Of a stretch of DNA of 64,000 bases, positions 1-64,000 are shown in pieces (the first letter of the stretch is position 1; every line of letters starts with the position of its first letter). The DNA comes from Marinobacterium rhizophilum DSM 18822 (lineage in GTDB: Bacteria > Pseudomonadota > Gammaproteobacteria > Pseudomonadales > Balneatricaceae), in NCBI RefSeq assembly GCF_000378045.1, contig NZ_KB899093.1:186001-250000 (forward strand), written 5' to 3'. A program made the translations under genes and the position numbers. The notes below the pieces were generated by a model. It saw only the letters and a program-made list of their open reading frames with translations. It ran no database searches and was not told the origin of the DNA.

Positions 1-402
1 TCGGTAGTGTCGATGCCGAAAGTCGAAGTTCCCGATGAGGCGCTGTCACCGGAATGCGAGGAAGGGCCCGACGGTGAGCAGGTCTGTAAGGAGGCTGACA
101 GGTCGTCTGCAGCCGCGTCCGGATCGGACCAGCCCGGGGCCGGGCAGGATGCTGCAGCAGCGCCGGTCGTTTCGGGAAAGCAAGGCGCCGAGCGCAAGGA
201 CACGTTGGAAACCGGTTTGCAGGAAATCAAGGATTACGACAAGCGCAAGCGGATCGAAGAGATTGAAAAGGAACGCGAGATTCAAAGAGTTAGACGGCTT
301 ACACCGGGTGAACGCAAACCGAATGACCCGGATATGGATCCGGTGAGGAGGATTCCGAAAACCGTGAACGAAAAGCTACGGGAAAAAAACCTCGGGGAAT
401 AG
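1..402 (+). CDS. Highly charged hypothetical protein, open at left edge
   Basis: The reading frame is open from the first base and ends at a TAG at 400-402. A GTG at 7 and an ATG at 13 are possible starts, but only a few upstream bases are visible, so the gene may begin outside the window. The product is hydrophilic, rich in Glu, Lys, Arg and Asp, and has no membrane segment or catalytic motif. Residues about 70-100 are a Lys/Glu/Arg run that could form a charged helix. It may be the tail of a longer, partly disordered protein, for example the C-terminal end of a secreted protein with a DUF4124-like or linker-like tail. I do not recognise the family. Codon use looks normal for the region. Confidence 0.55.
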   Translation, partial: SVVSMPKVEVPDEALSPECEEGPDGEQVCKEADRSSAAASGSDQPGAGQDAAAAPVVSGKQGAERKDTLETGLQEIKDYDKRKRIEEIEKEREIQRVRRLTPGERKPNDPDMDPVRRIPKTVNEKLREKNLGE

Positions 403-439
403 GAACAATAGCCTGGTGGGCGGCAGCCCCGGCTTAGTT

Positions 440-478
440 GCCTGACTGACAAACAGGTATCCCAGGTGTCAGTCAGGC
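440..478. terminator. Hairpin between convergent genes
   Basis: An 11-bp perfect inverted repeat (GCCTGACTGAC / GTCAGTCAGGC) with a 17-base loop lies between the converging genes ending at 402 and 500. It has no strong T-run, so it is either a weak bidirectional terminator or a palindromic element. Its arms resemble the palindromes at 35198 and 58514. Confidence 0.5.
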
Positions 479-499
479 CAGTATCAGCCGATCAGGCTG

Positions 500-1066
500 C
501 TACATGCTGTGCTTGCGAATGGTGCGTGCAATGCGTGTCGCATAGCGGCCGACGGCATGTTCGATAATGTCGGTATTTTTTGCCAGAAAATCCACGTCGT
601 AGTTCAGCTCTGCCAACACAAAGGCCAGGGTATTAAGGCCCTCGCTGCCGCTGCCAAAGTCTCCCCGTTCAAATGCCTGCATGACCCGTTTGAGGCCCGA
701 ATCTGCCGGCGTGAGGCGAAAGTCCGCCAGGGTATCGGTCTTTTGCAGCAGCTGGGTCACGGCGGTCTGTACCAGCGGCATGACAATGGCGCCGGCCACG
801 CTCAGGTTGGGAATTTGCAGTGCCAGGCTGCCATCATCCTGCACGCTGACGTCGCTCAGCGTGCGGTGGCCATTGGCGGTAAAGCTTTTATAACGGTTGG
901 ATGGACGTGCTTGCGGGCCGAAATAGCGTTGCAGGGGTTCCTGATCGCCGGCCTCCAGCAGGTCAGATAGCTCAATCATCCGGTGAATATCGGTGGCGAT
1001 CCAGCCCAGGCTGTGCAGATTGGCGAGGTCGCCACCCAGGTGGAGACTAACTTGTTGGTCCATCAT
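500..1066 (-). CDS. Hypothetical cytoplasmic protein
   Basis: A 188-residue protein with two in-frame ATG codons at its start (1066 and 1063), preceded by a purine-rich AGAGAAG stretch. There is no signal peptide or membrane helix. The composition is ordinary globular: a central Gly/Asp-rich beta-like part, a hydrophobic helix near residues 90-110 and a basic C-terminal tail (RIARTIRKHSM). It stands alone, converging on the gene that ends at 402. I do not recognise the family and assign no function. It is probably real, because the frame is fully open with normal codon use and the opposite-strand overlaps look like shadow frames. Confidence 0.6.
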   Translation of the reverse strand: MMDQQVSLHLGGDLANLHSLGWIATDIHRMIELSDLLEAGDQEPLQRYFGPQARPSNRYKSFTANGHRTLSDVSVQDDGSLALQIPNLSVAGAIVMPLVQTAVTQLLQKTDTLADFRLTPADSGLKRVMQAFERGDFGSGSEGLNTLAFVLAELNYDVDFLAKNTDIIEHAVGRYATRIARTIRKHSM

Positions 1067-1512
1067 TCTTCTCTAACGGTAAGCGACCTGCGATCGAACA
1101 ATGGCGAAGGGCCTGGATGATCGTGGTCTGTGCTATAGAGATTTGCCCTGTGTAGCAATCCGATACAGTCGGGCACGCCTTTCTTCGGCTAGGAGGCTGT
1201 CCGAGAATGCTGACCGTAGCGAGAACCGGCTGATTTGAGCTGGATTTTTGCGGTGTTTTAAGGCGAATAGTGGTTCTATTTAACGCAACACAGCACAAAA
1301 AACAGCCAGAGTCAGGTGGTTCGCAGTAGGTTGAGTGTTGTTGGACAGGCTCCTACGTTGAATACAACCACATTGGCTTGCTTCGGGCAACCTGCACCTG
1401 TATCACCGTCTTAACATGGCTCTGCCTGCGGACCTGTGTCCGGCAGCGTCCGGGTGGCGCAGCGGCGTTATTCATTCCAGACTATTCGATATCGCGATCC
1501 TGGAGCTTGCCG
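1067..1512. other. Gap with MITE-like element
   Basis: 446 bases between the divergent starts at 1066 (minus) and 1513 (plus). It holds the inverted-repeat element at 1190-1355. The frame at 1378-1512 is in phase with the downstream gene, but its translation looks non-coding (Cys/Leu/Arg-rich, no ribosome site). I therefore treat it as leader DNA. Confidence 0.6.
1190..1355. repeat. MITE-like element with 13-bp terminal inverted repeats
   Basis: The ends TAGGAGGCTGTCC (1190-1202) and GGACAGGCTCCTA (1343-1355) are inverted repeats matching at 12 of 13 positions around 140 bp without a coding frame. Inside, bases 1265-1282 (GAATAGTGGTTCTATTTA) recur exactly, inverted, at 35228-35245. This is the architecture of a miniature inverted-repeat element or the remains of an IS. 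No target-site duplication was established. Confidence 0.5.
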
Positions 1513-2250
1513 ATGATTCAGGTGCAATGTCGCTGTCATGGCCGACTCAATGAACTGCTGCCCCCGTCGCAACGGTGGCGTGTGCGCACGATGCATCTCA
1601 AACAGGAGATCACGCTGCAGCAGCTGCTGATCCCGCTGCACATTCCCCATCCAGAAGTCGATCTGGTGATGGTTAACGGCGCGCCGGCGCGCCTTGATTA
1701 TTGTGTTCGTCACGGCGATCAGATTCACATTTATCCCGATATCGGTGATATCGATGATGCCGCCATAGTGCCGCTGCGTGTCCGCCCGCTGCCAAGGGCA
1801 CGTTTTATCCTGGATGTGCATCTGGGGCGGCTGGCCCGGCGGTTGCGCTTGCTTGGGCTGGATTGCTGGTATAGGTCGCAGATGGATGACCGCGCCATCG
1901 TTCGGCTGGCGCGTATACAGGAGCGTGTCATTCTTACCCGCGATCGCGGCCTGTTGCAGCGGGTCGAGGTCAGCCATGGGTACTATGTGCGCGCGATCCG
2001 CCCCGAGGCGCAGCTGCGCGAGGTTCTGGCGCGCTTCGAACCCGGTCCCTGGCTGCGGCCTTTGAGCCGCTGTATGCGCTGCAACGGGCTGATCGAGACG
2101 ATGTCCGGGGAAGAGGTACAGCGCCTGTCACGGCCCGATCTGGAACGTGAGTTCAGCGTCATTTATCGCTGCGTCGGTTGCCACCAGCTGTACTGGCAGG
2201 GCAGTCATTATGAGCAGCTGCGCAAGTATGTGGATCAACTGCTGAGCTGA
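1513..2250 (+). CDS. Mut7-C RNase-domain protein with N-terminal ubiquitin-like domain
   Basis: 245 residues from ATG 1513, chosen because TGGAGC precedes it and the homologous-looking protein begins there. Residues about 1-85 resemble the beta-grasp (ThiS/ubiquitin-like) domain often fused to Mut7-C. From about residue 95 comes the PIN-like Mut7-C domain: an acidic residue in the FILDVHLGRLARRLR segment, then ILTRDRGLL. The C-terminus carries a zinc ribbon made of two CxxC pairs (CMRC and CVGC). The family is predicted to be an RNase; the substrate is unknown. It is a single-gene unit that converges on the peroxiredoxin gene. Confidence 0.85.
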   Translation: MIQVQCRCHGRLNELLPPSQRWRVRTMHLKQEITLQQLLIPLHIPHPEVDLVMVNGAPARLDYCVRHGDQIHIYPDIGDIDDAAIVPLRVRPLPRARFILDVHLGRLARRLRLLGLDCWYRSQMDDRAIVRLARIQERVILTRDRGLLQRVEVSHGYYVRAIRPEAQLREVLARFEPGPWLRPLSRCMRCNGLIETMSGEEVQRLSRPDLEREFSVIYRCVGCHQLYWQGSHYEQLRKYVDQLLS

Positions 2251-2259
2251 GGCACAAGG

Positions 2260-2289
2260 CCCGGCGGGTGCAGGCGAGCGCCCGCCGGG
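2260..2289. terminator. Bidirectional GC-rich hairpin
   Basis: CCCGGCGGG (2260-2268) and CCCGCCGGG (2281-2289) form a 9-bp stem with a 12-base loop between the convergent stop codons at 2250 and 2296. There is no T-run, so terminator strength is uncertain. Confidence 0.55.
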
Positions 2290-2295
2290 GCTGGT

Positions 2296-2952
2296 TCATT
2301 TGGGTTGCGGCACGATGCGCAGGTAGGGTTTGGGGGCTTTCCAGCCGGTTGGGAATCTGCGTTTGGCTTCTTCGTCGGTCACGGCCGGCACAATGATGAC
2401 ATCCTGACCGTGTTTCCAGTTCACCGGTGTGGCGACCTTGTGCAGGGCCGTCAGCTGGCAGGAATCGAGCAGGCGCAGCACTTCATCGAAGTTGCGGCCG
2501 GTGCTCATCGGGTAGGTGAGCATGGCCTTGACCTTCTTGTCGGGGCCGATCAGAAAGACGGAACGAATCGTCGCGTTGTCGGCGGCGGTGCGTGCCTTGT
2601 CGCCGCTGGCATTGGGGTGAATCATGTCATACAGCTTGGCCACCTTGAGATCGGGGTCGCCGATCATCGGATAGTTCACGGCGTGGCCCTGGGTTTCCTC
2701 GATATCGCCCATCCAGGCGTGATGATCGCTCACCGGATCAATGCTCAGGCCGATGATCTTGCAGTTGCGCTTGTCGAATTCGGGCTTGAGTTTGGCCATG
2801 TAGCCAAGCTCGGTGGTGCACACCGGGGTGAAGTCCTTGGGGTGGGAAAACAGGATGGCCCAGCTGTCGCCAATCCATTGGTGAAAGTGAATCGGGCCTT
2901 CGGTTGTGTCTGCGGTGAAGTCCGGGGCTTCGTCGCCAATTCGAACAGCCAT
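2296..2952 (-). CDS. 1-Cys peroxiredoxin (Prx6 type)
   Basis: 218 residues, full length for the Prx6/AhpC-TSA family. The enzyme reduces hydrogen peroxide and organic peroxides in the cytoplasm. The peroxidatic cysteine is C45 in the motif DFTPVCTTE, with the supporting Thr and Pro in place. The C-terminal dimerisation extension typical of Prx6 runs from about residue 165 (YPMSTGRNFDEVLR onward). An AGGAGA ribosome site lies just upstream (the complement of TTCTCCT at 2957). It appears to be a single-gene unit. The electron donor cannot be told from sequence. Confidence 0.9.
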   Translation of the reverse strand: MAVRIGDEAPDFTADTTEGPIHFHQWIGDSWAILFSHPKDFTPVCTTELGYMAKLKPEFDKRNCKIIGLSIDPVSDHHAWMGDIEETQGHAVNYPMIGDPDLKVAKLYDMIHPNASGDKARTAADNATIRSVFLIGPDKKVKAMLTYPMSTGRNFDEVLRLLDSCQLTALHKVATPVNWKHGQDVIIVPAVTDEEAKRRFPTGWKAPKPYLRIVPQPK

Positions 2953-3044
2953 GATTGTTCTCCTTGTTTGCGGTTTGATGAGGGGATTTGAACCCTGTGT
3001 AGTTATAGTCGAGTCCCTGGCGTTGTACTTCGCTCAAGTTCAGT

Positions 3045-4073
3045 TTATGCGATCTGCAACACCTTGGCGCCGCGCACCCGCCGTGTTTTCAACTCGATCA
3101 GGGCACGGTTGGCATCGGCCAGGTCGAACAGCTCGATTTCGGGGTCAATGCCGGCATCGACAGCCAGCTGCAAAAACTCGCTGACGTCACGCCGCGCCAC
3201 GTTGGCGACCGACTTGATCTCCTTTTCCATCCACAGGTGGCTGGGATAGTCCAGTTGCAGCAAGGCCGACTTGTCCGCGTCTTCCTTGCGAATGGCATTG
3301 ATCACCAGACGGCCGCCCGGCGCAAGGCACTTCATGGCAGCAACAATGGGTGTCCAGACCGGGGTTGTGTCGATGATCGCATCCAGCAGCCGGGGCGGCT
3401 TATCCAGCGTATCACCGGCCCAGCAGGCGCCGAGCGACAGCGCAAAACGGCGTTCTTGCGGGTTGCGGGCGAAGATATAGATATCGCTGTCCGGTATCTG
3501 GTGTCTGGCCAGTTGCAGCACCAGGTGGGCTGAGGCGCCAAAGCCTGTCAGGCCCAGCCGCTGGCCGTTTTGCAGCCCGCTCAGGCGTAGCGAGCGGTAA
3601 CCAATGGCACCGGCGCACAGCAGCGGTGCCGCCTGCACATCGGTCAGTTGATCGGGCACTGGATAGGCGAAATGCTGATCAATCACCATGCTCTGGGCAT
3701 AACCGCCGTCGATATCGCGCCCGGTGGCGTGAAACTCGGCACAGAGGTTTTCGTCGCCGGCCTGACAGTGCGGGCAGTTGCCGCAGCTTGAGGCGATCCA
3801 GCCAACACCGAGCCGGTCGCCGACCTGGTGTTCGGTGACTTTTGAGCCGCAGGCGATGACCCGCCCAACCGCCTGATGGCCGAGCACTCTTGGCAGGCTC
3901 GTGGGGGGCGTGCGACCTTCGATCTCGTCGAGTTCCGTATGGCAGACACCGCAGGCCGAGACCTGCAACAGGACTTCCTGCGGGCCGGGTTGCGGCTCGG
4001 GCCATTCAACCAGCCGCAGCGGTGTGGCGTTTTCGGTCACGGGCATCAGTTTTTCGAGCAGCATGGCGTTCAT
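3045..4073 (-). CDS. Zinc-dependent alcohol dehydrogenase family protein
   Basis: 342 residues from ATG 4073, with AGGA about 8 bases upstream; the longer open frame to 4433 has no ribosome site and overlaps the divergent gene. The medium-chain dehydrogenase fold is clear. Catalytic zinc ligands are C44 (GVCHTE) and H66 (LGHQ, Gln in place of the usual Glu). The structural zinc loop has four Cys (SCGNCPHCQAGDENLC). A Rossmann region near residues 170-200 contains LTGFGASAHLV. It oxidises or reduces an alcohol or aldehyde with NAD(P); the substrate is unknown. It is divergent from the DUF294 gene, with about 150 bases of shared promoter region. Confidence 0.88.
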   Translation of the reverse strand: MNAMLLEKLMPVTENATPLRLVEWPEPQPGPQEVLLQVSACGVCHTELDEIEGRTPPTSLPRVLGHQAVGRVIACGSKVTEHQVGDRLGVGWIASSCGNCPHCQAGDENLCAEFHATGRDIDGGYAQSMVIDQHFAYPVPDQLTDVQAAPLLCAGAIGYRSLRLSGLQNGQRLGLTGFGASAHLVLQLARHQIPDSDIYIFARNPQERRFALSLGACWAGDTLDKPPRLLDAIIDTTPVWTPIVAAMKCLAPGGRLVINAIRKEDADKSALLQLDYPSHLWMEKEIKSVANVARRDVSEFLQLAVDAGIDPEIELFDLADANRALIELKTRRVRGAKVLQIA

Positions 4074-4227
4074 GTATCTGTCCTGGCGCAGGCCTGTGAA
4101 GCGCTTTATGCACAGTATGGCAGAGTGGAATAAGGGCGTGCCTGGGTCGAGGTTCCGTGCTGCATTCTGTACTCGGGTGACTGGCATATACTCAGTAGAC
4201 TGTTGTCTGGTGCGGAGTTTTCTGGCT

Positions 4228-5361
4228 ATGCCCAACTCGGTAAGACCCTCTTCCTGGCGCACGCTGTTTGTGCATGACCGCTGGCCGGCATACCGAGACT
4301 GGCCGGATTTGCTGGGGCCGCTGCACGAAGCGTTCGAATGCCTCGGCCCCGATCCGCTGCCCGCCCGTACCAAGGCGTGGCAGCCCGACCTGGCCCGGGC
4401 ACTGCTGCAACTCGATCTGCCGCCCTGGCGCATCAGCCAGCTGCTCAGTGACCATAACGACTGGCTGTATCGCAGGGCAATACGGGATGCGCTGGCCGAA
4501 ATGGCGCAGCAGGGCTGGGGAGAACCGCCCTGTGGTTTCTGCGTTCTGTGCCTGGGATCCGGGGGGCGGCATGAAAGCCTGCTCGGTCCGGATCAGGACA
4601 ACGCCATGATCATCGAGGACTATCCGGATGCGCGCCACATGGCCATCGATACCTGGTTTCAGTCGCTGGGCGAGCGTTTTACGGCGCGCCTGGATGATTA
4701 CGGTATTGCCCTGTGCAACGGCAATGTCATGGCGCGCTGGCCGTCATGGCGCAAGCGCAGCAGCGAATGGCAGCATCAGCTGCAACTCTGGACGGGCCGG
4801 CGGGTCGTCAAGCTGGTGCAACTGTCCAACATCCTGCTGGACTTTTCCCCGGTGTACGGTGATGCCGCTCTGGCGGCACGCCTGCGTGCCGAGGCGCTGG
4901 CGCTGATGCCCCGCGCCGGGCTCTTTCTGCACGAGATGGCGACGCTGCTGGATGAAACGCCGGTGGCGCTGGACCGTTTCGACCGGCTGCGGGGCAATGG
5001 CAAGGATGCGCCCCATGGCAAGGCACTTAATCTCAAGGCGCAGGGGTTACTGGTACTGCAGGGGTCGGCCCGGCTACTGGCGCTGGTGCACGGCGTGGAT
5101 GCGGTGGATACGCGCGCGCGGCTCCGGGCGCTGGTCGACCGGGGCGTGCTGGATGCTGCCCTGGCGCGGCGACTGGAAGGTGCGCTGAACGGCCTGCAGG
5201 CGCTGCTGTTGCAGGCGCAGCTGGCAGCAGTGGCGGCGGGGCGGGTGCCCGATTGCTGGGTCGATCTGGATCAGCTGGATGCCGACGACCGTCACCGGCT
5301 GCGCCAGGATATGCTGGCCATTCGGGATTGCCAGCGTCTGGCCAGGGCCGCAATAAAATAG
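4228..5361 (+). CDS. DUF294 putative nucleotidyltransferase
   Basis: 377 residues from ATG 4228, with GGAG about 11 bases upstream. The motif GSGGRHESLLGPDQDNA matches the GlnD-like nucleotidyltransferase core of DUF294 proteins, in which Gly-Ser and the following Asp residues bind nucleotide and metal. The second half (from about residue 230) is the helical DUF294_C substrate-binding region. Family members usually carry N-terminal cNMP and CBS domains; these are absent here, leaving only about 90 leader residues. In Pseudomonas and relatives DUF294 genes sit beside the symporter-kinase/exonuclease genes seen here at 5605-11049, so a role in that regulatory circuit is inferred. The gene converges on the kinase gene. 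Confidence 0.8.
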   Translation: MPNSVRPSSWRTLFVHDRWPAYRDWPDLLGPLHEAFECLGPDPLPARTKAWQPDLARALLQLDLPPWRISQLLSDHNDWLYRRAIRDALAEMAQQGWGEPPCGFCVLCLGSGGRHESLLGPDQDNAMIIEDYPDARHMAIDTWFQSLGERFTARLDDYGIALCNGNVMARWPSWRKRSSEWQHQLQLWTGRRVVKLVQLSNILLDFSPVYGDAALAARLRAEALALMPRAGLFLHEMATLLDETPVALDRFDRLRGNGKDAPHGKALNLKAQGLLVLQGSARLLALVHGVDAVDTRARLRALVDRGVLDAALARRLEGALNGLQALLLQAQLAAVAAGRVPDCWVDLDQLDADDRHRLRQDMLAIRDCQRLARAAIK

Positions 5362-5604
5362 GTGCGTCGCGGATTCGTCACGATTCGTCACGGATTAGGG
5401 GGGAGAGCAGGATAAGAGCTCGTTTTGGTGTTTCGAATCAGAAGCGTGGCATTTGGCGTCGCTGATGGATTGATGGATTGATGGGCTGCGCCGCGTGAAC
5501 TCCGCTGCCGATTGCCAGCAAAGCAGCGTTGCGGCTCCATCCATCATACAAAGTTACTCGCGCTCGGCCCGGGCGGATGCCGAATGATCCCGCCGGGTGA
5601 ATGG
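5362..5604. other. Intergenic region with short direct repeats
   Basis: 243 bases between convergent genes. It contains GATTCGTCAC repeated in tandem (5372-5391) and an ATTGATGG-type tandem near 5462-5482. I see no clear hairpin terminator and no gene. Confidence 0.4.
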
Positions 5605-8373
5605 TCAGCTTGCGGTCAGCCATTCGGTGTCAGCACTGCGCTCGGGTGCCCGGGGAAGTTCGATGACAAAACGGGCGCCACTGAGCCGGGTGCCCGACTC
5701 GATCCACAGGCGCCCGCCAAGGTGGGCGATAATGCCGCGGCTGATCGGCAATCCAAGACCAGTACCACGGGGGCGCTTGCCGTAGTTCTGGTCATTGTTT
5801 TCCAGCTGATGAAACTTTTCGAACACGCGTTCGCGCTCCGATTCCGTAATGCCCTCACCATTATCCTCCACCGACAGTCGCCAGTGCTGCTTGTAGGGTT
5901 CAAGGCAAAGCCGTGCCTTGCCTGCGTTTGGGGCGGCAAACTTGCTGGCGTTATCGAGCAGGTTGATGATGACCTGTTGCAACCGGTCAGGATCGGCGGT
6001 GACCGGTGCAGTCTCGTCGGGCAGGTCCAGCTCCAGGCTCAGGCCCCGTTCTGCACACAGATGGCTGACGGCTTCGGCCGACTCGCGTGCCAGCCGGGTG
6101 AGATCCAGCCACTGGGGCTTCAGGGTCATGCGGCCGGATTCAAGCCGGGCCAGGTCGAGGATCTCTTCTATCAGGCGCGACAGGCGCTCGCTTTCGCGCA
6201 CGACAATCGACAGGAAATGGCTGCGCTGCTCGGTGTCCATATCGGGCGTATCGCGCAGAATCTCGGCGAAGGCGCGAATCGAGGTGAGCGGCGTGCGCAG
6301 CTCGTGACTGACCATGGCGACGAACTCGTCCTTGAGGCGGTCCAGCTCACGCAGCTGCTCGTTGGCGTGTCGAAGCTCCGCGCCGATGGCGGCCAGTTCA
6401 CTGGATTTCTGTTCCAGTTGCCGGTTGTATTCCAGGGTCTGGGACGTGGTGTCCAGCAGACTCAGCACCGCTTCCAGGTCCAGCGCTTCGCCGCGTACCA
6501 CCGAGTTGATCAGAATGCGCGCGGAGGCCCCCCCCAGTGCGCCGGCCAGGGCGTGCTCGGCCTCGCGGACCAGCTGGGGCGGCGCAGGCGTTGCGTCATC
6601 GGCGGGCGCCGTGCTGTCCTGTGCGGTGCTGTGCAGGATGCGCGCCGTGGCGGCGGCCCCCAGGTAACGGTGCAGCAGGCGCCGAAGCTCGCCCAGGCTG
6701 GTCTGCCCTCGCCACAATGGGATCTGCATCTGGCCTTCGTGCAGCGCGCCGGTAAAGAGCGCGGCCTGCGTCTGCTCCAGCTGGCTCTGGCGGCAGAACA
6801 GGGATACCCCCAGTAACAGGCCCACATTCACCAGCAGGCTCCAGAACAACCCGTGGCTGTAAATATCCCAGCCTTCCAGGCCGAACAGTGCGTAGGGCCG
6901 CAGCCAGTGAATGCCCCAGGGGCCGTCGGTCAGCAAAGAGGCATCGAGCCAGCCGGATTGTGCAAAGCCTGGCAGCAGCAGGGTATGCAGCCAGACGGCA
7001 AAGCCGCCGAGCATACCGGCGGCGGCTCCCAGACGCGCAGCACCGCGCCAGTAAAGCCCGATCAGCAGTGCCGGGGCGAACTGGGCGGCGGCCGTGAAGG
7101 ACACCAGCCCGATCGTTACCAGGCTATAGGATTCGCCTATCAGGGCGTGATAGAGGTAGCCCAGCAGCAGGATCAGCACGATGGCGATGCGCCGAATGCC
7201 CAGCAGAGCGCCGCTGAAATCCTGGTAGCTTTCAAGGTGCAGGCGACGCATGCGCAGCAGCATCGGCATGATCAGGTGATTGCTGACCATGGTGGAGAGC
7301 GCAATGGTCTCGACAATCATCATGCCGGTGGCAGCGGAAAGCCCGCCAATAAATGCCAGCCCCGGCAACCAGTCCGATCCACCCACAAGCCCGACCGTCA
7401 GCACAAAGCTGTCCGGCGACTGGGCGCTTTCACCCAACAGGGTGCCGGCCAGGGCTATGGGCAGTACAAACAGGTTGATGACCAGCAGATAGAGCGGAAA
7501 CAGCCAGCAGGCGCGCCTGATATGACGTTCATCGACATTTTCCACCACCAGCACCTGGAATTGACGCGGCAGGGTCAAAAAGGCCAGCGCCGCCAGCACC
7601 AGGGTGCTCACCCAGCCAATGGCGCCACCGGGCACGGCATCCAGCGTGAAATGCTGCGCCAGGCCCGGCACCTGCGCTGCACGGTTCAGCAGGTCGCCGG
7701 GTCCATCGAAGAGCCAGAACACCACGAACAGCCCCACGCTGCAAAAGGCCAGCAGCTTGATGACCGACTCAAAGGCGATGGCTGTCACCATGCCCTCGTG
7801 GCGCTCGCTGGCATCCAGCTGCCGGGTACCAAACAGAATAATAAACACCGACAGTACCAGGGCGACCCAGAGCGACTTGTCGGTCCAGAAGGGGGCTTCG
7901 GCCAGGAGCGGTACCGGTGAGTCGGGGAACTGCGTCACCACCGCATAGCTGTAGGTAATGGCCTTAAGCTGCAGCGCGATGTAGGGCATGATGCCGATCA
8001 CTGCAATCAGCGTCACCAGCGCCCCGAGCCAGCCACTCTTGCCATAGCGGGCGCTGATAAAGTCTGCAATGGAGGTAATGCGCTGGGCGCGGGCGATCAG
8101 TACCATGCGCCGAATCAGCAGCCAGCCCAGCAACATCACCAGGGTCGGGCCCAGGTAGATGGTCAGGAAAGCGGGGCCATACTGGGCGGCCCGGCCGACG
8201 CTGCCGTAAAAGGTCCAGGCGGAGCAGTACACGGCAATGGACAGCGTATAGACCAGGGGCGAGCCGATGACCGAACGTCCGGCCTTGGCGCGCTGATCAG
8301 CCCAGGCCGCAATGACGAACAGCAGCCCCAGGTAGCCAAAGGCGACGACGAGCAAAAGCGCTTCAAATGTCAT
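5605..8373 (-). CDS. Na+/solute symporter-sensor histidine kinase fusion (CrbS/CbrA-like)
   Basis: 922 residues. The first ~500 are a sodium:solute symporter of about 13 membrane helices, with the family's early SAWTFYGSVGRAAQYGP segment. A coiled linker at about 640-680 leads to a histidine kinase: phospho-accepting H690 in SHELRTPLTS, N box (NLLDNASKFA), G1 (VEDNGEGI) and G2 (GTGLGLPIS). In CrbS and CbrA a transporter-like module is coupled to autophosphorylation; CrbS controls acetyl-CoA synthetase in the acetate switch. Gene order (receiver, exonuclease, small membrane protein, kinase) supports a CrbS-type role, but the ligand is inferred. Unlike some relatives there is no C-terminal receiver domain. 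Confidence 0.9.
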   Translation of the reverse strand: MTFEALLLVVAFGYLGLLFVIAAWADQRAKAGRSVIGSPLVYTLSIAVYCSAWTFYGSVGRAAQYGPAFLTIYLGPTLVMLLGWLLIRRMVLIARAQRITSIADFISARYGKSGWLGALVTLIAVIGIMPYIALQLKAITYSYAVVTQFPDSPVPLLAEAPFWTDKSLWVALVLSVFIILFGTRQLDASERHEGMVTAIAFESVIKLLAFCSVGLFVVFWLFDGPGDLLNRAAQVPGLAQHFTLDAVPGGAIGWVSTLVLAALAFLTLPRQFQVLVVENVDERHIRRACWLFPLYLLVINLFVLPIALAGTLLGESAQSPDSFVLTVGLVGGSDWLPGLAFIGGLSAATGMMIVETIALSTMVSNHLIMPMLLRMRRLHLESYQDFSGALLGIRRIAIVLILLLGYLYHALIGESYSLVTIGLVSFTAAAQFAPALLIGLYWRGAARLGAAAGMLGGFAVWLHTLLLPGFAQSGWLDASLLTDGPWGIHWLRPYALFGLEGWDIYSHGLFWSLLVNVGLLLGVSLFCRQSQLEQTQAALFTGALHEGQMQIPLWRGQTSLGELRRLLHRYLGAAATARILHSTAQDSTAPADDATPAPPQLVREAEHALAGALGGASARILINSVVRGEALDLEAVLSLLDTTSQTLEYNRQLEQKSSELAAIGAELRHANEQLRELDRLKDEFVAMVSHELRTPLTSIRAFAEILRDTPDMDTEQRSHFLSIVVRESERLSRLIEEILDLARLESGRMTLKPQWLDLTRLARESAEAVSHLCAERGLSLELDLPDETAPVTADPDRLQQVIINLLDNASKFAAPNAGKARLCLEPYKQHWRLSVEDNGEGITESERERVFEKFHQLENNDQNYGKRPRGTGLGLPISRGIIAHLGGRLWIESGTRLSGARFVIELPRAPERSADTEWLTAS

Positions 8374-8439
8374 GGCCGCCTTACCCTGTCTCTGGCGCTG
8401 GCTGCCATGGGAGCTTCCATGGCCAGTGTAACTGACCGG

Positions 8440-8640
8440 TTACTCTGCATCATCGCGCTCCAGTATGAGTGCGGCCAGCAGGATCACCAGCCCCCAGGCG
8501 GCAAACAGGTAAAGCGACAGCGATGACAGGCCGTTGTCGAGCGGCCGGTCAAACAGCCCCAGCAGTGGCGGGGTAAACAGCAAGGCGGCGAGCAGCGTGA
8601 CGGCGATCAGACGGGGCGTTTGCGAGGGTGGTCGTATCAT
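8440..8640 (-). CDS. Two-helix small membrane protein
   Basis: 66 residues with two hydrophobic helices (about 10-28 and 42-60) and an acidic C-terminus (LERDDAE). Its ATG overlaps the stop of the exonuclease gene as ATGA, a classic translational coupling, and the kinase gene follows 66 bases later. Similar short proteins occur upstream of symporter-kinases in related bacteria; small DUF4212-like proteins also pair with such symporters, but I cannot assign this one to that family. An accessory subunit for the symporter-kinase is inferred from position. Confidence 0.7.
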   Translation of the reverse strand: MIRPPSQTPRLIAVTLLAALLFTPPLLGLFDRPLDNGLSSLSLYLFAAWGLVILLAALILERDDAE

Positions 8641-10676
8641 GGGGAAGGGGTCTCCAACGCGCCGCGGGTCTGGAACCGCAGCGCCTGCTCCAGGCTGTGC
8701 ACGCCGTGCGCCTGAAGGCGCGGCAGTAACTGCAGCAGCAGTTCGGCGGTGACCCGGGCGTCGCCCAGTGCCGAGTGGCGGCTGCCGGGGGCAAAACTGA
8801 GCTGAAAGCGGGCGGCCAGGGCATCCAGACCATGGTCCGCGAAGCTCGGGTCCAGCGCGCGGGACAACAGCAGCGTATCCAGCACCGGCATGTCGAAGCG
8901 CACGCCAGCGGCTTCTGCGTGCTGGTTAATGGCCATCAGGTCGAAAGCGGCATTATGGGCCACCAGAATGCTGTGGCCGACGAAGTTGCGAAAATGCGGC
9001 AGCGCCACTTCGGCCGGGGGGGCCTCGGCGACATCGTTATCGCTGATGCCGTGAATCTGAGTACTCTCTGGTGGTACGGGACGACCGGGGTTGATGAACT
9101 GGTCGTAGGCATCCTGTGCCAGCAGGCGGCCATTCAGGATGCGGCAGGCCCCGATACTCACCAGGGTGTCGCCGCGACGCAGATCCAGCCCGGTGGTTTC
9201 GGTGTCAAACACAACCATCTCCAGCTGCTGCAGTGGGCGGGCGCCCAGTTCGGCATCGGGTGGAGGCAGATCCGCAATGCTGAAATCGTGGAATTCCGGC
9301 CGCCCCGGCCGTGGCTCAGGGGGTGGTCCGACCCGTTCCAGCGCCGGCAGCGGCAGACGCAGCCGGGCATGTAGTCCATCCTCGTCGGCCAATGACCAGC
9401 AATCGCTGTCGTGGCGGCGCAGCACGTCCAGCAGGGAAGGAAACTCACTGGCGTCGGTCAGTGGCAGCTGCAGCCAGCGGGCGATCCGGCCCTGGTCGAT
9501 GGGCTGTCCGGGCCAGATGAGGTCCAGGTAAACGCGCTGATTGCCCAGGCGCAGTTCGGCCTCGAAGTTGCGTGTTCCCGTCGCTTCATGCAGCAGGTCG
9601 AGCAGGCGGCACAGCAGTTCGAGCAGCATGGGACCGTCGGTCCGTAGCCAGGTCGGAATGCCAATGGCCAGCAGTTCAAGCTCATGCTTGCGCAGACGCT
9701 CGCTCAACGCGCTCCAGAGATCGTTGGACCAGGTGTCCTGCAACTGGCCGGCATCCTGCTGCAGGTTGTCGAAATGCCGCGCCAGCTGCTCCACCAGGGA
9801 CCCCAGTGTCTGGCTTTCCTCGCGCACGATGGCCTCGAGCTGGTGTTGCAGTTGCGCTTCGGCCTGGCCGCTTGCCAGCACCTCGCTGCTGCTGACAAGG
9901 CTGGCACTGTGACGGCGCAGTTCAGGCAGCAGGCGGGCCAGGGGGGCATGCCAGCGTTGGTCGGCGTCCTGCGCCGCCGTGCTGTCCTGCAGCGTGATCA
10001 GTGCCTCGCCCTGGCTGGCGGCAACGCGGCGTACATCGCAGCGCAGCCAGCTTGTCCCCTGGGGCAGCAGCAGCTGGCGTGTCCGGCCGTCGCGGGGCAG
10101 GTTCTGCAATGCGTCCTGCAGACCGGGTTGGGGCAGCAGTTCGGACAGGCGGCGTCCGAGCCCGAGGGCCGGTGCCTTTGAGAAGAGCTGCTCCGCCGCC
10201 GGGTTAAACAGCAGCAAACGCTGGTGCTGGTCGCACAGGAGCAGCGGGGTGTGCAGCACCTGCAGCACCGCTTCCAGCTCATTGCGTATTCGGCGTGCCT
10301 TCTGTGCGCCTTGTGTACCGGCCGTTTGCAGTGCCTGGCGATCTTCACGCCAGCCGCTGCGCAGGCGTTCAAGGTCGGCCTCCAGCGGGCGTAGCCAGCC
10401 TTCGGGGGCAAAATCATGGGTGGCGTCCGGATTGGCGGCAAGGCGTGCCAGCTGTACCTGCAGGTGGCGCAGCGGCGCCAGCAGGCGGCGTTCGAGTATA
10501 ACTCCGAGTAGCAGCACCAGGACCGCCGGCATCAGTGCCAGCAACCAGAGCCCGGCGCGCTGTGCGGGGACGGGCTGCAGCGTGCTGTCGAGCCAGGCGC
10601 CCACAAAGATACCGCTGAACAGGCTCGCACCGCTGAGCAGCAGCCAGCGGCCCAGGAGGGCTTGAAACGAGGGCAC
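8637..10676 (-). CDS. Membrane-anchored PAS/exonuclease protein (DnaQ-like)
   Basis: 679 residues. Two N-terminal membrane helices (about 8-28 and 41-62) are followed by a HAMP-like helix, a PAS-like domain (about 115-215), a long helical region like a degenerate histidine-kinase core (about 225-440), and a DnaQ-type 3'-5' exonuclease. The exonuclease has all three motifs: Exo I DTETTG (D491), Exo II HNAAFD and Exo III HSALGDA. The catalytic residues look intact, so nuclease activity is plausible. The fusion is known in CrbS-type loci, annotated as 'DNA polymerase III epsilon-like', but its job is unclear. It starts one base after the receiver gene ends and overlaps the next gene by 4 bases. 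Confidence 0.88.
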   Translation of the reverse strand: MPSFQALLGRWLLLSGASLFSGIFVGAWLDSTLQPVPAQRAGLWLLALMPAVLVLLLGVILERRLLAPLRHLQVQLARLAANPDATHDFAPEGWLRPLEADLERLRSGWREDRQALQTAGTQGAQKARRIRNELEAVLQVLHTPLLLCDQHQRLLLFNPAAEQLFSKAPALGLGRRLSELLPQPGLQDALQNLPRDGRTRQLLLPQGTSWLRCDVRRVAASQGEALITLQDSTAAQDADQRWHAPLARLLPELRRHSASLVSSSEVLASGQAEAQLQHQLEAIVREESQTLGSLVEQLARHFDNLQQDAGQLQDTWSNDLWSALSERLRKHELELLAIGIPTWLRTDGPMLLELLCRLLDLLHEATGTRNFEAELRLGNQRVYLDLIWPGQPIDQGRIARWLQLPLTDASEFPSLLDVLRRHDSDCWSLADEDGLHARLRLPLPALERVGPPPEPRPGRPEFHDFSIADLPPPDAELGARPLQQLEMVVFDTETTGLDLRRGDTLVSIGACRILNGRLLAQDAYDQFINPGRPVPPESTQIHGISDNDVAEAPPAEVALPHFRNFVGHSILVAHNAAFDLMAINQHAEAAGVRFDMPVLDTLLLSRALDPSFADHGLDALAARFQLSFAPGSRHSALGDARVTAELLLQLLPRLQAHGVHSLEQALRFQTRGALETPSP

Positions 10677-10677
10677 C

Positions 10678-11049
10678 CTAGTCGCCTTCCGCCAGCAGGG
10701 CCTGGACCTTGTCTACCAGCGCACGGGTCGAAAAAGGCTTGGTGATGTAGTCATCGGCGCCCAGGGCCAGGCCTTTTTCCCGTTCGACTTCGCGGCCGTG
10801 GGCGGTCAGCATGATAATCGGCAGGCGGGCATGCTCTGGCTGTGCCCGCAGCCGCTCCAGCACTTCAAAGCCGCTGAGCCCCGGCAGGCTGATATCCAGC
10901 AGGATCAGGTCGGGGCGTTGCTCGGCGACCCGTTGCAGCGCCGCTTCTCCGTCGCCTGCGGTAACCACGTCAAAGCCGGCCTGGCGCATCAGAAATTCCA
11001 GCGACAGCACAATGTTGGGTTCGTCATCCACCACCAGAACTAGGGTCAT
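10678..11049 (-). CDS. Single-domain response regulator (receiver only)
   Basis: 123 residues, a complete CheY-like receiver with no output domain. The acidic pocket is D8/D9, the phospho-acceptor is D52 (LLDISLPG), and the switch residues are T82 and K104 (YITKPF). It is first in the operon; the exonuclease gene follows after one base. It is the likely phosphate target of the kinase encoded at 5605-8373. Canonical CrbR carries a LuxR-type DNA-binding domain, so output here must pass through another protein. AGGAGATCC lies just upstream of the ATG (11053-11061, complement). Confidence 0.92.
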
Positions 11050-11205
11050 ACGGATCTCCTGGCTGCGTTTTCAGCGTGCCGTGGCCGGGTCGCCGGGCAG
11101 TGCAGGCGTCAAACATTAATAGGGAGTTTAGTTACCCCCGGGCGCAGGCGCATAACCGTCGACCTAAAAAGGCATTACGGTTTTGGCTGGTATGGGCTTG
11201 TTGCT

Positions 11206-12015
11206 TCAGCGCTTTAGCAGCAAATGTTTCAGAAACTGGTGCCGGGCGTTGAACAGCCGACGGTACGCCAGCAGGATTGCGCCCAGAGACCCCAGCGCCG
11301 CCGCCGAGGTAATCATGAAGATAATCACGATCTGGTAGCGCACGGCATCGACCGGTGCTGCACCTGCCAGAATCTGGCCGGTCATCATGCCGGGCAGGCT
11401 GACCACGCCCATGACCAGCATGCTGTTGATGGTGGGCGTGAGCGCTGCGTGCAAGGCTTCGCGGATCTCGCTGCGCGCCGCTTCCCAGCGGGTTGCGCCG
11501 AGTGCCAGACGGGTGTCGATCAGGGCGCTGCGATCGAACAGGCTTGTGGTGAAACGGTCGAGTCCCAGGTTGATGCCGTTCAGAATGTTGCCCAGCACCA
11601 TGCCCAGCATGGGAATCAGGTATTGCGGGTTGTACCAGGGAACCACCTGAACGATGCCCGCCAATGCGGCGCCGGTCACCAGCATGGCGGCACCCATGAC
11701 GGACAGCAGGCAGTCCCAGTAGATTCCGGCAAAGCGCAGGCGCGTGCGACCGGCGGCAGTCACGCCGGCCAGGGTGGCCATGACCAGGGCGATGCCCAGC
11801 ACCGGCAGTGGCGTATTGAGGGCAAAGACCCATTCCAGAATCAGGCCGACCAGCAGCAGCTGCACCGTCATGCGCAAGCTGGCGATAAGCAGGGAACGGG
11901 TCAGCCCCAGCTGCAAACCGATGGAAAGCCCAACGTTGACCAGTAGCAGCAGCGCGGCCAGCCCGAGTTGCGTGAGGCTCAGCGAGTAGTAACCATCGGT
12001 GACTAGATTGTCCAT
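11206..12015 (-). CDS. fetB: ABC transporter permease FetB
   Basis: 269 residues with about seven membrane helices, the usual size of FetB/YbbM. The cytoplasmic coupling segment (about residues 160-190) includes the family-like LALGATRWEA and the later LPGMMTGQILAG. FetAB of Escherichia coli exports iron and protects against oxidative stress; the same role is inferred here. Its start overlaps the end of the ATPase gene by 13 bases, so the two are co-translated. The C-terminus is basic (HLLLKR). Confidence 0.88.
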   Translation of the reverse strand: MDNLVTDGYYSLSLTQLGLAALLLLVNVGLSIGLQLGLTRSLLIASLRMTVQLLLVGLILEWVFALNTPLPVLGIALVMATLAGVTAAGRTRLRFAGIYWDCLLSVMGAAMLVTGAALAGIVQVVPWYNPQYLIPMLGMVLGNILNGINLGLDRFTTSLFDRSALIDTRLALGATRWEAARSEIREALHAALTPTINSMLVMGVVSLPGMMTGQILAGAAPVDAVRYQIVIIFMITSAAALGSLGAILLAYRRLFNARHQFLKHLLLKR

Positions 12016-12722
12016 GGCAGTTGTACCGTGCGTTGGGCCATGCGTGTTATCTGGTCGGCATCATGGCTGACCCAAAGCCAGGCTCGATCAGGCGCCTCGT
12101 CTTGCCAGGCCCTGAGCAGCCGTTCCACCTCCAGGGTGGCGTTCTTGTCCAGCGCTGCGGTGGGCTCATCAAGCAGTAGCAGCAAGGGCTGCAGCGCCAG
12201 CAGGCGCAGTAACGCGGTAATCTGCTGTTCACCGCCTGAGAGTGAATCCACGCGCCGTTGCAGGAAGTCCGCGCCGCGTCCCAGCATTCGCAGCGCGTGC
12301 CGAGTCTGTTTGTGGGAATAGCGTTGATGTAGATGGGCGCGGTAGGCAAAGGGCGCGGTCAGCACCGCCTCTACTGTATCGCCATCGCCCAGTTCGGGCC
12401 GTTGCGGCAGGTAGCCGACGCGCGCACGGTACTCCGGCATCCGCCAGTGCTGCAAACCGCGCTGCGCCAACTCAAGTTCACCCTCGGTCGCAGGCGCAAG
12501 CCCGGCCAGCGTGCGCAGCAGCGCGGTTTTACCACTGCCGGAGGGCCCTGTGAGCGCAACCCGCTCACCCTGTGATATCGCCAGCTCAAGCTGACGCCAC
12601 ACCCAGCGATCCTGATCGTAGAGGCCGAGGTTGTGGCCCTGCAGCAAGACGGCAGTGCTGGCCCCCTGAACGCGAGGCTTGGGGGCTGTGGCGGGGTTTG
12701 TGGTGGTATGTGCAGGCTCCAC
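12003..12722 (-). CDS. fetA: ABC transporter ATP-binding protein FetA
   Basis: 239 residues from a GTG at 12722 preceded by GGGAGG. Walker A is GPSGSGKT (59-66), the signature is LSGGEQQ and Walker B is LLLLLDEPTAALD, so it should be an active ATPase. The short, single-domain form and tight linkage to the FetB-type permease identify it as FetA/YbbL. The inserted arginine-rich stretch RALRMLGRG before the signature is normal for the family. It is first in the two-gene operon. Confidence 0.88.
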   Translation of the reverse strand: MEPAHTTTNPATAPKPRVQGASTAVLLQGHNLGLYDQDRWVWRQLELAISQGERVALTGPSGSGKTALLRTLAGLAPATEGELELAQRGLQHWRMPEYRARVGYLPQRPELGDGDTVEAVLTAPFAYRAHLHQRYSHKQTRHALRMLGRGADFLQRRVDSLSGGEQQITALLRLLALQPLLLLLDEPTAALDKNATLEVERLLRAWQDEAPDRAWLWVSHDADQITRMAQRTVQLPWTI

Positions 12723-13015
12723 TGTGCCTCCCGGGGCTCTGTACGGGCGTGTGTTTCAGTGTAGTGCGGGCCCACTCCAATGCGGCGGCGGCAAGAAAGG
12801 AGTTATGTGGTGCACGGGGTGTTGGCGATTGAGCCCGCCTGCAGGGATCCACTCCAGCGGTTGTCTCGTATCTATAATGAGCAGTACCTGCAAGCAAGGA
12901 GATTTCGGGTCGGGTACCGTTACCGCCTGTTGTGATAAAGACAACGCTTGGAGGAGGAGGGATTAAGGGTGATTATTGCCTCAACCGGGCGCTGAAAATG
13001 AATGGGGAAGGACCG

Positions 13016-13543
13016 ATGAATATCAGACTATGGCTGTTGTGTGTCGTACTGCTGAGCGGCTGCAGTCAGGGCGACTGGCGCACCGCCAGCCGGGCATCGT
13101 CCGGGCTGGCGCCGGATGCAGCGACCACGCCCGAGGCCGTGCTGCAGGTGTACGGTGCAAGCGCCTATGGCTGGCGCGGCTGGTTCGCAATCCATACCTG
13201 GATCGCCGTCAAACCGGCCAATGCTGAGCGTTATACCCTGTATGAGGTGCTTGGCTGGCGGGAGCGCAGAGGATTACCGGTGCTGCGCATCGAAGCCGTA
13301 GACCGGCCGGATCGATACTGGTTCGGTGCCAGACCCGAGCTGCTGCTCGACAAGCGCGGGCCGGGTGTCGAAAAACTGATCCAGGCGGTGGACCGGGCCG
13401 CCAGGGATTATCCGTGGAAGCACGAGTACCGCCTGTTCCCGGGCCCCAACAGCAATACCTTTCCTGCCTGGGTGGCACAGAAGGTACCGGAACTCGGACT
13501 CGAACTGCCGTTCAGCGCCATCGGCAGCGGCTGGGCGGATTAA
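13016..13543 (+). CDS. DUF3750 lipoprotein
   Basis: 175 residues from ATG 13016, with GGAAGGA directly upstream; the longer frame from 12932 lacks a ribosome site. The N-terminus is a lipoprotein signal ending in the lipobox LLSGC, so the mature protein begins with Cys and is membrane-anchored in the periplasm. The body matches DUF3750 by its conserved features: an FAIHTWIAVK segment, a central PDRYWFG, and the NSNTFPAWV motif near the end. The family resembles NlpC/P60-like folds, but activity is unproven. It is a stand-alone gene. Confidence 0.8.
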   Translation: MNIRLWLLCVVLLSGCSQGDWRTASRASSGLAPDAATTPEAVLQVYGASAYGWRGWFAIHTWIAVKPANAERYTLYEVLGWRERRGLPVLRIEAVDRPDRYWFGARPELLLDKRGPGVEKLIQAVDRAARDYPWKHEYRLFPGPNSNTFPAWVAQKVPELGLELPFSAIGSGWAD

Positions 13544-13765
13544 GTTAGCCTAAGCGTGATACCGGCGGGTGGAGGAAGGCCATGAGACTCATGGGCACTT
13601 ATTCAAAGACGCGAGAAACAAGATATTACAGGCATTTACAGCCTGTCTCTGTTTGACAGCACCTTTAGTCGCACCTATACATAATCCTTACCAAGGATGG
13701 TGAATCGGGTCAGCTCTTTAATCAGATGCTTGGCCAAGTACTCGTAAGGATGCGGGGCTAACCCT

Positions 13766-14413
13766 ATGTATTTAATATCGAAAAGTCGATTTTTTCGGCA
13801 TAAACCCATTGCGCCAAAACTATACGTATTATTTTTATACGGCATTTCTTCAATCGCCTGGGGCGCTTCTTTCGACTGTGAGCGAAATCGCTGTGGTTTG
13901 AAGAATGATGGGTCTTATCCCTACCTGGTGCTGGGCTCCGTTAAAAAAGTAGCCAGTGATGCAGATGCCGATGCTGTTTTTGGTTGGGCAAAGGCAAATG
14001 GATACTGGACTGCTCTGCCCGATAACCAGGCGCAGTTCAGGCAGTCTATTCAGATGATGTCGGTTGAAATTCCCGGACAGGGCGGGGTTGAAGAAATCAC
14101 CCTTCTAATGGGCCGTGAAGACTACGACGCCATCGCGATCAAGGCTGGAGATCTGGTTCGTTATACACCCCATGAAATGAATCAATCCAGTCCTGCATTC
14201 GCGAAAGCTACAAATCGACCCTACTGGAATCTTTTTGGCTGTATTGCCGTACTCTGCCGAGCAGATGATGGAAAATGTTCTCAACGCTATTCGACAGGTA
14301 TCTTTGGCGTCGTTGATGGAATTGCATTGAGTTCACACGGCGATACGTCTGAAGACGTTACCAAGCGCATCGATCCCATCACCTATTTACCCGTTCAATC
14401 AAGGAATGATTGA
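13766..14413 (+). CDS. Secreted hypothetical protein upstream of the YD/RHS gene
   Basis: 215 residues with an N-terminal hydrophobic signal (about residues 18-33, ending SIAWGA). After cleavage the protein has Cys pairs near the N-terminus (CERNRC) and in the second half (CIAVLC, CSQR). It is AT-richer than the surroundings. The gene ends 50 bases before the YD/RHS gene on the same strand, so co-expression is likely. I do not recognise the family. By position it may be an accessory or partner for the YD protein. No catalytic motif was seen. Confidence 0.65.
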   Translation: MYLISKSRFFRHKPIAPKLYVLFLYGISSIAWGASFDCERNRCGLKNDGSYPYLVLGSVKKVASDADADAVFGWAKANGYWTALPDNQAQFRQSIQMMSVEIPGQGGVEEITLLMGREDYDAIAIKAGDLVRYTPHEMNQSSPAFAKATNRPYWNLFGCIAVLCRADDGKCSQRYSTGIFGVVDGIALSSHGDTSEDVTKRIDPITYLPVQSRND

Positions 14414-14463
14414 ACGCTTAATAAAAATCTAGCGGAGACTCTATTCGCATTGGAGATATTTCC

Positions 14464-17400
14464 ATGGACTGGAATAATTTCAGGTTACTGGTGGGGGTGA
14501 TTTTATTAGTTCTCTCGCACATCGCTGGCGCGAGTAATGAGGACAGTAGTCGTCAATCCAATATTTCGTCGCGTTACGGTGTATTTCAAGAGCCCCTGGT
14601 TGCGTTTACCCCCTTTTCCCGGGCCCAGCATTCGACACTGGATGCGGCCGCTATGGCTTATTCGTCCATGGGCAGTCCGTCCAGTGTAGGGCCCGTGTCA
14701 GATTACCTGGACCGTTTTACGGATTCACCCTGGCGCGCTTCGTTACTGCTCAATATGGCATTAGCCCGGGCGCAGGCCGGCTACTTTTCTGATGCATTAC
14801 AGCTGTTGGAGCAAGCCCATATTGCGGCTGAGGCCGCTGACAATCCGGCAGAAAGAGCCGTAGCTGCCCGGATATTGGGGGAGTTGCTTGAATTGCACAC
14901 CCGCTTTGGCCATCGCGATGCCGTCGAGGCACTGCTTAAAAGGGTAAGTACCGGACCAGAGGCCGGCTCGATATCGGAAAGTCTAACGTTCGCCCGTGCC
15001 GGGCTCTGGCAAATGAAGAATGAGCCCGAGAAGGCATTAAGGTGCGGGATTGCTGCTCTGGATGCCTTGCTGGCGATAACGGTGCCAGCAAGGCAGCGTG
15101 AATCTGTTCTCGAAAACAGTGAAGCCGGTGCGGATGGGACGACTTTAGCGCAACTGGACGCGCTTGCCGACGGTTTGGGGTTAGATGCTTTGGCCATTCG
15201 ACGTGGCATGGGGCAGCCTGTACCGGTGCCTTCGCTCGTGCACTGGCGCGTGGGGCATTACGCCACCATCCTGAGCGAGGACGATGGTGTCTACCGGGTC
15301 AGGGATCCCGCGTATGGCCAGGATTTATGGATCTCGCAGGATGCACTGGATGCCGAGTCGAGCGGATATTTTCTGGCACTGAACGATGTGAATGTGCCCT
15401 GGCAACGCCTGAAGGATACCGATGCCGCCCAGGTGGTCGGTAGTGGCTACACCTCAAGCAGCGATCAGAGCAGCACGTCGGACGATGATTTAACCGAGTG
15501 TGACGATCCCTGTACCGAACACAAAGGTATGCCGCGCTATCGCGTGCATTCCATGCTGGTCAGTCTGAATATCCGCGATACCCCGATCGGGTACACGCCT
15601 CCCGTCGGGCCTTCTGTGCCGGTAACCCTCACCTATAGCCAGCGTGAGATCAATCAACCCACAACGTTCACCTTTTCCAACCTGGGACAGAAGTGGACCT
15701 TCAACTGGTTATCCTACGTGCAGGACGATCCCCAGCAGGTGGGTAACCGGGTGATGGTCTATCTTCCCGGGGGCGGGAGTCGCAATTATGGGGGTTACAA
15801 CGTCGGCACCGGAGCCTTCTTGCCGGAACAGCGCACCGGTGCCCAGCTTGTTCGAGTGTCATCCTTGCCTCTGCGTTACGAACGGCGCATGCCGGATGGC
15901 AGACGGTTCGTTTACGCGCAGCCGGACAATAGCGCCTATTATCCGCGTCGCGTAATGCTGAGCGCAGTTATTGATCCTGCGGGTAATGCCGTGACATTGC
16001 AGTATGACGCTCAGCAGCGCCTGCTCAGTGTGACGGACGCCCTGGACCAAATTACGGTATTCACCTATGACAATCCGTCCAATCCGCTGCTTATTACCGG
16101 TGTTACCGACCCTTTCGGACGAAACGCAATCATCGGTTATGACGTCAGTGGTCGTCTGAACAGTATCACGGATGCCATTGGCATGACGTCGACTTTTGGC
16201 TACGACAGCGGCACCTTCGTCAACACCATGAATACCCCATACGGCACCACCTCGTTCAGCTATGGCGAGAGCGGGACGACCCGCTGGCTTGAGGTTACCG
16301 ATCCCCAGGGCGAGCGGGAGCGGGTTGAGTTCGCGCATGGTGCATCCGGGATTCCGTTCAGTGACTCACCGATACCCGCGGGCATGAACCTGTTCAACCG
16401 CTACATCAACGGCCGCAATACCTTTTACTGGGATAAGGAGGCCATGCGACGCGCGGCGGGGGATTATACCCAAGCGCGCATTCGCCACTGGTATCACCTG
16501 CGGACCAACACGTCTTTTACGGCCAGCGTGTTAGAGAGCGTCAAAAATCCGCTGGAAAGACGCGTCTGGTTCAACTATCCGGGCCAAAGCTGGGCGGGTG
16601 CAGAAGGCACCCTGGATAAACCCTCGCTCGTTGGCCGGGTGCTACCGGACGGTACCACCCAGTTGAGCAGAAAAACCTATAACGTATTCGGTAACGTGAC
16701 CAGCACCATCGATCCTCAAGGTCGTGAACTGGTATTCGATTATGCGGACAACCAGGTCGATCTGGTTCGCATTCAACGCAGGAGTGCGGCCGGTTACGAT
16801 GTGCTGGCGCAGTTCACCTATAACGACCAGCATCGCCCGTTAACCTATACGGACTCCGCCGGCCAAGTGACCACCTATGATTACAATGCGGCGGGTCAAC
16901 TGACCCGGGTGATCAACCCGCTGGGGCATGTTTCTCGATACGAATACGATGATCAGGGTTACCTGACCGGTATTATCGACCCGAATGGCAACAGGGTTGC
17001 CACATACAGTTACGATGCTTTTGGCCGTATCGACAGCGAAACAAACGCCGCGGGTTACAGGCTGGAATATCGCTATGACGCCCTCGATCGGCGTATCCAG
17101 ACCCGTTACCCGGATGGCACCAGTGAGTTTGTTGACTGGGACCGCCTCGACGTGGCCGCACATGAAGACCGTTATGGCAATGTGACGCAATTCGCACATG
17201 ACGCCGTACGGAATTTGCTAAGTGAAATTGATCCGTCCGGCCATCAGATGGAATACGACTACTTTGCCAACGGAGCGCTGAAAAGCCGGGTTGATGGCCT
17301 CGGCAATACCTCCTCTTTGGAGCGGGATATTCAGCGCCGCGTCGTCCGTACGATTCGTGCCGACGGCAGTGACAGTCGCAGGCGTTTTGATTCCAGTGGA

Positions 17401-19458
17401 CGCCCAATACGGGAAACCGATGCATTGGGCGCAGATACCGAGTTTGGATATGCCACGGACGATCGTCTGGCAAGCGTTACCGATCCCAACGGCAATTCGA
17501 CGCTGTATCGCCATGACGCCTACACGGGCCAGCTTGTCGAGCGAGACAGTCCGGATAGCGGCGTGACGACCTACCGTTACGACAGTGCCGGTAATCTTAC
17601 CGGCCAGACTGATGCGAATGGCCAGGCAACCACCTATGAGTATGATGCACTTAACCGCGTGATCCGCACTGTCTACGCCGACGGGCAGGTCGTGGAGTAT
17701 CTCTACGACGCTGCGCCCAATGGGATGGGGCGCCTGGCCGAGGTCCGGGATGCAACTGGGCGCACCGTTCTGGCTTATGACGTTGCGGGAAATCCTGTCA
17801 GCCGTACCCAGACGTCGCCGGATGGCGTCGAGCTGAAAACCCAGTACGCCTACAACGACGCCAACCAGTTGGCCCGTGTGATCTATCCTTCGGGGGCGAT
17901 TGTTGACTACAGCTATGCGCAAAATCGGCTGACAGCCATAGCTGCAAATGGTCAGGTGGTGCTGGATGACATTCACTATGCCGCCTTTGGCGCTGTGACT
18001 GGCTGGAACTGGGGTAACGGACAACCCAGCAGTCGGACCTACGATGCGAATGGCCGGCTCGACAGTTTCAACATTGCTGCTGAAAATCGGCAACTGAGCT
18101 ACGACAAGGTTGGCAATATCGTCGCCATCAACGGAGGGAGCCTTCAGCGCAACTTTGCCTATGATGCCAAGGGGCGTCTGAACGCGGCGATGTCTGCCGA
18201 TTGGGATCTTGGCTACACCTATGATCCCAATGGCAACCGTACTCACGAAAGCAGTGACGGGGTTTCGCGATATTACGCGGTCGATCCTGGAAGCAACCGG
18301 CTTTTGACAGCTGAGGATGTTGCCTTCATCTACGACGGTAATGGCAATACCCTGACCGACGGTCGTCATAGCTACCAATACGATGCGCGAAATCGACTGG
18401 CCACCGTGGATGATGGCTTTACCGGTGATTACCAGTACAACGCCTCCGGACAGCGCGTCTACAAGATGGGTCACCAGTCTTACCGATTAACCGCCGATCT
18501 CAATGGTGATGGTGAGGTCACCTCAGCGGACCTGCACGAATTAAAGCACTTTATTCGCAATGGGCAGTCGCCGTTGCAGGCTGACCTGAATCAGGATGGC
18601 AATGTTGATATGCATGACAATGCCTGCATTGCTACCCAGATCAGCGATGAAAAGGACGACCCAGGCCTGCCGCGAGGCTGCCGCCTCGGCGAATGGATAG
18701 ATGTTACGATTGAAAGTCGTTTTGTCTATGCCGGCCCACAGTTGCTGGGCGAGTATGACATCGACGGCCGTATCAGGCAGGAAATCGTCTGGATGGGCAC
18801 CATGCCCGTCGCTGTGCTGCAAGACGGCGAGATCTATCAAATACACAGTAATCAGATTGATGCGCCTGAAGCGATAACGGATGCCTGGGGTACGGTCGTC
18901 TGGCGCTGGACGCCGAAACCGTTTGGTGACAGCCTGGCCGATGAAGACCCGGATGGAAACGGTCAACGGTTTACGTTCAATCTGCGCTTTCCCGGGCAGT
19001 ATTTTGATGCCGAGACAGGGTTGAACTACAACTACTATCGGGACTATGACCCGGCAACGGGACGGTACATCGAAAGTGATCCGATAGGGTTAGCGGGTGG
19101 TCTGAATACTTACGTGTATGTAGGTGGAAACCCTCCAAGTTATGTTGATCCACTAGGGCTTCTTTGTGGGAAGGGATCTCATCTAATATTTGATTTTCGA
19201 CGTGGATTTAGCTGTGAGCTAGATCCACCACCATCTAATCCTGATGCGAAGTGCATCACCGTTGAGTGTGTAATGAGAAATGGGGCTGGTCGTGATACTA
19301 GAAAAAATCCAATATGTCCAGTCGTATGCAGAGTCGCCGCTATGCCTTGTCAAATGCTTGGCAGTATCATTTCTCCATCAGGTGCAGCGTGTAGAGGAGC
19401 TGTTGGTGTTGTGTGTAGCGCAGTGTGCGATGAAGACGAAAAAGAAGAGTGCAAATGA
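14464..19458 (+). CDS. Secreted YD/RHS-repeat protein with C39-like, dockerin-like and variable tip regions
   Basis: 1664 residues with a Sec-type signal (about 6-24). Residues ~55-185 are helical, TPR-like. Next comes a C39-peptidase-like domain with C194 (RCGIAALDALL), H265 (GHYATI) and D281 (VRDPAYG). From ~350 to ~1560 there are many YD repeats (for example YDALNRV, YDSAGNLTG). Two EF-hand/dockerin-type loops interrupt them: DLNGDGEV from D1345 and DLNQDGNV from D1374, likely calcium sites. The RHS core ends near YIESDPIGL and YVDPLGLL. The last ~100 residues have 11 cysteines and lower GC, typical of exchangeable polymorphic-toxin tips. Toxin activity is inferred, not shown; no PAAR or VgrG gene is nearby. 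Confidence 0.9.
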   Translation: MDWNNFRLLVGVILLVLSHIAGASNEDSSRQSNISSRYGVFQEPLVAFTPFSRAQHSTLDAAAMAYSSMGSPSSVGPVSDYLDRFTDSPWRASLLLNMALARAQAGYFSDALQLLEQAHIAAEAADNPAERAVAARILGELLELHTRFGHRDAVEALLKRVSTGPEAGSISESLTFARAGLWQMKNEPEKALRCGIAALDALLAITVPARQRESVLENSEAGADGTTLAQLDALADGLGLDALAIRRGMGQPVPVPSLVHWRVGHYATILSEDDGVYRVRDPAYGQDLWISQDALDAESSGYFLALNDVNVPWQRLKDTDAAQVVGSGYTSSSDQSSTSDDDLTECDDPCTEHKGMPRYRVHSMLVSLNIRDTPIGYTPPVGPSVPVTLTYSQREINQPTTFTFSNLGQKWTFNWLSYVQDDPQQVGNRVMVYLPGGGSRNYGGYNVGTGAFLPEQRTGAQLVRVSSLPLRYERRMPDGRRFVYAQPDNSAYYPRRVMLSAVIDPAGNAVTLQYDAQQRLLSVTDALDQITVFTYDNPSNPLLITGVTDPFGRNAIIGYDVSGRLNSITDAIGMTSTFGYDSGTFVNTMNTPYGTTSFSYGESGTTRWLEVTDPQGERERVEFAHGASGIPFSDSPIPAGMNLFNRYINGRNTFYWDKEAMRRAAGDYTQARIRHWYHLRTNTSFTASVLESVKNPLERRVWFNYPGQSWAGAEGTLDKPSLVGRVLPDGTTQLSRKTYNVFGNVTSTIDPQGRELVFDYADNQVDLVRIQRRSAAGYDVLAQFTYNDQHRPLTYTDSAGQVTTYDYNAAGQLTRVINPLGHVSRYEYDDQGYLTGIIDPNGNRVATYSYDAFGRIDSETNAAGYRLEYRYDALDRRIQTRYPDGTSEFVDWDRLDVAAHEDRYGNVTQFAHDAVRNLLSEIDPSGHQMEYDYFANGALKSRVDGLGNTSSLERDIQRRVVRTIRADGSDSRRRFDSSGRPIRETDALGADTEFGYATDDRLASVTDPNGNSTLYRHDAYTGQLVERDSPDSGVTTYRYDSAGNLTGQTDANGQATTYEYDALNRVIRTVYADGQVVEYLYDAAPNGMGRLAEVRDATGRTVLAYDVAGNPVSRTQTSPDGVELKTQYAYNDANQLARVIYPSGAIVDYSYAQNRLTAIAANGQVVLDDIHYAAFGAVTGWNWGNGQPSSRTYDANGRLDSFNIAAENRQLSYDKVGNIVAINGGSLQRNFAYDAKGRLNAAMSADWDLGYTYDPNGNRTHESSDGVSRYYAVDPGSNRLLTAEDVAFIYDGNGNTLTDGRHSYQYDARNRLATVDDGFTGDYQYNASGQRVYKMGHQSYRLTADLNGDGEVTSADLHELKHFIRNGQSPLQADLNQDGNVDMHDNACIATQISDEKDDPGLPRGCRLGEWIDVTIESRFVYAGPQLLGEYDIDGRIRQEIVWMGTMPVAVLQDGEIYQIHSNQIDAPEAITDAWGTVVWRWTPKPFGDSLADEDPDGNGQRFTFNLRFPGQYFDAETGLNYNYYRDYDPATGRYIESDPIGLAGGLNTYVYVGGNPPSYVDPLGLLCGKGSHLIFDFRRGFSCELDPPPSNPDAKCITVECVMRNGAGRDTRKNPICPVVCRVAAMPCQMLGSIISPSGAACRGAVGVVCSAVCDEDEKEECK

Positions 19459-19730
19459 ATATGCCTAGTTGTCCAGAATGTTGTAATTCAATAAATATTT
19501 TTAAAATAGACTCGAATGGGGAGGTGCGATGTTCAAATTGTGGGATATCTCTGAAGGGAAAAGATTATCGTAGGAATAACATGATAGCGGGTCTGATTTT
19601 CTTTTTTATTATTACTCCGGTAGTAACGGCTTTACTTTGGGGGTCGGTATGGCTTTGGCCAATAGATTTTTTTATTGGTTTTTTATTGTATTGGTTTGTT
19701 ATGAGTAAAACGTGTTTTGAAAGAAATTAA
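19455..19730 (+). CDS. Zinc-ribbon membrane protein, candidate immunity or partner protein
   Basis: 91 residues. Its ATG overlaps the stop of the YD/RHS gene (ATGA), so translation is coupled. The N-terminus has a zinc ribbon (CPECC ... CSNC). Two membrane helices follow (about 48-68 and 72-86). The DNA is clearly AT-rich compared with neighbours, like the 3' end of the YD gene, which suggests the pair arrived together. Position and composition fit an immunity protein for the variable tip, but no immunity family is recognised; a general small membrane protein is the alternative. Confidence 0.7.
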   Translation: MNMPSCPECCNSINIFKIDSNGEVRCSNCGISLKGKDYRRNNMIAGLIFFFIITPVVTALLWGSVWLWPIDFFIGFLLYWFVMSKTCFERN

Positions 19731-19978
19731 TAAATTTATATTTTTATCAGTAGTGTGTCGTACACCGTTCCACTTCTATATTCCACGCTTCGTCAGCAGG
19801 ACGTACATGCGGAATCAGCCCGTACAGTTTTGGTCCCTGAAAAGACATTAAATTCACTGAATTTTAGCTGGGGTCTCTAGGAAACTATGCATAAGTCCCC
19901 TGGTTTTTTGGAGTTACAATGATTTTTCCGCCAATGGCGACGCATCCCTGCGTCAGCTATTAGTGCGTCGAGTTAGTT

Positions 19979-21283
19979 TCACTTCCTGCGCTTCGAACCC
20001 GAGAGCAGGGACGGGCGCACGGCGCGGGTATTGGTATCGTCGGCTTCGGGCATTGGGGCCGGGGCGGGCTTGACCGGGGCTGGTTTCAGCTTGGCGCGCA
20101 GGCGCGAATTTTTCGAGGCGCGCACACTGTGGTTGTCGTCGGCGGCATTGCTGCCCTGGTAAGGCACGGGCTTGATCGACAGTGGGCGGCCAATCAGTGC
20201 TTCGATGGCCACCAGGTAGCGCTTTTCATCCGGCGACACCAGCGATATGGCCTGACCCTTGCCGCCGGCACGGCCGGTGCGGCCAATACGGTGAACATAG
20301 GCTTCCGGTACGTTGGGCAGGTCGTAGTTCACCACGCGGGGCAGGGCGTCGATATCCAGCCCGCGGGCAGCCACGTCGGTGGCTACCAGAATGCGGATCT
20401 TGCCCTGGCTGAAGCCGGCCAGCACGCTGACCCGTTCACGCTGGGGTTTGTCGCCATGCAGTGCGCGGGCATCAATACCCTCGGACTGCAGGTAGTCTGC
20501 CACCATATCGGCGCGCTTCTTGGTGCGGGTGAAGACCAGCGCCTGTGCCCATTGCCCACCCTGAATCAGGTAGCTGAGCACATCGCACTTGTCGCCCTGA
20601 TCCACGGCATAGGCAAACTGCAGCACGGTTTTGGCGGTGGAGTTGCGTTTCGTGACGCGCACCCAGGTGGGCTTTTGCAGAAACTCGGGCACCAGCTGCT
20701 CGATGGCCTCGGACAGGGTGGCTGAAAACAGCAGGGTCTGGCAGCGGCGGGGCATTTTCTTGCGCAGCTGGCGAATGTCGGCAATAAAACCAAGATCCAG
20801 CATGCGGTCGGCTTCGTCCAATACCAGCAGTTGAAGCTGGCGCAGATCGAAAACGCCCTGGCTGAGCAGGTCGAGCAGGCGGCCTGGTGTGGCGACCAGT
20901 ATGTCGGCACCGCGTTTTAGCTGGCCGATCTGTCCTTCGATACGGTTGCCGCCAAACAATGCGATCGTACGCAGGCTCAGATAGCGGCCATAGGCATCCA
21001 GGCTCTGGGTCACCTGCAGCGCCAGTTCCCGTGTGGGCACCAGCACCAGCGCGCGTACCGGGCGAATGTCTTCAACGGATGGCTCTGCCCACAGGTTTTG
21101 AAGAATGGGCAGGGCAAATGCAGCGGTCTTGCCGGTGCCGGTCTGGGCTTCGGCCACGAGGTCGGCGCCGTTCAGAATGGCGGGAATGGCCTGGGTCTGC
21201 ACGGCGGTTGGGCTGCGGTAGTCGAGCTCCGCCAGAGCCTGCTGCAGAGGCTCAATAAGGCCGAGGGCGTTGAACGTACTCAT
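19979..21283 (-). CDS. rhlE: DEAD-box RNA helicase RhlE
   Basis: 434 residues from ATG 21283, with AGGT upstream; the longer frame to 21325 is untranslated leader. All helicase motifs are present: Q motif (FNALGL...PTAVQTQAIP), Walker A AQTGTGKT, PTREL, TPGRLLD, DEAD (VLDEADRML), SAT, ARGLDI and HRIGRTGRAG. The C-terminus is a basic, Pro/Ala/Lys-rich tail (KPAPVKPAPAP, then SKRRK), typical of RhlE-type helicases, which remodel RNA in ribosome assembly and mRNA decay. It is a single-gene unit; the 248-base gap before it is AT-rich and holds no gene I can see. Confidence 0.9.
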   Translation of the reverse strand: MSTFNALGLIEPLQQALAELDYRSPTAVQTQAIPAILNGADLVAEAQTGTGKTAAFALPILQNLWAEPSVEDIRPVRALVLVPTRELALQVTQSLDAYGRYLSLRTIALFGGNRIEGQIGQLKRGADILVATPGRLLDLLSQGVFDLRQLQLLVLDEADRMLDLGFIADIRQLRKKMPRRCQTLLFSATLSEAIEQLVPEFLQKPTWVRVTKRNSTAKTVLQFAYAVDQGDKCDVLSYLIQGGQWAQALVFTRTKKRADMVADYLQSEGIDARALHGDKPQRERVSVLAGFSQGKIRILVATDVAARGLDIDALPRVVNYDLPNVPEAYVHRIGRTGRAGGKGQAISLVSPDEKRYLVAIEALIGRPLSIKPVPYQGSNAADDNHSVRASKNSRLRAKLKPAPVKPAPAPMPEADDTNTRAVRPSLLSGSKRRK

Positions 21284-21504
21284 AGTTACCTGTGAGCCGC
21301 CAGCGCGACCCGGTTCGAGTTGCAAAAAAAGAAGCGTAGCTTAACTGAATCCGGCGCTAACAGCGACTCTCGTGCAGTTGCGCCATGCCTGATGGCAGGC
21401 ACCGCAGCGCCAAAATATTTTGTTGCTGCCGGCGTTGACCGGAACCCGGGTCGGGGATAGTGTCATATTGCATATATGACGCTGTTAAGGATTCTGAACA
21501 ACTG

Positions 21505-21864
21505 ATGCATACCTGTTTGCCGGATCGCTGGTCTTCTGACCCTCGATCGCGTGCTTCTCTGCTTAACCTATGCGTCCTGTTGCTGCTTGTTGGCCTGCTG
21601 GCGCTCTGGCCTAAGGCGCCTGTCTCCGATAGCGTGTCGGCGGCCCCTTGGCAGGCGCTGGCAACCATGGGCAGCGGAGCCGAGGGCGAAGGGTTTCGCC
21701 TGGACAGCGGCAACGACGCCAGCGCCGATGACTCGGTCGGCGCGGCACCCGCTGTTGTGGTTGTCATTGCTGCGGCGCAGCTGTTTCCCGTTGGCCCTAT
21801 TCTGGGCTGGCAACCTGCCCCCTGCACCTTTGAGCGCGCCCGAGCCCCACCAGCATTAGCCTGA
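21505..21864 (+). CDS. Small DUF2946-like membrane/periplasmic protein (tentative)
   Basis: 119 residues from ATG 21505. It has a membrane helix at about 19-36, a Gly/Ala/Asp linker, a second hydrophobic stretch at about 77-95, and ends in RARAPPALA. A C-terminal RAPP motif after a hydrophobic segment is reminiscent of DUF2946-type proteins. The ribosome site is weak. It lies 69 bases upstream of the CBS gene on the same strand, in a GC-rich stretch that is also open on the other strand, so it may not be real. Confidence 0.4.
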   Translation: MHTCLPDRWSSDPRSRASLLNLCVLLLLVGLLALWPKAPVSDSVSAAPWQALATMGSGAEGEGFRLDSGNDASADDSVGAAPAVVVVIAAAQLFPVGPILGWQPAPCTFERARAPPALA

Positions 21865-21933
21865 TTGTTGTCGCGAGTGTGTTCACTTTCTATTGAATGA
21901 TCGCTCTGGCTGTGGCCAGAGGAGGCTAATACC

Positions 21934-22518
21934 ATGCGTACCTTTCATGAACTTAAAACCCTGTCGCTGCGTGACTACACCAAGCTTTCGACTCCTGCTG
22001 CAGATAATCTGAGCCTTGAAAGCCCGGCGATCAATGTCGTCACGAACTTTGAATCGACGCGCCCGCTGGCGCTGGAGCTGGATGTCGGTATCAACGACGC
22101 ACTGCTGATGATGAAAAAGGCCCATGTCCGCTCCGTTATCGTCATGGACGACGCCGAGAAATTTCGCGGCATCATCAGCGTGTCGGATCTGGAGAGCCGC
22201 AAGGTGCTGAGCACGGCTCAGAGCCAGGGGCTGCGGCGGGACGATCTTACGATCGGCGATATCATGACGCCGAGCGAAAAGCTGGCCGGGTTGTCGATGC
22301 AGCAGATTAGCGGCAGCTGTATCGGTGATATTCTCAAAACCCTGCAGGATGTGGGATCACAGCACATGCTGGTGGTTAAACCCGAGGATCTGCAGATCTG
22401 CGGCATCATTTCGGCCAGCGATATTGCCCGCAAACTGCATATCCCGGTGTCTATCACCGAGCGTGCCACCAGCTTTCGGGAGATTGTCGACGTCCTCTAT
22501 GGCAGCGGCGCTGCCTGA
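21934..22518 (+). CDS. CBS-domain protein
   Basis: 194 residues with a strong GAGGAGG ribosome site. After an N-terminal segment of ~35 residues come two CBS motifs: the first around ALLMMKKAHVRSVIVMDD and FRGIISVSDLES, the second around ILKTLQDVGSQHMLVV and ICGIISASDIARKL. CBS pairs bind adenosine nucleotides and act as energy or ligand sensors. Only 68 bases separate it from the amino-acid ligase-like gene and the M14 deacylase gene, so it is likely the regulatory partner in this three-gene cluster. The two motifs face one another as a Bateman module. Confidence 0.85.
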   Translation: MRTFHELKTLSLRDYTKLSTPAADNLSLESPAINVVTNFESTRPLALELDVGINDALLMMKKAHVRSVIVMDDAEKFRGIISVSDLESRKVLSTAQSQGLRRDDLTIGDIMTPSEKLAGLSMQQISGSCIGDILKTLQDVGSQHMLVVKPEDLQICGIISASDIARKLHIPVSITERATSFREIVDVLYGSGAA

Positions 22519-22586
22519 GGCGTGTGACTGGAGTCTGAGCACTTCGCTGTCTACGCTGTAGGAATGCCTTAGCGTGCAGGACGGTA

Positions 22587-24077
22587 ATGGGACTCGAAAT
22601 CAACAAGTCCAGTTTCACGCCGCAGGAGTTTAGCGGCTTCTATCAGCGTCTGGAGAGCAATCTGCAGGCGCTGAAGGCGCTGCTGCAAAGGCCTGGATTT
22701 GGTGAAGGGCCGGGCTCCCTTGGCGCGGAACTTGAACTGTGCATCGTCGACCGTAACGGCTTGCCGTTAATGGTAAACAGCGAGATTCGAGATGCGCAGG
22801 CCGACCCCCGGCTGACGCTGGAGCTGAACCGTTACAATCTTGAATACAACCTCACGCCGGTGCCGATCCACGGCACCCCGTTTTCCAGCATCGAAACCGA
22901 GATACGCTCCGCAATCGCAGCACTGGAACAGTCGGCATCGACGTATCAGGGCCATATCCTGGCGATCGGTATCCTTCCTACATTGCGTCGTCGTGACTTT
23001 GGCCCCCATGTCATGACCGAGCAGCGGCGTTATGAGGCGCTGACGAACGGCCTGAGCCGGCTTCGGGGTGAGCACATCCAGGTGCGCATCAATGGACAGG
23101 AACCGATCTCACTGCGCGCCCGTGATGTCACGCTGGAAGGCGCCAACACGTCTTTGCAGCTGCATTACCGGGTAAGGCCCTCGGACTTCGCCGACATCTA
23201 CAATGCAATGCAGCTGGCAACGCCTGTGGTACTGGCGCTGGCCGGGAACTCACCGTTTTTGCTGGGGCACCGGTTATGGCATGAAACGCGGATTCCACTG
23301 TTCAAACATGCCATCGACGGAGCCCATCGCAGCGGCAACAGTTACAGTTGTGCCTCCAGGGTGAACTTTGGAACGGGCTGGGTACGTGAGGGGGCCTATG
23401 AGTTATTTGCCGAGTCGGCCCTGCTGCATGCGGCGCTGTTACCCATTTGTAACGATGGCGAAGACGATCTGAGAACCGTGCAGAGCGGTGGCATTCCCCA
23501 GCTGCAGGAATTGCGTTTGCATCATGGCACGATCTGGCCCTGGAACCGGGTCATTTATGACGATAGCTGCGGTGGGCATCTGCGGATTGAGATGCGCGCT
23601 CTGCCGGCGGGACCCACGGCCTGCGACATGATGGCCAACGCTGCCTTTCTGGTGGGGCTGGCGGAGGGGCTGCGCGGCGATATTGCCGAGCTCATGCCGG
23701 CGTTGCCCTTTAGCATGCTGGAGCACAATTTTTACCGTACCGCCGAACTGGGTCTCAATGCGCGAATGCTGTGGCCATCGAGCTGCAGTCGCCGGCTGGA
23801 GGAAATACCGGTGATCGAGCTCGCGCAGCGTTTGCTGCCGGTGGCAGAACAGGGTCTGGGTCGTATCGGTATCAGCACGGCCGAAATTGATCATTACCTT
23901 GGTATTATCGAACAGCGGCTGGAACATGGCTGTACCGGGGCGACCTGGCAACTTGGTCAGGTGGCACGCCTCAATCGCCGGTACAGCCGGCAGCGCGCAT
24001 TGAAAACCATGCTCGAAGGTTATCGTGTCCGTGCTGACCTTAACCAGCCTGTCGCACAATGGACGGACATGCACTGA
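22587..24077 (+). CDS. Glutamate-cysteine ligase 2-like (COOH-NH2 ligase) family protein
   Basis: 496 residues, the size of the GCS2/YbdK-type carboxylate-amine ligases. Early motifs typical of the fold are GAELELCIVDRNG (metal-binding Glu residues) and ELNRYNLEYNLTPVP. Later come NTSLQLHYRV, a nucleotide-binding GNSPFLLGH and an Arg/Glu-rich part (HLRIEMRALP). Such enzymes join an amine to a carboxylate using ATP, making gamma-glutamyl or similar amides. The substrate is unknown and glutathione synthesis is not implied. Its stop overlaps the deacylase start (TGATG). The CBS gene is just upstream. Confidence 0.85.
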   Translation: MGLEINKSSFTPQEFSGFYQRLESNLQALKALLQRPGFGEGPGSLGAELELCIVDRNGLPLMVNSEIRDAQADPRLTLELNRYNLEYNLTPVPIHGTPFSSIETEIRSAIAALEQSASTYQGHILAIGILPTLRRRDFGPHVMTEQRRYEALTNGLSRLRGEHIQVRINGQEPISLRARDVTLEGANTSLQLHYRVRPSDFADIYNAMQLATPVVLALAGNSPFLLGHRLWHETRIPLFKHAIDGAHRSGNSYSCASRVNFGTGWVREGAYELFAESALLHAALLPICNDGEDDLRTVQSGGIPQLQELRLHHGTIWPWNRVIYDDSCGGHLRIEMRALPAGPTACDMMANAAFLVGLAEGLRGDIAELMPALPFSMLEHNFYRTAELGLNARMLWPSSCSRRLEEIPVIELAQRLLPVAEQGLGRIGISTAEIDHYLGIIEQRLEHGCTGATWQLGQVARLNRRYSRQRALKTMLEGYRVRADLNQPVAQWTDMH

Positions 24078-25120
24078 TGCCGGATGACAGAATTCAAATA
24101 GTGCACAACCCTGCTCCGTCGGACATTGCCCGTACGCCAGAGGAGTTTCTGCGTCAGCTGGGCGGGCCCAGCCTGATTATCGTGCAGGGTCGGGATCCGA
24201 GCCGCTGCCGGGCTCTGAGCACGCTACTGCACGGCAACGAGCCCTCGGGGCTGAAGGCCGTTCATGGCTGGTTGCGCAACGGCGAACAACCGAATATCAC
24301 GCTGCTGTGCTTCATTCTGTCGGTGTCGGCTGCGCTGGAGGCGCCGCTGTTTTCCTGGCGACAGCTACCCGGCGAGCGGGATCTGAACCGGTGCTTCCGC
24401 CCCCCTTTCGAGGGTACGCCGGGCCGGATTGCCGAGCAGACCCTGGCGTTGCTGGATCAATATCGGCCCGAGTGCCTGATTGATATTCACAATACTTCGG
24501 GCATGAGCCCGGCGTTTGGTGTTGTTACCCACGAAGATCCGGCCCACGAAGCGCTGGTGGCGCTCTTCACTCACCGCCTGATCGTGACGGATATCCGCCT
24601 CGGTGCCCTGATGGAAATCAGCCGGTCCGATTTTCCCGTGGTTACCATCGAATGCGGTGGCAACAAGGATCCGGTGGCGGACAAGGTGGCAGTGGAGGGG
24701 TTCTGGCACTTCTTGCGGGGGGATCAAGTGTTAGAGGTGCCCGCAGGCGGCCTGCATATGGATTTGTATCACCATCCGGTACGGCTTGAGTTGGCGCCAG
24801 ACACCCGGGTTACCTTTGCGGACGAGCCTGATCCTGCGGCGGACATAACCGTGCCCTGGCACCTTGAACGCTATAATTTCGGTGTGGTCGAGGGCGGTAC
24901 CTTTCTGCTCTGGCTGGGGCCCGGCGCGCGTGCCAAGATGCGCCTGCGCGATGCCAGTGGCGTTGATGTGCTCACGAGGTTTTTCGAACATCAGGGGCAT
25001 GGGCTTTATGCTGCGCAGGCGCTCAAGTTATTCATGGTGACTGATAATCCCCTCATCGCCTGCAGTGACTGCCTGCTCTATGCGGCACCTGAAACGGGTC
25101 ACAGCATCATCGACGGCTGA
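24077..25120 (+). CDS. M14-type succinylglutamate desuccinylase/aspartoacylase family protein
   Basis: 347 residues from ATG 24077, whose start overlaps the ligase stop by one base; an in-frame ATG at 24059 is an alternative. Zinc ligands H52 and E55 lie in LLHGNEPSG, and a later His in IDIHNTSG gives the M14 zinc site. Family members (AstE, AspA) hydrolyse N-acyl amino acids. The last ~100 residues form a beta-rich C-terminal domain (from about 230) that is not essential to the catalytic core. With the upstream ligase it could make and break the same amide bond, but this is inference. Confidence 0.85.
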   Translation: MPDDRIQIVHNPAPSDIARTPEEFLRQLGGPSLIIVQGRDPSRCRALSTLLHGNEPSGLKAVHGWLRNGEQPNITLLCFILSVSAALEAPLFSWRQLPGERDLNRCFRPPFEGTPGRIAEQTLALLDQYRPECLIDIHNTSGMSPAFGVVTHEDPAHEALVALFTHRLIVTDIRLGALMEISRSDFPVVTIECGGNKDPVADKVAVEGFWHFLRGDQVLEVPAGGLHMDLYHHPVRLELAPDTRVTFADEPDPAADITVPWHLERYNFGVVEGGTFLLWLGPGARAKMRLRDASGVDVLTRFFEHQGHGLYAAQALKLFMVTDNPLIACSDCLLYAAPETGHSIIDG

Positions 25121-25217
25121 CAAGCTGAATCAGGGCTTAAGTCCGGGTGAAAATTGATCGCGCAACTCACACCGTACGGCAGGGTCTTAAGGGTAACAGC
25201 TGTGCTGGAGTTGTCTC

Positions 25218-25670
25218 ATGAAGATCAGATTGTTAAGTGCAGGTGTGCTGGCATTGAGTCTGGTCGCCAGCCCGTCCCAGGCCGATGTGGATGTTGGTAT
25301 CTACTTCGGGGGCGCCGCCATTCACGGTAACGGTTTTAGTCTGTACCTCGGCGGGCCTTATGATTATGCACCTTATGGCTATTATTACAGTCGACCGCGC
25401 TATCATCATCCGCGTCATCATCATGCGCCGCCCAGATACCATGCGCCGCCGCGTCACCACCACCGTTCCAGGCACAAATTTGATCACCGCCACTCCTACA
25501 GGAAACATGACAGTAGAGACTACCGTCATTCCTACAGGAAACATGACAGTAGGGACTACCGTCATTCCTACAGGAGACATGACGGCAGAGTCTATCGCCG
25601 TACCCATGAAGGCAGCGCCTGGCGTGACGCCAACAGGCGGTTTTTCCGGGGGGACGAGCGTCGTCACTGA
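25218..25670 (+). CDS. Secreted His/Arg/Tyr-rich repeat protein
   Basis: 150 residues with a clear signal peptide (cut near SPSQA-D). After a short Gly/Tyr segment the protein is dominated by His, Arg, Tyr and Pro: an HHP/APPRYH stretch, then three tandem copies of HSYRKHDSRDYR (nucleotides 25491-25598), and a basic tail. Such composition suggests metal binding (zinc, copper or nickel) or binding to a polyanion in the periplasm. A ribosome site (GGAG at 25207) precedes the ATG. No family recognised. The tandem repeats are likely to vary in number between strains. Confidence 0.75.
   Translation: MKIRLLSAGVLALSLVASPSQADVDVGIYFGGAAIHGNGFSLYLGGPYDYAPYGYYYSRPRYHHPRHHHAPPRYHAPPRHHHRSRHKFDHRHSYRKHDSRDYRHSYRKHDSRDYRHSYRRHDGRVYRRTHEGSAWRDANRRFFRGDERRH
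25491..25598 (+). repeat. Three tandem 36-base repeats inside the His-rich gene
   Basis: Three units (25491, 25527, 25563) each encode HSYR(K/R)HD(S/G)R-type dodecapeptides. Units 1 and 2 are nearly identical at DNA level, and unit 3 has several changes. This is an in-frame coding minisatellite, not a CRISPR. Confidence 0.85.
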
Positions 25671-25686
25671 CATCAGGCGGGTTGTA

Positions 25687-26535
25687 TCAGATCAGTAACG
25701 ACGCAGGCTGCAGGCGCTGGCCCTGTCGGCTGCGTTCTGCGGCAGGCAGGATATCCATGTTAGGCCAGAGCCCGCTCAGGAGCGCATCCCGGTACGCCGT
25801 GGGCAGACCGGCATCGCGCATGGCCTGTGCTGCCGCCGGAGCATCATATTTCAGCCGGTGCCAGCTGGCACGCAGGCGCTCGCCCTCGGGCGCAAGCAGC
25901 ATGTACCAGCCATCTGTAGTGCCATCATTCGCCGGCAGACCGATCACCCCTGCATTGAGCCAGGCGCCCGTGCGCCAAGTCTGACCGAACGGCAGGCCAC
26001 AATGGCCGCCGATCAGCACATCGGCCTGGACGAGGTCGAGTTGCTGCTGCTTGTCCTCCCGCGGTGTGGACTCAAACACAAACCGGTTGATTTGGTCTGC
26101 CGCGCCATGCACGACATGAATGCGCCGTCCATTGCAGGTAAAGCGCAACTGCGCAGGCAGTTTGCGCAACCAACTCCGGCTGTCATCGCTTATTACCCTA
26201 TCGGCATGGCGATACCAGCCGATGGAGAGGGCCGCGCAGCTGCTGTCTGGCGCAAAGCCACAGCCGCAATCCTCAACCCGATTGCCCAGTGATTCTTCAC
26301 AATTGCCCTGAATCCAATGGACTCCGGCCTGGCGCAGCAGCGTGACGGTCGCTTGGGCATCGGCACAATAGGCCACGCTGTCGCCGGTACAGATGAGTTG
26401 GTGGGCCGCCAGTCCCCGCTGTTGCGCGCTTACCAGAAGTGCCCGGGTGGCCTGCAGGTTGCTGTACGGGCCGCCAAATACCATCAGTGGGCCGCTCAGG
26501 TCGCCAAGGTCCCGTGTGGTTGAGGCGCTGTTCAT
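25687..26535 (-). CDS. Metallophosphoesterase family protein
   Basis: 282 residues from ATG 26535, which overlaps the symporter stop as ATGA. The calcineurin-like core is visible: GG near the start (VFGGPYSN), ICTGDSVAYC, IQGNCEES (GN-type motif), VVHGA and IGGHCGLPF. The first motif is GGPYSN rather than the canonical D-x-H, so one metal site may be altered. It probably cleaves a phosphomonoester or diester; the substrate is unknown. It is co-transcribed with the sodium symporter just upstream. Confidence 0.75.
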   Translation of the reverse strand: MNSASTTRDLGDLSGPLMVFGGPYSNLQATRALLVSAQQRGLAAHQLICTGDSVAYCADAQATVTLLRQAGVHWIQGNCEESLGNRVEDCGCGFAPDSSCAALSIGWYRHADRVISDDSRSWLRKLPAQLRFTCNGRRIHVVHGAADQINRFVFESTPREDKQQQLDLVQADVLIGGHCGLPFGQTWRTGAWLNAGVIGLPANDGTTDGWYMLLAPEGERLRASWHRLKYDAPAAAQAMRDAGLPTAYRDALLSGLWPNMDILPAAERSRQGQRLQPASLLI

Positions 26536-27920
26536 CCTGCGTGTTTCGCCTGTTTTATTCCGGGGTTGCCGACGCTGAGACAGCCAAGCCAGAACAGCAG
26601 GCATCCACTGGCCAGCAGGGTAGCCGATATCCACAGCAGCTTGGTGTACTTGTGCGCATCCCCCAGCAGCGCGCTGTAACCGGATGACTCGGTGAAATAG
26701 AGTACGGCACCGCTGACCGCCAGCACAAAGCTGGCCAGATAACTCCACAGGGGCACATCGGTACGCCCGCCCCAGAGGGAGATCAGTACCACCGGTGCCA
26801 GGTACATGGAGGCGGTACCGCTGACCGCCACGGCACTGAACAAATCCTTGTTGCCCAGGAACACACAGCCCAGGCCAAGCAACAAGAAGACGACCATCAC
26901 CAGGCGCCCGTTTCGAACCGAGGTCGGGATCGCATTCATATCCAGTGCCATAAGCTTGGCAGAGCTGGCCAGGGTGCTATCCAGCGTGGACATGGCGGAG
27001 ATAACCAGGGCGGCATTGAACAGCAGCAACGGGCCATCCCCCAGTAGCCGGGCGAGCACGCCGTTCATTGCTTCGCCGGGGCTTGCCTGGGCGCCGGCAA
27101 GCACACCCAGGCTGCCAAAGGCAGTGATACACAGGATGCTGATCCAGCCTGCGTGGAAGAAACTGCGCCTTGTGGTTTCACGGTCTGCGAGGAATCCCCG
27201 ATCCATCATGACAGGATCGTGCATGGGGTAGCTCCATACCTGCAGCAGTGCCACCAGCAACAGGATTGGACCGGGCTGGCCGAATTCAAATGGCTTGAAC
27301 AGCAGGGCTTCCAGCTGAACGCCCGGTGACATAAAGGCGGCAATGACCAGAACCACCAGAACCAGCAGAAACAGTGTCATCTGGAACAGGTCGGTGCGCA
27401 GCGAGGCTCGCAGTCCACCGAGTAGCGAATACACCAGCGTAATGCCGGAGAATGCCAGTATGGCCAGGGTATAGGCGGTGCTGCCGGTGGTGCCGAACAG
27501 AATGCCGATGACCAGCAGGTTGGCAAAGACTTCACTGACCAGCCGAATGCCGATCACCAGGTTGTAACAGTGAGAGCCCCAGCGGCCGAACCGGTGCTGC
27601 AGGAAGGCCTGCACGCTGTGAAAGCCCTGTTCAAAGCGCAGCTTGTCGATGATACGCCCGCCAACCCAGAACGAAAGGTAATAGGCGGCGTAGGCCAGGG
27701 TGCCCCAGATTCCGTAAAAAAAGCCCAGGATCGCGGCGTTCATCAACGAACGGGCAAAGATCCAGGTGGTGACCTGGGAGAAGGTCAGTGTCAGCAGCCC
27801 GGGCGGTTCAGCAGTGTCGGACTGGCCGAGGAAAAAGGCGTTTACCGAGCGGGCCGGGCGGGAGAGCGCCAGAGAAATGAGCGCCAGTGCGGCGACCAGA
27901 ATCGACAGGCTGTAATCCAT
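26532..27920 (-). CDS. Sodium:solute symporter (SSS family)
   Basis: 462 residues with about 12-13 membrane helices and a GGAG ribosome site. SSS-type features include FSQVTTWIFARSLMNA in the second helix region, the loop after YSLLGGLRASLRTD, and SAMSTLDSTLASSAKLMALD in the region that contributes the second sodium site. Substrate cannot be read from sequence. It overlaps the metallophosphoesterase gene by 4 bases, so import and phosphate chemistry may be linked. It is not fused to a kinase, unlike the symporter at 5605. Confidence 0.88.
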   Translation of the reverse strand: MDYSLSILVAALALISLALSRPARSVNAFFLGQSDTAEPPGLLTLTFSQVTTWIFARSLMNAAILGFFYGIWGTLAYAAYYLSFWVGGRIIDKLRFEQGFHSVQAFLQHRFGRWGSHCYNLVIGIRLVSEVFANLLVIGILFGTTGSTAYTLAILAFSGITLVYSLLGGLRASLRTDLFQMTLFLLVLVVLVIAAFMSPGVQLEALLFKPFEFGQPGPILLLVALLQVWSYPMHDPVMMDRGFLADRETTRRSFFHAGWISILCITAFGSLGVLAGAQASPGEAMNGVLARLLGDGPLLLFNAALVISAMSTLDSTLASSAKLMALDMNAIPTSVRNGRLVMVVFLLLGLGCVFLGNKDLFSAVAVSGTASMYLAPVVLISLWGGRTDVPLWSYLASFVLAVSGAVLYFTESSGYSALLGDAHKYTKLLWISATLLASGCLLFWLGCLSVGNPGIKQAKHAG

Positions 27921-28033
27921 GGAGGCTCCAGGTCAGGGGAGTAGGTTTGACATTAGTACAGCGGCCCATTGGCAGGCAGAGCTTAGGCAATGCAACTGAA
28001 ACAAGCCTGAAAAGCCGAAAGCAGCGGGGGGAG

Positions 28034-28768
28034 TTAACGTACCACGATCGTCTGGATGCCAGGGATATCCAGCAGGGCATGCGGCGCCGGCAGGCCATCG
28101 GGCCAGATCGCAGTCAACGGCAGGATCAGTGTGTCCGCCATCGCCGGCAACCAGCGTCTGATGGATTGCGGATTATCGTCAGGCACGCTTTCGAGTCGCA
28201 GCCGTCCCAAACCGCTGGGCAGGTCCTGGACACTCTGATAGGGACTGCCCGGCAGGGCAAGCACCAGCAGCGGTTGCTTCTGAATTCTGGCGAGGCGGGC
28301 TGCCAGTTGCAGCGCCCGGTAGCTGCCTCCGTCGGGCGCACTTAGCACGGCAATCGCCGTGTCAACTCTGTGTGAAGGTCGGGGGTGGAAGTCGGACTGT
28401 CCCCGCGCCAGCACGATCAGGTCGGTCTGAGACCATCCGTCCATCAGGCCCTCGAACCATCGGCCGCGATAGATGCGCAGGTCCCAGGGCACCGGGCTTT
28501 GCCGGGTCAAGCGGCGCAATTGCGCCTGCAGATCCTGTAATTGCTGGCGGGTGGTGTTTTCCAGCCGGTGGGTGCTGAGCTGACGACAACGGGCCGAATG
28601 GCGAATGATTTCCTGGCAAAAGGGCAGCCCGGCAATGGTGAGAAGATCCTGGTCCTCGATGATCAGGGCTTCCAGTTCGAAACCCAGCTCTGCGGCCAGG
28701 CGCACACAGCGCTCAAGCTTCAGCGGGTCAATGTCGCCGGGCTGCAGTGTCAGTACCAGGCGGCTCAT
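28034..28768 (-). CDS. Universal-stress-like hypothetical protein
   Basis: 244 residues. Two UspA-like alpha/beta halves are suggested by strand-helix patterns (residues 2-40, DLIVLARG near 117, and ALQLAARLARIQKQPLLVLAL around 155-175), but no ATP-binding G-x2-G-x9-G motif is clear. The gene starts inside the stop of the Lon-like protease gene (ATGA), so it is translationally coupled to it. A regulator or adaptor for the protease is inferred from position. I cannot name a family with confidence. Confidence 0.7.
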   Translation of the reverse strand: MSRLVLTLQPGDIDPLKLERCVRLAAELGFELEALIIEDQDLLTIAGLPFCQEIIRHSARCRQLSTHRLENTTRQQLQDLQAQLRRLTRQSPVPWDLRIYRGRWFEGLMDGWSQTDLIVLARGQSDFHPRPSHRVDTAIAVLSAPDGGSYRALQLAARLARIQKQPLLVLALPGSPYQSVQDLPSGLGRLRLESVPDDNPQSIRRWLPAMADTLILPLTAIWPDGLPAPHALLDIPGIQTIVVR

Positions 28769-31161
28769 GCCTGATCCCCATGTGCCTGCTTGCGGGCAAT
28801 TTCGTGCCAGTCCTGCAGCTGCCGCTGAACCTTGCCATTAAACGTCCTGGGTGAGTAGAGACCATCACTGTCCGGTTCACCGACCTTTTCTGTGCTCAGT
28901 AATGCCAGCATTTCGTCGATCTGGGAGACGGCATAGATGTGGAAATCTCCGTTCTCACAGGCCTCGACCACGTCGCGCCGCAGGATCAGGTGCTGAATAT
29001 TGGCGCTGGGAATAATGACGCCCTGGTTACCTCTCAGTTCACGCTGACTGCATAGCTCGAAGAAACCTTCAATTTTTTCATTCACACCGCCAATCGCCTG
29101 GATCATGCCATGCTGATTGACCGAGCCGGTCGCGGCGAACTGCTGGTTGAGGGGGGTGCCTGCGATGGCCGAGAGCAGTACACAGAGTTCCAGTGCCGAT
29201 GCGCTGTCGCCATCGACCCGGCCATAGGACTGTTCGAACACGAGGCTGGCATTGAGCGACAGTGGCGCGTTGCGGGCGTAACGGTTGCCAATAAAGGCCG
29301 ACAGAATCAGTACTCCCTTGCTGTGGATAGCACCGCCGAGCTTGGTTTCACGTTCAATGTCCACCATGCGTCCGGTGCCGACGCGGGCTGTGGCCGTGAT
29401 GCGCGATGGGCGCCCGAAACGGTGGTCGCCCATCTGGATCACCGAAAGGGCATTGGCCTGGCCAACGGCAGTGCCCTGGGTATCAATCATCAGGATGCCC
29501 TGCTCGATCTGCTGCTGCAGGAGCTCCGCATATTGGCTGTTACGGTGACGCGCGGTCGTCACCGCCTTTTCGACATCAGTGCCCTCGATGGCGCTCTTGT
29601 TGCCCTGCAGGGCCCAGTAGGCCGACTCGCGCAACAGATCGACAATCTTGCCGCGATGCAGCGACAGCCGCGTGCTGTCGTCTACAAAACGCGAACTTTG
29701 CTCGATGGCCCGGGCAACGCCATCGCGTGACAGGGGCAATAGCTTTTCTTCCCGGCACAGGGCGCACATCAGGCCGATATAGCGCGGCAGGTTTTCCGTC
29801 TGGCGCTCCAGCTCCTCGGAAAAATCGGCGTAGACTTTGAATAATGAAGTGAACTCGGGATCGTAGGCTTTGAGCAGGTAATAGATATGCCGGTCACCTA
29901 TGAGTAATACTTTGACATCCAGCGGTATCGGCGCCGGTTCCAGCGAGCGGGTCGTCACCATGCCATAGAGTTTTTCCAGCGGATCAATGCGAATCTCGCG
30001 ATTTCGCAGGGCGCGTTTGAGTCCTTCCCACGCAAAGGGCAGGGACAGCAGTTTGCGTGTGTCTATCACCAGATAACCCCCATTGGCCCGATGCAGGGCG
30101 CCGGGCTGGATCATGCTGAAATCTGTAGATAGCGTGCCCATATGGGCGCTGTACTCGATACGGCCAAGCAGGTTCTGGTAGCTCGGTATATCCTCGCTGA
30201 TAACCGGCGCGCCCTTGGTTGATGCCTTGCCTACCAGCACATTGACCTGGTAGCGACGAAACGCGCGAGAGCGGGCGATCTTGTGCAGTGCCGGGTGATT
30301 GTCGCCTTTTTCCTGGGCAAAGAAGTCGTCGACATTTTCAAGCATATCCTGGTGAACAGTATCGAAAAAGGCCTGTACGTCGGGAAAACCATTGTAGCGG
30401 CTGCGCAGCGCCTGTAGCTGGGGGTCGATTGCCAAATGGGTGAATTCCAGCTCCAGGGCACGCAGCTTTTCGAGATTTTGCTGCTGTAATTTTGGTATCT
30501 GCCGCACACGCTCGGTCAGTTCATCGTTGAACGAGGCTATGGCCTGCTTGATACTTTCCTGCTCTTCGGGCGGGAGCCTGTTGAATTCCTCGGACGTCAG
30601 CAGTTTGCCACCGCGCAACGGGCCTACGGTATACCCGTGCGGTGTACGCATCAGGCTCAGTTGTGCCTGCTCGGCCCGCTGGCCCATTTCCTTGAATTTT
30701 TCCTCTTCTTGCTGCTGAAATTCATCATGGATGTCCTGCACCCGGCTGCGATATTCATCACTGTGAAAGGTCGCTGGAATCTGGGCCAGCAAGGTTTCGA
30801 CCAGCTGAAAAAGATCCTGGCGCAGACGATGACCCAGACCCTGGGGCAGTTGCAGCACCCTGGGTTGGTGCGGCTCATCAAAATTATTGACATAGCACCA
30901 GTCCGACGGCGCGGATCCCTGGGACGCCACCTGTTTGATGATACGCGATATTATCAGGCGCTTGCCGATACCGGCAGAGCCGCTGACAAACAGGTTGTAA
31001 CCACTGTGAGGCATGTTGATGGCGAACTGGACGGCATCGGTCGCCCGGTCCTGCCCCAGCGCGGAATAGTCCGGTTCCAGATCGTCGGTGGTCTCGAAGG
31101 GAAGGTCGCCCAAGTCGCAGGCATGGTAGAGCTGGTCGGCGCTGAGCGGTTGCAAGGGCAT
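28765..31161 (-). CDS. Lon-related AAA protease (LonB/COG1067-like)
   Basis: 798 residues from ATG 31161, with GGAG upstream; the frame to 31230 is leader. The N-terminal P-loop is GSAGIGKR, with Arg in place of the usual Ser/Thr. A long coiled helical insertion (about 180-260) follows. The C-terminal Lon protease domain has the Ser of DGDSASALELC and the Lys of GGVNEKIEGF, the Ser-Lys dyad. Cytoplasmic, ATP-dependent proteolysis is expected, but the altered P-loop leaves ATP use uncertain. The gene is followed by a coupled Usp-like protein gene. This is a different subfamily from housekeeping Lon. Confidence 0.88.
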   Translation of the reverse strand: MPLQPLSADQLYHACDLGDLPFETTDDLEPDYSALGQDRATDAVQFAINMPHSGYNLFVSGSAGIGKRLIISRIIKQVASQGSAPSDWCYVNNFDEPHQPRVLQLPQGLGHRLRQDLFQLVETLLAQIPATFHSDEYRSRVQDIHDEFQQQEEEKFKEMGQRAEQAQLSLMRTPHGYTVGPLRGGKLLTSEEFNRLPPEEQESIKQAIASFNDELTERVRQIPKLQQQNLEKLRALELEFTHLAIDPQLQALRSRYNGFPDVQAFFDTVHQDMLENVDDFFAQEKGDNHPALHKIARSRAFRRYQVNVLVGKASTKGAPVISEDIPSYQNLLGRIEYSAHMGTLSTDFSMIQPGALHRANGGYLVIDTRKLLSLPFAWEGLKRALRNREIRIDPLEKLYGMVTTRSLEPAPIPLDVKVLLIGDRHIYYLLKAYDPEFTSLFKVYADFSEELERQTENLPRYIGLMCALCREEKLLPLSRDGVARAIEQSSRFVDDSTRLSLHRGKIVDLLRESAYWALQGNKSAIEGTDVEKAVTTARHRNSQYAELLQQQIEQGILMIDTQGTAVGQANALSVIQMGDHRFGRPSRITATARVGTGRMVDIERETKLGGAIHSKGVLILSAFIGNRYARNAPLSLNASLVFEQSYGRVDGDSASALELCVLLSAIAGTPLNQQFAATGSVNQHGMIQAIGGVNEKIEGFFELCSQRELRGNQGVIIPSANIQHLILRRDVVEACENGDFHIYAVSQIDEMLALLSTEKVGEPDSDGLYSPRTFNGKVQRQLQDWHEIARKQAHGDQA

Positions 31162-31226
31162 AGGACTGACTCCGGAACTGTCTGTCTTCTGTTTAGACCC
31201 TCTAGTCTGGCTTAGCAATGTGTCGA

Positions 31227-31568
31227 TCACGGGACGCCTGTGAGAAGCTCCCGTGACATTGGCGATAAAAGGTGCCGGGGCCCGCGTTTATTTCGCTGAT
31301 CCCAGCCCACGCTGGACCTGTTCAAGACGCTGGCGGGCCTGGCCTGCTTGACGTACTTGAGCGCGCCCAGGCCGCCGCGGGCGCCGGCATCCGCGGCCGC
31401 CAAGTCCTGGGCCGGTATTGCATGCTGGCCGGGCAGCCTGGCCGCCAGAGCATCAAGTCGGGCCGGATCGCGGGCCACCAGGGTCAGATTGTGTCCATCA
31501 GCGGCAAGGCGCTGGGCAATGGCGCGGCCGATGCCACCGGTGGCATCGGTTAGCAGTATCTGTTTCAT
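31227..31568 (-). pseudogene. Truncated SDR oxidoreductase remnant
   Basis: The frame begins at ATG 31568 with a short-chain dehydrogenase N-terminus: a Rossmann TDATGGIGRAIAQRLAADG, then TLVARDPARLDAL. It is lost after about 60 residues, before the catalytic Ser-Tyr-Lys. The following DNA encodes in another frame a peptide ending RLEQVQRGLGSAK and a stop near 31290, which looks like the tail of an originally in-frame protein. An internal deletion or frameshift is likely. It sits directly after the hemolysin remnant; in other bacteria SDR genes occur near thermostable-hemolysin genes. Confidence 0.65.
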
Positions 31569-31905
31569 GCGGACTCCATGGGCAGAGCGCGAAACGTACC
31601 GCCTGTATGGCGAAACGGCTGAGCGTCTGCTCAATGGGCAGGTCGAGGTCTTGTTCGAGGAACAGCGGCCACGTGTCGGCAACTTTCAGTCCGCAGCTCG
31701 CCAGCCAGTGCGGCCCATCGCTGAGTAGCATCTGTATCGGCAGAAAGTGGCGCAGTCGGGCCTGGTGAACATCGGCATAGCGGGAGCAGGCAAAGCGCTT
31801 GATACGCTCAAAGCTATGCGTGCCCTCGTGGCATTTGGCGAGACTCAAGTGTTGTTGTGCGATCCTGGCCTGCTTGGTGACCTCCGGTTGTATGGAGCGC
31901 AGCAT
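31569..31905 (-). pseudogene. Truncated thermostable hemolysin-like remnant
   Basis: From ATG 31905 the frame encodes an N-terminal segment like the thermostable hemolysin family: a hydrophobic IQMLLSDGPHWLASCGL block and LFLEQDLDLPIEQTLS. The match ends near 31570 where the SDR-like start intrudes, so roughly half of the usual ~200-residue length is missing. The family is poorly characterised and often encoded near an AMP-ligase and an SDR. I infer that a deletion joined the two ends of such a locus. The family call is from memory of the LFLEQYL-type motif and is moderate. Confidence 0.5.
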
Positions 31906-31974
31906 GAGGCCGTTGTCTTAAGAGAGACTTAAGTCCCCGATCAGGCAGAGGGTAAATCGAGGCGATATGTAAAT

Positions 31975-31997
31975 ACTATCAAGTACATTTGGATAGT
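31975..31997. promoter_or_regulatory. Candidate operator inverted repeat upstream of Prx-Grx gene
   Basis: ACTATC (31975-31980) and GATAGT (31992-31997) are inverted around 11 bases, with a further GATAG near 32012. The spacing does not fit the classical four-ATAG OxyR pattern, so the binding protein is unknown. Confidence 0.3.
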
Positions 31998-32076
31998 TAA
32001 TTTTAAGTATTGATAGCTGGCCGGTACGATGGCGTCTGTTTTCAGGCAAGTTCATGATTCGACTGGAGAGACAGAG

Positions 32077-32817
32077 ATGCAGAACATTGAAGGACAGCGC
32101 GTACCCCAGGTCACCTTCCGTACCCGCGTGGGCAATGAGTGGCAGGACGTGACCAGCGACGACATTTTTTCCGGCAAGAATGTCATCCTGTTTGCGTTGC
32201 CAGGCGCGTTCACACCGACCTGCTCAAGCACCCACCTGCCGCGCTATAACGAGCTGGCGCCGGTGTTCCAGGCTAACGGCATCGACAGCATTATCTGCCT
32301 GTCGGTTAACGATGCATTCGTCATGAATGCCTGGGCGGAGGACCAGAAACTGGAACATATCCAGGTGCTGCCCGATGGCAACGGCGACTTCAGTGCCGGC
32401 ATGGGCATGCTGGTGGACAAGTCGGACCTGGGCTTTGGCAAACGCAGCTGGCGCTATTCCATGCTGGTGAAGGATGGTGTGATCGACAAGATGTTTATCG
32501 AACCCGATCTGCCGGGCGATCCGTTTGAAGTGTCCGATGCCGACACCATGCTGAACTACGTTAACCCGCAGGCCAAACAGCCCAACCGAGTGACCATTAT
32601 CACCAAGCCGGGTTGTTCGCACTGTACCCGTGCCAAGAAGGCGCTTAATGAGCGCAAGTTTCGCTTTGAAGAAATCGTGCTGGGTCAGGGCGGCATAAGC
32701 TACTCCAGCCTGACGGCGATCTCCGGGCGTGGCACGACGCCGCAGGTCTACATCGATGGCCAGCATGTTGGTACGGCAGACGATCTGGAACAGTGGTTGC
32801 TGGCTCACATCGGATAA
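32077..32817 (+). CDS. Hybrid peroxiredoxin-glutaredoxin (Prx5-Grx fusion)
   Basis: 246 residues from ATG 32077 (AGAGACAGAG upstream). Residues 1-~160 are a Prx5 domain with the peroxidatic cysteine C49 in GAFTPTCSS. Residues ~170-246 are a glutaredoxin with C180-SH-C183 (PGCSHCTRAKKA) and the TTPQVYIDG cis-Pro and GSH-binding region. Fused enzymes of this type reduce peroxides using glutathione, with the Grx domain recycling the Prx Cys. It is a single-gene unit. The ordinary 1-Cys peroxiredoxin at 2296 is a separate system. Confidence 0.93.
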   Translation: MQNIEGQRVPQVTFRTRVGNEWQDVTSDDIFSGKNVILFALPGAFTPTCSSTHLPRYNELAPVFQANGIDSIICLSVNDAFVMNAWAEDQKLEHIQVLPDGNGDFSAGMGMLVDKSDLGFGKRSWRYSMLVKDGVIDKMFIEPDLPGDPFEVSDADTMLNYVNPQAKQPNRVTIITKPGCSHCTRAKKALNERKFRFEEIVLGQGGISYSSLTAISGRGTTPQVYIDGQHVGTADDLEQWLLAHIG

Positions 32818-32842
32818 GTCTGCGTTATTGCTGTCTTGCACA

Positions 32843-32873
32843 CCCCCGGGCGCTTCGCGCTGCGGGGGTTTTG
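32843..32873 (+). terminator. Rho-independent terminator after Prx-Grx gene
   Basis: CCCCCGGGCGC ... GCGCTGCGGGGG forms a GC-rich stem with one bulge and a TTCG-type loop, followed by TTTTG. It lies just downstream of the stop at 32817. Confidence 0.75.
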
Positions 32874-33000
32874 TCATGGGCGTGATTGTGGCCCATCGGT
32901 GCCGATGTATCGTTAATTACGATAGTTAGTAACTTAATTGTCTGGCTTCAAGCCGATACTATGGCGCCACTGAGTGGGTGCTATGCGTATGGAGCAGAGA

Positions 33001-33438
33001 ATGATGAGAAGCAAGGCAGACCGGATTCGTCATACGGTGGGGTTTGAACTGCTTGGGCTGGTACTGCTGACGGGTCTCGGTGGCTGGCTGCTTGAACTGG
33101 ACATGGGGCACTTTGGCGCTCTGGCGGTGCTGTTCTCGCTGCTGGCGATGGTGTGGAATTATTACTACAACCGCCTGTTTGATCTTTGGCTGATCCGTCG
33201 GCGTGGCACTTGCATCAAGCGTCAGCGGGACAGGGTCTTCCATGCGCTGTTGTTCGAGGGTGGCCTGTTGCTGGTAACCCTGCCGATAATCGCCTGGTGG
33301 CTGCAGGTCAGCCCGTGGCAGGCACTGGCCATGGATGTCGCAATGGTCGTGTTCTATCTGGTGTTCGCGTACCTGTATAACCTGGCGTATGACCGGCTGT
33401 TTCCGGTACCCCATCCTGCGGCGTTACCACAGGGCTGA
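33001..33438 (+). CDS. PACE family multidrug efflux transporter
   Basis: 145 residues from ATG 33001, with GGAG six bases upstream. Four membrane helices form two tandem bacterial transmembrane pair (BTP) domains: the first with RIRHTVGFELLGL and WNYYYNRLFD, the second with RVFHALLFEGGL and YNLAYDRLFP. The conserved Glu in helix 1 (FELLGL), the Trp-Asn in helix 2 and the Glu in helix 3 are those expected for PACE proteins, which export biocides such as chlorhexidine by proton antiport. A dyad just upstream (ATCGT-TAATT-ACGAT near 32912-32926) may be an operator; related genes are often controlled by a LysR protein, but none is adjacent. Confidence 0.88.
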   Translation: MMRSKADRIRHTVGFELLGLVLLTGLGGWLLELDMGHFGALAVLFSLLAMVWNYYYNRLFDLWLIRRRGTCIKRQRDRVFHALLFEGGLLLVTLPIIAWWLQVSPWQALAMDVAMVVFYLVFAYLYNLAYDRLFPVPHPAALPQG

Positions 33439-33453
33439 GCCCTGTGGTAACGC
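33421..33453. terminator. 14-bp perfect hairpin overlapping the PACE stop codon
   Basis: GCGTTACCACAGGG (33421-33434) pairs with CCCTGTGGTAACGC (33440-33453) across a 5-base loop that includes the TGA. There is no T-run after it, so it could be a weak terminator or an mRNA-stability element. Confidence 0.6.
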
Positions 33454-33596
33454 CGCGGTTCCCCGCAGGGCGGCCCGCCAGAGTGGGCTTTTTCGGCCTG
33501 GGTACTGCTTAAATCCTTCGCTGGATGCCCGCCGCTGTGTATAAGTGAACGACCTCGCGGACTATATTAAGTGAAAGTTTTTTTGCACATGCGCAA

Positions 33597-33610
33597 TGTC
33601 AATATTGACA
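33597..33610. promoter_or_regulatory. Perfect 14-bp palindrome TGTCAATATTGACA
   Basis: A perfect dyad within an extended imperfect palindrome (GCGCAA-TGTCAAT / ATTGACA-GCGTGC). It has the shape of a transcription factor site. It lies about 340 bases upstream of the predicted metA promoter, far for a repressor, and next to no nearer gene start. The regulator is unknown. Confidence 0.4.
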
Positions 33611-33920
33611 GCGTGCATATTAGCACTGCGGCGACGGTCGCGGATCTGGCGCGAAACCCGCGCAGTTTGGGGCGTTGAGGCGATTGTCAAACAGTTTATT
33701 TTAAACCCGCTGGCGTGGCTGGACGAAGATTCACCAGCTTTCGCGGGGCCCCGTCATTACTGAGCTAAAGCCTGGGTGATGGCAGTTGTTTGTATCTTTT
33801 GCACAGGTTTATCCACAGAATCCGTGGAAAAGAACAGGCTTGACGCGACGCTGCCAAGGCGTTCCTGCGCGGGTCTGGTGACTGGGTGCCGTGCCACCAG
33901 AGTGCCCCCGTTGGTATTTA

Positions 33921-33949
33921 TTGTCTCATTCCGGGCATGCCGTTATTCT
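33921..33949 (+). promoter_or_regulatory. Candidate sigma-70 promoter for metA
   Basis: TTGTCT (33921-33926) and TATTCT (33944-33949) are separated by 17 bases and lie about 45 bases upstream of the ATG at 33995, a reasonable placement for a short 5' leader. Confidence 0.5.
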
Positions 33950-33994
33950 GTCCGCTGTGATTTCAAGCACAGTGATCCAAGGAGACCTTTAGAG

Positions 33995-34927
33995 ATGCCC
34001 ATCAAGATTCCTGACCAGTTGCCAGCGGCCGATTTGTTGCGAAGCGAGAATATCTTCGTAATGAGTGAAAGCCGTGCGATGCATCAGGATGTGCGTCCGC
34101 TAAAAGTGCTGATTCTCAATCTGATGCCCAAGAAGATAGAAACCGAAAATCAGCTGGTGCGGCTGTTGTCCAACACGCCGCTGCAGGTGGGTATAGAGTT
34201 CCTGCGAATCGATAACCGGGAAAGTCGGCATACGCCTGCGGAGCATCTGGATAGCTTTTATCGCAATTTCGATGAAGTACGCGATAACAATTACGATGGG
34301 TTGATCATTACCGGCGCGCCTTTGGGGCTGGTGTCCTTTGAGGATGTTCTCTACTGGGATCAGGTGGAGGAAGTCATTCGCTGGTCCAGGCAGCATGTCA
34401 GCTCGACGCTGTTTCTGTGCTGGGCGGCCCAGGCCGGCCTGAAGGTGTTGTACGACCTGCCAAAACGCACACGTGAACAGAAGCTCTCAGGTGTCTATGA
34501 ACACAGCACGCTGCTGGCCAGTGACCCGCTGGTGCGTGGCTTTGATGATACCTTCCTGGCGCCGCACTCGCGCAATGCAGACTTCCCGGTGGACTTTATC
34601 GCCGAACACACCGACCTGCGGATACTGGCGAGTTCGCAAAGCGCAGGCAGCTATCTGATGGCGAGCCCTGACCGGCGGCAGGTCTATCTGACCGGGCATC
34701 CCGAATACGATGCCATGACGCTGGCACAGGAATATCAGCGCGACGTTGTGGCAGGTCTTGATCCGGTGTTGCCGCAGAATTATTTTCCCGCCGACGATGC
34801 CGAGCAGAAACCGCAAAACCGGTGGCGCAGCCACGGCAATCTGGTCTTTGCCAACTGGCTGAACTATTACGTGTACCAGATCACGCCGTTCGATCTGAGC
34901 GTGATGGCAACCAAGATAGACGAGTAA
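33995..34927 (+). CDS. metA: Homoserine O-succinyltransferase MetA
   Basis: 310 residues from ATG 33995 (AAGGAGA upstream). It activates homoserine for methionine synthesis. The catalytic C142 lies in [10 protein letters not shown], and H235 and E237 in LTGHPEYD. G111 in TGAPLGLV is the residue that in studied homologues favours succinyl-CoA over acetyl-CoA (which pairs with Glu), so succinyltransferase is preferred. No MetJ or SAM riboswitch element was identified. The gene is a single-gene unit next to a REP-rich gap. Confidence 0.92.
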
Positions 34928-35110
34928 TCAGCAGCCTGTCGGACTTAACACTGATCTACTCGGCTCTGGCATCCTGCTTCGCCCTACCGCCTGCATCCAT
35001 GCAGTCGTGCGAAAAAGCCGATTCTCTCCGGTAAAGAGGGGTCATTTTTCGTACGCTTTATTGTTGTTAACCTGAACTGAAAATAGATTCATTCATGTCT
35101 CTATTCAGGG

Positions 35111-35179
35111 GTAGGAGCCCGGTCTCCGGGCGAATCGGGCGCTCACCACGCCCTGTTCGCCCGCGGAGCGGGCTCCACA
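35111..35179. repeat. REP-like hairpin pair (BIME)
   Basis: GTAGGAGCCCGGTCTCCGGG (35111 on) is followed in inverse orientation by a GAGCGGGCTCCAC-type copy (to 35179). The unit resembles Pseudomonas REP sequences, which begin GTAGGAGCGGGCTTGCCC. Two inverted REPs with a short spacer form a BIME. No RAYT transposase gene is visible in the window. Confidence 0.7.
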
Positions 35180-35197
35180 AATTTTCGGCACCGCTGC

Positions 35198-35245
35198 GGC
35201 TGACAATGTATTTGTCAGCCGGATCAATAAATAGAACCACTATTC
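35198..35245. repeat. Palindrome GGCTGACAA/TTGTCAGCC plus 18-base dispersed repeat
   Basis: GGCTGACAA (35198-35206) and TTGTCAGCC (35212-35220) form a perfect 9-bp dyad around 5 bases. The same arms recur at 58514-58548. Directly after it, 35228-35245 is the inverse of 1265-1282. Confidence 0.6.
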
Positions 35246-35532
35246 ACAAGCTACATCCCTGTAGCTTGCCCAGTGGGCAGCTATCGCTGTGTAAATTGGA
35301 AATCCTGCCGATTGACCGCCTCAAAAGAGCCCAAAACCTGCCTCATTCAATCGTCGGGAGCGATTGAACGTGCAAGCCCCGAAGGGGTGAAGCGCATGGA
35401 TGTGCTGAACAAATCGGTCTTTCCCTCGCTACGACCGGCCAAGCCCGACAAGCTGCTAGCCGAGTCGGCGGCTGAGGGCGCAACGCCGACCGAGTGGCGC
35501 AGCGTTGTGCAGGGATTGAACGCCTGTGGGCG

Positions 35533-36372
35533 CTAGTCGGCGTCGGTGAGTCGAATGCCATCGGCGCTGATGTCGATCAGACGTTGCTTGTAGAGCGTGC
35601 CGATCGCCATCTTGAACGCTTTCTTGCTGCTGCCGAACAGGCGTGTAATGACCTGAGGGTCTGTCTTGTCGTTCACGGCCATGTAACCCCCTTCAGCCTT
35701 AAGGCGTTCCAGAACCTGCCCCGCCAGTCCGCTGATCTTGCCGTAGCCCGGCTTGTCCAGGCATAAATCGAGCTTGCCGTCGGGACGGCACTGCTTGATG
35801 TAGCCCTGCAGTTTTTGTCCGAAGTGCAGGCGCTTGAACAGGTCGGACTGGTGAATCAGGCCCCAGTGCGTACCGTTCACAATCGCCTTGATGCCGAGGT
35901 CAGTACGGTTGGCAATGGTCAGGTCGACGGCTTCGCCGGCCGTGAACTGTGCCGGCGACTTATCCAGGAAGCGATCCAGCTTGGTGGTGGCCACAATGCG
36001 GTTGGTGATGTTATCCAGGTAGATGTGTACCAGGTAACTCTTGTCCTTCTGCAAGCGCACGGGCTGTTCCGAAAACGGCACCAGCAGCTGTTTGGGGAGC
36101 CCCCAGTCGAGAAAGGCGCCGACCGGCGTAACATCGGCGCAGCGCAGCAGGACAAAGTCACCGACCTGCGCCAGGGGCTTGTCGGTCGTGGCGATCAGGT
36201 AGTCTTCGGAGTCCAGATAGACAAAAACATCCAGGACATCGCCGACCTTGCAGTTGTCGGGCACGTAGCGTGCCGGCAGCAGGATCTCGCCGAGGTTTTC
36301 GCCATCCAGGTAAACACCGAATTCCTTTTCCTTGATAACGCGGAGGCTGTTGTAACGGCCGGTTTCGACCAT
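35533..36372 (-). CDS. cvfB: S1-type RNA-binding protein CvfB
   Basis: 279 residues with AAAGGA upstream of ATG 36372. The CvfB/YitL layout is visible: three S1-like OB folds in order, with GEILLPARYVPDN (domain 1), VGAFLDWGLPKQLLVPFSEQ (domain 2) and GIKAIVNGTHWGLIHQSDL (domain 3), then a winged-helix domain ending in VITRLFGSSKKAFKMAIGTLY. The protein binds RNA and affects virulence-gene expression in some bacteria. It lies upstream of nothing obvious; it is 84 bases from luxS on the same strand. Confidence 0.9.
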   Translation of the reverse strand: MVETGRYNSLRVIKEKEFGVYLDGENLGEILLPARYVPDNCKVGDVLDVFVYLDSEDYLIATTDKPLAQVGDFVLLRCADVTPVGAFLDWGLPKQLLVPFSEQPVRLQKDKSYLVHIYLDNITNRIVATTKLDRFLDKSPAQFTAGEAVDLTIANRTDLGIKAIVNGTHWGLIHQSDLFKRLHFGQKLQGYIKQCRPDGKLDLCLDKPGYGKISGLAGQVLERLKAEGGYMAVNDKTDPQVITRLFGSSKKAFKMAIGTLYKQRLIDISADGIRLTDAD

Positions 36373-36456
36373 GCTGTCTGTCCTTTCTTGAGGGGCGGCG
36401 GGGAGCAGAAACGCGACGCCCGGGCCGCGTGTTCGGTGAAGACTGAAATGGCTGGC

Positions 36457-36969
36457 TCAGGAATGCTTGGCCAGAAATTCCTCATCCAGCTTGAGTTGCT
36501 GGTTGCTGTTGACGCCAACGCCGCGGCGGCGAATGTTTTCGGCGATCTGCTTGGCTTCTTCCAGCGAATGCATCTGGTAGGTGCCGCACTGGTACACGTT
36601 CAGCTCGGGGATCTTGTTCTGATCCTGCACGGCCAGCACATCATCCATGGCGGCGAGCCAGGCGGCAGCAACACGGGCTTCATCGGGCTGGCCGATCAGG
36701 CTCATGTAAAAACCGGTGCGACAGCCCATGGGGGAGATGTCGATGATCTCTACACCCTGTCCATTGAGGTGGTCACGCATGAAGCCTGCAAACAGGTGCT
36801 CCAGCGTGTGGATACCCTTTTCGCTGAGGATCTCTTCGTTGGGTACGCAGAAGCGCAGATCGAATACGGTAATGGTATCGCCGCCCGGGGTGGTCATGGT
36901 CTTGGCGACACGTACGGCCGGCGCTGCCATGCGAGTGTGGTCTACGGTAAAGCTGTCGAGCAGTGGCAT
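36457..36969 (-). CDS. luxS: S-ribosylhomocysteine lyase LuxS
   Basis: 170 residues from ATG 36969 (AGAGGAC upstream). The zinc site has H54 and H58 (IHTLEH) and a Cys in YQCGTYQ; the catalytic C83 is in PMGCRTGFY. Full length for LuxS. It converts S-ribosylhomocysteine to homocysteine and DPD, the autoinducer-2 precursor. The gene ends before cvfB and may be co-transcribed with it. No sequence feature points to a specific AI-2 receptor in the window. Confidence 0.95.
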
Positions 36970-37095
36970 GCTATGTCCTCTTGAATCTTGTCGATGGGGT
37001 CGCGAATGCACCCATTATCCCAGTCCGGCGAAGCCAATACTACCGCGGCACTGCCTATGATTAGCGCAGGCGGACCAGGCAGTGGGCGGCGCGGA

Positions 37096-37911
37096 TCAGA
37101 TCGGCTTGAGCTGGTTGAGCAGACGCTGCAGCGGAATGCCCAGGGCCTTGCCCAGTTGTTTGGCCTGTGGCTGCAAGCGCCGCGGATTGTTTTGTGGCAG
37201 GCCGCCCTTGAATGCGAGCACGATAAGGTTGCCGCCATTCACCGGGCAAAGCAGGCACTGGCCGTCGAACAGGTCTTTCATTCGTGCCAGTGCCGAGCGA
37301 TTGCGGGCCTGGCCCTGATCCCACAGGTTGAGTACCAGCATGCCCTGCTCGTTAAGCATATCGTAGCAGTCAGTCTGGAAATCCTTCTCCAGCTGAATCA
37401 ATTGCATGCCATCATCCAGGTAGAGGTCGCTGAAAATGATATCGGTCTTGATCTCGCCGCGGGCGGCAAAGGCCTCGGCATCGTCAATGTGCAGCGTAAA
37501 GCGGTCGGTTTCTGTCAGTGAGAGCCAGTTCCGCGCCGTATCCACCACACTCTGGCGCAGCTCGACGACCGTCAGTTGCATCGTGGCATCGTAGGCCTGC
37601 AGGCAGTTGCTGAGATTGCCGCCACCCAGTCCAAACAGGGAAACATGTGCGGGGTTCGGGTTATAAAGCAGAGCCAGCAACATGGCCTGCACATATTCAA
37701 ACACCGGCAGGGCCGGGTCTGTCATGTCGATACAGCTCTGCTCGCCACCGTCGCCAAAGGACAGGTAGCGCCGGGGGCCGTCTTCCAGTACGGATACCGG
37801 GCCCCATTCGTCGTAGCTGCGATGCACTTCCTGACCGGGCAGGGAGTTACGTATGGCCCGATGCGATTCGTCGGAATCGGTGGCAGCAAAATATTCGAGC
37901 ATCGAGGACAT
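37096..37911 (-). CDS. Spermidine synthase-like methyltransferase-fold protein
   Basis: 271 residues from ATG 37911, with AGGA about 8 bases upstream; a TTG at 37932 is the alternative. The Rossmann-like core shows SLFGLGGGNLSNCL (nucleotide/SAM-type loop), VVELRQSVVDTARN and DIIFSDLYLD. It resembles spermidine synthase family proteins that lack the classical HxYHE-type catalytic surroundings, so polyamine synthase activity is not assured. It is a single-gene unit between luxS and a 530-base gap. Confidence 0.72.
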   Translation of the reverse strand: MSSMLEYFAATDSDESHRAIRNSLPGQEVHRSYDEWGPVSVLEDGPRRYLSFGDGGEQSCIDMTDPALPVFEYVQAMLLALLYNPNPAHVSLFGLGGGNLSNCLQAYDATMQLTVVELRQSVVDTARNWLSLTETDRFTLHIDDAEAFAARGEIKTDIIFSDLYLDDGMQLIQLEKDFQTDCYDMLNEQGMLVLNLWDQGQARNRSALARMKDLFDGQCLLCPVNGGNLIVLAFKGGLPQNNPRRLQPQAKQLGKALGIPLQRLLNQLKPI

Positions 37912-38128
37912 GGAGTTTCCTGGGGAGGTCAATTTTCAGGCGCCAATTGTACTCTGCCTGTCGTGGCAGGGAAGCCTTGCGGCGCGACGAAGAGCAGCGG
38001 TAAATCGTGCCTCTGAAAAAAATCGAACAATTGTTTAATTTTTTCGATATCCACGGGAACCGAATGCTCCATTGTTTTGTCTTAACGTACGCAAGCGAGA
38101 AGTTCTCCAGCAGAGTTTCCAAGTTTCG

Positions 38129-38153
38129 GCGGCCCCAGTGGCCGCTTTTTTTT
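38129..38153 (+). terminator. Orphan rho-independent terminator on plus strand
   Basis: GCGGCC (38129-38134) and GGCCGC (38140-38145) flank CCAGT and are followed by eight T residues. No plus-strand coding frame lies upstream within about 200 bases, so it may end a small RNA. Confidence 0.7.
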
Positions 38154-38280
38154 GGGCCTGTGAAAAACGACCGGGCGTGAGCGGCAATGGGCTGAGCTGC
38201 CCGCTCAACATCTGTCGAACAGGTGGGCAGTCGATACAGCGCAGCGGGAAAGTCGAAAAAACGCGGGTAAAATTAAAAAG

Positions 38281-38309
38281 GCATCGCGGCGCTTGTGGCG
38301 CCGCGATGC
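38281..38309 (-). terminator. Terminator for the DUF1329/DUF1302 operon
   Basis: GCATCGCGGCGC and GCGCCGCGATGC form a perfect 12-bp stem with loop TTGTG. On the minus strand it is followed by CTTTTTAATTT, a T-rich tail placed about 130 bases after the stop at 38444. Confidence 0.85.
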
Positions 38310-38443
38310 CCGGTATTCCGCAGGATGTCGCGGTAGGCGGGCTATTGTAATGATCTCGCGTCAAAAGTGAAGATATTTAGGTCCCGTTGATATTTGCGCA
38401 AGCCGTATTGAGGGTTTTCGCCGCGTGACCCTGGCGGCAAGGT

Positions 38444-39799
38444 CTATCGCTTACCCATGCGGCGAACGGCCTGAGGGGTAAAGTCGCTGTGTGAAAAACG
38501 TTGACTGAAATCGAAGCCGATACCTTCCTCGTTGGTCAGGCTGCCCACCAGGTAGCGGCCGGATTGCAGGTCATAGAGGGCTTCGGCAACCAGCCAGGGC
38601 ACCTGTACATCGCGGTACTGGAACTGGTGCGCCTCGCCAACCCGCCAGAGTTCGCCGCGGCCATCGTAATGATCCACTACGCTGGCCTGCCAGCTGTCCT
38701 CGTCAATATAGAAGACCCGCTTGGCATAGATATGGCGCTCGCCGTTCTTCAGGGTTGCTTCTACCTTCCATACACGATGCAGCTCATAGCGGGTCAGGTC
38801 GGGATTGATATGGCCCGGCTGCAGGATCTGCTCGTACTTGAGCGCGCGGTCGGCCAGCTTGAAGCTGTTATAGGGAATATAGAGCTCCTGCTTGCCGATC
38901 AATTTCCAGTCGTAACGGTCCGGTGCGCCATTGAACAGGTCCAGGTTGTCGGTGGTGCGCTGGCCGTCGGTCGCGGTGCCGGGTGCATCGTAGGCCACTT
39001 CTGGCGCGCGGCGAACGCGTCGCTGACCGGCATTATAGGTCCAGGCCTGGCGGGGCTGGCTGACCTGATCCATGGTCTCATGTACCAGCAGGATATTGCC
39101 GGTCAGACGGGCTGGCGCCTGCACTTCCTGCACGAAATAGAACAGGATGTTATCGTCCTTGGCGCTGTCCGCGTCGTTTTCCAGGTACGCCGGCCAAGTC
39201 ATCTTTTCGTTTATTTTCACCGCTGTAAAGCTGCCATTGGCCTGCACCGGAACCTGCACAAAGGTGCGCTCCAGGGCGCCGCCGCGGTAGCGGGTAATGT
39301 GATTCCAGATCACCTCGAGGCCGTTTTTTGGCACCGGGAAGGCACTGCCCTCCTGCAGGTTTTGTATGCCGTAACCATTGTCCGTGAGGGCCGCGGAGGC
39401 CGCATTCTGGCGAATGGTGGCATAGACCGATTCAGGGTAGGCGGCCGTACGGTGGGTGGGGTACACGCTCATCCTGTAACTGTCGGGGTAGCGCTTGAAC
39501 ATCGCTATCTGGCCTGGCGACAGTTTGTCGGCATGGCTGTCGATATTCGCTGCGGTGATGGTAAAGAGCGCCTGTTCCTGGGCATAGGGGTCGTTGTAGC
39601 GATCGCCACTGGAGGCCGGCAGGCCACCATCCCAGGCTGGAATGGTGCCTTGCGCATTGCCGGCCCTCTCGGCGCCGACCGGGGTCAGCTCAGTGCCGAG
39701 CTGTGTCAACTGCTGCTCCGAAACAGCGGCCTGCAGACTGCCGCTGAGCAGACAGTTCAAGGCGGTGGCTGTAAGTAGGGGGATTATTCTTGTCGTCAT
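38444..39799 (-). CDS. DUF1329 periplasmic protein
   Basis: 451 residues with a signal peptide (cut near SLQA-A). The DUF1329 hallmark PAWDGGLP near residue 55, followed by KLSPGQIAMFKRYPDSYRM and the ITRYRGGALERTF segment, is present. Family members occur beside DUF1302 proteins and RND transporters in gammaproteobacteria and are linked to sterol, hydrocarbon or xenobiotic handling. It follows the DUF1302 gene after about 26 bases and ends at the terminator at 38281. Function is otherwise unknown. Confidence 0.88.
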   Translation of the reverse strand: MTTRIIPLLTATALNCLLSGSLQAAVSEQQLTQLGTELTPVGAERAGNAQGTIPAWDGGLPASSGDRYNDPYAQEQALFTITAANIDSHADKLSPGQIAMFKRYPDSYRMSVYPTHRTAAYPESVYATIRQNAASAALTDNGYGIQNLQEGSAFPVPKNGLEVIWNHITRYRGGALERTFVQVPVQANGSFTAVKINEKMTWPAYLENDADSAKDDNILFYFVQEVQAPARLTGNILLVHETMDQVSQPRQAWTYNAGQRRVRRAPEVAYDAPGTATDGQRTTDNLDLFNGAPDRYDWKLIGKQELYIPYNSFKLADRALKYEQILQPGHINPDLTRYELHRVWKVEATLKNGERHIYAKRVFYIDEDSWQASVVDHYDGRGELWRVGEAHQFQYRDVQVPWLVAEALYDLQSGRYLVGSLTNEEGIGFDFSQRFSHSDFTPQAVRRMGKR

Positions 39800-39825
39800 G
39801 TTGTCGCTCCGCTTGCAGTCAGGTT

Positions 39826-41634
39826 TCAGAACGCCACCGAGGCACTGAGTGATACAAAATCTCTGTCTTCCAGTTCGTTATAGTTGCCGCCGAAGAAGTT
39901 GGTGTAGGCGAGTTGTACCGCGTACTGGTTCAGGTATTCCCCGGTGAGGCTCAGGCTGAGTGTTTTCTGATCTTCCGCGAAAGAGGCGCCCGGCTGAGGC
40001 CCATAGCCCTCGAGACCGTGCTTGAAGCTGATTTCGGGTTTCAGGCTGATGCCGGCAAGAGCATTGGGGTATTCCAGAGAACCTCGCGCTACATAGCCGT
40101 ACGAATCTGAGGTGACAAAGCCGTCATTGTCACCGGCGGTATAGCCAAAGACGCCATTACGACCATATTTCAGGGCGTCGGCGCTCTCATCAAAGTTGTG
40201 AATATGGGTCCAGGCAAGTTCACCCACCAGGCTCAGACGACTGGCGCCCAGCACACGGTCGTAGAGTTTGACAAAGGTGGTTTGTAACTGGGTCACGTCA
40301 AACGCCGTGTAGCCGTGAATTTCCGAGCCGAAGGGGACCGAGGCGCCGGTGAGCCGGTCGATGCCATTGTTGCCGGTGGCGCCGTTAGTCAGAATGCCGG
40401 CGACCAGCAGCGGGCCGTTGATCTGAATCGGCAGATCCCGCTTGTGACTGATCTCGCCGGACCAGGCCAGGTCGCCCAGGCTGGTGTTGAAGCTTAGCCC
40501 CAGCAGGCGAATATCTTCCGGATATTCGATGAAGTACTCGGAGGCAAGGGTTTCGGGCAGGCCCAGGCCTGCCAGCGCGGCATTGAATTTCTTCACCCCA
40601 CTGCTGATCGGCAGGCGACTGTGGTATTGCGCTGCATACAGACCAAACTCGGTGTTATTGAGCTCTTCGGCAAAGTAGCGCAGGGCGAGGCCGAACTGGC
40701 CATCATCATCGGCCTCGCGGTGGCCGTCTGCATTACGCTTCACCACCAGCGGTGCCGCAGAGTTGAAGTAGGCCTGGTCGTCCAGGAAATTCAGTGAGCC
40801 GCTGTTGATGCGGATGCCGTCGCAGCCTTCGGCGCCAAAATCGTTGGTGGAAAAGTAGGTACCGCAGCCATCGATGGCGGTTGCCTCCCACTGGAACTGA
40901 TAGAAGCCCTCGAGGCTGAGGTTGTCGGTCAGGCCGATGGATGCAAACGCCATATTAACGGGCAGCAGGCCCTCTTTAACCTCGGCGCCGGCACGCCGAA
41001 AGGCGTTCACGTCAAAGGGGTTAATGACATTGATGCCACCCTGGATGAAGCTGCTTTCGCCCCAGTTGACGACCTGGCGTCCGAGCCTCAGGTCAAGCGG
41101 CATGCCGTCGAGATCATATTCGCCATACCAGTAGGCATCGAGCAGCTCGATGCCGGAAAACTTGGCGAAGTCGTTGAAGTTAGAATCGTTCAGTTCGGCG
41201 CCGGGTTCATAGCCATTGGGAGCGTGGCCGTGGTCGCGGCTGCCGTTTTCAAGCTCGGCATCGAACCAGTATTTGCCCCGGGCAAAAAATCCCATGTCGC
41301 CATAGCGCAGCTCCAGATCATGCACGCCCTTGACGATGCTGGAAAAAGTTTCCCCCTGGCGGAAGTTCTGGTTGGCATCATCGTAGCTGCCGGACCCCTT
41401 GCCAGTGCCGCCGTTCGGTTCGGAAATCAGGCTCTGTTTGGCGTCATTCAGGCGCCAGCTTGCGCCGGCCGAGAGCTGGGAGTCGAGTCGACCTTCGACT
41501 TTACCAAGCTGAAATTCGACGGCGGCGGCCGGTGCGACTGCGCCGGCAAGCAGAAGTGCACAGGCGAGTGGCTGCAGGATGAATGCAGGGGTTCTACAGT
41601 GCGAGGGTGTACTAACCCCGTTATTTGTTGCCAT
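39826..41634 (-). CDS. DUF1302 outer-membrane-type protein
   Basis: 602 residues from ATG 41634 (AAGGTG upstream). A signal peptide ends near AVA-PAAAVEFQLG. The rest is beta-rich with repeated aromatic and Gly/Asp turns, ends in aromatic LSASVAF as outer-membrane porins do, and has the DUF1302 motif RLGRQVVNWGES. It probably forms an outer-membrane channel for a hydrophobic substrate. It is transcribed ahead of the DUF1329 gene and diverges from the AraC regulator at 41894, which likely controls it. The 260-base shared promoter region is AT-rich. Confidence 0.88.
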   Translation of the reverse strand: MATNNGVSTPSHCRTPAFILQPLACALLLAGAVAPAAAVEFQLGKVEGRLDSQLSAGASWRLNDAKQSLISEPNGGTGKGSGSYDDANQNFRQGETFSSIVKGVHDLELRYGDMGFFARGKYWFDAELENGSRDHGHAPNGYEPGAELNDSNFNDFAKFSGIELLDAYWYGEYDLDGMPLDLRLGRQVVNWGESSFIQGGINVINPFDVNAFRRAGAEVKEGLLPVNMAFASIGLTDNLSLEGFYQFQWEATAIDGCGTYFSTNDFGAEGCDGIRINSGSLNFLDDQAYFNSAAPLVVKRNADGHREADDDGQFGLALRYFAEELNNTEFGLYAAQYHSRLPISSGVKKFNAALAGLGLPETLASEYFIEYPEDIRLLGLSFNTSLGDLAWSGEISHKRDLPIQINGPLLVAGILTNGATGNNGIDRLTGASVPFGSEIHGYTAFDVTQLQTTFVKLYDRVLGASRLSLVGELAWTHIHNFDESADALKYGRNGVFGYTAGDNDGFVTSDSYGYVARGSLEYPNALAGISLKPEISFKHGLEGYGPQPGASFAEDQKTLSLSLTGEYLNQYAVQLAYTNFFGGNYNELEDRDFVSLSASVAF

Positions 41635-41893
41635 TTCGTTCACCTTGGCTTTTTATTGTTGTGCGGTAAGGGTACTCATCAAGCGGGCAGTTAAAGATCT
41701 TCCCATAAAAACGGTTACTTAGAGCAGGGAAGTTAAACTGTTGGCGTTGATGCGAGCTGTCAGTTTTGACGAATTAGGTATCATTGAACAATAACAATTA
41801 ACATCAGAATAACTGACAAATGAACGCGAGCCCGGGATCTGGCAAGGCTATTGGGCCCTGAGGAATGGATAAATTGCATTAAGAGGTATGTTT

Positions 41894-42952
41894 ATGGATC
41901 GCAAGATCACCGTTCCTGCGGGCTACGTGCGTCACCTGCTGACCCAGGCCCGGGCACAGGGGCTGGACGTGGCTGGGTTGCTGCAGCAGGTGGGTATCGC
42001 TCCCGAGGAGGTCGAGCAGGATCAGGCATTTTCAGCCGTCAAGTTTGGGGCGTTGTACCAGCACATCATGTGGAGCGCGCAGGATGAGTTTTTCGGCATG
42101 CTCAGCTCCGGCAAAGTGCCCAACGGCACTTTCCGGTTGATGTGCCACTGTATCATTCACTGTCGCTCCCTGGAGCGGGCCATCTGGCGCTGCGGGGATT
42201 TCCTCGATATTTGCCGAGGTACATTGGCTAAACCGGTACTGGTGCGCAAGGGGCGCTATGCCAAGCTATCGTTGTCGCCGGTGGAACACGTTGACCTGGA
42301 CAGCTTTAATCACCTGCTGCAGGAACAGCCGGCGGAAAAGATACGCACCTCGCTGTCAATATGGCACCATTTTATCAGCTGGCTGATTGGCAACCGGCTG
42401 GAGCTCAAGGCAGCCTATTTCATGTTTGATGAGCCTGAGGGTGCGGAGCACTACCGAACCCTGTTTCAGTCCGAGGTAAAATTCAGCCAGCATGAGAATG
42501 CGCTAATCTTTCCGCAGCGCTTCCTGGACTATCCCGTCGTGCAGACGGAAGAAACGCTGCGCGGCTTCCTGAAAACGGCTCCCTATCAGCTGATTGTCAT
42601 GGTCGATGATGACCAGAGCCTGAAGGCACAGGTGGTGGCCATGATCGGCAAGGACTTCAGCCGGGAGCTGCCAGGTTCTGAAGAGGTGGCGCGGGCGGTG
42701 AACATGTCGGTGTCGACCCTGCGCCGGCGCCTGCTGGACGAAGGTACCTCATACCAAGCAATCAAGGATGACTGTCGCAAGGCTGCCGCCATGAACTACA
42801 TGAACTCGCCGCAGCTGGCCATCAATGATGTGGCGGCGCTGATGGGATTTGACGAGCCGTCAGCGTTCTTCCGCTCATTCAAGAAGTGGACCGGCATGAC
42901 GCCGGGTGAATACCGCAAGAGTGAAACCTTTCGTGGGCTGTACGAAAAGTAG
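41894..42952 (+). CDS. AraC family transcriptional regulator
   Basis: 352 residues from the second ATG (41894), which has AAGAGG at a good distance; ATG 41888 is too close. Residues ~15-200 form an effector-binding domain of the arabinose-binding-like type found in AraC proteins of oil and lipid pathways. The last ~100 residues are two helix-turn-helix motifs: VARAVNMSVSTLRRRL and INDVAALMGFDEPSAFFRSFKKWTG, then the TPGEYR ending. It is divergent from the DUF1302/DUF1329 operon and is its most likely regulator. No other target is suggested. Confidence 0.9.
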   Translation: MDRKITVPAGYVRHLLTQARAQGLDVAGLLQQVGIAPEEVEQDQAFSAVKFGALYQHIMWSAQDEFFGMLSSGKVPNGTFRLMCHCIIHCRSLERAIWRCGDFLDICRGTLAKPVLVRKGRYAKLSLSPVEHVDLDSFNHLLQEQPAEKIRTSLSIWHHFISWLIGNRLELKAAYFMFDEPEGAEHYRTLFQSEVKFSQHENALIFPQRFLDYPVVQTEETLRGFLKTAPYQLIVMVDDDQSLKAQVVAMIGKDFSRELPGSEEVARAVNMSVSTLRRRLLDEGTSYQAIKDDCRKAAAMNYMNSPQLAINDVAALMGFDEPSAFFRSFKKWTGMTPGEYRKSETFRGLYEK

Positions 42953-43080
42953 GGCGGTTCGTACTTTTCCCGGCACTGGTTACAGGCTGCCAGGCCGCCG
43001 CCTGAGTGCGTTCTGTGGGCCGCCTGTTGCGTGGCTTTTAAGAAAAGCTAAATATTTATAAGAAACAGCCTGTTAGGCTG

Positions 43081-43108
43081 TTGACAGTGAAATTCATTCG
43101 GGTAATAT
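43081..43108 (+). promoter_or_regulatory. Promoter of the tRNA operon
   Basis: TTGACA (43081-43086) and TAATAT (43103-43108) with a 16-base spacer, followed by a GC-rich discriminator (ACGCGCCCC). The placement, 16 bases before the first tRNA, fits a stringently controlled stable-RNA promoter. Confidence 0.75.
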
Positions 43109-43123
43109 ACGCGCCCCTCCTTC

Positions 43124-43211
43124 GGAGGGATGGCTGAGTGGCCGAAAGCACCGGTCTTGAAAACCGGCGAGTCGAGAGGCTCCCTGGGTTCGAATCCCAG
43201 TCCCTCCGCCA
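43124..43211 (+). tRNA. tRNA-Ser (anticodon TGA)
   Basis: 88 bases with encoded CCA end. The anticodon loop is CTTGAAA (TGA) between GGT and ACC stems. A long variable arm (GGCGAGTCGAGAGGCTCC), as in class II tRNAs, confirms serine. Acceptor ends GGAGGGA and TCCCTCCG pair. Confidence 0.97.
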
Positions 43212-43232
43212 TTGAAGGAGTAATGCTGTCGT

Positions 43233-43308
43233 TCCCTGATAGCTCAGTTGGTAGAGCAGTAGACTGTTAATCTATTGGTCGCTGGTTCGAGTCCAGCTCG
43301 GGGAGCCA
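43233..43308 (+). tRNA. tRNA-Asn (anticodon GTT)
   Basis: 76 bases with CCA encoded. The anticodon loop CTGTTAA contains GTT, decoding AAC and AAU. Acceptor TCCCTGA pairs with TCGGGGA, allowing one G-T pair. D-loop AGCTCAGTTGGTAGAGC and T-arm GTTCGAGTC are normal. Confidence 0.97.
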
Positions 43309-43316
43309 CAAAAAGT

Positions 43317-43392
43317 GGGTCGTTAGCTCAGTTGGTAGAGCAGTTGGCTTTTAACCAATTGGTCATAGGTTCGAATCCTATACGACCCACCA
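43317..43392 (+). tRNA. tRNA-Lys (anticodon TTT)
   Basis: 76 bases with CCA. The anticodon loop CTTTTAA gives TTT. Acceptor GGGTCGT pairs with ACGACCC. It is a near copy of the following tRNA, differing at five positions. Confidence 0.97.
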
Positions 43393-43406
43393 GTTTTGCC
43401 CTTTAT

Positions 43407-43482
<76 letters not shown>

Positions 43483-43757
43483 CTTTTCCCGCTACTGCTG
43501 GAAAAGCCGTCCTTAAAAAACATCCCTGTCTCATATGTACCCCACAATGGCTCTTGATTGAGTCTTTCTGCGTTTGCCTGATTTTACATGCCCTGTCTGC
43601 AATGCCTGGTTTGTCCTGCTTGCTGCGGTCACTCGACCGGAGTGATTTGGTCTACAGTCTTCAATACCTTTTGTCCGTCCGCCTGCTGTCGAATGGAACC
43701 TGATCGGCGCGCGAATGGTCAGACATCGTCAAATTGATTGTATACGGGGTTGAGGAG

Positions 43758-44795
43758 ATGGCCTTGCGAGGGAAAGATTGTCTACGCGGTGCGGGTCTGT
43801 TGATGCTCTCCTGGCTGTTGCTGGGGTGTGACCAATGGGTTCGGACGGGGGATTCAGCGCAGATCCGTGGTGAAATAACCTACCGAGAACGGATGGCACT
43901 GCCGCCTGATACCCATATCCGGGTTTGGTTAGAGGATGTGAGCCTGGCTGACGCACCGGCGGTGCAGCTGGCGGAGCAGCGTATCGAATCTGCTAGTGCA
44001 GTACCGGTTCCCTTCAGCTTGAGCTATGACCCGAGCGTGATTCAGCCCAGGCACCGCTATGCGCTACGGGCGGACATTCGTGCCGCAGACGGGCAGTTGC
44101 TTTGGGTGACCAGTGGGTTTCACGGCATTCTGGCCACCAATCAGCCCAAAGAAGGGCTGACCATGGTGCTGCAGTCTGTGGCGGATAGCGAAGCTGCGCA
44201 GCCCTTGGCGGCGGCTACGGTCGCCGTTGAGGCTGCACGCACTTATGTCTATGAGTGTGACGGGCTTGAAGCCGTGATGCATACCGAGCCTGGCAAGCTG
44301 ACGCTGCTGGCCCAGGGTTCGGAGCGCGTGCTTGAGCAGGTGCCGAGCGATTCCGGGGTGCGTTTTGAAGGCGCGGGGGCCCTGTTCTCGAGTTGGGGCG
44401 AGACGGCTGTGCTGGATGTTGATGGCCAGCGCTATAGCGAATGTCGCAGCAATGCGGCCAGGGTGCCCTGGGCTGATGCCGCCTACCGGGGCATTGATTT
44501 TCGAGCGCTGGGCAATGAGCCCGGCTGGCTGCTGGAAGTGGATGATGGCAATGCGATCCGCCTGGTGACCGATCACGGCGAGCGCAGTGTTTACATGCCG
44601 GCCCCCGCGCCGCGTTTTGAAGCGGGCATCGTGCGATATACGGCCCAGTCCAAGGCGCATGAAGTGCACCTGGAAATTGAGCCAAAGACGTGCCAGGACA
44701 CCATGAGCGGCGAGGTATTTGAGGCCAGGGTGCGGGTTCGGCTGGATGGCAGCGAGTACCTTGGTTGTGGCCGCTATCTGTCCACTGCCCATTAG
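43758..44795 (+). CDS. Lipoprotein with YbaY-like, MliC-like and COG3650-like domains
   Basis: 345 residues from ATG 43758; a TTG at 43734 is in frame. The signal peptide ends in the lipobox LLLGC, so this is a lipoprotein. Residues ~30-130 resemble YbaY (QIRGEITYRERMALPPDTHI). Residues ~160-230 resemble the lysozyme inhibitor MliC (YVYECDG ... VRFEGAGALFSSWGETAVL ... YSEC). The last ~110 resemble the COG3650 domain (FRALGNEPGW ... CGRYL). MliC domains inhibit C-type lysozyme; here inhibition is inferred. It follows the tRNA operon by about 275 bases and converges on greB. Confidence 0.82.
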   Translation: MALRGKDCLRGAGLLMLSWLLLGCDQWVRTGDSAQIRGEITYRERMALPPDTHIRVWLEDVSLADAPAVQLAEQRIESASAVPVPFSLSYDPSVIQPRHRYALRADIRAADGQLLWVTSGFHGILATNQPKEGLTMVLQSVADSEAAQPLAAATVAVEAARTYVYECDGLEAVMHTEPGKLTLLAQGSERVLEQVPSDSGVRFEGAGALFSSWGETAVLDVDGQRYSECRSNAARVPWADAAYRGIDFRALGNEPGWLLEVDDGNAIRLVTDHGERSVYMPAPAPRFEAGIVRYTAQSKAHEVHLEIEPKTCQDTMSGEVFEARVRVRLDGSEYLGCGRYLSTAH

Positions 44796-44810
44796 GGCAG
44801 TGCGCCCATG

Positions 44811-44846
44811 AAGGCGCGTTACCCCCGAAGGGCGTAACGCGGCCTT
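44811..44846. terminator. Bidirectional terminator between lipoprotein and greB
   Basis: AAGGCGCGTTAC and GTAACGCGGCCTT form a stem of about 12 bp with one bulge. A second small hairpin (CACTGCCC/GGGCAGTG, 44783-44802) overlaps the lipoprotein stop. Confidence 0.65.
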
Positions 44847-44874
44847 ATAGTAGTACCACGTACGATACGCAGGA

Positions 44875-45393
44875 TCAGAGGCCGGTATCGTAGGCCTGGT
44901 ATTCCACCTGGATGATTTCGTACCAGACTTCGCTGCCGTCGGGTTTTTGCAGTGATACTTCATCGCCAACGCTTTTCTTCAGCAGCAGGCGTGCCAGTGG
45001 CGAGTCAACGCTGATGTAGCCCAGGGCGCCATCGATCTCGTCGGCGCCAACGATGCGATAACGGTGGGGCTGGTCGTTTTCATCGGCCAGGGTGACCCAT
45101 GCGCCGAAGAATATGCAGTTCTGATCTTCCGGGATTCGGTCAACCACCGTCATGTCATCGAGTCGCTTGGAAAGATACCGCACTCGCCGGTCAATCTCGC
45201 GCAGTTGTTTCTTGCCGTAGATGTATTCGGCATTCTCGGAACGATCGCCCTGGGCGGCGGCTTCGCGGACCGATTCGGTAATCGCCGGGCGCTTGACACG
45301 CCAGAGGTATTTCAGCTCTTCGTTGAGCTTCTGGTAGCCTTCGGCGGTGATGTACGAAGCGCTGCGGGGCTGTGCGGGGCGCCATCTGCTCAT
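44875..45393 (-). CDS. greB: Transcription elongation factor GreB
   Basis: 172 residues from ATG 45393. The GreB-type N-terminus SRWRP, the antiparallel coiled coil (about residues 12-75, with KRPAITESVREAAAQGDRSENAEY), and the C-terminal FKBP-like domain with GYISVDSPLARLLLKKSVGDEV are all present. The acidic residues at the coil tip (GDRSENAEY) reach into RNA polymerase to rescue backtracked complexes by transcript cleavage. It is a single-gene unit; the DNA between it and the cytochrome gene holds a terminator. Confidence 0.94.
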   Translation of the reverse strand: MSRWRPAQPRSASYITAEGYQKLNEELKYLWRVKRPAITESVREAAAQGDRSENAEYIYGKKQLREIDRRVRYLSKRLDDMTVVDRIPEDQNCIFFGAWVTLADENDQPHRYRIVGADEIDGALGYISVDSPLARLLLKKSVGDEVSLQKPDGSEVWYEIIQVEYQAYDTGL

Positions 45394-45473
45394 GTCGGCG
45401 TTCCAGTTTGTTTCAAGGCGGATCCTTAGGTGCAATCTAACTCATCAGTCACAAATTGTAGCCTGATGCGAAT

Positions 45474-45501
45474 AGAAAAGAGACCGTTTCGGCCCGGTCT
45501 C
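45474..45501 (-). terminator. Terminator for the sulfite dehydrogenase operon
   Basis: GAGACCG (45480-45486) and CGGTCTC (45495-45501) form a 7-bp stem. On the minus strand a T-rich tract (CTTTTCT) follows at about 45474. It lies just after the cytochrome stop at 45525. Confidence 0.75.
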
Positions 45502-45524
45502 GAAAGACTTTCACGGCGGGGCTG

Positions 45525-45839
45525 CTACTGGCGGCTGGCTGTCGACACGTAGTGCGCCACGGCCTTTATTTGCTCTGCCGATAAGCTGTCTTCAAATGCC
45601 GGCATGATGCCTACGCCGCCACTCACGGCATTGAGGATCTGCTCCAGGGTGGGCTTCAGGTCATCCAGCTTGGGGCCGATTTCGCCGCTGGAGCCGGCAT
45701 CGTTCAGCGTGTGGCAAATGCTGCAGGAGGGCTGCGCGACCTGCTGGAATACTTTTTTGCCTTCGTCGAAAAGCTCGTCCGCCAGAATGGGGCCGGACAA
45801 CAGGCTGGCACAGGCGGCCAGAGTGAAGATCATGCGCAT
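45525..45839 (-). CDS. Periplasmic cytochrome c (sulfite dehydrogenase subunit-like)
   Basis: 104 residues with a signal peptide (cut near SGPILA-D). A single CSICH haem site near residue 39 and a Met ligand candidate at GIMPAFED in the second half make it a class I monohaem cytochrome. The gene follows the molybdopterin oxidoreductase gene by 69 bases on the same strand, and the pair resembles sulfite dehydrogenase with its cytochrome partner (SorA/SorB-like or SoxC/SoxD-like). The electron-acceptor role is inferred. Confidence 0.85.
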   Translation of the reverse strand: MRMIFTLAACASLLSGPILADELFDEGKKVFQQVAQPSCSICHTLNDAGSSGEIGPKLDDLKPTLEQILNAVSGGVGIMPAFEDSLSAEQIKAVAHYVSTASRQ

Positions 45840-45908
45840 GCTCGGGGTGCTCGTGTTGCTGCTTGAAGGAGCCGCAGCGCGCCTGTGGGCCGCTGCGGCG
45901 GTCGGGGT

Positions 45909-47135
45909 TTAGCTGACGACCAGGCTTACGCCGTGATCGCTCCAGCTGGCATTGCCGTAGCCCCGCTCGTTATCGGTGCGGTTTTGCGGCTGGGTATTGC
46001 CTTCTGCATCGGTGGCCCGGCTGACAATACGGTATTCCCCCGGTGTCAGGTCGACGGCAAGCACGAAGGGGCGCCATGCAAAGCGGCCCATGTCCGGCCC
46101 GAGCAGACGTGCTTCCAGCCAGGTGCTGCCACCATCGATTGATACCTCGACCTTGTCGAGCAGGTTGTTGCCACCAAAGGCCACGCCGTGAATCATGTTG
46201 CGCCCACTGGCGGTCGTTTCCAGCGGTGTGGTTACCCAGGACTTGACCGGCATTTCCCACATGGAGGGCTGGTCCGGCGCGCCTTTCACGCCGACGTCGC
46301 GGATACGGTAACCGGATGCCTGAATCTTGGCTTCGGTCTGGGTCTCGGTGAAGGCGACCTGCTTGACGTATTTGACGTTATTGACGCCGTAGTAACCTGG
46401 AATCACCAGGCGCAGCGGGCCACCGTGGGTCAGCGGCAGGGCCTCGTCGTTGAGTTCCCAGGCCAGTATGGCCTGATCCAGCGCGCGGGTCGGAATGGAA
46501 CGCTCAACCATGATGGTCTTGGGATCAATGCCTGCGGGCAGTGCCTCGCCGCCGGTGCCGGTAATGTATTTCATGCCATCCTTGACGCCGCCGAGTTTCG
46601 CCACGACATCACGCAGCGGTACGCCGGTCCATACAACGCAGCCTGCTGCGCCTGTTCCCCACTGGGTGCCGCCCGGGCCATGGGTGAAGAACTGCCGGCC
46701 GTTGCCGGAGCACTGCAGTACTGCGGTCACCGACTCGATACCTATTTTTTTCAGCTCGGCCAGGGTCAGGGTTGCCGGGTTGTTAACACCGTCAATACGT
46801 ACTTCCCAGGCATCACGGTCGGCCACAATCTCGTCGCCAGGCGCGGGCAGGTTGTTGCGCACATAGAGGTGATCGCTGGGCGTCACCACGCCGCTGCCGA
46901 TCGCGTCGCGTCGGGTTTCCAGCGTGTTTGCGCTGTGCACAATAACGGCCTTTTCGTCTTTCCAGCTGGCGTAATCCGGCAACGCTGACTTGGGCTCTTC
47001 AGCGGCGCGGGACAGCGGCGCGAGGCCCATCAGGCCGACCGACGCGATGGCGCCCGTGCTGCCGACCAGCAGGTTGCGACGGCTCAGGCTGACAGCCGCT
47101 GCAGCGTTGTTGGAGTTTTTTCTGGATGTCGACAT
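45909..47135 (-). CDS. Tat-exported molybdopterin sulfite dehydrogenase
   Basis: 408 residues from ATG 47135 (AAAGGA upstream). A twin-arginine signal is clear (SRRNLLVGSTGA), so the folded protein reaches the periplasm with its cofactor. The molybdenum-coordinating Cys sits in VLQCSGNGRQFF. The C-terminal dimerisation domain begins near residue 290. It matches the sulfite oxidase/SoxC family and oxidises sulfite to sulfate. The downstream cytochrome c gene supports this. Distinguishing SorA from SoxC would need alignment, since no sox genes are visible in the window. Confidence 0.85.
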   Translation of the reverse strand: MSTSRKNSNNAAAAVSLSRRNLLVGSTGAIASVGLMGLAPLSRAAEEPKSALPDYASWKDEKAVIVHSANTLETRRDAIGSGVVTPSDHLYVRNNLPAPGDEIVADRDAWEVRIDGVNNPATLTLAELKKIGIESVTAVLQCSGNGRQFFTHGPGGTQWGTGAAGCVVWTGVPLRDVVAKLGGVKDGMKYITGTGGEALPAGIDPKTIMVERSIPTRALDQAILAWELNDEALPLTHGGPLRLVIPGYYGVNNVKYVKQVAFTETQTEAKIQASGYRIRDVGVKGAPDQPSMWEMPVKSWVTTPLETTASGRNMIHGVAFGGNNLLDKVEVSIDGGSTWLEARLLGPDMGRFAWRPFVLAVDLTPGEYRIVSRATDAEGNTQPQNRTDNERGYGNASWSDHGVSLVVS

Positions 47136-47287
47136 GGCTTGTTCCTTTGTTATTGTTCTCACTGTTGAAGCGGATATCACGGAAGATGCCTGCTTCAAAC
47201 GCTTGCTTCGGGAAGCAGCTTCCTGGGCACAGCCCGTGCGCCCTGGGAATACAGATTCGTGACTTTTGGGTATGGTTACGGCTGGGC

Positions 47288-47617
47288 CTACGACAAGCAG
47301 GCCGGCTCATCTTGAGCGGCAGGCCAGTATCTCCAGCTGCTGTTCGCGATACTGTGTTCAACATAGTCCGCCATTGTCTGGCGTACATCCGTATAGCGAT
47401 AACAGACGTTTGCGGTGATGCGATAGTGGGTAATCAGGTGATTGCCCCGCTGCAGGGCGAAGGCTTCTGCGGGCTTGCCACCGACGCGGGTTTTCCAGCT
47501 GGCGGCCAGTTTGCAGCCAGCCAGCCGGGACGGCAGCTTTGCCTTGTCGGGTGGCACTGTCTGCCGGCGTGTCAGCGGCTGAAACTGCTGTTTTTGGCGA
47601 TCGTAATCCATGTGCAT
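47288..47617 (-). CDS. Small hypothetical protein
   Basis: 109 residues starting MHMDYDRQKQ. The sequence is basic and has a Tyr/Arg/Trp-rich second half (HYRITANVCYRYTD, NSSWRYWP). There is no signal peptide or recognised motif. The ATG at 47617 or 47611 has a weak ribosome site. It may be real, because its composition is more protein-like than the overlapping frame, but support is modest. It lies upstream of the sulfite dehydrogenase gene on the same strand, with about 150 bases between them. Confidence 0.4.
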   Translation of the reverse strand: MHMDYDRQKQQFQPLTRRQTVPPDKAKLPSRLAGCKLAASWKTRVGGKPAEAFALQRGNHLITHYRITANVCYRYTDVRQTMADYVEHSIANSSWRYWPAAQDEPACLS

Positions 47618-47854
47618 TTCCGAGCCTGGCCATATATCCGTAGCGCGTTCTATTTTAGGGCGTCACCAGGCGCTGACTTATTTCCGGTAAAGCCTATTTT
47701 TTCTCTTTTTAAATCAACAGTCTCACTTTGTACGCCTGCGCGCCGTCGACAGAAAGGCCCAGATGATGATTTCGATTGGTGCCAATGCGACTTGCTGCTA
47801 AAGCATTCGGTGTTGTGGCCGACACAGAGGTTACCAGCAGCAGTTTGATGCCCC

Positions 47855-48271
47855 ATGTATACCGAACCGATTCAGAACCGTATCGAAACCTACACCCGCG
47901 GCCTTACGCCTGCTGTGCAGTCGGGCAATGGCGCCCAGTTTTCGCTGCTGCTGAGTCTGATCTCGGTCAATCAGCTGCAGTACCGGGCGCTGCAGGTCCA
48001 GCCATTGGTCGAGGCAACTCCACCGGAGCAAGCAGGCTTCCCTAATCTCAGTGATCTTTATACGCCGGAGCTGGCCGGGCGGCTGAATCGAGCAGTGCAC
48101 GATCGCCAGACGGGCGAGGTTGCAATGCTGTGTAGCTACCTGGAAACCGCTGCCCGCACGCCCGTCCAGGCGCGCCAGGCGCAGGATCAATTTGAGCAGG
48201 TCGCGTTGATGTCCAGTGGACGGCTGCTGCTCGATCAAATCACCGCATCAAGGTTGCAGTTGTCTGCCTGA
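47855..48271 (+). CDS. Hypothetical cytoplasmic protein
   Basis: 138 residues, mostly helical by pattern (QSGNGAQFSLLLSLISVNQLQ and VQARQAQDQFEQVALM). No membrane segment or catalytic motif. The opposite-strand overlap reads Arg/Gln/Cys-rich and is judged a shadow. Small helical proteins of this kind accompany many housekeeping genes in the Pseudomonas-Oceanospirillum group; no function can be assigned. It precedes the DMT transporter by about 100 bases. Confidence 0.6.
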   Translation: MYTEPIQNRIETYTRGLTPAVQSGNGAQFSLLLSLISVNQLQYRALQVQPLVEATPPEQAGFPNLSDLYTPELAGRLNRAVHDRQTGEVAMLCSYLETAARTPVQARQAQDQFEQVALMSSGRLLLDQITASRLQLSA

Positions 48272-48366
48272 AACGCAGCATCGGCTGTCCCGAATTTTCT
48301 TCTGTCCCCATCACGTTTAGAATGCCGCCCCTGGCACTGTGCCTAATTCAAGGGAGTGAGGGACGC

Positions 48367-49248
48367 ATGGGTACAAAGTCACAGGGGCGGGCCCTGATGT
48401 TGGGGCTTGGCGCGGTACTGATGTGGTCTACGGTGGCCACGGCGTTCAAGTTGGCTTTGCAGCATCTGACGCCGCTGCAGTTGCTGGCGGTTGCATCGTT
48501 AGTCTCGACACTGGTGCTGGTTGTCGGGGTCAGCATACAGCGGCGCTGGGCTGAGGTCGCTCAGGCCTGGAAAAGCAACCGATGGCGTTACCTGGGGCTG
48601 GGGTTTCTTAATCCGTTCTTCTATTACCTGGTGCTGTTTAAGGCGTACGACCTGTTGCCGGCGCAACAGGCGCAGCCGCTCAACTATACATGGGCACTGA
48701 CGCTGTCCTTGCTGGCTGTGCCGCTGTTGGGGCAGCGTCTGCATAGACGCGATATCCTCGCCATGGCGCTGGGCTATGTCGGGGTGCTGGTTATTGCCAC
48801 GCGGGGCGACCTGTTGTCGCTGCAATTCGACAGTCCGCTGGGGGTTGCGCTGGCATTGGGCAGCACTGTGATATGGGCACTGTACTGGATCTACAACGCG
48901 CGCAGCGAGGATGCGCCTGTGGTTGGGTTGCTGCTGTGCTTTCTGACAGGACTGCCCTGGGTTCTGGCGACAGCCTGGTTCAGCGATGGTGTTCCGTCTG
49001 ACTGGCGTGGCGTTGGTGCTGCGATCTATGTGGGTCTGTTTGAAATGGGCATTACCTTTATGCTCTGGCTCTCGGCGCTGAAAACCGCAACGCACGCCAG
49101 CCGCATTGGTAATCTGATCTTCCTGTCTCCGTTTTTGTCTCTCATCTTTATTGCTCAGGTACTGGGCGAGTCCATACATCCGTCTGTCTACCCGGGGTTA
49201 ATGCTGATAGTGAGTGGTGTAATTCTGCAACAATACCGACGTGGCTGA
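48367..49248 (+). CDS. DMT-superfamily (EamA) transporter
   Basis: 293 residues from ATG 48367 (GAGGG upstream). Ten membrane helices in two EamA repeats: repeat 1 with LGAVLMWSTVATAFKLAL, repeat 2 with GVALALGSTVIWALYWI. Such transporters move small metabolites such as amino acids or drugs; the substrate is unknown. It ends shortly before an AT-rich gap and the Gly/Asn-repeat protein gene. Confidence 0.85.
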   Translation: MGTKSQGRALMLGLGAVLMWSTVATAFKLALQHLTPLQLLAVASLVSTLVLVVGVSIQRRWAEVAQAWKSNRWRYLGLGFLNPFFYYLVLFKAYDLLPAQQAQPLNYTWALTLSLLAVPLLGQRLHRRDILAMALGYVGVLVIATRGDLLSLQFDSPLGVALALGSTVIWALYWIYNARSEDAPVVGLLLCFLTGLPWVLATAWFSDGVPSDWRGVGAAIYVGLFEMGITFMLWLSALKTATHASRIGNLIFLSPFLSLIFIAQVLGESIHPSVYPGLMLIVSGVILQQYRRG

Positions 49249-49526
49249 CTTTAATTACTGTCGTTTTTTCGAGACACCAAGATGCTCGAAATGAGCCAAA
49301 AGGTGTTTTTTAGATTGCATAATTGCTCTTTGATGAATCTTTCATTATTGGGGCTTTACGTCGTCTTATCTAAGCAGATCAAGGCATTAAGCGGCTTTTT
49401 GCTTTTCTGAACGAATACATTCAGAGACTGGAAGTGCACCTTTTCGGTGCTTGCCGCGAAATTGAGACACTGGTTTGAGACCCGAAAAACTGTTCCACTG
49501 ATGGGTAGGTAACCGGGAGAAATTTG

Positions 49527-50426
49527 ATGATGAAAATAACCAAAAGTCTTGTGCGCCTTAATGGTATGGCACTGGCTGCGGCCTTGCTGGTTGCACCTCC
49601 GGTGCTGGAATCCATGAGCGGCCTGAATACGGGCTCAAGCGTGTTTGCCAACAATGGTAACGGCGGTGGCAACGGCGGTGGCAACGGCGGTGGTAATGGC
49701 GGGGGAAACGGTGGAGGCAATGGCGGGGGTAACGGTGGCGGCAGCAGTAACAGCAGCAGCGCCGGCGGCCATGGCAACAGCCAGGCCTCGTCCCGATCAG
49801 CCAAGTCAGACAACAGTTTAAAAAGCGAACATCGGTCCCTGGGTAACAATCACGGGGCGATCACCAGTGCGCTTGGCAGCCTGAACGCAGCCCATGCGTC
49901 CCCCAATGCGCGTCTGCATGCCAGTGCCAATTCACGCGTGGGTCTTATTGCACAGTACGAACTAGCGGTACTGGATGGGCGTGCGCTGACGGATGAACTT
50001 GAAGGGATTTCGGTAGAGCTGAGCCTGTTGGAAATAGAGCTGGGTGATCGGACCCAAACCGATGTCACCGCGCTGGAAGCAGAAATTCAGGCACTGGAAC
50101 AGCAGATCGAAGAGCTCAATCTTGACCCAGTTCTTAATGAAGTTGAGATTACCGCGAAAACCGAAACGCTGCTCGACCTGCAGGATGACCTCAAAGATAT
50201 AAACCAGGAAAACGCCGAGATCGCGGGTCTGGAAGCAGATATCGAGGGACTTGAGGCGCGCGAGCTAGAGGCGCAGCAGGAGCTTGAAGCGGCGGCGATT
50301 ACGGAAGCTGAATCACTGGCGGCGGCGGCCAACAAGTACGACACAGCGGAAGATGTTCCTGACGAGGTTGTGGCGGAGCTGCAGTCCCTGCTGGGCATTA
50401 CCGAGGAAGACGCCGCGCAGCCCTGA
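49527..50426 (+). CDS. Secreted Gly/Asn-repeat, coiled-coil protein
   Basis: 299 residues from ATG 49527 (GGGAGA upstream). An N-terminal hydrophobic signal (about residues 14-28, MALAAALLVAPPV) is followed by seven NGGG units (nucleotides 49659-49742), a Ser-rich stretch, and from about residue 135 a Glu/Leu/Ala-rich coiled coil with clear heptads (ALEAEIQALEQQIEELN, ENAEIAGLEADIEGLEAREL). The C-terminus is acidic. The layout suggests an exported, extended protein, perhaps a surface or matrix component. No family recognised. A perfect terminator follows at 50445. Confidence 0.78.
   Translation: MMKITKSLVRLNGMALAAALLVAPPVLESMSGLNTGSSVFANNGNGGGNGGGNGGGNGGGNGGGNGGGNGGGSSNSSSAGGHGNSQASSRSAKSDNSLKSEHRSLGNNHGAITSALGSLNAAHASPNARLHASANSRVGLIAQYELAVLDGRALTDELEGISVELSLLEIELGDRTQTDVTALEAEIQALEQQIEELNLDPVLNEVEITAKTETLLDLQDDLKDINQENAEIAGLEADIEGLEARELEAQQELEAAAITEAESLAAAANKYDTAEDVPDEVVAELQSLLGITEEDAAQP
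49659..49742 (+). repeat. Seven 12-base NGGG-coding repeats
   Basis: Seven tandem 12-base units of AA(C/T)GG(C/T)GG(T/G/A)GG(C/T/A) type, each encoding Asn-Gly-Gly-Gly. Copy number is likely to vary by slippage. Confidence 0.85.
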
Positions 50427-50444
50427 TCAGGAGGGCAGCCGATG

Positions 50445-50480
50445 AATGAAAAACAGCGCCTTCAGGCGCTGTTTTTCATT
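50445..50480. terminator. Strong 16-bp bidirectional terminator
   Basis: AATGAAAAACAGCGCC (50445-50460) pairs perfectly with GGCGCTGTTTTTCATT (50465-50480) across TTCA. The A and T tracts serve both strands, ending the coiled-coil gene on one side and the Sel1 operon on the other. Confidence 0.9.
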
Positions 50481-50505
50481 GTGCGAGGCGTCCGCGTGGG
50501 GCCTG

Positions 50506-51348
50506 TTAATGTGACAGGGCGCGCAGGCGCAGCAGGTCGGCATTATCAGGTGCAGTGCCTCTGGGCAAGCCCTGAGTTGCGCGAAATGCATCCAGCGCTC
50601 GGCTGCTGGCCGGGCCCCAGAGGCCGTCGGCCGAACCCGGATTGTAGCCCAGCAGTTGCAGTTGCAGCTGAGCATAGGTTGCACTGGCCAGGTTAAGTGG
50701 GCGCTTCTGGGCGGACTTGACCCGGGCGGTGGCGCTTTGGCGCTGGGCCTGGCTACTGTCGCGCCGCAACCTTGCGCTGACCGTTTGTATCAGCGGGTTT
50801 GTGTCACTTTGCCCGGCCTGGTCGGCCCAGTACCAGGCCAGGCCCGGATCGGTGGGAACGCCGATCCCGCCGCGATAGCAGACGGCAAGCTCCAGCATGG
50901 CTTGAGCGTGCCCGCCCGTGGCGGCCAGGCCGAGCAGCAAGGCTCCCCATTCCTTGTCCTGGCTGACCCCCTGGCCCTTGAGGTACAACTTTCCAAGCTG
51001 GAAGGTCGCCGGGGTGTGGCCGGCACGATTGGCGATTTCCAGCCACTGGGCCGCACTGGAATAGTCACGCGTCACGCCTCTGCCGGTGAGGTATCCCATA
51101 CCCACCAGATAGGCCGCGTCGGCGGAACCCAGGCGGGCAGCCTGCTTGAAGGATTGCAGGCCGCGGGCATAGTCCTGGCTGACACCGACACCCTGGGTGT
51201 AGTTCAGGCCCTCGCGATAATGCTGTTCGGCCTTTGCCGGATCCGCGGGCAGGGTCCCCACGGGCAGTGGCAGTGCCGCGCAGCCCGCCAGCGTCAGTAC
51301 GGCCGCGCACAGGAGCGTTCGGGCCTGTGATGTTACTCGGTACGCCAT
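50506..51348 (-). CDS. Sel1-repeat lipoprotein with C-terminal peptidoglycan-binding-like domain
   Basis: 280 residues from ATG 51348. The lipobox is LTLAGC. Residues ~40-190 hold Sel1-like TPR repeats (for example AEQHYREGLNYTQGVGVSQDYARGLQSFKQAARLGSADAAYLVGMGYLTGRGV and later copies). The last ~60 residues have the PG_binding_1 pattern (LQLQLLGYNPGSADGLWGPASSRALDAF). It probably anchors to the cell wall and mediates protein contacts. It is the last gene of the dapC-to-Sel1 operon and overlaps the preceding gene by 16 bases. Confidence 0.82.
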   Translation of the reverse strand: MAYRVTSQARTLLCAAVLTLAGCAALPLPVGTLPADPAKAEQHYREGLNYTQGVGVSQDYARGLQSFKQAARLGSADAAYLVGMGYLTGRGVTRDYSSAAQWLEIANRAGHTPATFQLGKLYLKGQGVSQDKEWGALLLGLAATGGHAQAMLELAVCYRGGIGVPTDPGLAWYWADQAGQSDTNPLIQTVSARLRRDSSQAQRQSATARVKSAQKRPLNLASATYAQLQLQLLGYNPGSADGLWGPASSRALDAFRATQGLPRGTAPDNADLLRLRALSH

Positions 51349-51719
51349 TGAATCTTCTCGGGTTGACCTGTTGTTATTTCCCACCACTCATCCGGATCCT
51401 GGCCGTTACTCCAGCCGGCGGCAATGCAGCGAATGTCGGTTTCAAGTGCAGCAAAGGCGTCCATTGCGCAGTCCAGGTCCTTGGCCCAGGGGGTGCGGTC
51501 GGACTTGAACCAGATGCTGGTCCAGGCTTTGCCGACTACTTTCTGATGGATCATTACATCGACGGGCGCCATATCCATGGTGCAGCTGTACTCATAGATC
51601 AGGCCCTGGGCGAAGCGCCTTTCGAGACTGGAGCAGCGTGTTCTAATCCAGTCTTCCAGTTGTTCGAGGGAGCAGTTCTTGACGTAGATCTCGATATCGG
51701 GGTGGCGTGGATCAGTCAT
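51333..51719 (-). CDS. Conserved hypothetical protein
   Basis: 128 residues from ATG 51719, overlapping the small membrane protein end by 8 bases and the Sel1 start by 16. It has several conserved-looking aromatic and Cys residues (LEDWIRTRC, TMDMAPVDVMIHQKVVGKAWTSIWFKSDRTPWA). No transmembrane segment. The tight overlaps with both neighbours argue for a real gene. Function unknown; position in the dap/rlmA operon tells only that it is co-transcribed. Confidence 0.7.
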   Translation of the reverse strand: MTDPRHPDIEIYVKNCSLEQLEDWIRTRCSSLERRFAQGLIYEYSCTMDMAPVDVMIHQKVVGKAWTSIWFKSDRTPWAKDLDCAMDAFAALETDIRCIAAGWSNGQDPDEWWEITTGQPEKIQWRTE

Positions 51720-51986
51720 GGTTTTGATCATCGTTGAGGAATCGGTAAAGGCGCAGCAGGCTCAGGCTGATATAGCCGACGGCCGCCAGTATGCTGCCCA
51801 CAACACTGAGTATCAAGCCGAGCAGCGCCAGCAGTTCCTGTTGCCAGGATGCGACAAGCAGGAATTCGGCCAAAGCGATCAGGCCGATGCCGGGGGCGAA
51901 CAGGCCGAACCCGAGCAGTAAAAATAGCAGGTTTTGTTGTGGCCTGTTCGCCCGGTGCAGCAGCCACTGTTTGAAGGATAAGCGCG

Positions 51987-51990
<4 letters not shown>
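51712..51990 (-). CDS. Small two-helix membrane protein
   Basis: 92 residues beginning at a GTG that overlaps the rlmA stop (GTGA). Two hydrophobic segments (about 20-42 and 54-78), a basic N-terminus and an acidic C-terminus (LNDDQNHD). The coupled starts suggest it is a real small gene. Family unknown. Confidence 0.7.
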
Positions 51991-54048
<2,058 letters not shown>

Positions 54049-54072
54049 AATGTGGGTCTCGCAGGGCCGGCC

Positions 54073-55104
54073 TTAGTTGTGCTTGTGCAGGTCGGCGTTC
54101 AGCTCAATGGCGCTCTTGTTGGTCTTGGCTTCGATGCGGCCGGTGAGGGAGTTGCGGCGGAACAGCATATCCGGCTTGCCGGCCAGTTCCGATGCCTTGA
54201 CGACGGCGACTTCGTTGTTCTGGTCGTCCAGCAGTGCCACCTTGGAGCTGCCCGTCAGGTACAGGCCTGCTTCGATGGTGCAGCGATCCCCCAGTGGCAG
54301 GCCCAGGCCGGCATTGGCACCCAGCAGGCAGTTTTCACCCACGGAGATAACCACGTTGTTGCCGCCGGACAGGGTGCCCATGGTGGAGCAGCCGCCCCCC
54401 AGGTCCGAGCCGTTGCCGACCACGACGCCCGCCGAAATGCGGCCTTCGACCATGGAGACGCCCAGGGTGCCGGCATTGAAGTTGATGAAGCCTTCGTGCA
54501 TCACGGTAGTGCCTTCGCCCACGTGGGCGCCCAGGCGAATGCGGGCAGCATCGCCTACGCGGATACCGGCCGGCACGACGTAGTTGGTCATTTTCGGGAA
54601 CTTGTCCACCGAGTGAACATCCAGTACGCGGCCCTGGGCACGGGCGGCCAGCTGACGTTTGGGCAGTTCGTCCAGAGCGATGGCGCCTTCAGTGGTCCAG
54701 GCAACGTTGGGCAGCTTGCCGAACATGCCGGCCAGGTTCAGGCCGTGGGGCTTGACCAGGCGGTGCGACAACAGGCTGAGCTTGAGGTAAACCTCTGCGG
54801 TGGTGGCGGGTTCGGCATCGGTTTCCAGAATGCACAGTACCAGCGGCTGACGGGTACCTTCCAGGATCTCGACAATTTCGGCCTGGTCTTCGGCATCCAC
54901 CGACAGGAAGGCCGATTCCAGCGCCTTGAGCTGCGCCTGCTCGATTTCCAGGGTCTGGTTGCCGCCGGTATAGCCCGCCGCGTCGGCAACGGCATTGATC
55001 AGTTCAGCCGGTGCGTTGAGCAGCGGTGCGTTGTAATACACTTCCAGCCATTCACCGCTGGCTGATTTGGTGCCGATGCCCAGGCCGAATGCAAAATTTG
55101 TCAT
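54073..55104 (-). CDS. dapD: Tetrahydrodipicolinate N-succinyltransferase DapD
   Basis: 343 residues from ATG 55104 (GGAG upstream). The left-handed beta-helix has isoleucine-patch hexapeptide repeats (for example VGDAARIRLGAHVGEGTTVMHEGF and LGGGCSTMGTLSGG). The length is that of the longer, Pseudomonas-type DapD rather than the ~270-residue E. coli form. It uses succinyl-CoA in diaminopimelate synthesis. Between it and dapC lies the small yffB-like gene. Confidence 0.93.
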   Translation of the reverse strand: MTNFAFGLGIGTKSASGEWLEVYYNAPLLNAPAELINAVADAAGYTGGNQTLEIEQAQLKALESAFLSVDAEDQAEIVEILEGTRQPLVLCILETDAEPATTAEVYLKLSLLSHRLVKPHGLNLAGMFGKLPNVAWTTEGAIALDELPKRQLAARAQGRVLDVHSVDKFPKMTNYVVPAGIRVGDAARIRLGAHVGEGTTVMHEGFINFNAGTLGVSMVEGRISAGVVVGNGSDLGGGCSTMGTLSGGNNVVISVGENCLLGANAGLGLPLGDRCTIEAGLYLTGSSKVALLDDQNNEVAVVKASELAGKPDMLFRRNSLTGRIEAKTNKSAIELNADLHKHN

Positions 55105-55148
55105 GCTGTTACTCCGTAATCGTTTGAATAGTCGTGTGTGGCCTGATC

Positions 55149-55496
55149 TCAACCCTGCAGCCAGGCCGCATAGTCGGCGGCCTTGAAGCCCAGGTAGCGC
55201 TGTGTGCCGGTATCCAGCAGTGGTCGCTTGATCATGGCCGGGTGTTGCAGCATCAGCGTAATGGCGCTGGATGCATCGATCGTGTTCTTTACCGCCTCGG
55301 GCTGGGTGCGCCAGGTGGTACCGCGCTTGTTCAGCAGCGCTTCCCAGCCCAGTTCCTGCGCCCAGGCTTCCAGCTGGGCGCGTTCCAGGCCATCGGCCCG
55401 GTAATCGTGAAAGCGGTAATCGATACCGTTGCTTTCAAGCCAGGAACGGGCTTTCTTGATGGTGTCGCAGTTCTTGATTCCGTACAGGCAGATCAT
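55149..55496 (-). CDS. yffB: ArsC/Spx-family reductase-like protein (YffB-like)
   Basis: 115 residues, a thioredoxin-fold ArsC-like protein. The single Cys is C10 in [10 protein letters not shown], with no CxxC. The family-typical RRPLLDTG-like region is present as [10 protein letters not shown] (about residue 88). YffB proteins are glutathione-dependent thiol reductases by similarity, without proven arsenate activity. In many gammaproteobacteria yffB sits between dapC and dapD as here, with 15 bases before it and about 44 after. Confidence 0.85.
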
Positions 55497-55511
55497 GCGG
55501 GCTCCGGTGGT

Positions 55512-56714
55512 TCAGGCGTTCAGGCTTTCGACATAGGCGCGGATACGCTGTGCCGCGTCCACGCATTCCTCAACGGTGGCGACCAGCGCCATGCGCACGA
55601 AGCCTGCGCCGGGCAGGCGGCCATTGGCTTCGCGGGACAGGTAACGCCCCGGCAGTACGGTTACGTTCTGCTGCTCGAACAGGCCCTGGGCGAAGCGGTC
55701 GTCATCGATGGGCGTCGGTGCCCAGAGGTAGAAGCCGGCATCCGGCATGCGTACATCCATCACCGGGGCGAGGATGTCGATCACCTTGCTGAACTTTTCG
55801 CGGTACTTGTCGCGGTTTTCCAGCACATGGGCTTCATCATTCCAGGCGGCAATGGATGCCAGCTGATGCTGTACCGGCATGGAGCTGCCATGGTAGGTGC
55901 GGTAGCTGAGAAACGGCATCATCAGGGCCGCATCGCCGGCGATAAAGCCGGAGCGCAGTCCGGGCAGGTTGGAGCGCTTGGACAGGCTGTGGAACACCAC
56001 ACAGTTGCGATAGTCATCCCGGCCGAGTTCTGCGCATACCTGCAGCAGGCCGACCGGTGGCTCGGCTTCATCGAAATAGATTTCGGAGTAGCACTCGTCC
56101 GAGGCGATGATGAAGTCGTACTCATCGGACAGCGCGATGAGTTTGGTCAGCACATCGCGGTCGATCACGGTACCGGTGGGGTTGCCAGGGGAGCACAGGA
56201 ACAGCAGCTGGCAGCGCTGCCAGACGTCCGCCGGCACGGCATCGAAGTCGGGCACAAAGTTGCGTTCGGCATCGCAGTTCAGAAACAGCGGTTCGGCACC
56301 CGCCAGGTAGGCGGCACCTTCGTAGATCTGGTAGAACGGGTTGGGCGACAACACCAGGGCATTGGCCTTGCGCTCAACAGCGGCCTGGGTAAAGGCGAAG
56401 ATGGCTTCGCGGGTACCGTTCACCGGAATGACATTGCGCTCGGCGCTGAGGCTGCCTGCGGCCAGCTTGAAACGGCGGCTGCACCAGTCTGCGATGGTCT
56501 GGCGCAGTTCCGGCAGACCGGCAGTGGTCGGATAGTTCGCCAGGTAGCCGATGTTGTCGGTCAGGACCTTGGCCACGAAGGCCGGTGACGGGTGCTTGGG
56601 CTCACCGATGGACAGTGCAATATGAGCCTTGTCGGCGGGCGGTGTGACCTGCGCCTTCAGGGCGGCCAGCTTTTCGAACGGGTAGGGCTGAAGCTTGTCG
56701 AGGTCCCGATTCAT
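55512..56714 (-). CDS. dapC: N-succinyldiaminopimelate aminotransferase DapC
   Basis: 400 residues. A type I PLP aminotransferase with the Schiff-base Lys in SLSKRSNLPGLRSGF, the Asn/Asp in SPGNPTG and ASDECYSEIYFD, and the substrate Arg near the C-terminus (GAGFVRMALV). It transfers the amino group to N-succinyl-2-amino-6-oxopimelate in lysine/diaminopimelate synthesis. It is the first gene of the operon that continues to the Sel1 lipoprotein gene; an AGGGA site precedes the ATG. Confidence 0.92.
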   Translation of the reverse strand: MNRDLDKLQPYPFEKLAALKAQVTPPADKAHIALSIGEPKHPSPAFVAKVLTDNIGYLANYPTTAGLPELRQTIADWCSRRFKLAAGSLSAERNVIPVNGTREAIFAFTQAAVERKANALVLSPNPFYQIYEGAAYLAGAEPLFLNCDAERNFVPDFDAVPADVWQRCQLLFLCSPGNPTGTVIDRDVLTKLIALSDEYDFIIASDECYSEIYFDEAEPPVGLLQVCAELGRDDYRNCVVFHSLSKRSNLPGLRSGFIAGDAALMMPFLSYRTYHGSSMPVQHQLASIAAWNDEAHVLENRDKYREKFSKVIDILAPVMDVRMPDAGFYLWAPTPIDDDRFAQGLFEQQNVTVLPGRYLSREANGRLPGAGFVRMALVATVEECVDAAQRIRAYVESLNA

Positions 56715-56869
56715 GGCAAATAATGTCCCTGCTGCTGTTACGGCTTTGGAATGGGCCGGGCAATGGATTTAAAAATGGTACGGGATTATAGCGAATCTGG
56801 CCCCGGCGATTAAGCCCCGTCACGCTTCAAGTGGGATTGATTGTACGAGCGGGCCAAATGCAGCCCGGT

Positions 56870-58252
56870 TCAGCCCTGAATACCGCCCCGGGTCAGGCGG
56901 GCGGGGTCGAGCAGCTGGCCGAGCTCTTCCTCACTCATGCCGGTGACCTCTGCCGCCACATCGATCACCGGCCGGCCCTCTGCATAGGCTTGCTTGGCGA
57001 TGGCGGCCGCTTTCTGATAACCGATGATGGGATTGAGCGCCGTGACCAGGATCGGGTTGCGCGCCAGTGCGGCGCTGATATTGGCTTCGTTGACTCTGAA
57101 CGTGGTGATGGCCTTGTCAGCCAGCTGGCGGGCGGCGCTGGCCAGCAGGGTCTCGCTTTGCAGCAGGTTGTGGGCAATAAGCGGCAGCATGACATTGAGT
57201 TCGAAGTTGCCGTGCTGTCCGCCCACGGTGATGGCGGCATCATTGCCGATGACCTGGGCGGCGACCATCATTACCGCCTCCGGGATCACGGGATTGACCT
57301 TGCCGGGCATGATGGACGAACCCGGCTGCAGAGCCTGCAGTTCGATTTCGCCGAGTCCCGCCAGGGGGCCTGAATTCATCCAGCGCAGATCATTGGCAAT
57401 CTTCAACAGGCCACAGGCCAGAGCCTTGAGCTGGCCTGACACCTCCACCGCGGTATCCTGGCAGGCCAGGGCGCTGAACAGGTTGTCGGCGGGGCGGAAC
57501 GACAGCCCCGTCAACGCGCTGATACGGTGCGCAAAGCGGCTGGAAAAATCCGGGTGCACATTGATGCCGGTACCCACCGCCGAGCCGCCCTGTGCGAGCT
57601 GGTGCAGGCGCGCCCGGCTGTCCTCCAGGCGCCGGATGGCCAGCTGAATCTGTCCCGACCAGCCCGACAGTGACTGTGACAGCTGCACAGGCATGGCATC
57701 CATCAGGTGGGTGCGCCCCGTCTTGATGAGCCCCTTGAGATCATGGGCCTTGCTGTCGATGCTGACCTGCAGGTGGTGCAACGCCGGTAGCAGGGACTCA
57801 TCCAGTACCAGCGCGGCGCTCAGGTGGATGGCGGTGGGAATGACGTCATTGGAACTTTGCCCCATGTTGACATGATCGTTTGGGTCCACCGGTTGCCCGC
57901 AGTAGCCGGATGCCAGATGCGCGATCACCTCGTTGGCGTTCATGTTGGAGCTGGTACCGGAGCCGGTTTGAAACACGTCGACCGGGAACTGGGTGCGGTG
58001 TTCGCCGGCGGCAATTTCCATGGCGGCCTTCTGGATGGCGGCACCGGTTTCGGCGTTCAGCAGCCCCAGCTCGACATTGCATTGGGCCGCGGCCGCCTTG
58101 ATCAGTCCCAGCGCACGGATAAAAGAGCCGGGCATGGTCAGGCCGCTGATTGGGAAGTTATCTACAGCGCGCTGGGTCTGAGCGCCATAGAGTGCATCTG
58201 CCGGCACCTGAAGGGCGCCCATGCTATCTTGCTCGCGACGAAACTGGCTCAT
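56870..58252 (-). CDS. fumC: Class II fumarate hydratase FumC
   Basis: 460 residues from ATG 58252 (AAGGAGA upstream). The fumarase signature GSSIMPGKVNP, the early GSGTSSNMNANEV and the TGRTHLMDAMP block are intact. It interconverts fumarate and malate and lacks the oxygen-sensitive Fe-S cluster of class I. The protein is slightly longer at the C-terminus than some homologues because of a short tail (LDPARLTRGGIQG). A single-gene unit on the minus strand, upstream of dapC. Confidence 0.93.
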   Translation of the reverse strand: MSQFRREQDSMGALQVPADALYGAQTQRAVDNFPISGLTMPGSFIRALGLIKAAAAQCNVELGLLNAETGAAIQKAAMEIAAGEHRTQFPVDVFQTGSGTSSNMNANEVIAHLASGYCGQPVDPNDHVNMGQSSNDVIPTAIHLSAALVLDESLLPALHHLQVSIDSKAHDLKGLIKTGRTHLMDAMPVQLSQSLSGWSGQIQLAIRRLEDSRARLHQLAQGGSAVGTGINVHPDFSSRFAHRISALTGLSFRPADNLFSALACQDTAVEVSGQLKALACGLLKIANDLRWMNSGPLAGLGEIELQALQPGSSIMPGKVNPVIPEAVMMVAAQVIGNDAAITVGGQHGNFELNVMLPLIAHNLLQSETLLASAARQLADKAITTFRVNEANISAALARNPILVTALNPIIGYQKAAAIAKQAYAEGRPVIDVAAEVTGMSEEELGQLLDPARLTRGGIQG

Positions 58253-58587
58253 GGAAGGTCTCCTTGCTGTTGCGCCGGGTGACGCAGGTATGTGCACAGG
58301 GTACGGTCATGCCCGGAACAGGGGCTGCTATACCTAACTATAGTTCGCGGGCCCGGAATGTAGGGGGCGCGAACAGAAGTGGAATACAGCGGATCTGTTT
58401 CGCTCGGCCGCTGTCTGGACTAAAAATAGAACTATTTAACCCGTCGGACCGATCGATGGCCCGGTGAGGGCGCCACAAAAGCCCGCATGCACTTGCGTGC
58501 GCTTTTGTGCCGTGGCTGACAAGCAGGCAGGTCACCTGTTTGTCAGCCTGGTTGATAAATCTGGGCACGACTACAGAGGATTGCATC
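58253..58587. other. Intergenic region between divergent fumC and PilZ gene
   Basis: 335 bases. It contains an AATAGAACTATT palindrome-like motif near 58425-58436, a hairpin at 58474-58509 and the GGCTGACAA/TTGTCAGCC palindrome at 58514-58548. No gene seen. Confidence 0.55.
58474..58548. repeat. Two adjacent palindromic elements upstream of the PilZ gene
   Basis: CACAAAAGC (58474-58482) pairs with GCTTTTGTG (58501-58509). GGCTGACAA (58514-58522) pairs with TTGTCAGCC (58540-58548), the same arms as at 35198-35220 but with a 17-base loop. The second lies about 40 bases before the PilZ start and could also be regulatory. Confidence 0.55.
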
Positions 58588-58947
58588 ATGAATGTTGATA
58601 TGCGGCTGCACCCCAGGGTGAGTGTGGATCTGCCGGCCGAGCTGGAACCTTTTCGAGGGGACTGTCTGGATGTGCGCCTGGTTAACCTCAGCCTGAGCGG
58701 TGTGCTGGTTGAAGGCAACGCCGAACTTGAGGCGCTGCTGGGCGCGCGCAAGAGCCCTGCATCCGACATGCCACTGGAGCTGAATCTGCATTTCGGACTT
58801 GAAACGCAGTCCGTGCATTGCCATTGCCGAATGGTCCACAGCCGGCGCCTGGCTGAGAACCGGTTCCAGGTTGGCATGAAGATTCTGAGTATCCCCACGG
58901 ATAGCCAGGGGCTGCTCAGCCGTTATATCGAGGCTCGGCTGCACTGA
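58588..58947 (+). CDS. PilZ-domain protein (putative c-di-GMP receptor)
   Basis: 119 residues from ATG 58588 (AGAGGA upstream). The PilZ c-di-GMP motif is visible: R6-x3-R10 (RLHPR), then NLSLSG in the place of D/NxSxxG. The barrel ends near residue 110. No second domain. A small stand-alone PilZ protein probably works as a c-di-GMP-responsive adaptor for motility or polysaccharide production; the partner is unknown. Both motifs are close to consensus, so nucleotide binding is plausible. Confidence 0.85.
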   Translation: MNVDMRLHPRVSVDLPAELEPFRGDCLDVRLVNLSLSGVLVEGNAELEALLGARKSPASDMPLELNLHFGLETQSVHCHCRMVHSRRLAENRFQVGMKILSIPTDSQGLLSRYIEARLH

Positions 58948-59074
58948 GATGTTGCTGATGATCTGATCATGCTAACGTAATCCAGGGTAGAGTTTTTCCG
59001 ATGATGGAAAGCGGCCATGGAAACTGCGCACGGGCACCTGCCATGGCCTTTGCGGCCCGGGGGAGAATCAGACA

Positions 59075-59923
59075 ATGCGGACAGGATCAATCAGCGCGCT
59101 GAGCAGCACGGGCTTTCACCGACTGGTTTATCACGAGTGGGGCAGCGTCGAGAATGACCGCGTGGTGGTCTGCGTACACGGCCTGGCACGCAACAGCCGC
59201 GATTTTGATGACCTGGCACAGGCGCTGGCGCGGGACTATCGCGTGGTCTGCCCCGATATTGCCGGACGGGGTCATAGTGACTGGCTGAACCCGCCGGCGT
59301 ACCAGATTCCACAGTACATGAACGACATGGTAACCCTGCTGGCACGGCTGAATGTCGAAAAGGTCGATTGGGTGGGGACTTCCATGGGGGGGCTGATCGG
59401 TATTTGTCTGGCGGCGCTGCCCAACAGCCCCATCCGCTCCCTGCTGCTCAACGACATAGGTCCCTTTGTACCCCGGGATGCGCTGAAGCGCATTGCCGAC
59501 TATCTCGAAGACCGCCGTTTTGACAGCATCGAGGCCTGTGAGGCCTGGTTGCGTCAGACGTACCCGGCGCTGGGGCATCTCAGTGCTGCGCAATGGCACC
59601 GCCTGGCACAGACCAGTACCCGGGTGCTCGAAGATGGCACGCTGGCGGTGCACTATGATCCTGCAATCGCCGAGAACCTGCGGCTGAGCAGTGATGAGGA
59701 TGTGGATATGTGGGCGATGTGGCAGCAGATTTCCTGCCCGCAGATGCTGATCTGGGGCGAGGCATCGGATGTGTTGCGGGCCGATACCGTGAGCCGCATG
59801 ACCGAGTCGAATCCTGCCTTGAAGCTACTCAGTTTACCGGGCATTGCCCATGCGCCGTCACTGATGGACTCTCAGCAGATCGAGGCTGTGGTGTCCTGGC
59901 TGCGTTCGCACCAGCATTTGTGA
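59075..59923 (+). CDS. Alpha/beta hydrolase fold protein
   Basis: 282 residues from ATG 59075 (GGGAGAATCAG upstream). The oxyanion HG motif (VCVHGLARNSRDF), the nucleophile elbow GTSMGG with S103, and the later GIAHAPSLM His give the hydrolase triad, with the acid probably Asp in the WGEASDVL region. A cap helix follows LLNDIGPFVP. The enzyme class could be an esterase, a dehalogenase or a ring-cleavage-product hydrolase; the sequence does not choose. It precedes the glycerate kinase gene by 54 bases and may be co-transcribed. Confidence 0.85.
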   Translation: MRTGSISALSSTGFHRLVYHEWGSVENDRVVVCVHGLARNSRDFDDLAQALARDYRVVCPDIAGRGHSDWLNPPAYQIPQYMNDMVTLLARLNVEKVDWVGTSMGGLIGICLAALPNSPIRSLLLNDIGPFVPRDALKRIADYLEDRRFDSIEACEAWLRQTYPALGHLSAAQWHRLAQTSTRVLEDGTLAVHYDPAIAENLRLSSDEDVDMWAMWQQISCPQMLIWGEASDVLRADTVSRMTESNPALKLLSLPGIAHAPSLMDSQQIEAVVSWLRSHQHL

Positions 59924-59976
59924 AGCCCCGAGCCGCGCTGCCTGAAGCCCATGACCTTGTTTTAAGCGGAGGCTGA

Positions 59977-60990
59977 ATGAGTGTGTTGACCCACTGGCCC
60001 GAGGATCAGTTGTGCCTGAGTGCGGCGGAACGTCAGCACGCGGTCGAGGCACTGCAGCGCGCCTTCGCATCCACCCTTGAGTCCCTCAAGGTGGATATCG
60101 GACTGGTGGAAATGTTCGAGGCCATCTATGTGCCGTTGGCCGCCTGGATCGCCGCTCATCAGCGCCGGCGGGGTGCGCCGCTGGTGGTGGGTCTGAATGG
60201 CGCCCAGGGTGCCGGTAAATCCACCCTTGTTACGTTGCTGGAAATTACGCTGAGCGAAGGCTTTGGTTTGCGGGTGGCAGGGTTCTCCATCGACGATCTT
60301 TACAAGACCCGGGCCGAGCGCGAGCGCCTCGGTGCCGATATCCATCCGCTGCTGAGAACCCGCGGCGTGCCCGGTAGCCATGATGTAGAGCTGGGTATCG
60401 AACTGCTGCGCGCGCTCAAACGCGGTGAAGCGGATGCAGCCATCCGCATACCGGTGTTCGACAAGTCCATCGACGACCGTTGCCCGGTGTCTGTCTGGCG
60501 CGAGTGGTCGGGGGGCGCCGATGTGGTGGTGCTGGAAGGCTGGTGTGTGGGGGCAAGAGCCCAGAGCGATGCCGCCCTGCTGGAACCGATCAATGCGCTC
60601 GAACGGGAGGACGATCCGGATGGGACCTGGCGCCGTTACGTCAATGCGCAGCTGCGGGGCCCCTATGCAGAGCTGTTTGCGCTGGTGGACGTTATGCTGA
60701 TGCTCAAGGTGCCCAGCATGGAGGCCGTTTACGAATGGCGCTCACTGCAGGAAAAGAAACTCGCCGAACGCATGCGGTATTTGTCTGAAACGCGCGAGCC
60801 CCAGGAACCTTTGAGGATTATGGGGGATGCCGAAATACAGCGCTTCATTCAGCATTATGAACGTCTGACCCGGTCCATGCTGGACGACATGCCGGCGCGG
60901 GCGGATGTTACGCTGCACCTCAATGACAATCACAAGATCTGCGATATCAGCATTAATGCGCCGCTGCCTGAGTGCGGCTGCGGGCGCTGA
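59977..60990 (+). CDS. D-glycerate kinase-like P-loop protein (GLYK family)
   Basis: 337 residues. The P-loop is GLNGAQGAGKST (72-83, K81). A Walker-B-like DVVVLEGWCVGA and the FDKSIDDR motif match the plant-type glycerate kinase family, which phosphorylates D-glycerate. The N-terminal helical region (residues 1-65) is typical. It follows the hydrolase gene closely. A different small-molecule kinase of the same family (uridine-kinase-like) is the alternative. Confidence 0.8.
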   Translation: MSVLTHWPEDQLCLSAAERQHAVEALQRAFASTLESLKVDIGLVEMFEAIYVPLAAWIAAHQRRRGAPLVVGLNGAQGAGKSTLVTLLEITLSEGFGLRVAGFSIDDLYKTRAERERLGADIHPLLRTRGVPGSHDVELGIELLRALKRGEADAAIRIPVFDKSIDDRCPVSVWREWSGGADVVVLEGWCVGARAQSDAALLEPINALEREDDPDGTWRRYVNAQLRGPYAELFALVDVMLMLKVPSMEAVYEWRSLQEKKLAERMRYLSETREPQEPLRIMGDAEIQRFIQHYERLTRSMLDDMPARADVTLHLNDNHKICDISINAPLPECGCGR

Positions 60991-61034
60991 TCCCCGGCAA
61001 TCACCGGGCTCACCTCATTGGCTAGATAGCGGCA

Positions 61035-61736
61035 TCAGATCGGCAGCAGTACCGTAGAGGCTGCGCCGTGCAGCACCTTGTTGATGGTGCGGTTCTGGGT
61101 ATCGGCCACGATGCGCGCCATCATGTCCTGCAATGCAATCAGTTTGCCAAAGGTACGGGCAAAACTCAGATTCTCGATGCCGACCTCGCTCAGGCCGTTA
61201 CTGTACAAAAACAGCTCGCCATTTTCCTGGCGGGCATTATTGAGTTGCCAGGCGATTTTTTCGAGATTGCGCGCGCTGTTGTAGAGTTTTTGCTGGTCGA
61301 TCTCGTCAAGCATGAAGAATTCATCCTGACCGTTATAGGCACTGTGGATCATGCCACTGATGCCCACCATCAAGGCCATGACACGGTCACCCTTGAATGT
61401 GGGGTCAAAGGCCAGCGGAACCGCGTGGACGCCATAGCGGTTGTTCAGCTCGCTAAAGCGGGTCTTGCGAGGAAACTCGAACAGCTGATACATGCGCTGC
61501 GCAATGGTGGTGCCGGGAGGCGCCTTGGCAAGTTCGCGCGGATTGCGCCGGTACAACTTCAGCATCAGCTCCCGGCTCAGGCGATTGACCTCGGCGATAT
61601 GGGCGTCGGTCACCATGTCGATGTCCGACTTGGCCAGGTTGCGCATCTGGAACGGGCGTTCCTGCTGCTGCGGGGCACAGGCGCTGAGACCCAGTGCCAA
61701 CAGCAGTGTCAGCAGAATAGGCGGCGATCGCATCAT
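61035..61736 (-). CDS. Hypothetical lipoprotein coupled to MCE gene
   Basis: 233 residues from ATG 61736, 7 bases after the MCE gene stop. The signal ends in LGLSAC, a lipobox. The mature protein is helical (LAKSDIDMVTDAHIAEVNRLSRELMLKLYRRNPRELAK) and has no catalytic motif. Position suggests an accessory to the MCE system in lipid transport or envelope maintenance, as PqiC-like lipoproteins accompany PqiAB, but it is longer than PqiC and the family is not recognised. Confidence 0.72.
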   Translation of the reverse strand: MMRSPPILLTLLLALGLSACAPQQQERPFQMRNLAKSDIDMVTDAHIAEVNRLSRELMLKLYRRNPRELAKAPPGTTIAQRMYQLFEFPRKTRFSELNNRYGVHAVPLAFDPTFKGDRVMALMVGISGMIHSAYNGQDEFFMLDEIDQQKLYNSARNLEKIAWQLNNARQENGELFLYSNGLSEVGIENLSFARTFGKLIALQDMMARIVADTQNRTINKVLHGAASTVLLPI

Positions 61737-61743
61737 GATGTCA

Positions 61744-64000
61744 TTATCCGTTTTCCAGCTCGAGTTTAGACAGGTCTCCGGAGGCGGGCAATTGCGTTTG
61801 CTCACCCTCGCGCGTCTGGGCTTGCGGCGCTTCTGATGCGTTAGCTCTATCTGGCTGGCGTTCCAGCAGGGTGTAGCGACTGCCGTTGCGGGCCCGTTCA
61901 CCGCTGGGAGGGGACTGGAAGGCAATACCGCCACCCACGAAGCTCTCCAGGGAGTCACTGTCGATTTTCAGCCCCCGGGTGAAGCTGAACTCGGCACTGA
62001 AGCCGCTGATATTCCAGAACTGGCTGCCTTGACGCACCAGGTGGGCGTGTTCCGCCTCGATATGGGCAAAGATATCCACAGACTGGCCATCACCGCTGAG
62101 TCGAAAACCGGTGACTTCACCCACCGGTACCTGGCGGTAGAATACCCGGCTGCCCTTTTCCAGGGCGCCGAGCTTGTCGGCGTTCAGTACCAGGTTGAGG
62201 CCGTAGCCCCGGGCGCTTTCTGGAGCACTGGCGGCGGCGATGAAGTAAAGGCTCGGGTCTGCGTCTGGCGCGCCTGCACTGACTTCGACGTGGCTGCCGA
62301 CCAGGATATCCGCCGGGTTGCGGATGGCGGAGAGCCGTACCTCGGGCTGTTCGATCCAGAAACGACTACCCTTGCGGGCCAGAAAGTGGCCTTCGCTGAA
62401 GAGGACGGCAGTGGCATCGATGGTGCCCTGGGCATCGTACAGCCTTACCTGCTCAATGCGCCCCACCGTGAGGCCGCGATAGCGTATCGGCGTGCCGGCC
62501 TGTAGCGGGCGGTCGGGCGGAAACAGGATACGGATCTCGAGTCCCTGTTCGACGCTGCTGGCCTGGTTGGCATAGAGCTGAAATGGGTGTCCGGCAGCGA
62601 TGGCAGCCCCACCTGCGGGGGTGTTAAAGGCAATGCCGCCGGTGACCAGACTGGCGAGAGATTCGGTTTGTAGCTTGAAGCCCTGCTGCAGATTGAAGTC
62701 CGCCGACACGCCGCTGGCATTCCAGAAACGGGAGGCCGTGGTGACCAGGTCCCGGTAAGGCTTGTCTATGAGCAGTTCAATTTCGACACTGTCCGTCGCA
62801 GGCTGTAACTGGTAGTGGCTGACGCGCCCGACTTTAAGTTGCTTGTAGAGCACCGGCGAACCCACGGCGATGGAGCCCAGGCTTTGGGCCTCCAGCTTGA
62901 TCATCAGCTTGCCGGCGCGTTCTGCGTAGAGCAGTTTGCCCTGTCTGGAGGCTGCATCGAAGTCGTTGTAAAGCGTAAAACGCTGGTCGGCAGCGGCGCT
63001 GCGCGATTCGCGTACATCCGGTGTAAAGAAGCTGATACCGCCGTTAATCAGAGTGTGCAGCGATTCGGTTTGCAGCTTTACGCCGTCCAGTCCTGCGGCA
63101 AAGCGAATGCCGCTGCTGTTCCAAAAGCGGCTATGGCTTGCCACCAGGTCGCGGTACTTCTCCTGGATGACGCCATGAATCAACACCTGCTGGCCCTTGT
63201 CGATGAGTTCATAGCCCAGCACTTCACCCACGGGCAGCTGGCGAAACAGGATCGGCGAGCCGCGGGAGATGGAACCCAGTTGTTCAGTGACCAGCTCTAT
63301 GGCCAGGCCGCTGTGTATGGGTTTGCGCACCGGGGGCATATCCAGTGCGGTAAAGCTGAGCTTCTCGTGTCCCGTGCCCGGCTCCAGGTGGATATAGCTG
63401 CCCTTGACCAGTTTGCGCCAGTCGCCCAGGTTTCCCACCGTCAGCTCGGGGCGCTCCAGCCAGAAGCGGCTGCCGGTACGCAGCAGGCTGCGTGCACGCG
63501 GGTCGATCAGCAGTGTGGCACGCAGCTCACTCAGGTCGTCGCTCAGCTGCAGGCTGCGGATGCGGCCGATGCGAATGCCCTGACTCATGACCTCGGTGTT
63601 TTCGCTAAGGGCGGTCGTGCCGGGAAAGCGCAGTTCCACCTCGATGCCGTTCTCCGCCGCGTCAAAGTCGGGATAGAGCTTGAATTGGTCGCCATTGCCG
63701 GCCGGCGGTGATTCGTAGTCTTCGTTAAGAAAGTTGATGCCGCCGGCAATGATGGCGGCCAGCGAGCCGATGCGAATATCAACCTTGGGCAGGTCCGCCT
63801 TGACCTGGATACCGCTGGCGTTCCAGAAACGGGAGTTTTTCTTTACCAGGTAGCTGTAGCGCGGCTCGATAAAGACATCGATCTGGATGTCATCCGCCTC
63901 GCTGGAAAGGCGGTAATCCACCACCTCGCCGACATTGATGTCACGGTAGTAGACGCGAGAGCCGCGATTGATGGATTCCGCGCTGTCGGCGAACAGCGTG
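61744..64000 (-). CDS. LetB/YebT-like multi-MCE domain protein, truncated at the window edge
   Basis: The frame is open to the right edge, so the N-terminus is missing. About 750 residues are visible with at least six MCE (MlaD-like) domains, recognised by repeats of the GSxVxYRxxxVGEV type (for example INRGSRVYYRDINVGEV, ISRGSPILFRQLPVGEV, LEKGSRVFYRQVPVGEV). Seven MCE domains is the E. coli YebT/LetB number, three that of PqiB. Such proteins form periplasmic tunnels carrying lipids between membranes. A YebS/PqiA-like membrane partner is expected just outside the window. The lipoprotein gene follows. Confidence 0.9.
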   Translation of the reverse strand, partial: TLFADSAESINRGSRVYYRDINVGEVVDYRLSSEADDIQIDVFIEPRYSYLVKKNSRFWNASGIQVKADLPKVDIRIGSLAAIIAGGINFLNEDYESPPAGNGDQFKLYPDFDAAENGIEVELRFPGTTALSENTEVMSQGIRIGRIRSLQLSDDLSELRATLLIDPRARSLLRTGSRFWLERPELTVGNLGDWRKLVKGSYIHLEPGTGHEKLSFTALDMPPVRKPIHSGLAIELVTEQLGSISRGSPILFRQLPVGEVLGYELIDKGQQVLIHGVIQEKYRDLVASHSRFWNSSGIRFAAGLDGVKLQTESLHTLINGGISFFTPDVRESRSAAADQRFTLYNDFDAASRQGKLLYAERAGKLMIKLEAQSLGSIAVGSPVLYKQLKVGRVSHYQLQPATDSVEIELLIDKPYRDLVTTASRFWNASGVSADFNLQQGFKLQTESLASLVTGGIAFNTPAGGAAIAAGHPFQLYANQASSVEQGLEIRILFPPDRPLQAGTPIRYRGLTVGRIEQVRLYDAQGTIDATAVLFSEGHFLARKGSRFWIEQPEVRLSAIRNPADILVGSHVEVSAGAPDADPSLYFIAAASAPESARGYGLNLVLNADKLGALEKGSRVFYRQVPVGEVTGFRLSGDGQSVDIFAHIEAEHAHLVRQGSQFWNISGFSAEFSFTRGLKIDSDSLESFVGGGIAFQSPPSGERARNGSRYTLLERQPDRANASEAPQAQTREGEQTQLPASGDLSKLELENG

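What the first reader, a model, noticed from the sequence alone, without database searches (positions are those of the whole stretch)
14464..19730. Secreted YD/RHS protein with C39-like domain, dockerin loops and a coupled candidate immunity protein
One gene combines a Sec signal, a C39-peptidase-like domain with C194, H265 and D281, a long YD core, two calcium-loop/dockerin-like motifs inserted in that core, and a ~100-residue tip with 11 cysteines and lower GC. A tiny zinc-ribbon membrane protein gene overlaps its stop codon. This is the layout of a polymorphic toxin with immunity, yet no PAAR, VgrG or T6SS gene is seen, so export may be by Sec plus another route. Toxin and immunity roles are inference.
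Basis: partly seen in the sequence, partly recalled or inferred. Interest (0 to 1): 0.72.

Follow-up and report, generated by a model that had tools for sequence, protein, structure and literature searches.

The report
Sec-exported Rhs toxin with swappable tip
This marine bacterium appears to carry a large exported shell protein whose tail, a likely toxin, is swapped together with its guard gene between related species, and whose front end bears a protein-cutting domain not usually reported for this kind of weapon.

Summary
Window 14464-19458 encodes a 1664-aa protein: signal peptide, TPR-like helices, C39 peptidase domain (C194/H265/D281), YD/Rhs shell with a dockerin pair, a DPLGL boundary and a 98-aa tip with 11 cysteines. 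A 91-aa zinc-ribbon-like, two-TM gene overlaps its stop codon.

The toxin/immunity reading passes its sequence test. In five same-genus orthologues identity is 43-97% per 60 residues, then falls to 9-20% past the boundary. One relative carries this tip and guard as a displaced cassette behind a gene with another tip; synonymous divergence is 0.41 (tip) and 0.69 (guard) against 1.14 (core), so the cassette moved. PAAR was not found in 7 of 7 genomes, VipB not in this one: T6SS delivery is unlikely.

Beyond the finding: the C39-YD chassis is widespread (full triad in 42 of 56 N-termini examined). Behind C39 lies a conserved segment spaced like the double-glycine leaders that C39 enzymes cut, suggesting release in cis, though the residue at -1 is atypical in 33 of 42. 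An exported partner gene precedes the toxin in the genus. Toxicity, immunity and peptidase activity are untested.

The parts
13766..14413 (+). Partner gene, 215 aa, signal-peptide-like start, conserved Cys, no known family (P0002)
   Evidence: tblastn finds it directly upstream of the Rhs gene in 5 of 5 same-genus orthologues at 50-72%; a profile of the six finds it in 5 of 61 wider loci: L040-L042 (the same genomes as G003-G005) and, outside the genus, L043 and L051 (10 of the 61 loci hold under 700 bases before the gene); no Pfam family at E<=1, one NCBIfam hit at E 0.17
14464..19458 (+). Full-length Rhs/YD polymorphic toxin candidate, 1664 aa
14464..14532 (+). Sec signal peptide (aa 1-23)
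   Evidence: read from sequence; Ala before the supposed cut in 6 of 6 same-genus proteins
14641..15033 (+). TPR-like helical region (about aa 60-190)
   Evidence: TPR_2 in 8 of 40 selected family members; TPR structures matched by profile; in the window protein itself only weak TPR/HEAT hits
15043..15384 (+). C39 peptidase domain (aa 194-307), C194, H265, D281
   Evidence: PF03412 29.6 bits; 30 of 40 match PF03412, the 40 being the window and 39 loci chosen for a full triad; profile matches 6mpz, E 8.7e-7
15400..15444 (+). Leader-like segment behind the C39 domain (aa 313-327, ending G326-S327), candidate cis-cleavage site
15541..19161 (+). YD/Rhs shell (about aa 360-1566)
   Evidence: conserved in 5 orthologues
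18493..18633 (+). Dockerin type I pair inserted in the shell (aa 1344-1390)
   Evidence: PF00404 33.5 bits; conserved in 6 of 6 same-genus proteins
18919..19161 (+). Rhs-associated core with two DPxGL motifs (DPIGL, then DPLGL after 18 residues), candidate aspartyl autocleavage before the tip
   Evidence: TIGR03696, E 1.3e-22; D-x-x-G-L at the boundary in 6 of 6; autocleavage itself by analogy with PMC8636562 (passages)
19162..19455 (+). Variable tip, 98 aa, 11 Cys: candidate toxin
   Evidence: identity break at this point in 5 of 5 orthologues; same tip in the displaced cassette of G001, 85% identical
19455..19730 (+). Candidate immunity gene, 91 aa, zinc-ribbon-like CxxC/CxxC plus two TM-like segments, ATGA overlap with the tip gene
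   Evidence: travels with the tip in G001 at 77% identity
13542..19987 (.). Whole module, absent at the same site in G006 (133 bp there instead); ends approximate, from BLASTN alignment ends

Best explanation
This is a T6SS-independent Rhs polymorphic toxin module of a Marinobacterium-like bacterium. The protein is exported by Sec. The YD repeats fold into a shell around the Cys-rich tip; the D-P-L-G-L aspartyl site cuts the tip free inside the shell; the N-terminal C39 domain probably processes the N-terminus; and the tip acts at the envelope of a competing relative. The small overlapping membrane protein protects the producer. Tip and guard move as a cassette between species, and the rest is a constant chassis. 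Shown here: architecture, conservation, tip swap, displaced cassette, signs of horizontal movement, empty site. Inferred: toxicity, immunity, peptidase activity, shell fold, release steps, envelope as target. My odds: toxin/immunity module 0.9; T6SS-independent 0.9; envelope-acting tip 0.6; C39 as a processing enzyme rather than an inert anchor or something else 0.6.
For: Identity 43-97% per 60-residue block through aa 1560, then 9-20% in the tip, in 5 of 5 orthologues. 44 tails form 41 clusters, an equal-length core segment of the same 44 forms 1. G001 carries this tip (85% aa identity) and guard (77%) as a displaced fragment that starts inside the dockerin pair, 4.3 kb behind its intact gene, which bears another tip; a gene that looks like a transposase by eye lies between. 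Window against G001: dS tip 0.41, guard 0.69, whole core 1.14; the core piece attached to the displaced tip has dS 1.19 to the window, so the break lies at the tip boundary; dN/dS 0.17, 0.20, 0.13. On the same chassis Ntox16, Ntox44, Tlde1 and a prokaryotic phospholipase A2 match one tail each of 42 scanned. PAAR 0 of 7 genomes, VipB 0 in own, T2SS secretin present. Envelope: 11 Cys in the tip against 5 in the rest of the mature protein; 6 of 6 same-genus guards, of five kinds, carry a TM- or signal-like segment. Processing: full triad in 42 of 56 N-termini and profile match to a double-glycine protease structure.
Against: No activity was measured. The tip family is nearly private: no relative in genome contigs or plasmids, and only marginal hits besides the own gene in 369 class genomes, where at most 13 candidates per genome were scored; so its activity cannot be read from known toxins. 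Synonymous estimates rest on few sites (21 differences over 67 sites in the tip), and the tip's different base composition could bias them. 33 of 38 complete family genes have a close downstream ORF against 164 of 267 other large ORFs in the same loci (one-sided Fisher p 0.001), a modest excess, and some of those 33 ORFs are far too long for a guard. How a 1600-aa protein crosses the outer membrane and reaches a target is unknown. Guards of the wider family are not generally membrane proteins (17 of 33 with a TM-like segment).
Confidence: 0.8

Rival explanations
1. The protein is a surface adhesin or matrix protein, like a bacterial teneurin-like YD protein, and the variable tail is a recognition or antigenic tip rather than a toxin; the small gene is a membrane assembly helper.
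For: Dockerin pair and Sec signal would fit a surface role; no known toxin domain in the window tip.
Against: Tails on the same chassis include Ntox16, Ntox44, Tlde1 and PLA2 matches; tip and downstream gene travel together as a displaced pair, the layout of Rhs toxin/immunity cassettes described in PMC3967940 (passages read). No cohesin was found for the dockerin pair.
Confidence: 0.1
2. The C39 domain is not a processing enzyme but an inert, peptide-binding surface anchor, as proposed for the inactive transglutaminase domains found between signal peptide and RHS repeats in other polymorphic toxins.
For: Same position in the protein as in PMC3482391 section 19 (read). The -1 residue of the leader-like segment is R, K or M in 33 of 42, unlike C39 substrates. 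Three members, from two acidobacterial bins and one cyanobacterial bin (L065, L066, L076), have Ser in place of Cys.
Against: Those transglutaminases lost one or more triad residues; here C, H and D are all kept in 42 of 56 N-termini. The profile matches a true double-glycine protease structure.
Confidence: 0.35
3. The C39 domain is itself a toxin, like the C39-like Cpe1 effectors that cut GyrB and ParE.
For: C39-like (papain-like, ComA/LahT-related) protease effectors exist with T6SS and CDI carriers (PMC12136450, passages read).
Against: There most of the protease genes are followed by their immunity gene and ride on T6SS or CDI carriers; here the domain is N-terminal, constant and next to the signal peptide, and the varying part with the adjacent guard is the C-terminus.
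Confidence: 0.05

Closest known systems
Rhs polymorphic toxins, T6SS-linked (Rhs1 of Photorhabdus laumondii, PMC8636562, passages read; Salmonella rhs main/orphan locus, PMC3967940, passages read)
   Same: YD repeats, two DPxGL motifs (18 residues apart here, 17 in Rhs1) before a variable tip, downstream guard gene, displaced orphan cassettes in relatives, GC break at the tip
   Different: No PAAR or VipB found; Sec signal plus TPR/C39 N-terminus instead of PAAR/TM; dockerin pair; upstream exported partner. In Rhs1 an aspartate was implicated in the N-terminal cut; here a cysteine protease domain sits there
WapA-type Sec-exported Rhs toxins of Gram-positives (Streptococcus suis WapA, PMC12704120, search listing only; otherwise recalled)
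   Same: Export of a YD protein with a variable toxic tip
   Different: Gram-negative, so an outer membrane must be crossed; C39 domain; membrane guard
Sec/T2SS polymorphic toxins of Zhang et al. 2012 (PMC3482391, passages and section 19 read), including inactive transglutaminase-RHS and MafB/MafA
   Same: Signal peptide, constant N-terminal domain, RHS array, variable C-terminus; MafB has an upstream secreted partner gene, as here
   Different: The table passage seen lists caspase, HINT, MCF1-SHE, subtilisin and ZU5, not C39, as proteases for this route; in the C39 passages seen it is a toxin domain; their transglutaminases lost triad residues, the C39 here keeps them
TANFOR polymorphic toxins of Bacteroidetes (PMC7073777, start of abstract in listing only)
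   Same: A lineage of Gram-negative polymorphic toxins defined by a constant N-terminal domain
   Different: Different N-terminal domain; not compared in sequence here
C39 double-glycine proteases of AMS/PCAT transporters (LahT150, 6mpz; PMC6363468, passages read)
   Same: Domain family, triad, profile match E 8.7e-7; a segment with substrate-like spacing lies directly behind the domain
   Different: No ABC transporter attached; Sec signal; -7 is Ala/Gly instead of Leu and -1 mostly Arg/Lys/Met

Membership tests
Rhs polymorphic toxin | YD/RHS repeats with Rhs-associated core ending in DPxGL | tested here: met
   PF05593 7e-81, TIGR03696 1.3e-22
Rhs polymorphic toxin | C-terminal tip varies between relatives while the core is constant | tested here: met
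   5 of 5 same-genus orthologues; 44 tails in 41 clusters
Rhs polymorphic toxin | Tip-linked small downstream gene that travels with the tip | tested here: met
   one case, the displaced cassette of G001; G001 and G002 share both tip and guard kind
Rhs polymorphic toxin | Displaced (orphan) tip cassettes downstream of the main gene | tested here: met
   in relatives G001 and G002; none seen in the window itself
Rhs polymorphic toxin | Tip toxic and neutralised by the cognate small protein | not testable with these tools
   needs expression
T6SS Rhs effector | PAAR domain or T6SS genes in the genome | tested here: not met
   PAAR 0 matches in own and 6 same-genus genomes; VipB 0 in own genome; VgrG and Hcp models were not searched
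C39 peptidase | PF03412 match with Cys, His and Asp | tested here: met
C39 peptidase | Cleaves after a GG/GA/GS motif | not testable with these tools
   segment ends in G-S here; 9 of 42 full-triad members have GS or GA
Cellulosomal dockerin | Cognate cohesin in the genome | tested here: not met
   PF00963 0 matches in the own genome

The most novel reading that the evidence does not exclude
A widespread, unnamed class of T6SS-free polymorphic toxins (Sec - TPR - C39 - YD - tip) carries its own protease and its own leader: after export, the C39 domain recognises a built-in double-glycine-leader-like segment just behind it and cuts in cis, freeing the loaded YD shell from its N-terminal anchor. 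A transporter protease would thus have become an in-built release switch for a shell-type toxin.
Probability: 0.3. Interest if true: 0.72.

Novelty: new variant of a known kind. Interest (0 to 1): 0.55.

Why it matters
How Gram-negative bacteria without a T6SS deploy Rhs toxins is, as far as I know, poorly described, and PMC8765631 (passages read) says the N-terminal cleavage of its T6SS Rhs effector must occur by an as yet unknown mechanism (for Rhs1, PMC8636562 implicates an aspartate). A chassis with a dedicated cysteine protease domain, a candidate cleavage site, a constant partner gene and clear cassette exchange makes both questions testable in a marine bacterium, and gives a marker (C39 followed by YD) for finding more such weapons in several phyla.

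Tried and rejected
Tip as a known toxin: no Pfam or NCBIfam toxin hit for the window tip. The genome-contig scan gave 54 pattern matches and 0 relatives; G001's cassette was not returned there either, so that genome is not held or was left out. Plasmids: 0 for tip and guard. Class search: 7 of 369 genomes including the own; the other six at E 0.001-0.01, two with internal stops, taken as chance. Guard in 57 genomes: 4 matches, own and G001 clear, two at E 0.005-0.01 taken as chance.

Cellulosome role of the dockerin pair: no cohesin. A loop regex on the 53 of 61 loci with a closed frame (closed count) finds the pair in L040-L042 only (the genomes G003-G005) and one loop in L043, so it looks like a lineage insert.

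T6SS export: rejected on PAAR and VipB. Tandem repeats: none at 13500-20000. Promoter- and terminator-like counts equal the shuffles.

Strict double-glycine reading: a regex with G[GAS] fits only 5 of 42 full-triad members; the looser one fits 32 of 42 against a mean of 0.14 of 42 in shuffled segments. The shuffle shows non-random sequence, not function: a conserved helix end would also give it. L088, without C39, has a partly similar string (E at -8, I at -7 and -4, G at -2, but N at -12), which speaks against a strict tie to C39. Two of the six same-genus proteins miss both regexes because of Val at -8 and one because of Thr.

Rows dropped: L040-L042 as duplicates of G003-G005 (equal contig lengths); L097 and frames open at the 3' end or of 1200 aa or less from the tip counts; open 5' ends or 600 aa or less from the N-terminal alignment. 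Of the 50 rows first counted as C39-like, four (L069, L070, L071, L079) are probably misaligned, so only the 42 full-triad rows are used. The segment counts were first made by alignment column and recounted without gaps, which changed -12 and -15 by one row (L048).

Full report
WHAT IS THERE. The gene at 14464-19458 encodes 1664 aa. Pfam and NCBIfam recognise C39 (aa 194-307), RHS repeats, a dockerin pair (aa 1344-1390) and the Rhs-associated core (aa 1486-1566). The signal peptide, the DPIGL/DPLGL pair 18 residues apart, and the ATGA overlap with the 91-aa guard gene are read from the sequence. It is the only protein of the 5.36-Mb genome in which PF05593 was found: all 14 matches lie in this gene.

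WHOSE GENOME. The window is therefore taken as Marinobacterium or close kin.

CONSTANT CHASSIS, VARIABLE TIP. Of 193 genomes searched, 10 match: the own, 5 of 6 others of the genus, and 4 weaker ones of the order. Per 60 residues, identity of the five orthologues to the window protein is 43-97% up to aa 1560 and 9-20% after it. G001 and G002 share a tip (88%); G003, G004 and G005 each have another. In the wider family 44 tails (last 98 aa; 6 same-genus proteins and 38 loci) make 41 clusters at BLASTP E<=1e-3, while 98 aa from the core of the same 44 make one. Of 42 tails scanned (last 170 aa), one each matches Ntox16, Ntox44, Tlde1 and prokaryotic phospholipase A2 in Pfam; the scan does not say which members.

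DISPLACED CASSETTE. Behind its intact gene G001 carries a gene that looks like a transposase by eye, other fragments, and then a 281-aa fragment starting within the dockerin pair, with this window's tip (85%) and guard (77%). Window against G001, dS is 0.41 in the tip, 0.69 in the guard and 1.14 in the core; dN/dS is 0.17, 0.20 and 0.13. The core piece fused to the displaced tip has dS 1.19 to the window and 0.82 to G001's own intact gene. So the tip is closer than the core next to it, and the piece is not a fresh copy of G001's main gene. The counts are small. This is the main/orphan layout described for Salmonella rhs in PMC3967940 (passages read). G002 also has a displaced core-plus-tip fragment, with another tip.

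WHOLE MODULE. G006, the one same-genus genome without the gene, lacks the module at the same site: homology to the window breaks at about 13541 and resumes at about 19988, with 133 bp between in G006. The exported 215-aa protein upstream is present in 5 of 5 orthologous loci. In the wider set a profile finds it in 5 of 61 loci, three of which are the same genomes again; L043 (Marinobacter halodurans) and L051 (Uliginosibacterium gangwonense) are new. Ten of the 61 hold under 700 bases before the gene, so some cannot show it. By analogy with MafA/MafB (PMC3482391, passages read) it may anchor or help export the toxin; that is inference.

NO TYPE VI. PAAR gave 0 matches in the own and 6 same-genus genomes; VipB gave 0 in the own genome; VgrG and Hcp were not searched. 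Two type II secretin genes pass their cut-off. Sec plus T2SS is possible but not shown.

C39 DOMAIN. A scan of genome contigs with the chassis alignment, by two peptide patterns, gave 61 loci titled as Pseudomonadota, Verrucomicrobiota, Bacteroidota, Acidobacteria, Cyanobacteria and others, many of them metagenome bins. Of 56 distinct N-termini (6 same-genus proteins plus 50 usable loci), 42 keep Cys, His and Asp. These include Pseudomonadota, Verrucomicrobiota, one Bacteroidota and one deltaproteobacterial bin; two acidobacterial proteins and the one cyanobacterial protein in this alignment have Ser for Cys. Of 40 full-triad members given to Pfam, 30 match PF03412. Their profile matches the double-glycine protease 6mpz at E 8.7e-7 and ComA at about 1e-3, besides TPR proteins.

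LEADER-LIKE SEGMENT. It lies about six residues behind the Pfam end of the C39 domain. Counted without gaps in the 42 full-triad members: Gly at -2 in 42; Val/Ile/Leu at -4 in 42; Ala/Gly at -7 in 41; Val/Ala/Leu/Ile at -12 in 41; Trp/Tyr/Phe at -15 in 40; Glu/Asp at -8 in 33. PMC6363468 (passages read) gives Leu(-12)-X3-Glu(-8)-Leu(-7), usually Val/Leu/Ile at -4, and GG/GA/GS for C39 substrates; there Glu-8 proved dispensable and Leu-7 important. The window reads L316-D320-A321-V324-G326-S327. Against this: -7 is small, and -1 is R 15, K 12, M 6, S 5, A 4 of 42. Among three Cys-to-Ser members one lost the segment (L066), one has Ala at -4 (L076) and one kept it (L065): suggestive, too few to count. 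L088 lacks C39 but holds a partly similar string. Structure prediction could not be run.

TIP AND GUARD. The tip holds 11 Cys, the rest of the mature protein 5; disulfides would fit a periplasmic fold. All six same-genus guards (five kinds, since G001 and G002 share one) carry a hydrophobic TM- or signal-like segment by a Kyte-Doolittle scan. This fits envelope-acting tips and a producer that must protect itself while the toxin passes its periplasm. In the wider family it is not general: 33 of 38 complete genes have a close downstream ORF, 17 of those 33 with a TM-like segment, and a few of the ORFs are over 1000 aa and hardly guards. The control is 164 of 267 other large ORFs.

NOVELTY. In the held library 'peptidase C39' with 'RHS repeat' gives 0 papers, 'RHS repeat-associated core' with 'C39' 0, and Rhs + polymorphic toxin + signal peptide + C39 + immunity 1 (PMC3482391), where the C39 passages seen treat it as a toxin domain. 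A search for at least three of dockerin, RHS repeat, YD repeat and toxin gave 11 papers; none of the 10 listed holds 'dockerin'. No paper joining Marinobacterium with Rhs or polymorphic toxin stood in the 6 listed of 197. Most subscription journals are not covered. The toxin class is known; the N-terminal C39 chassis, its leader-like segment and the partner gene make it a new variant.

Noticed in passing
window 13766-14413: Exported 215-aa protein without known family, just upstream of the toxin in the genus and also in the Marinobacter halodurans (L043) and Uliginosibacterium (L051) loci.
   Followed up: partly
L113 431-958 and 5048-5332: In G003 the lipoprotein-like gene that flanks the module is partly duplicated (271 bp, 86%) on either side of an insert of about 4 kb that carries genes looking SDR-like and LysR-like by eye.
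   Followed up: partly
L024 (reverse strand) and L025: G001 and G002 carry further displaced tips and guard-like genes behind the main gene, next to genes that look like transposases by eye.
   Followed up: partly
L069-L072, L079, L084, L088: Verrucomicrobial relatives keep the same YD chassis but seem to have other N-terminal domains in place of C39.
   Followed up: no
L049 and L084 gene ends: Tails with a phospholipase A2-like HDxCY pattern by eye; the Pfam scan gave one PLA2 hit without naming the member.
   Followed up: no
L081, L085, L089, L090: In verrucomicrobial loci a second very long ORF (1084-2010 aa) follows the C39-YD gene within 200 bases.
   Followed up: no
L065, L066, L076: The acidobacterial and cyanobacterial relatives have Ser in place of the C39 catalytic Cys, and two of the three have a degraded leader-like segment.
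   Followed up: partly
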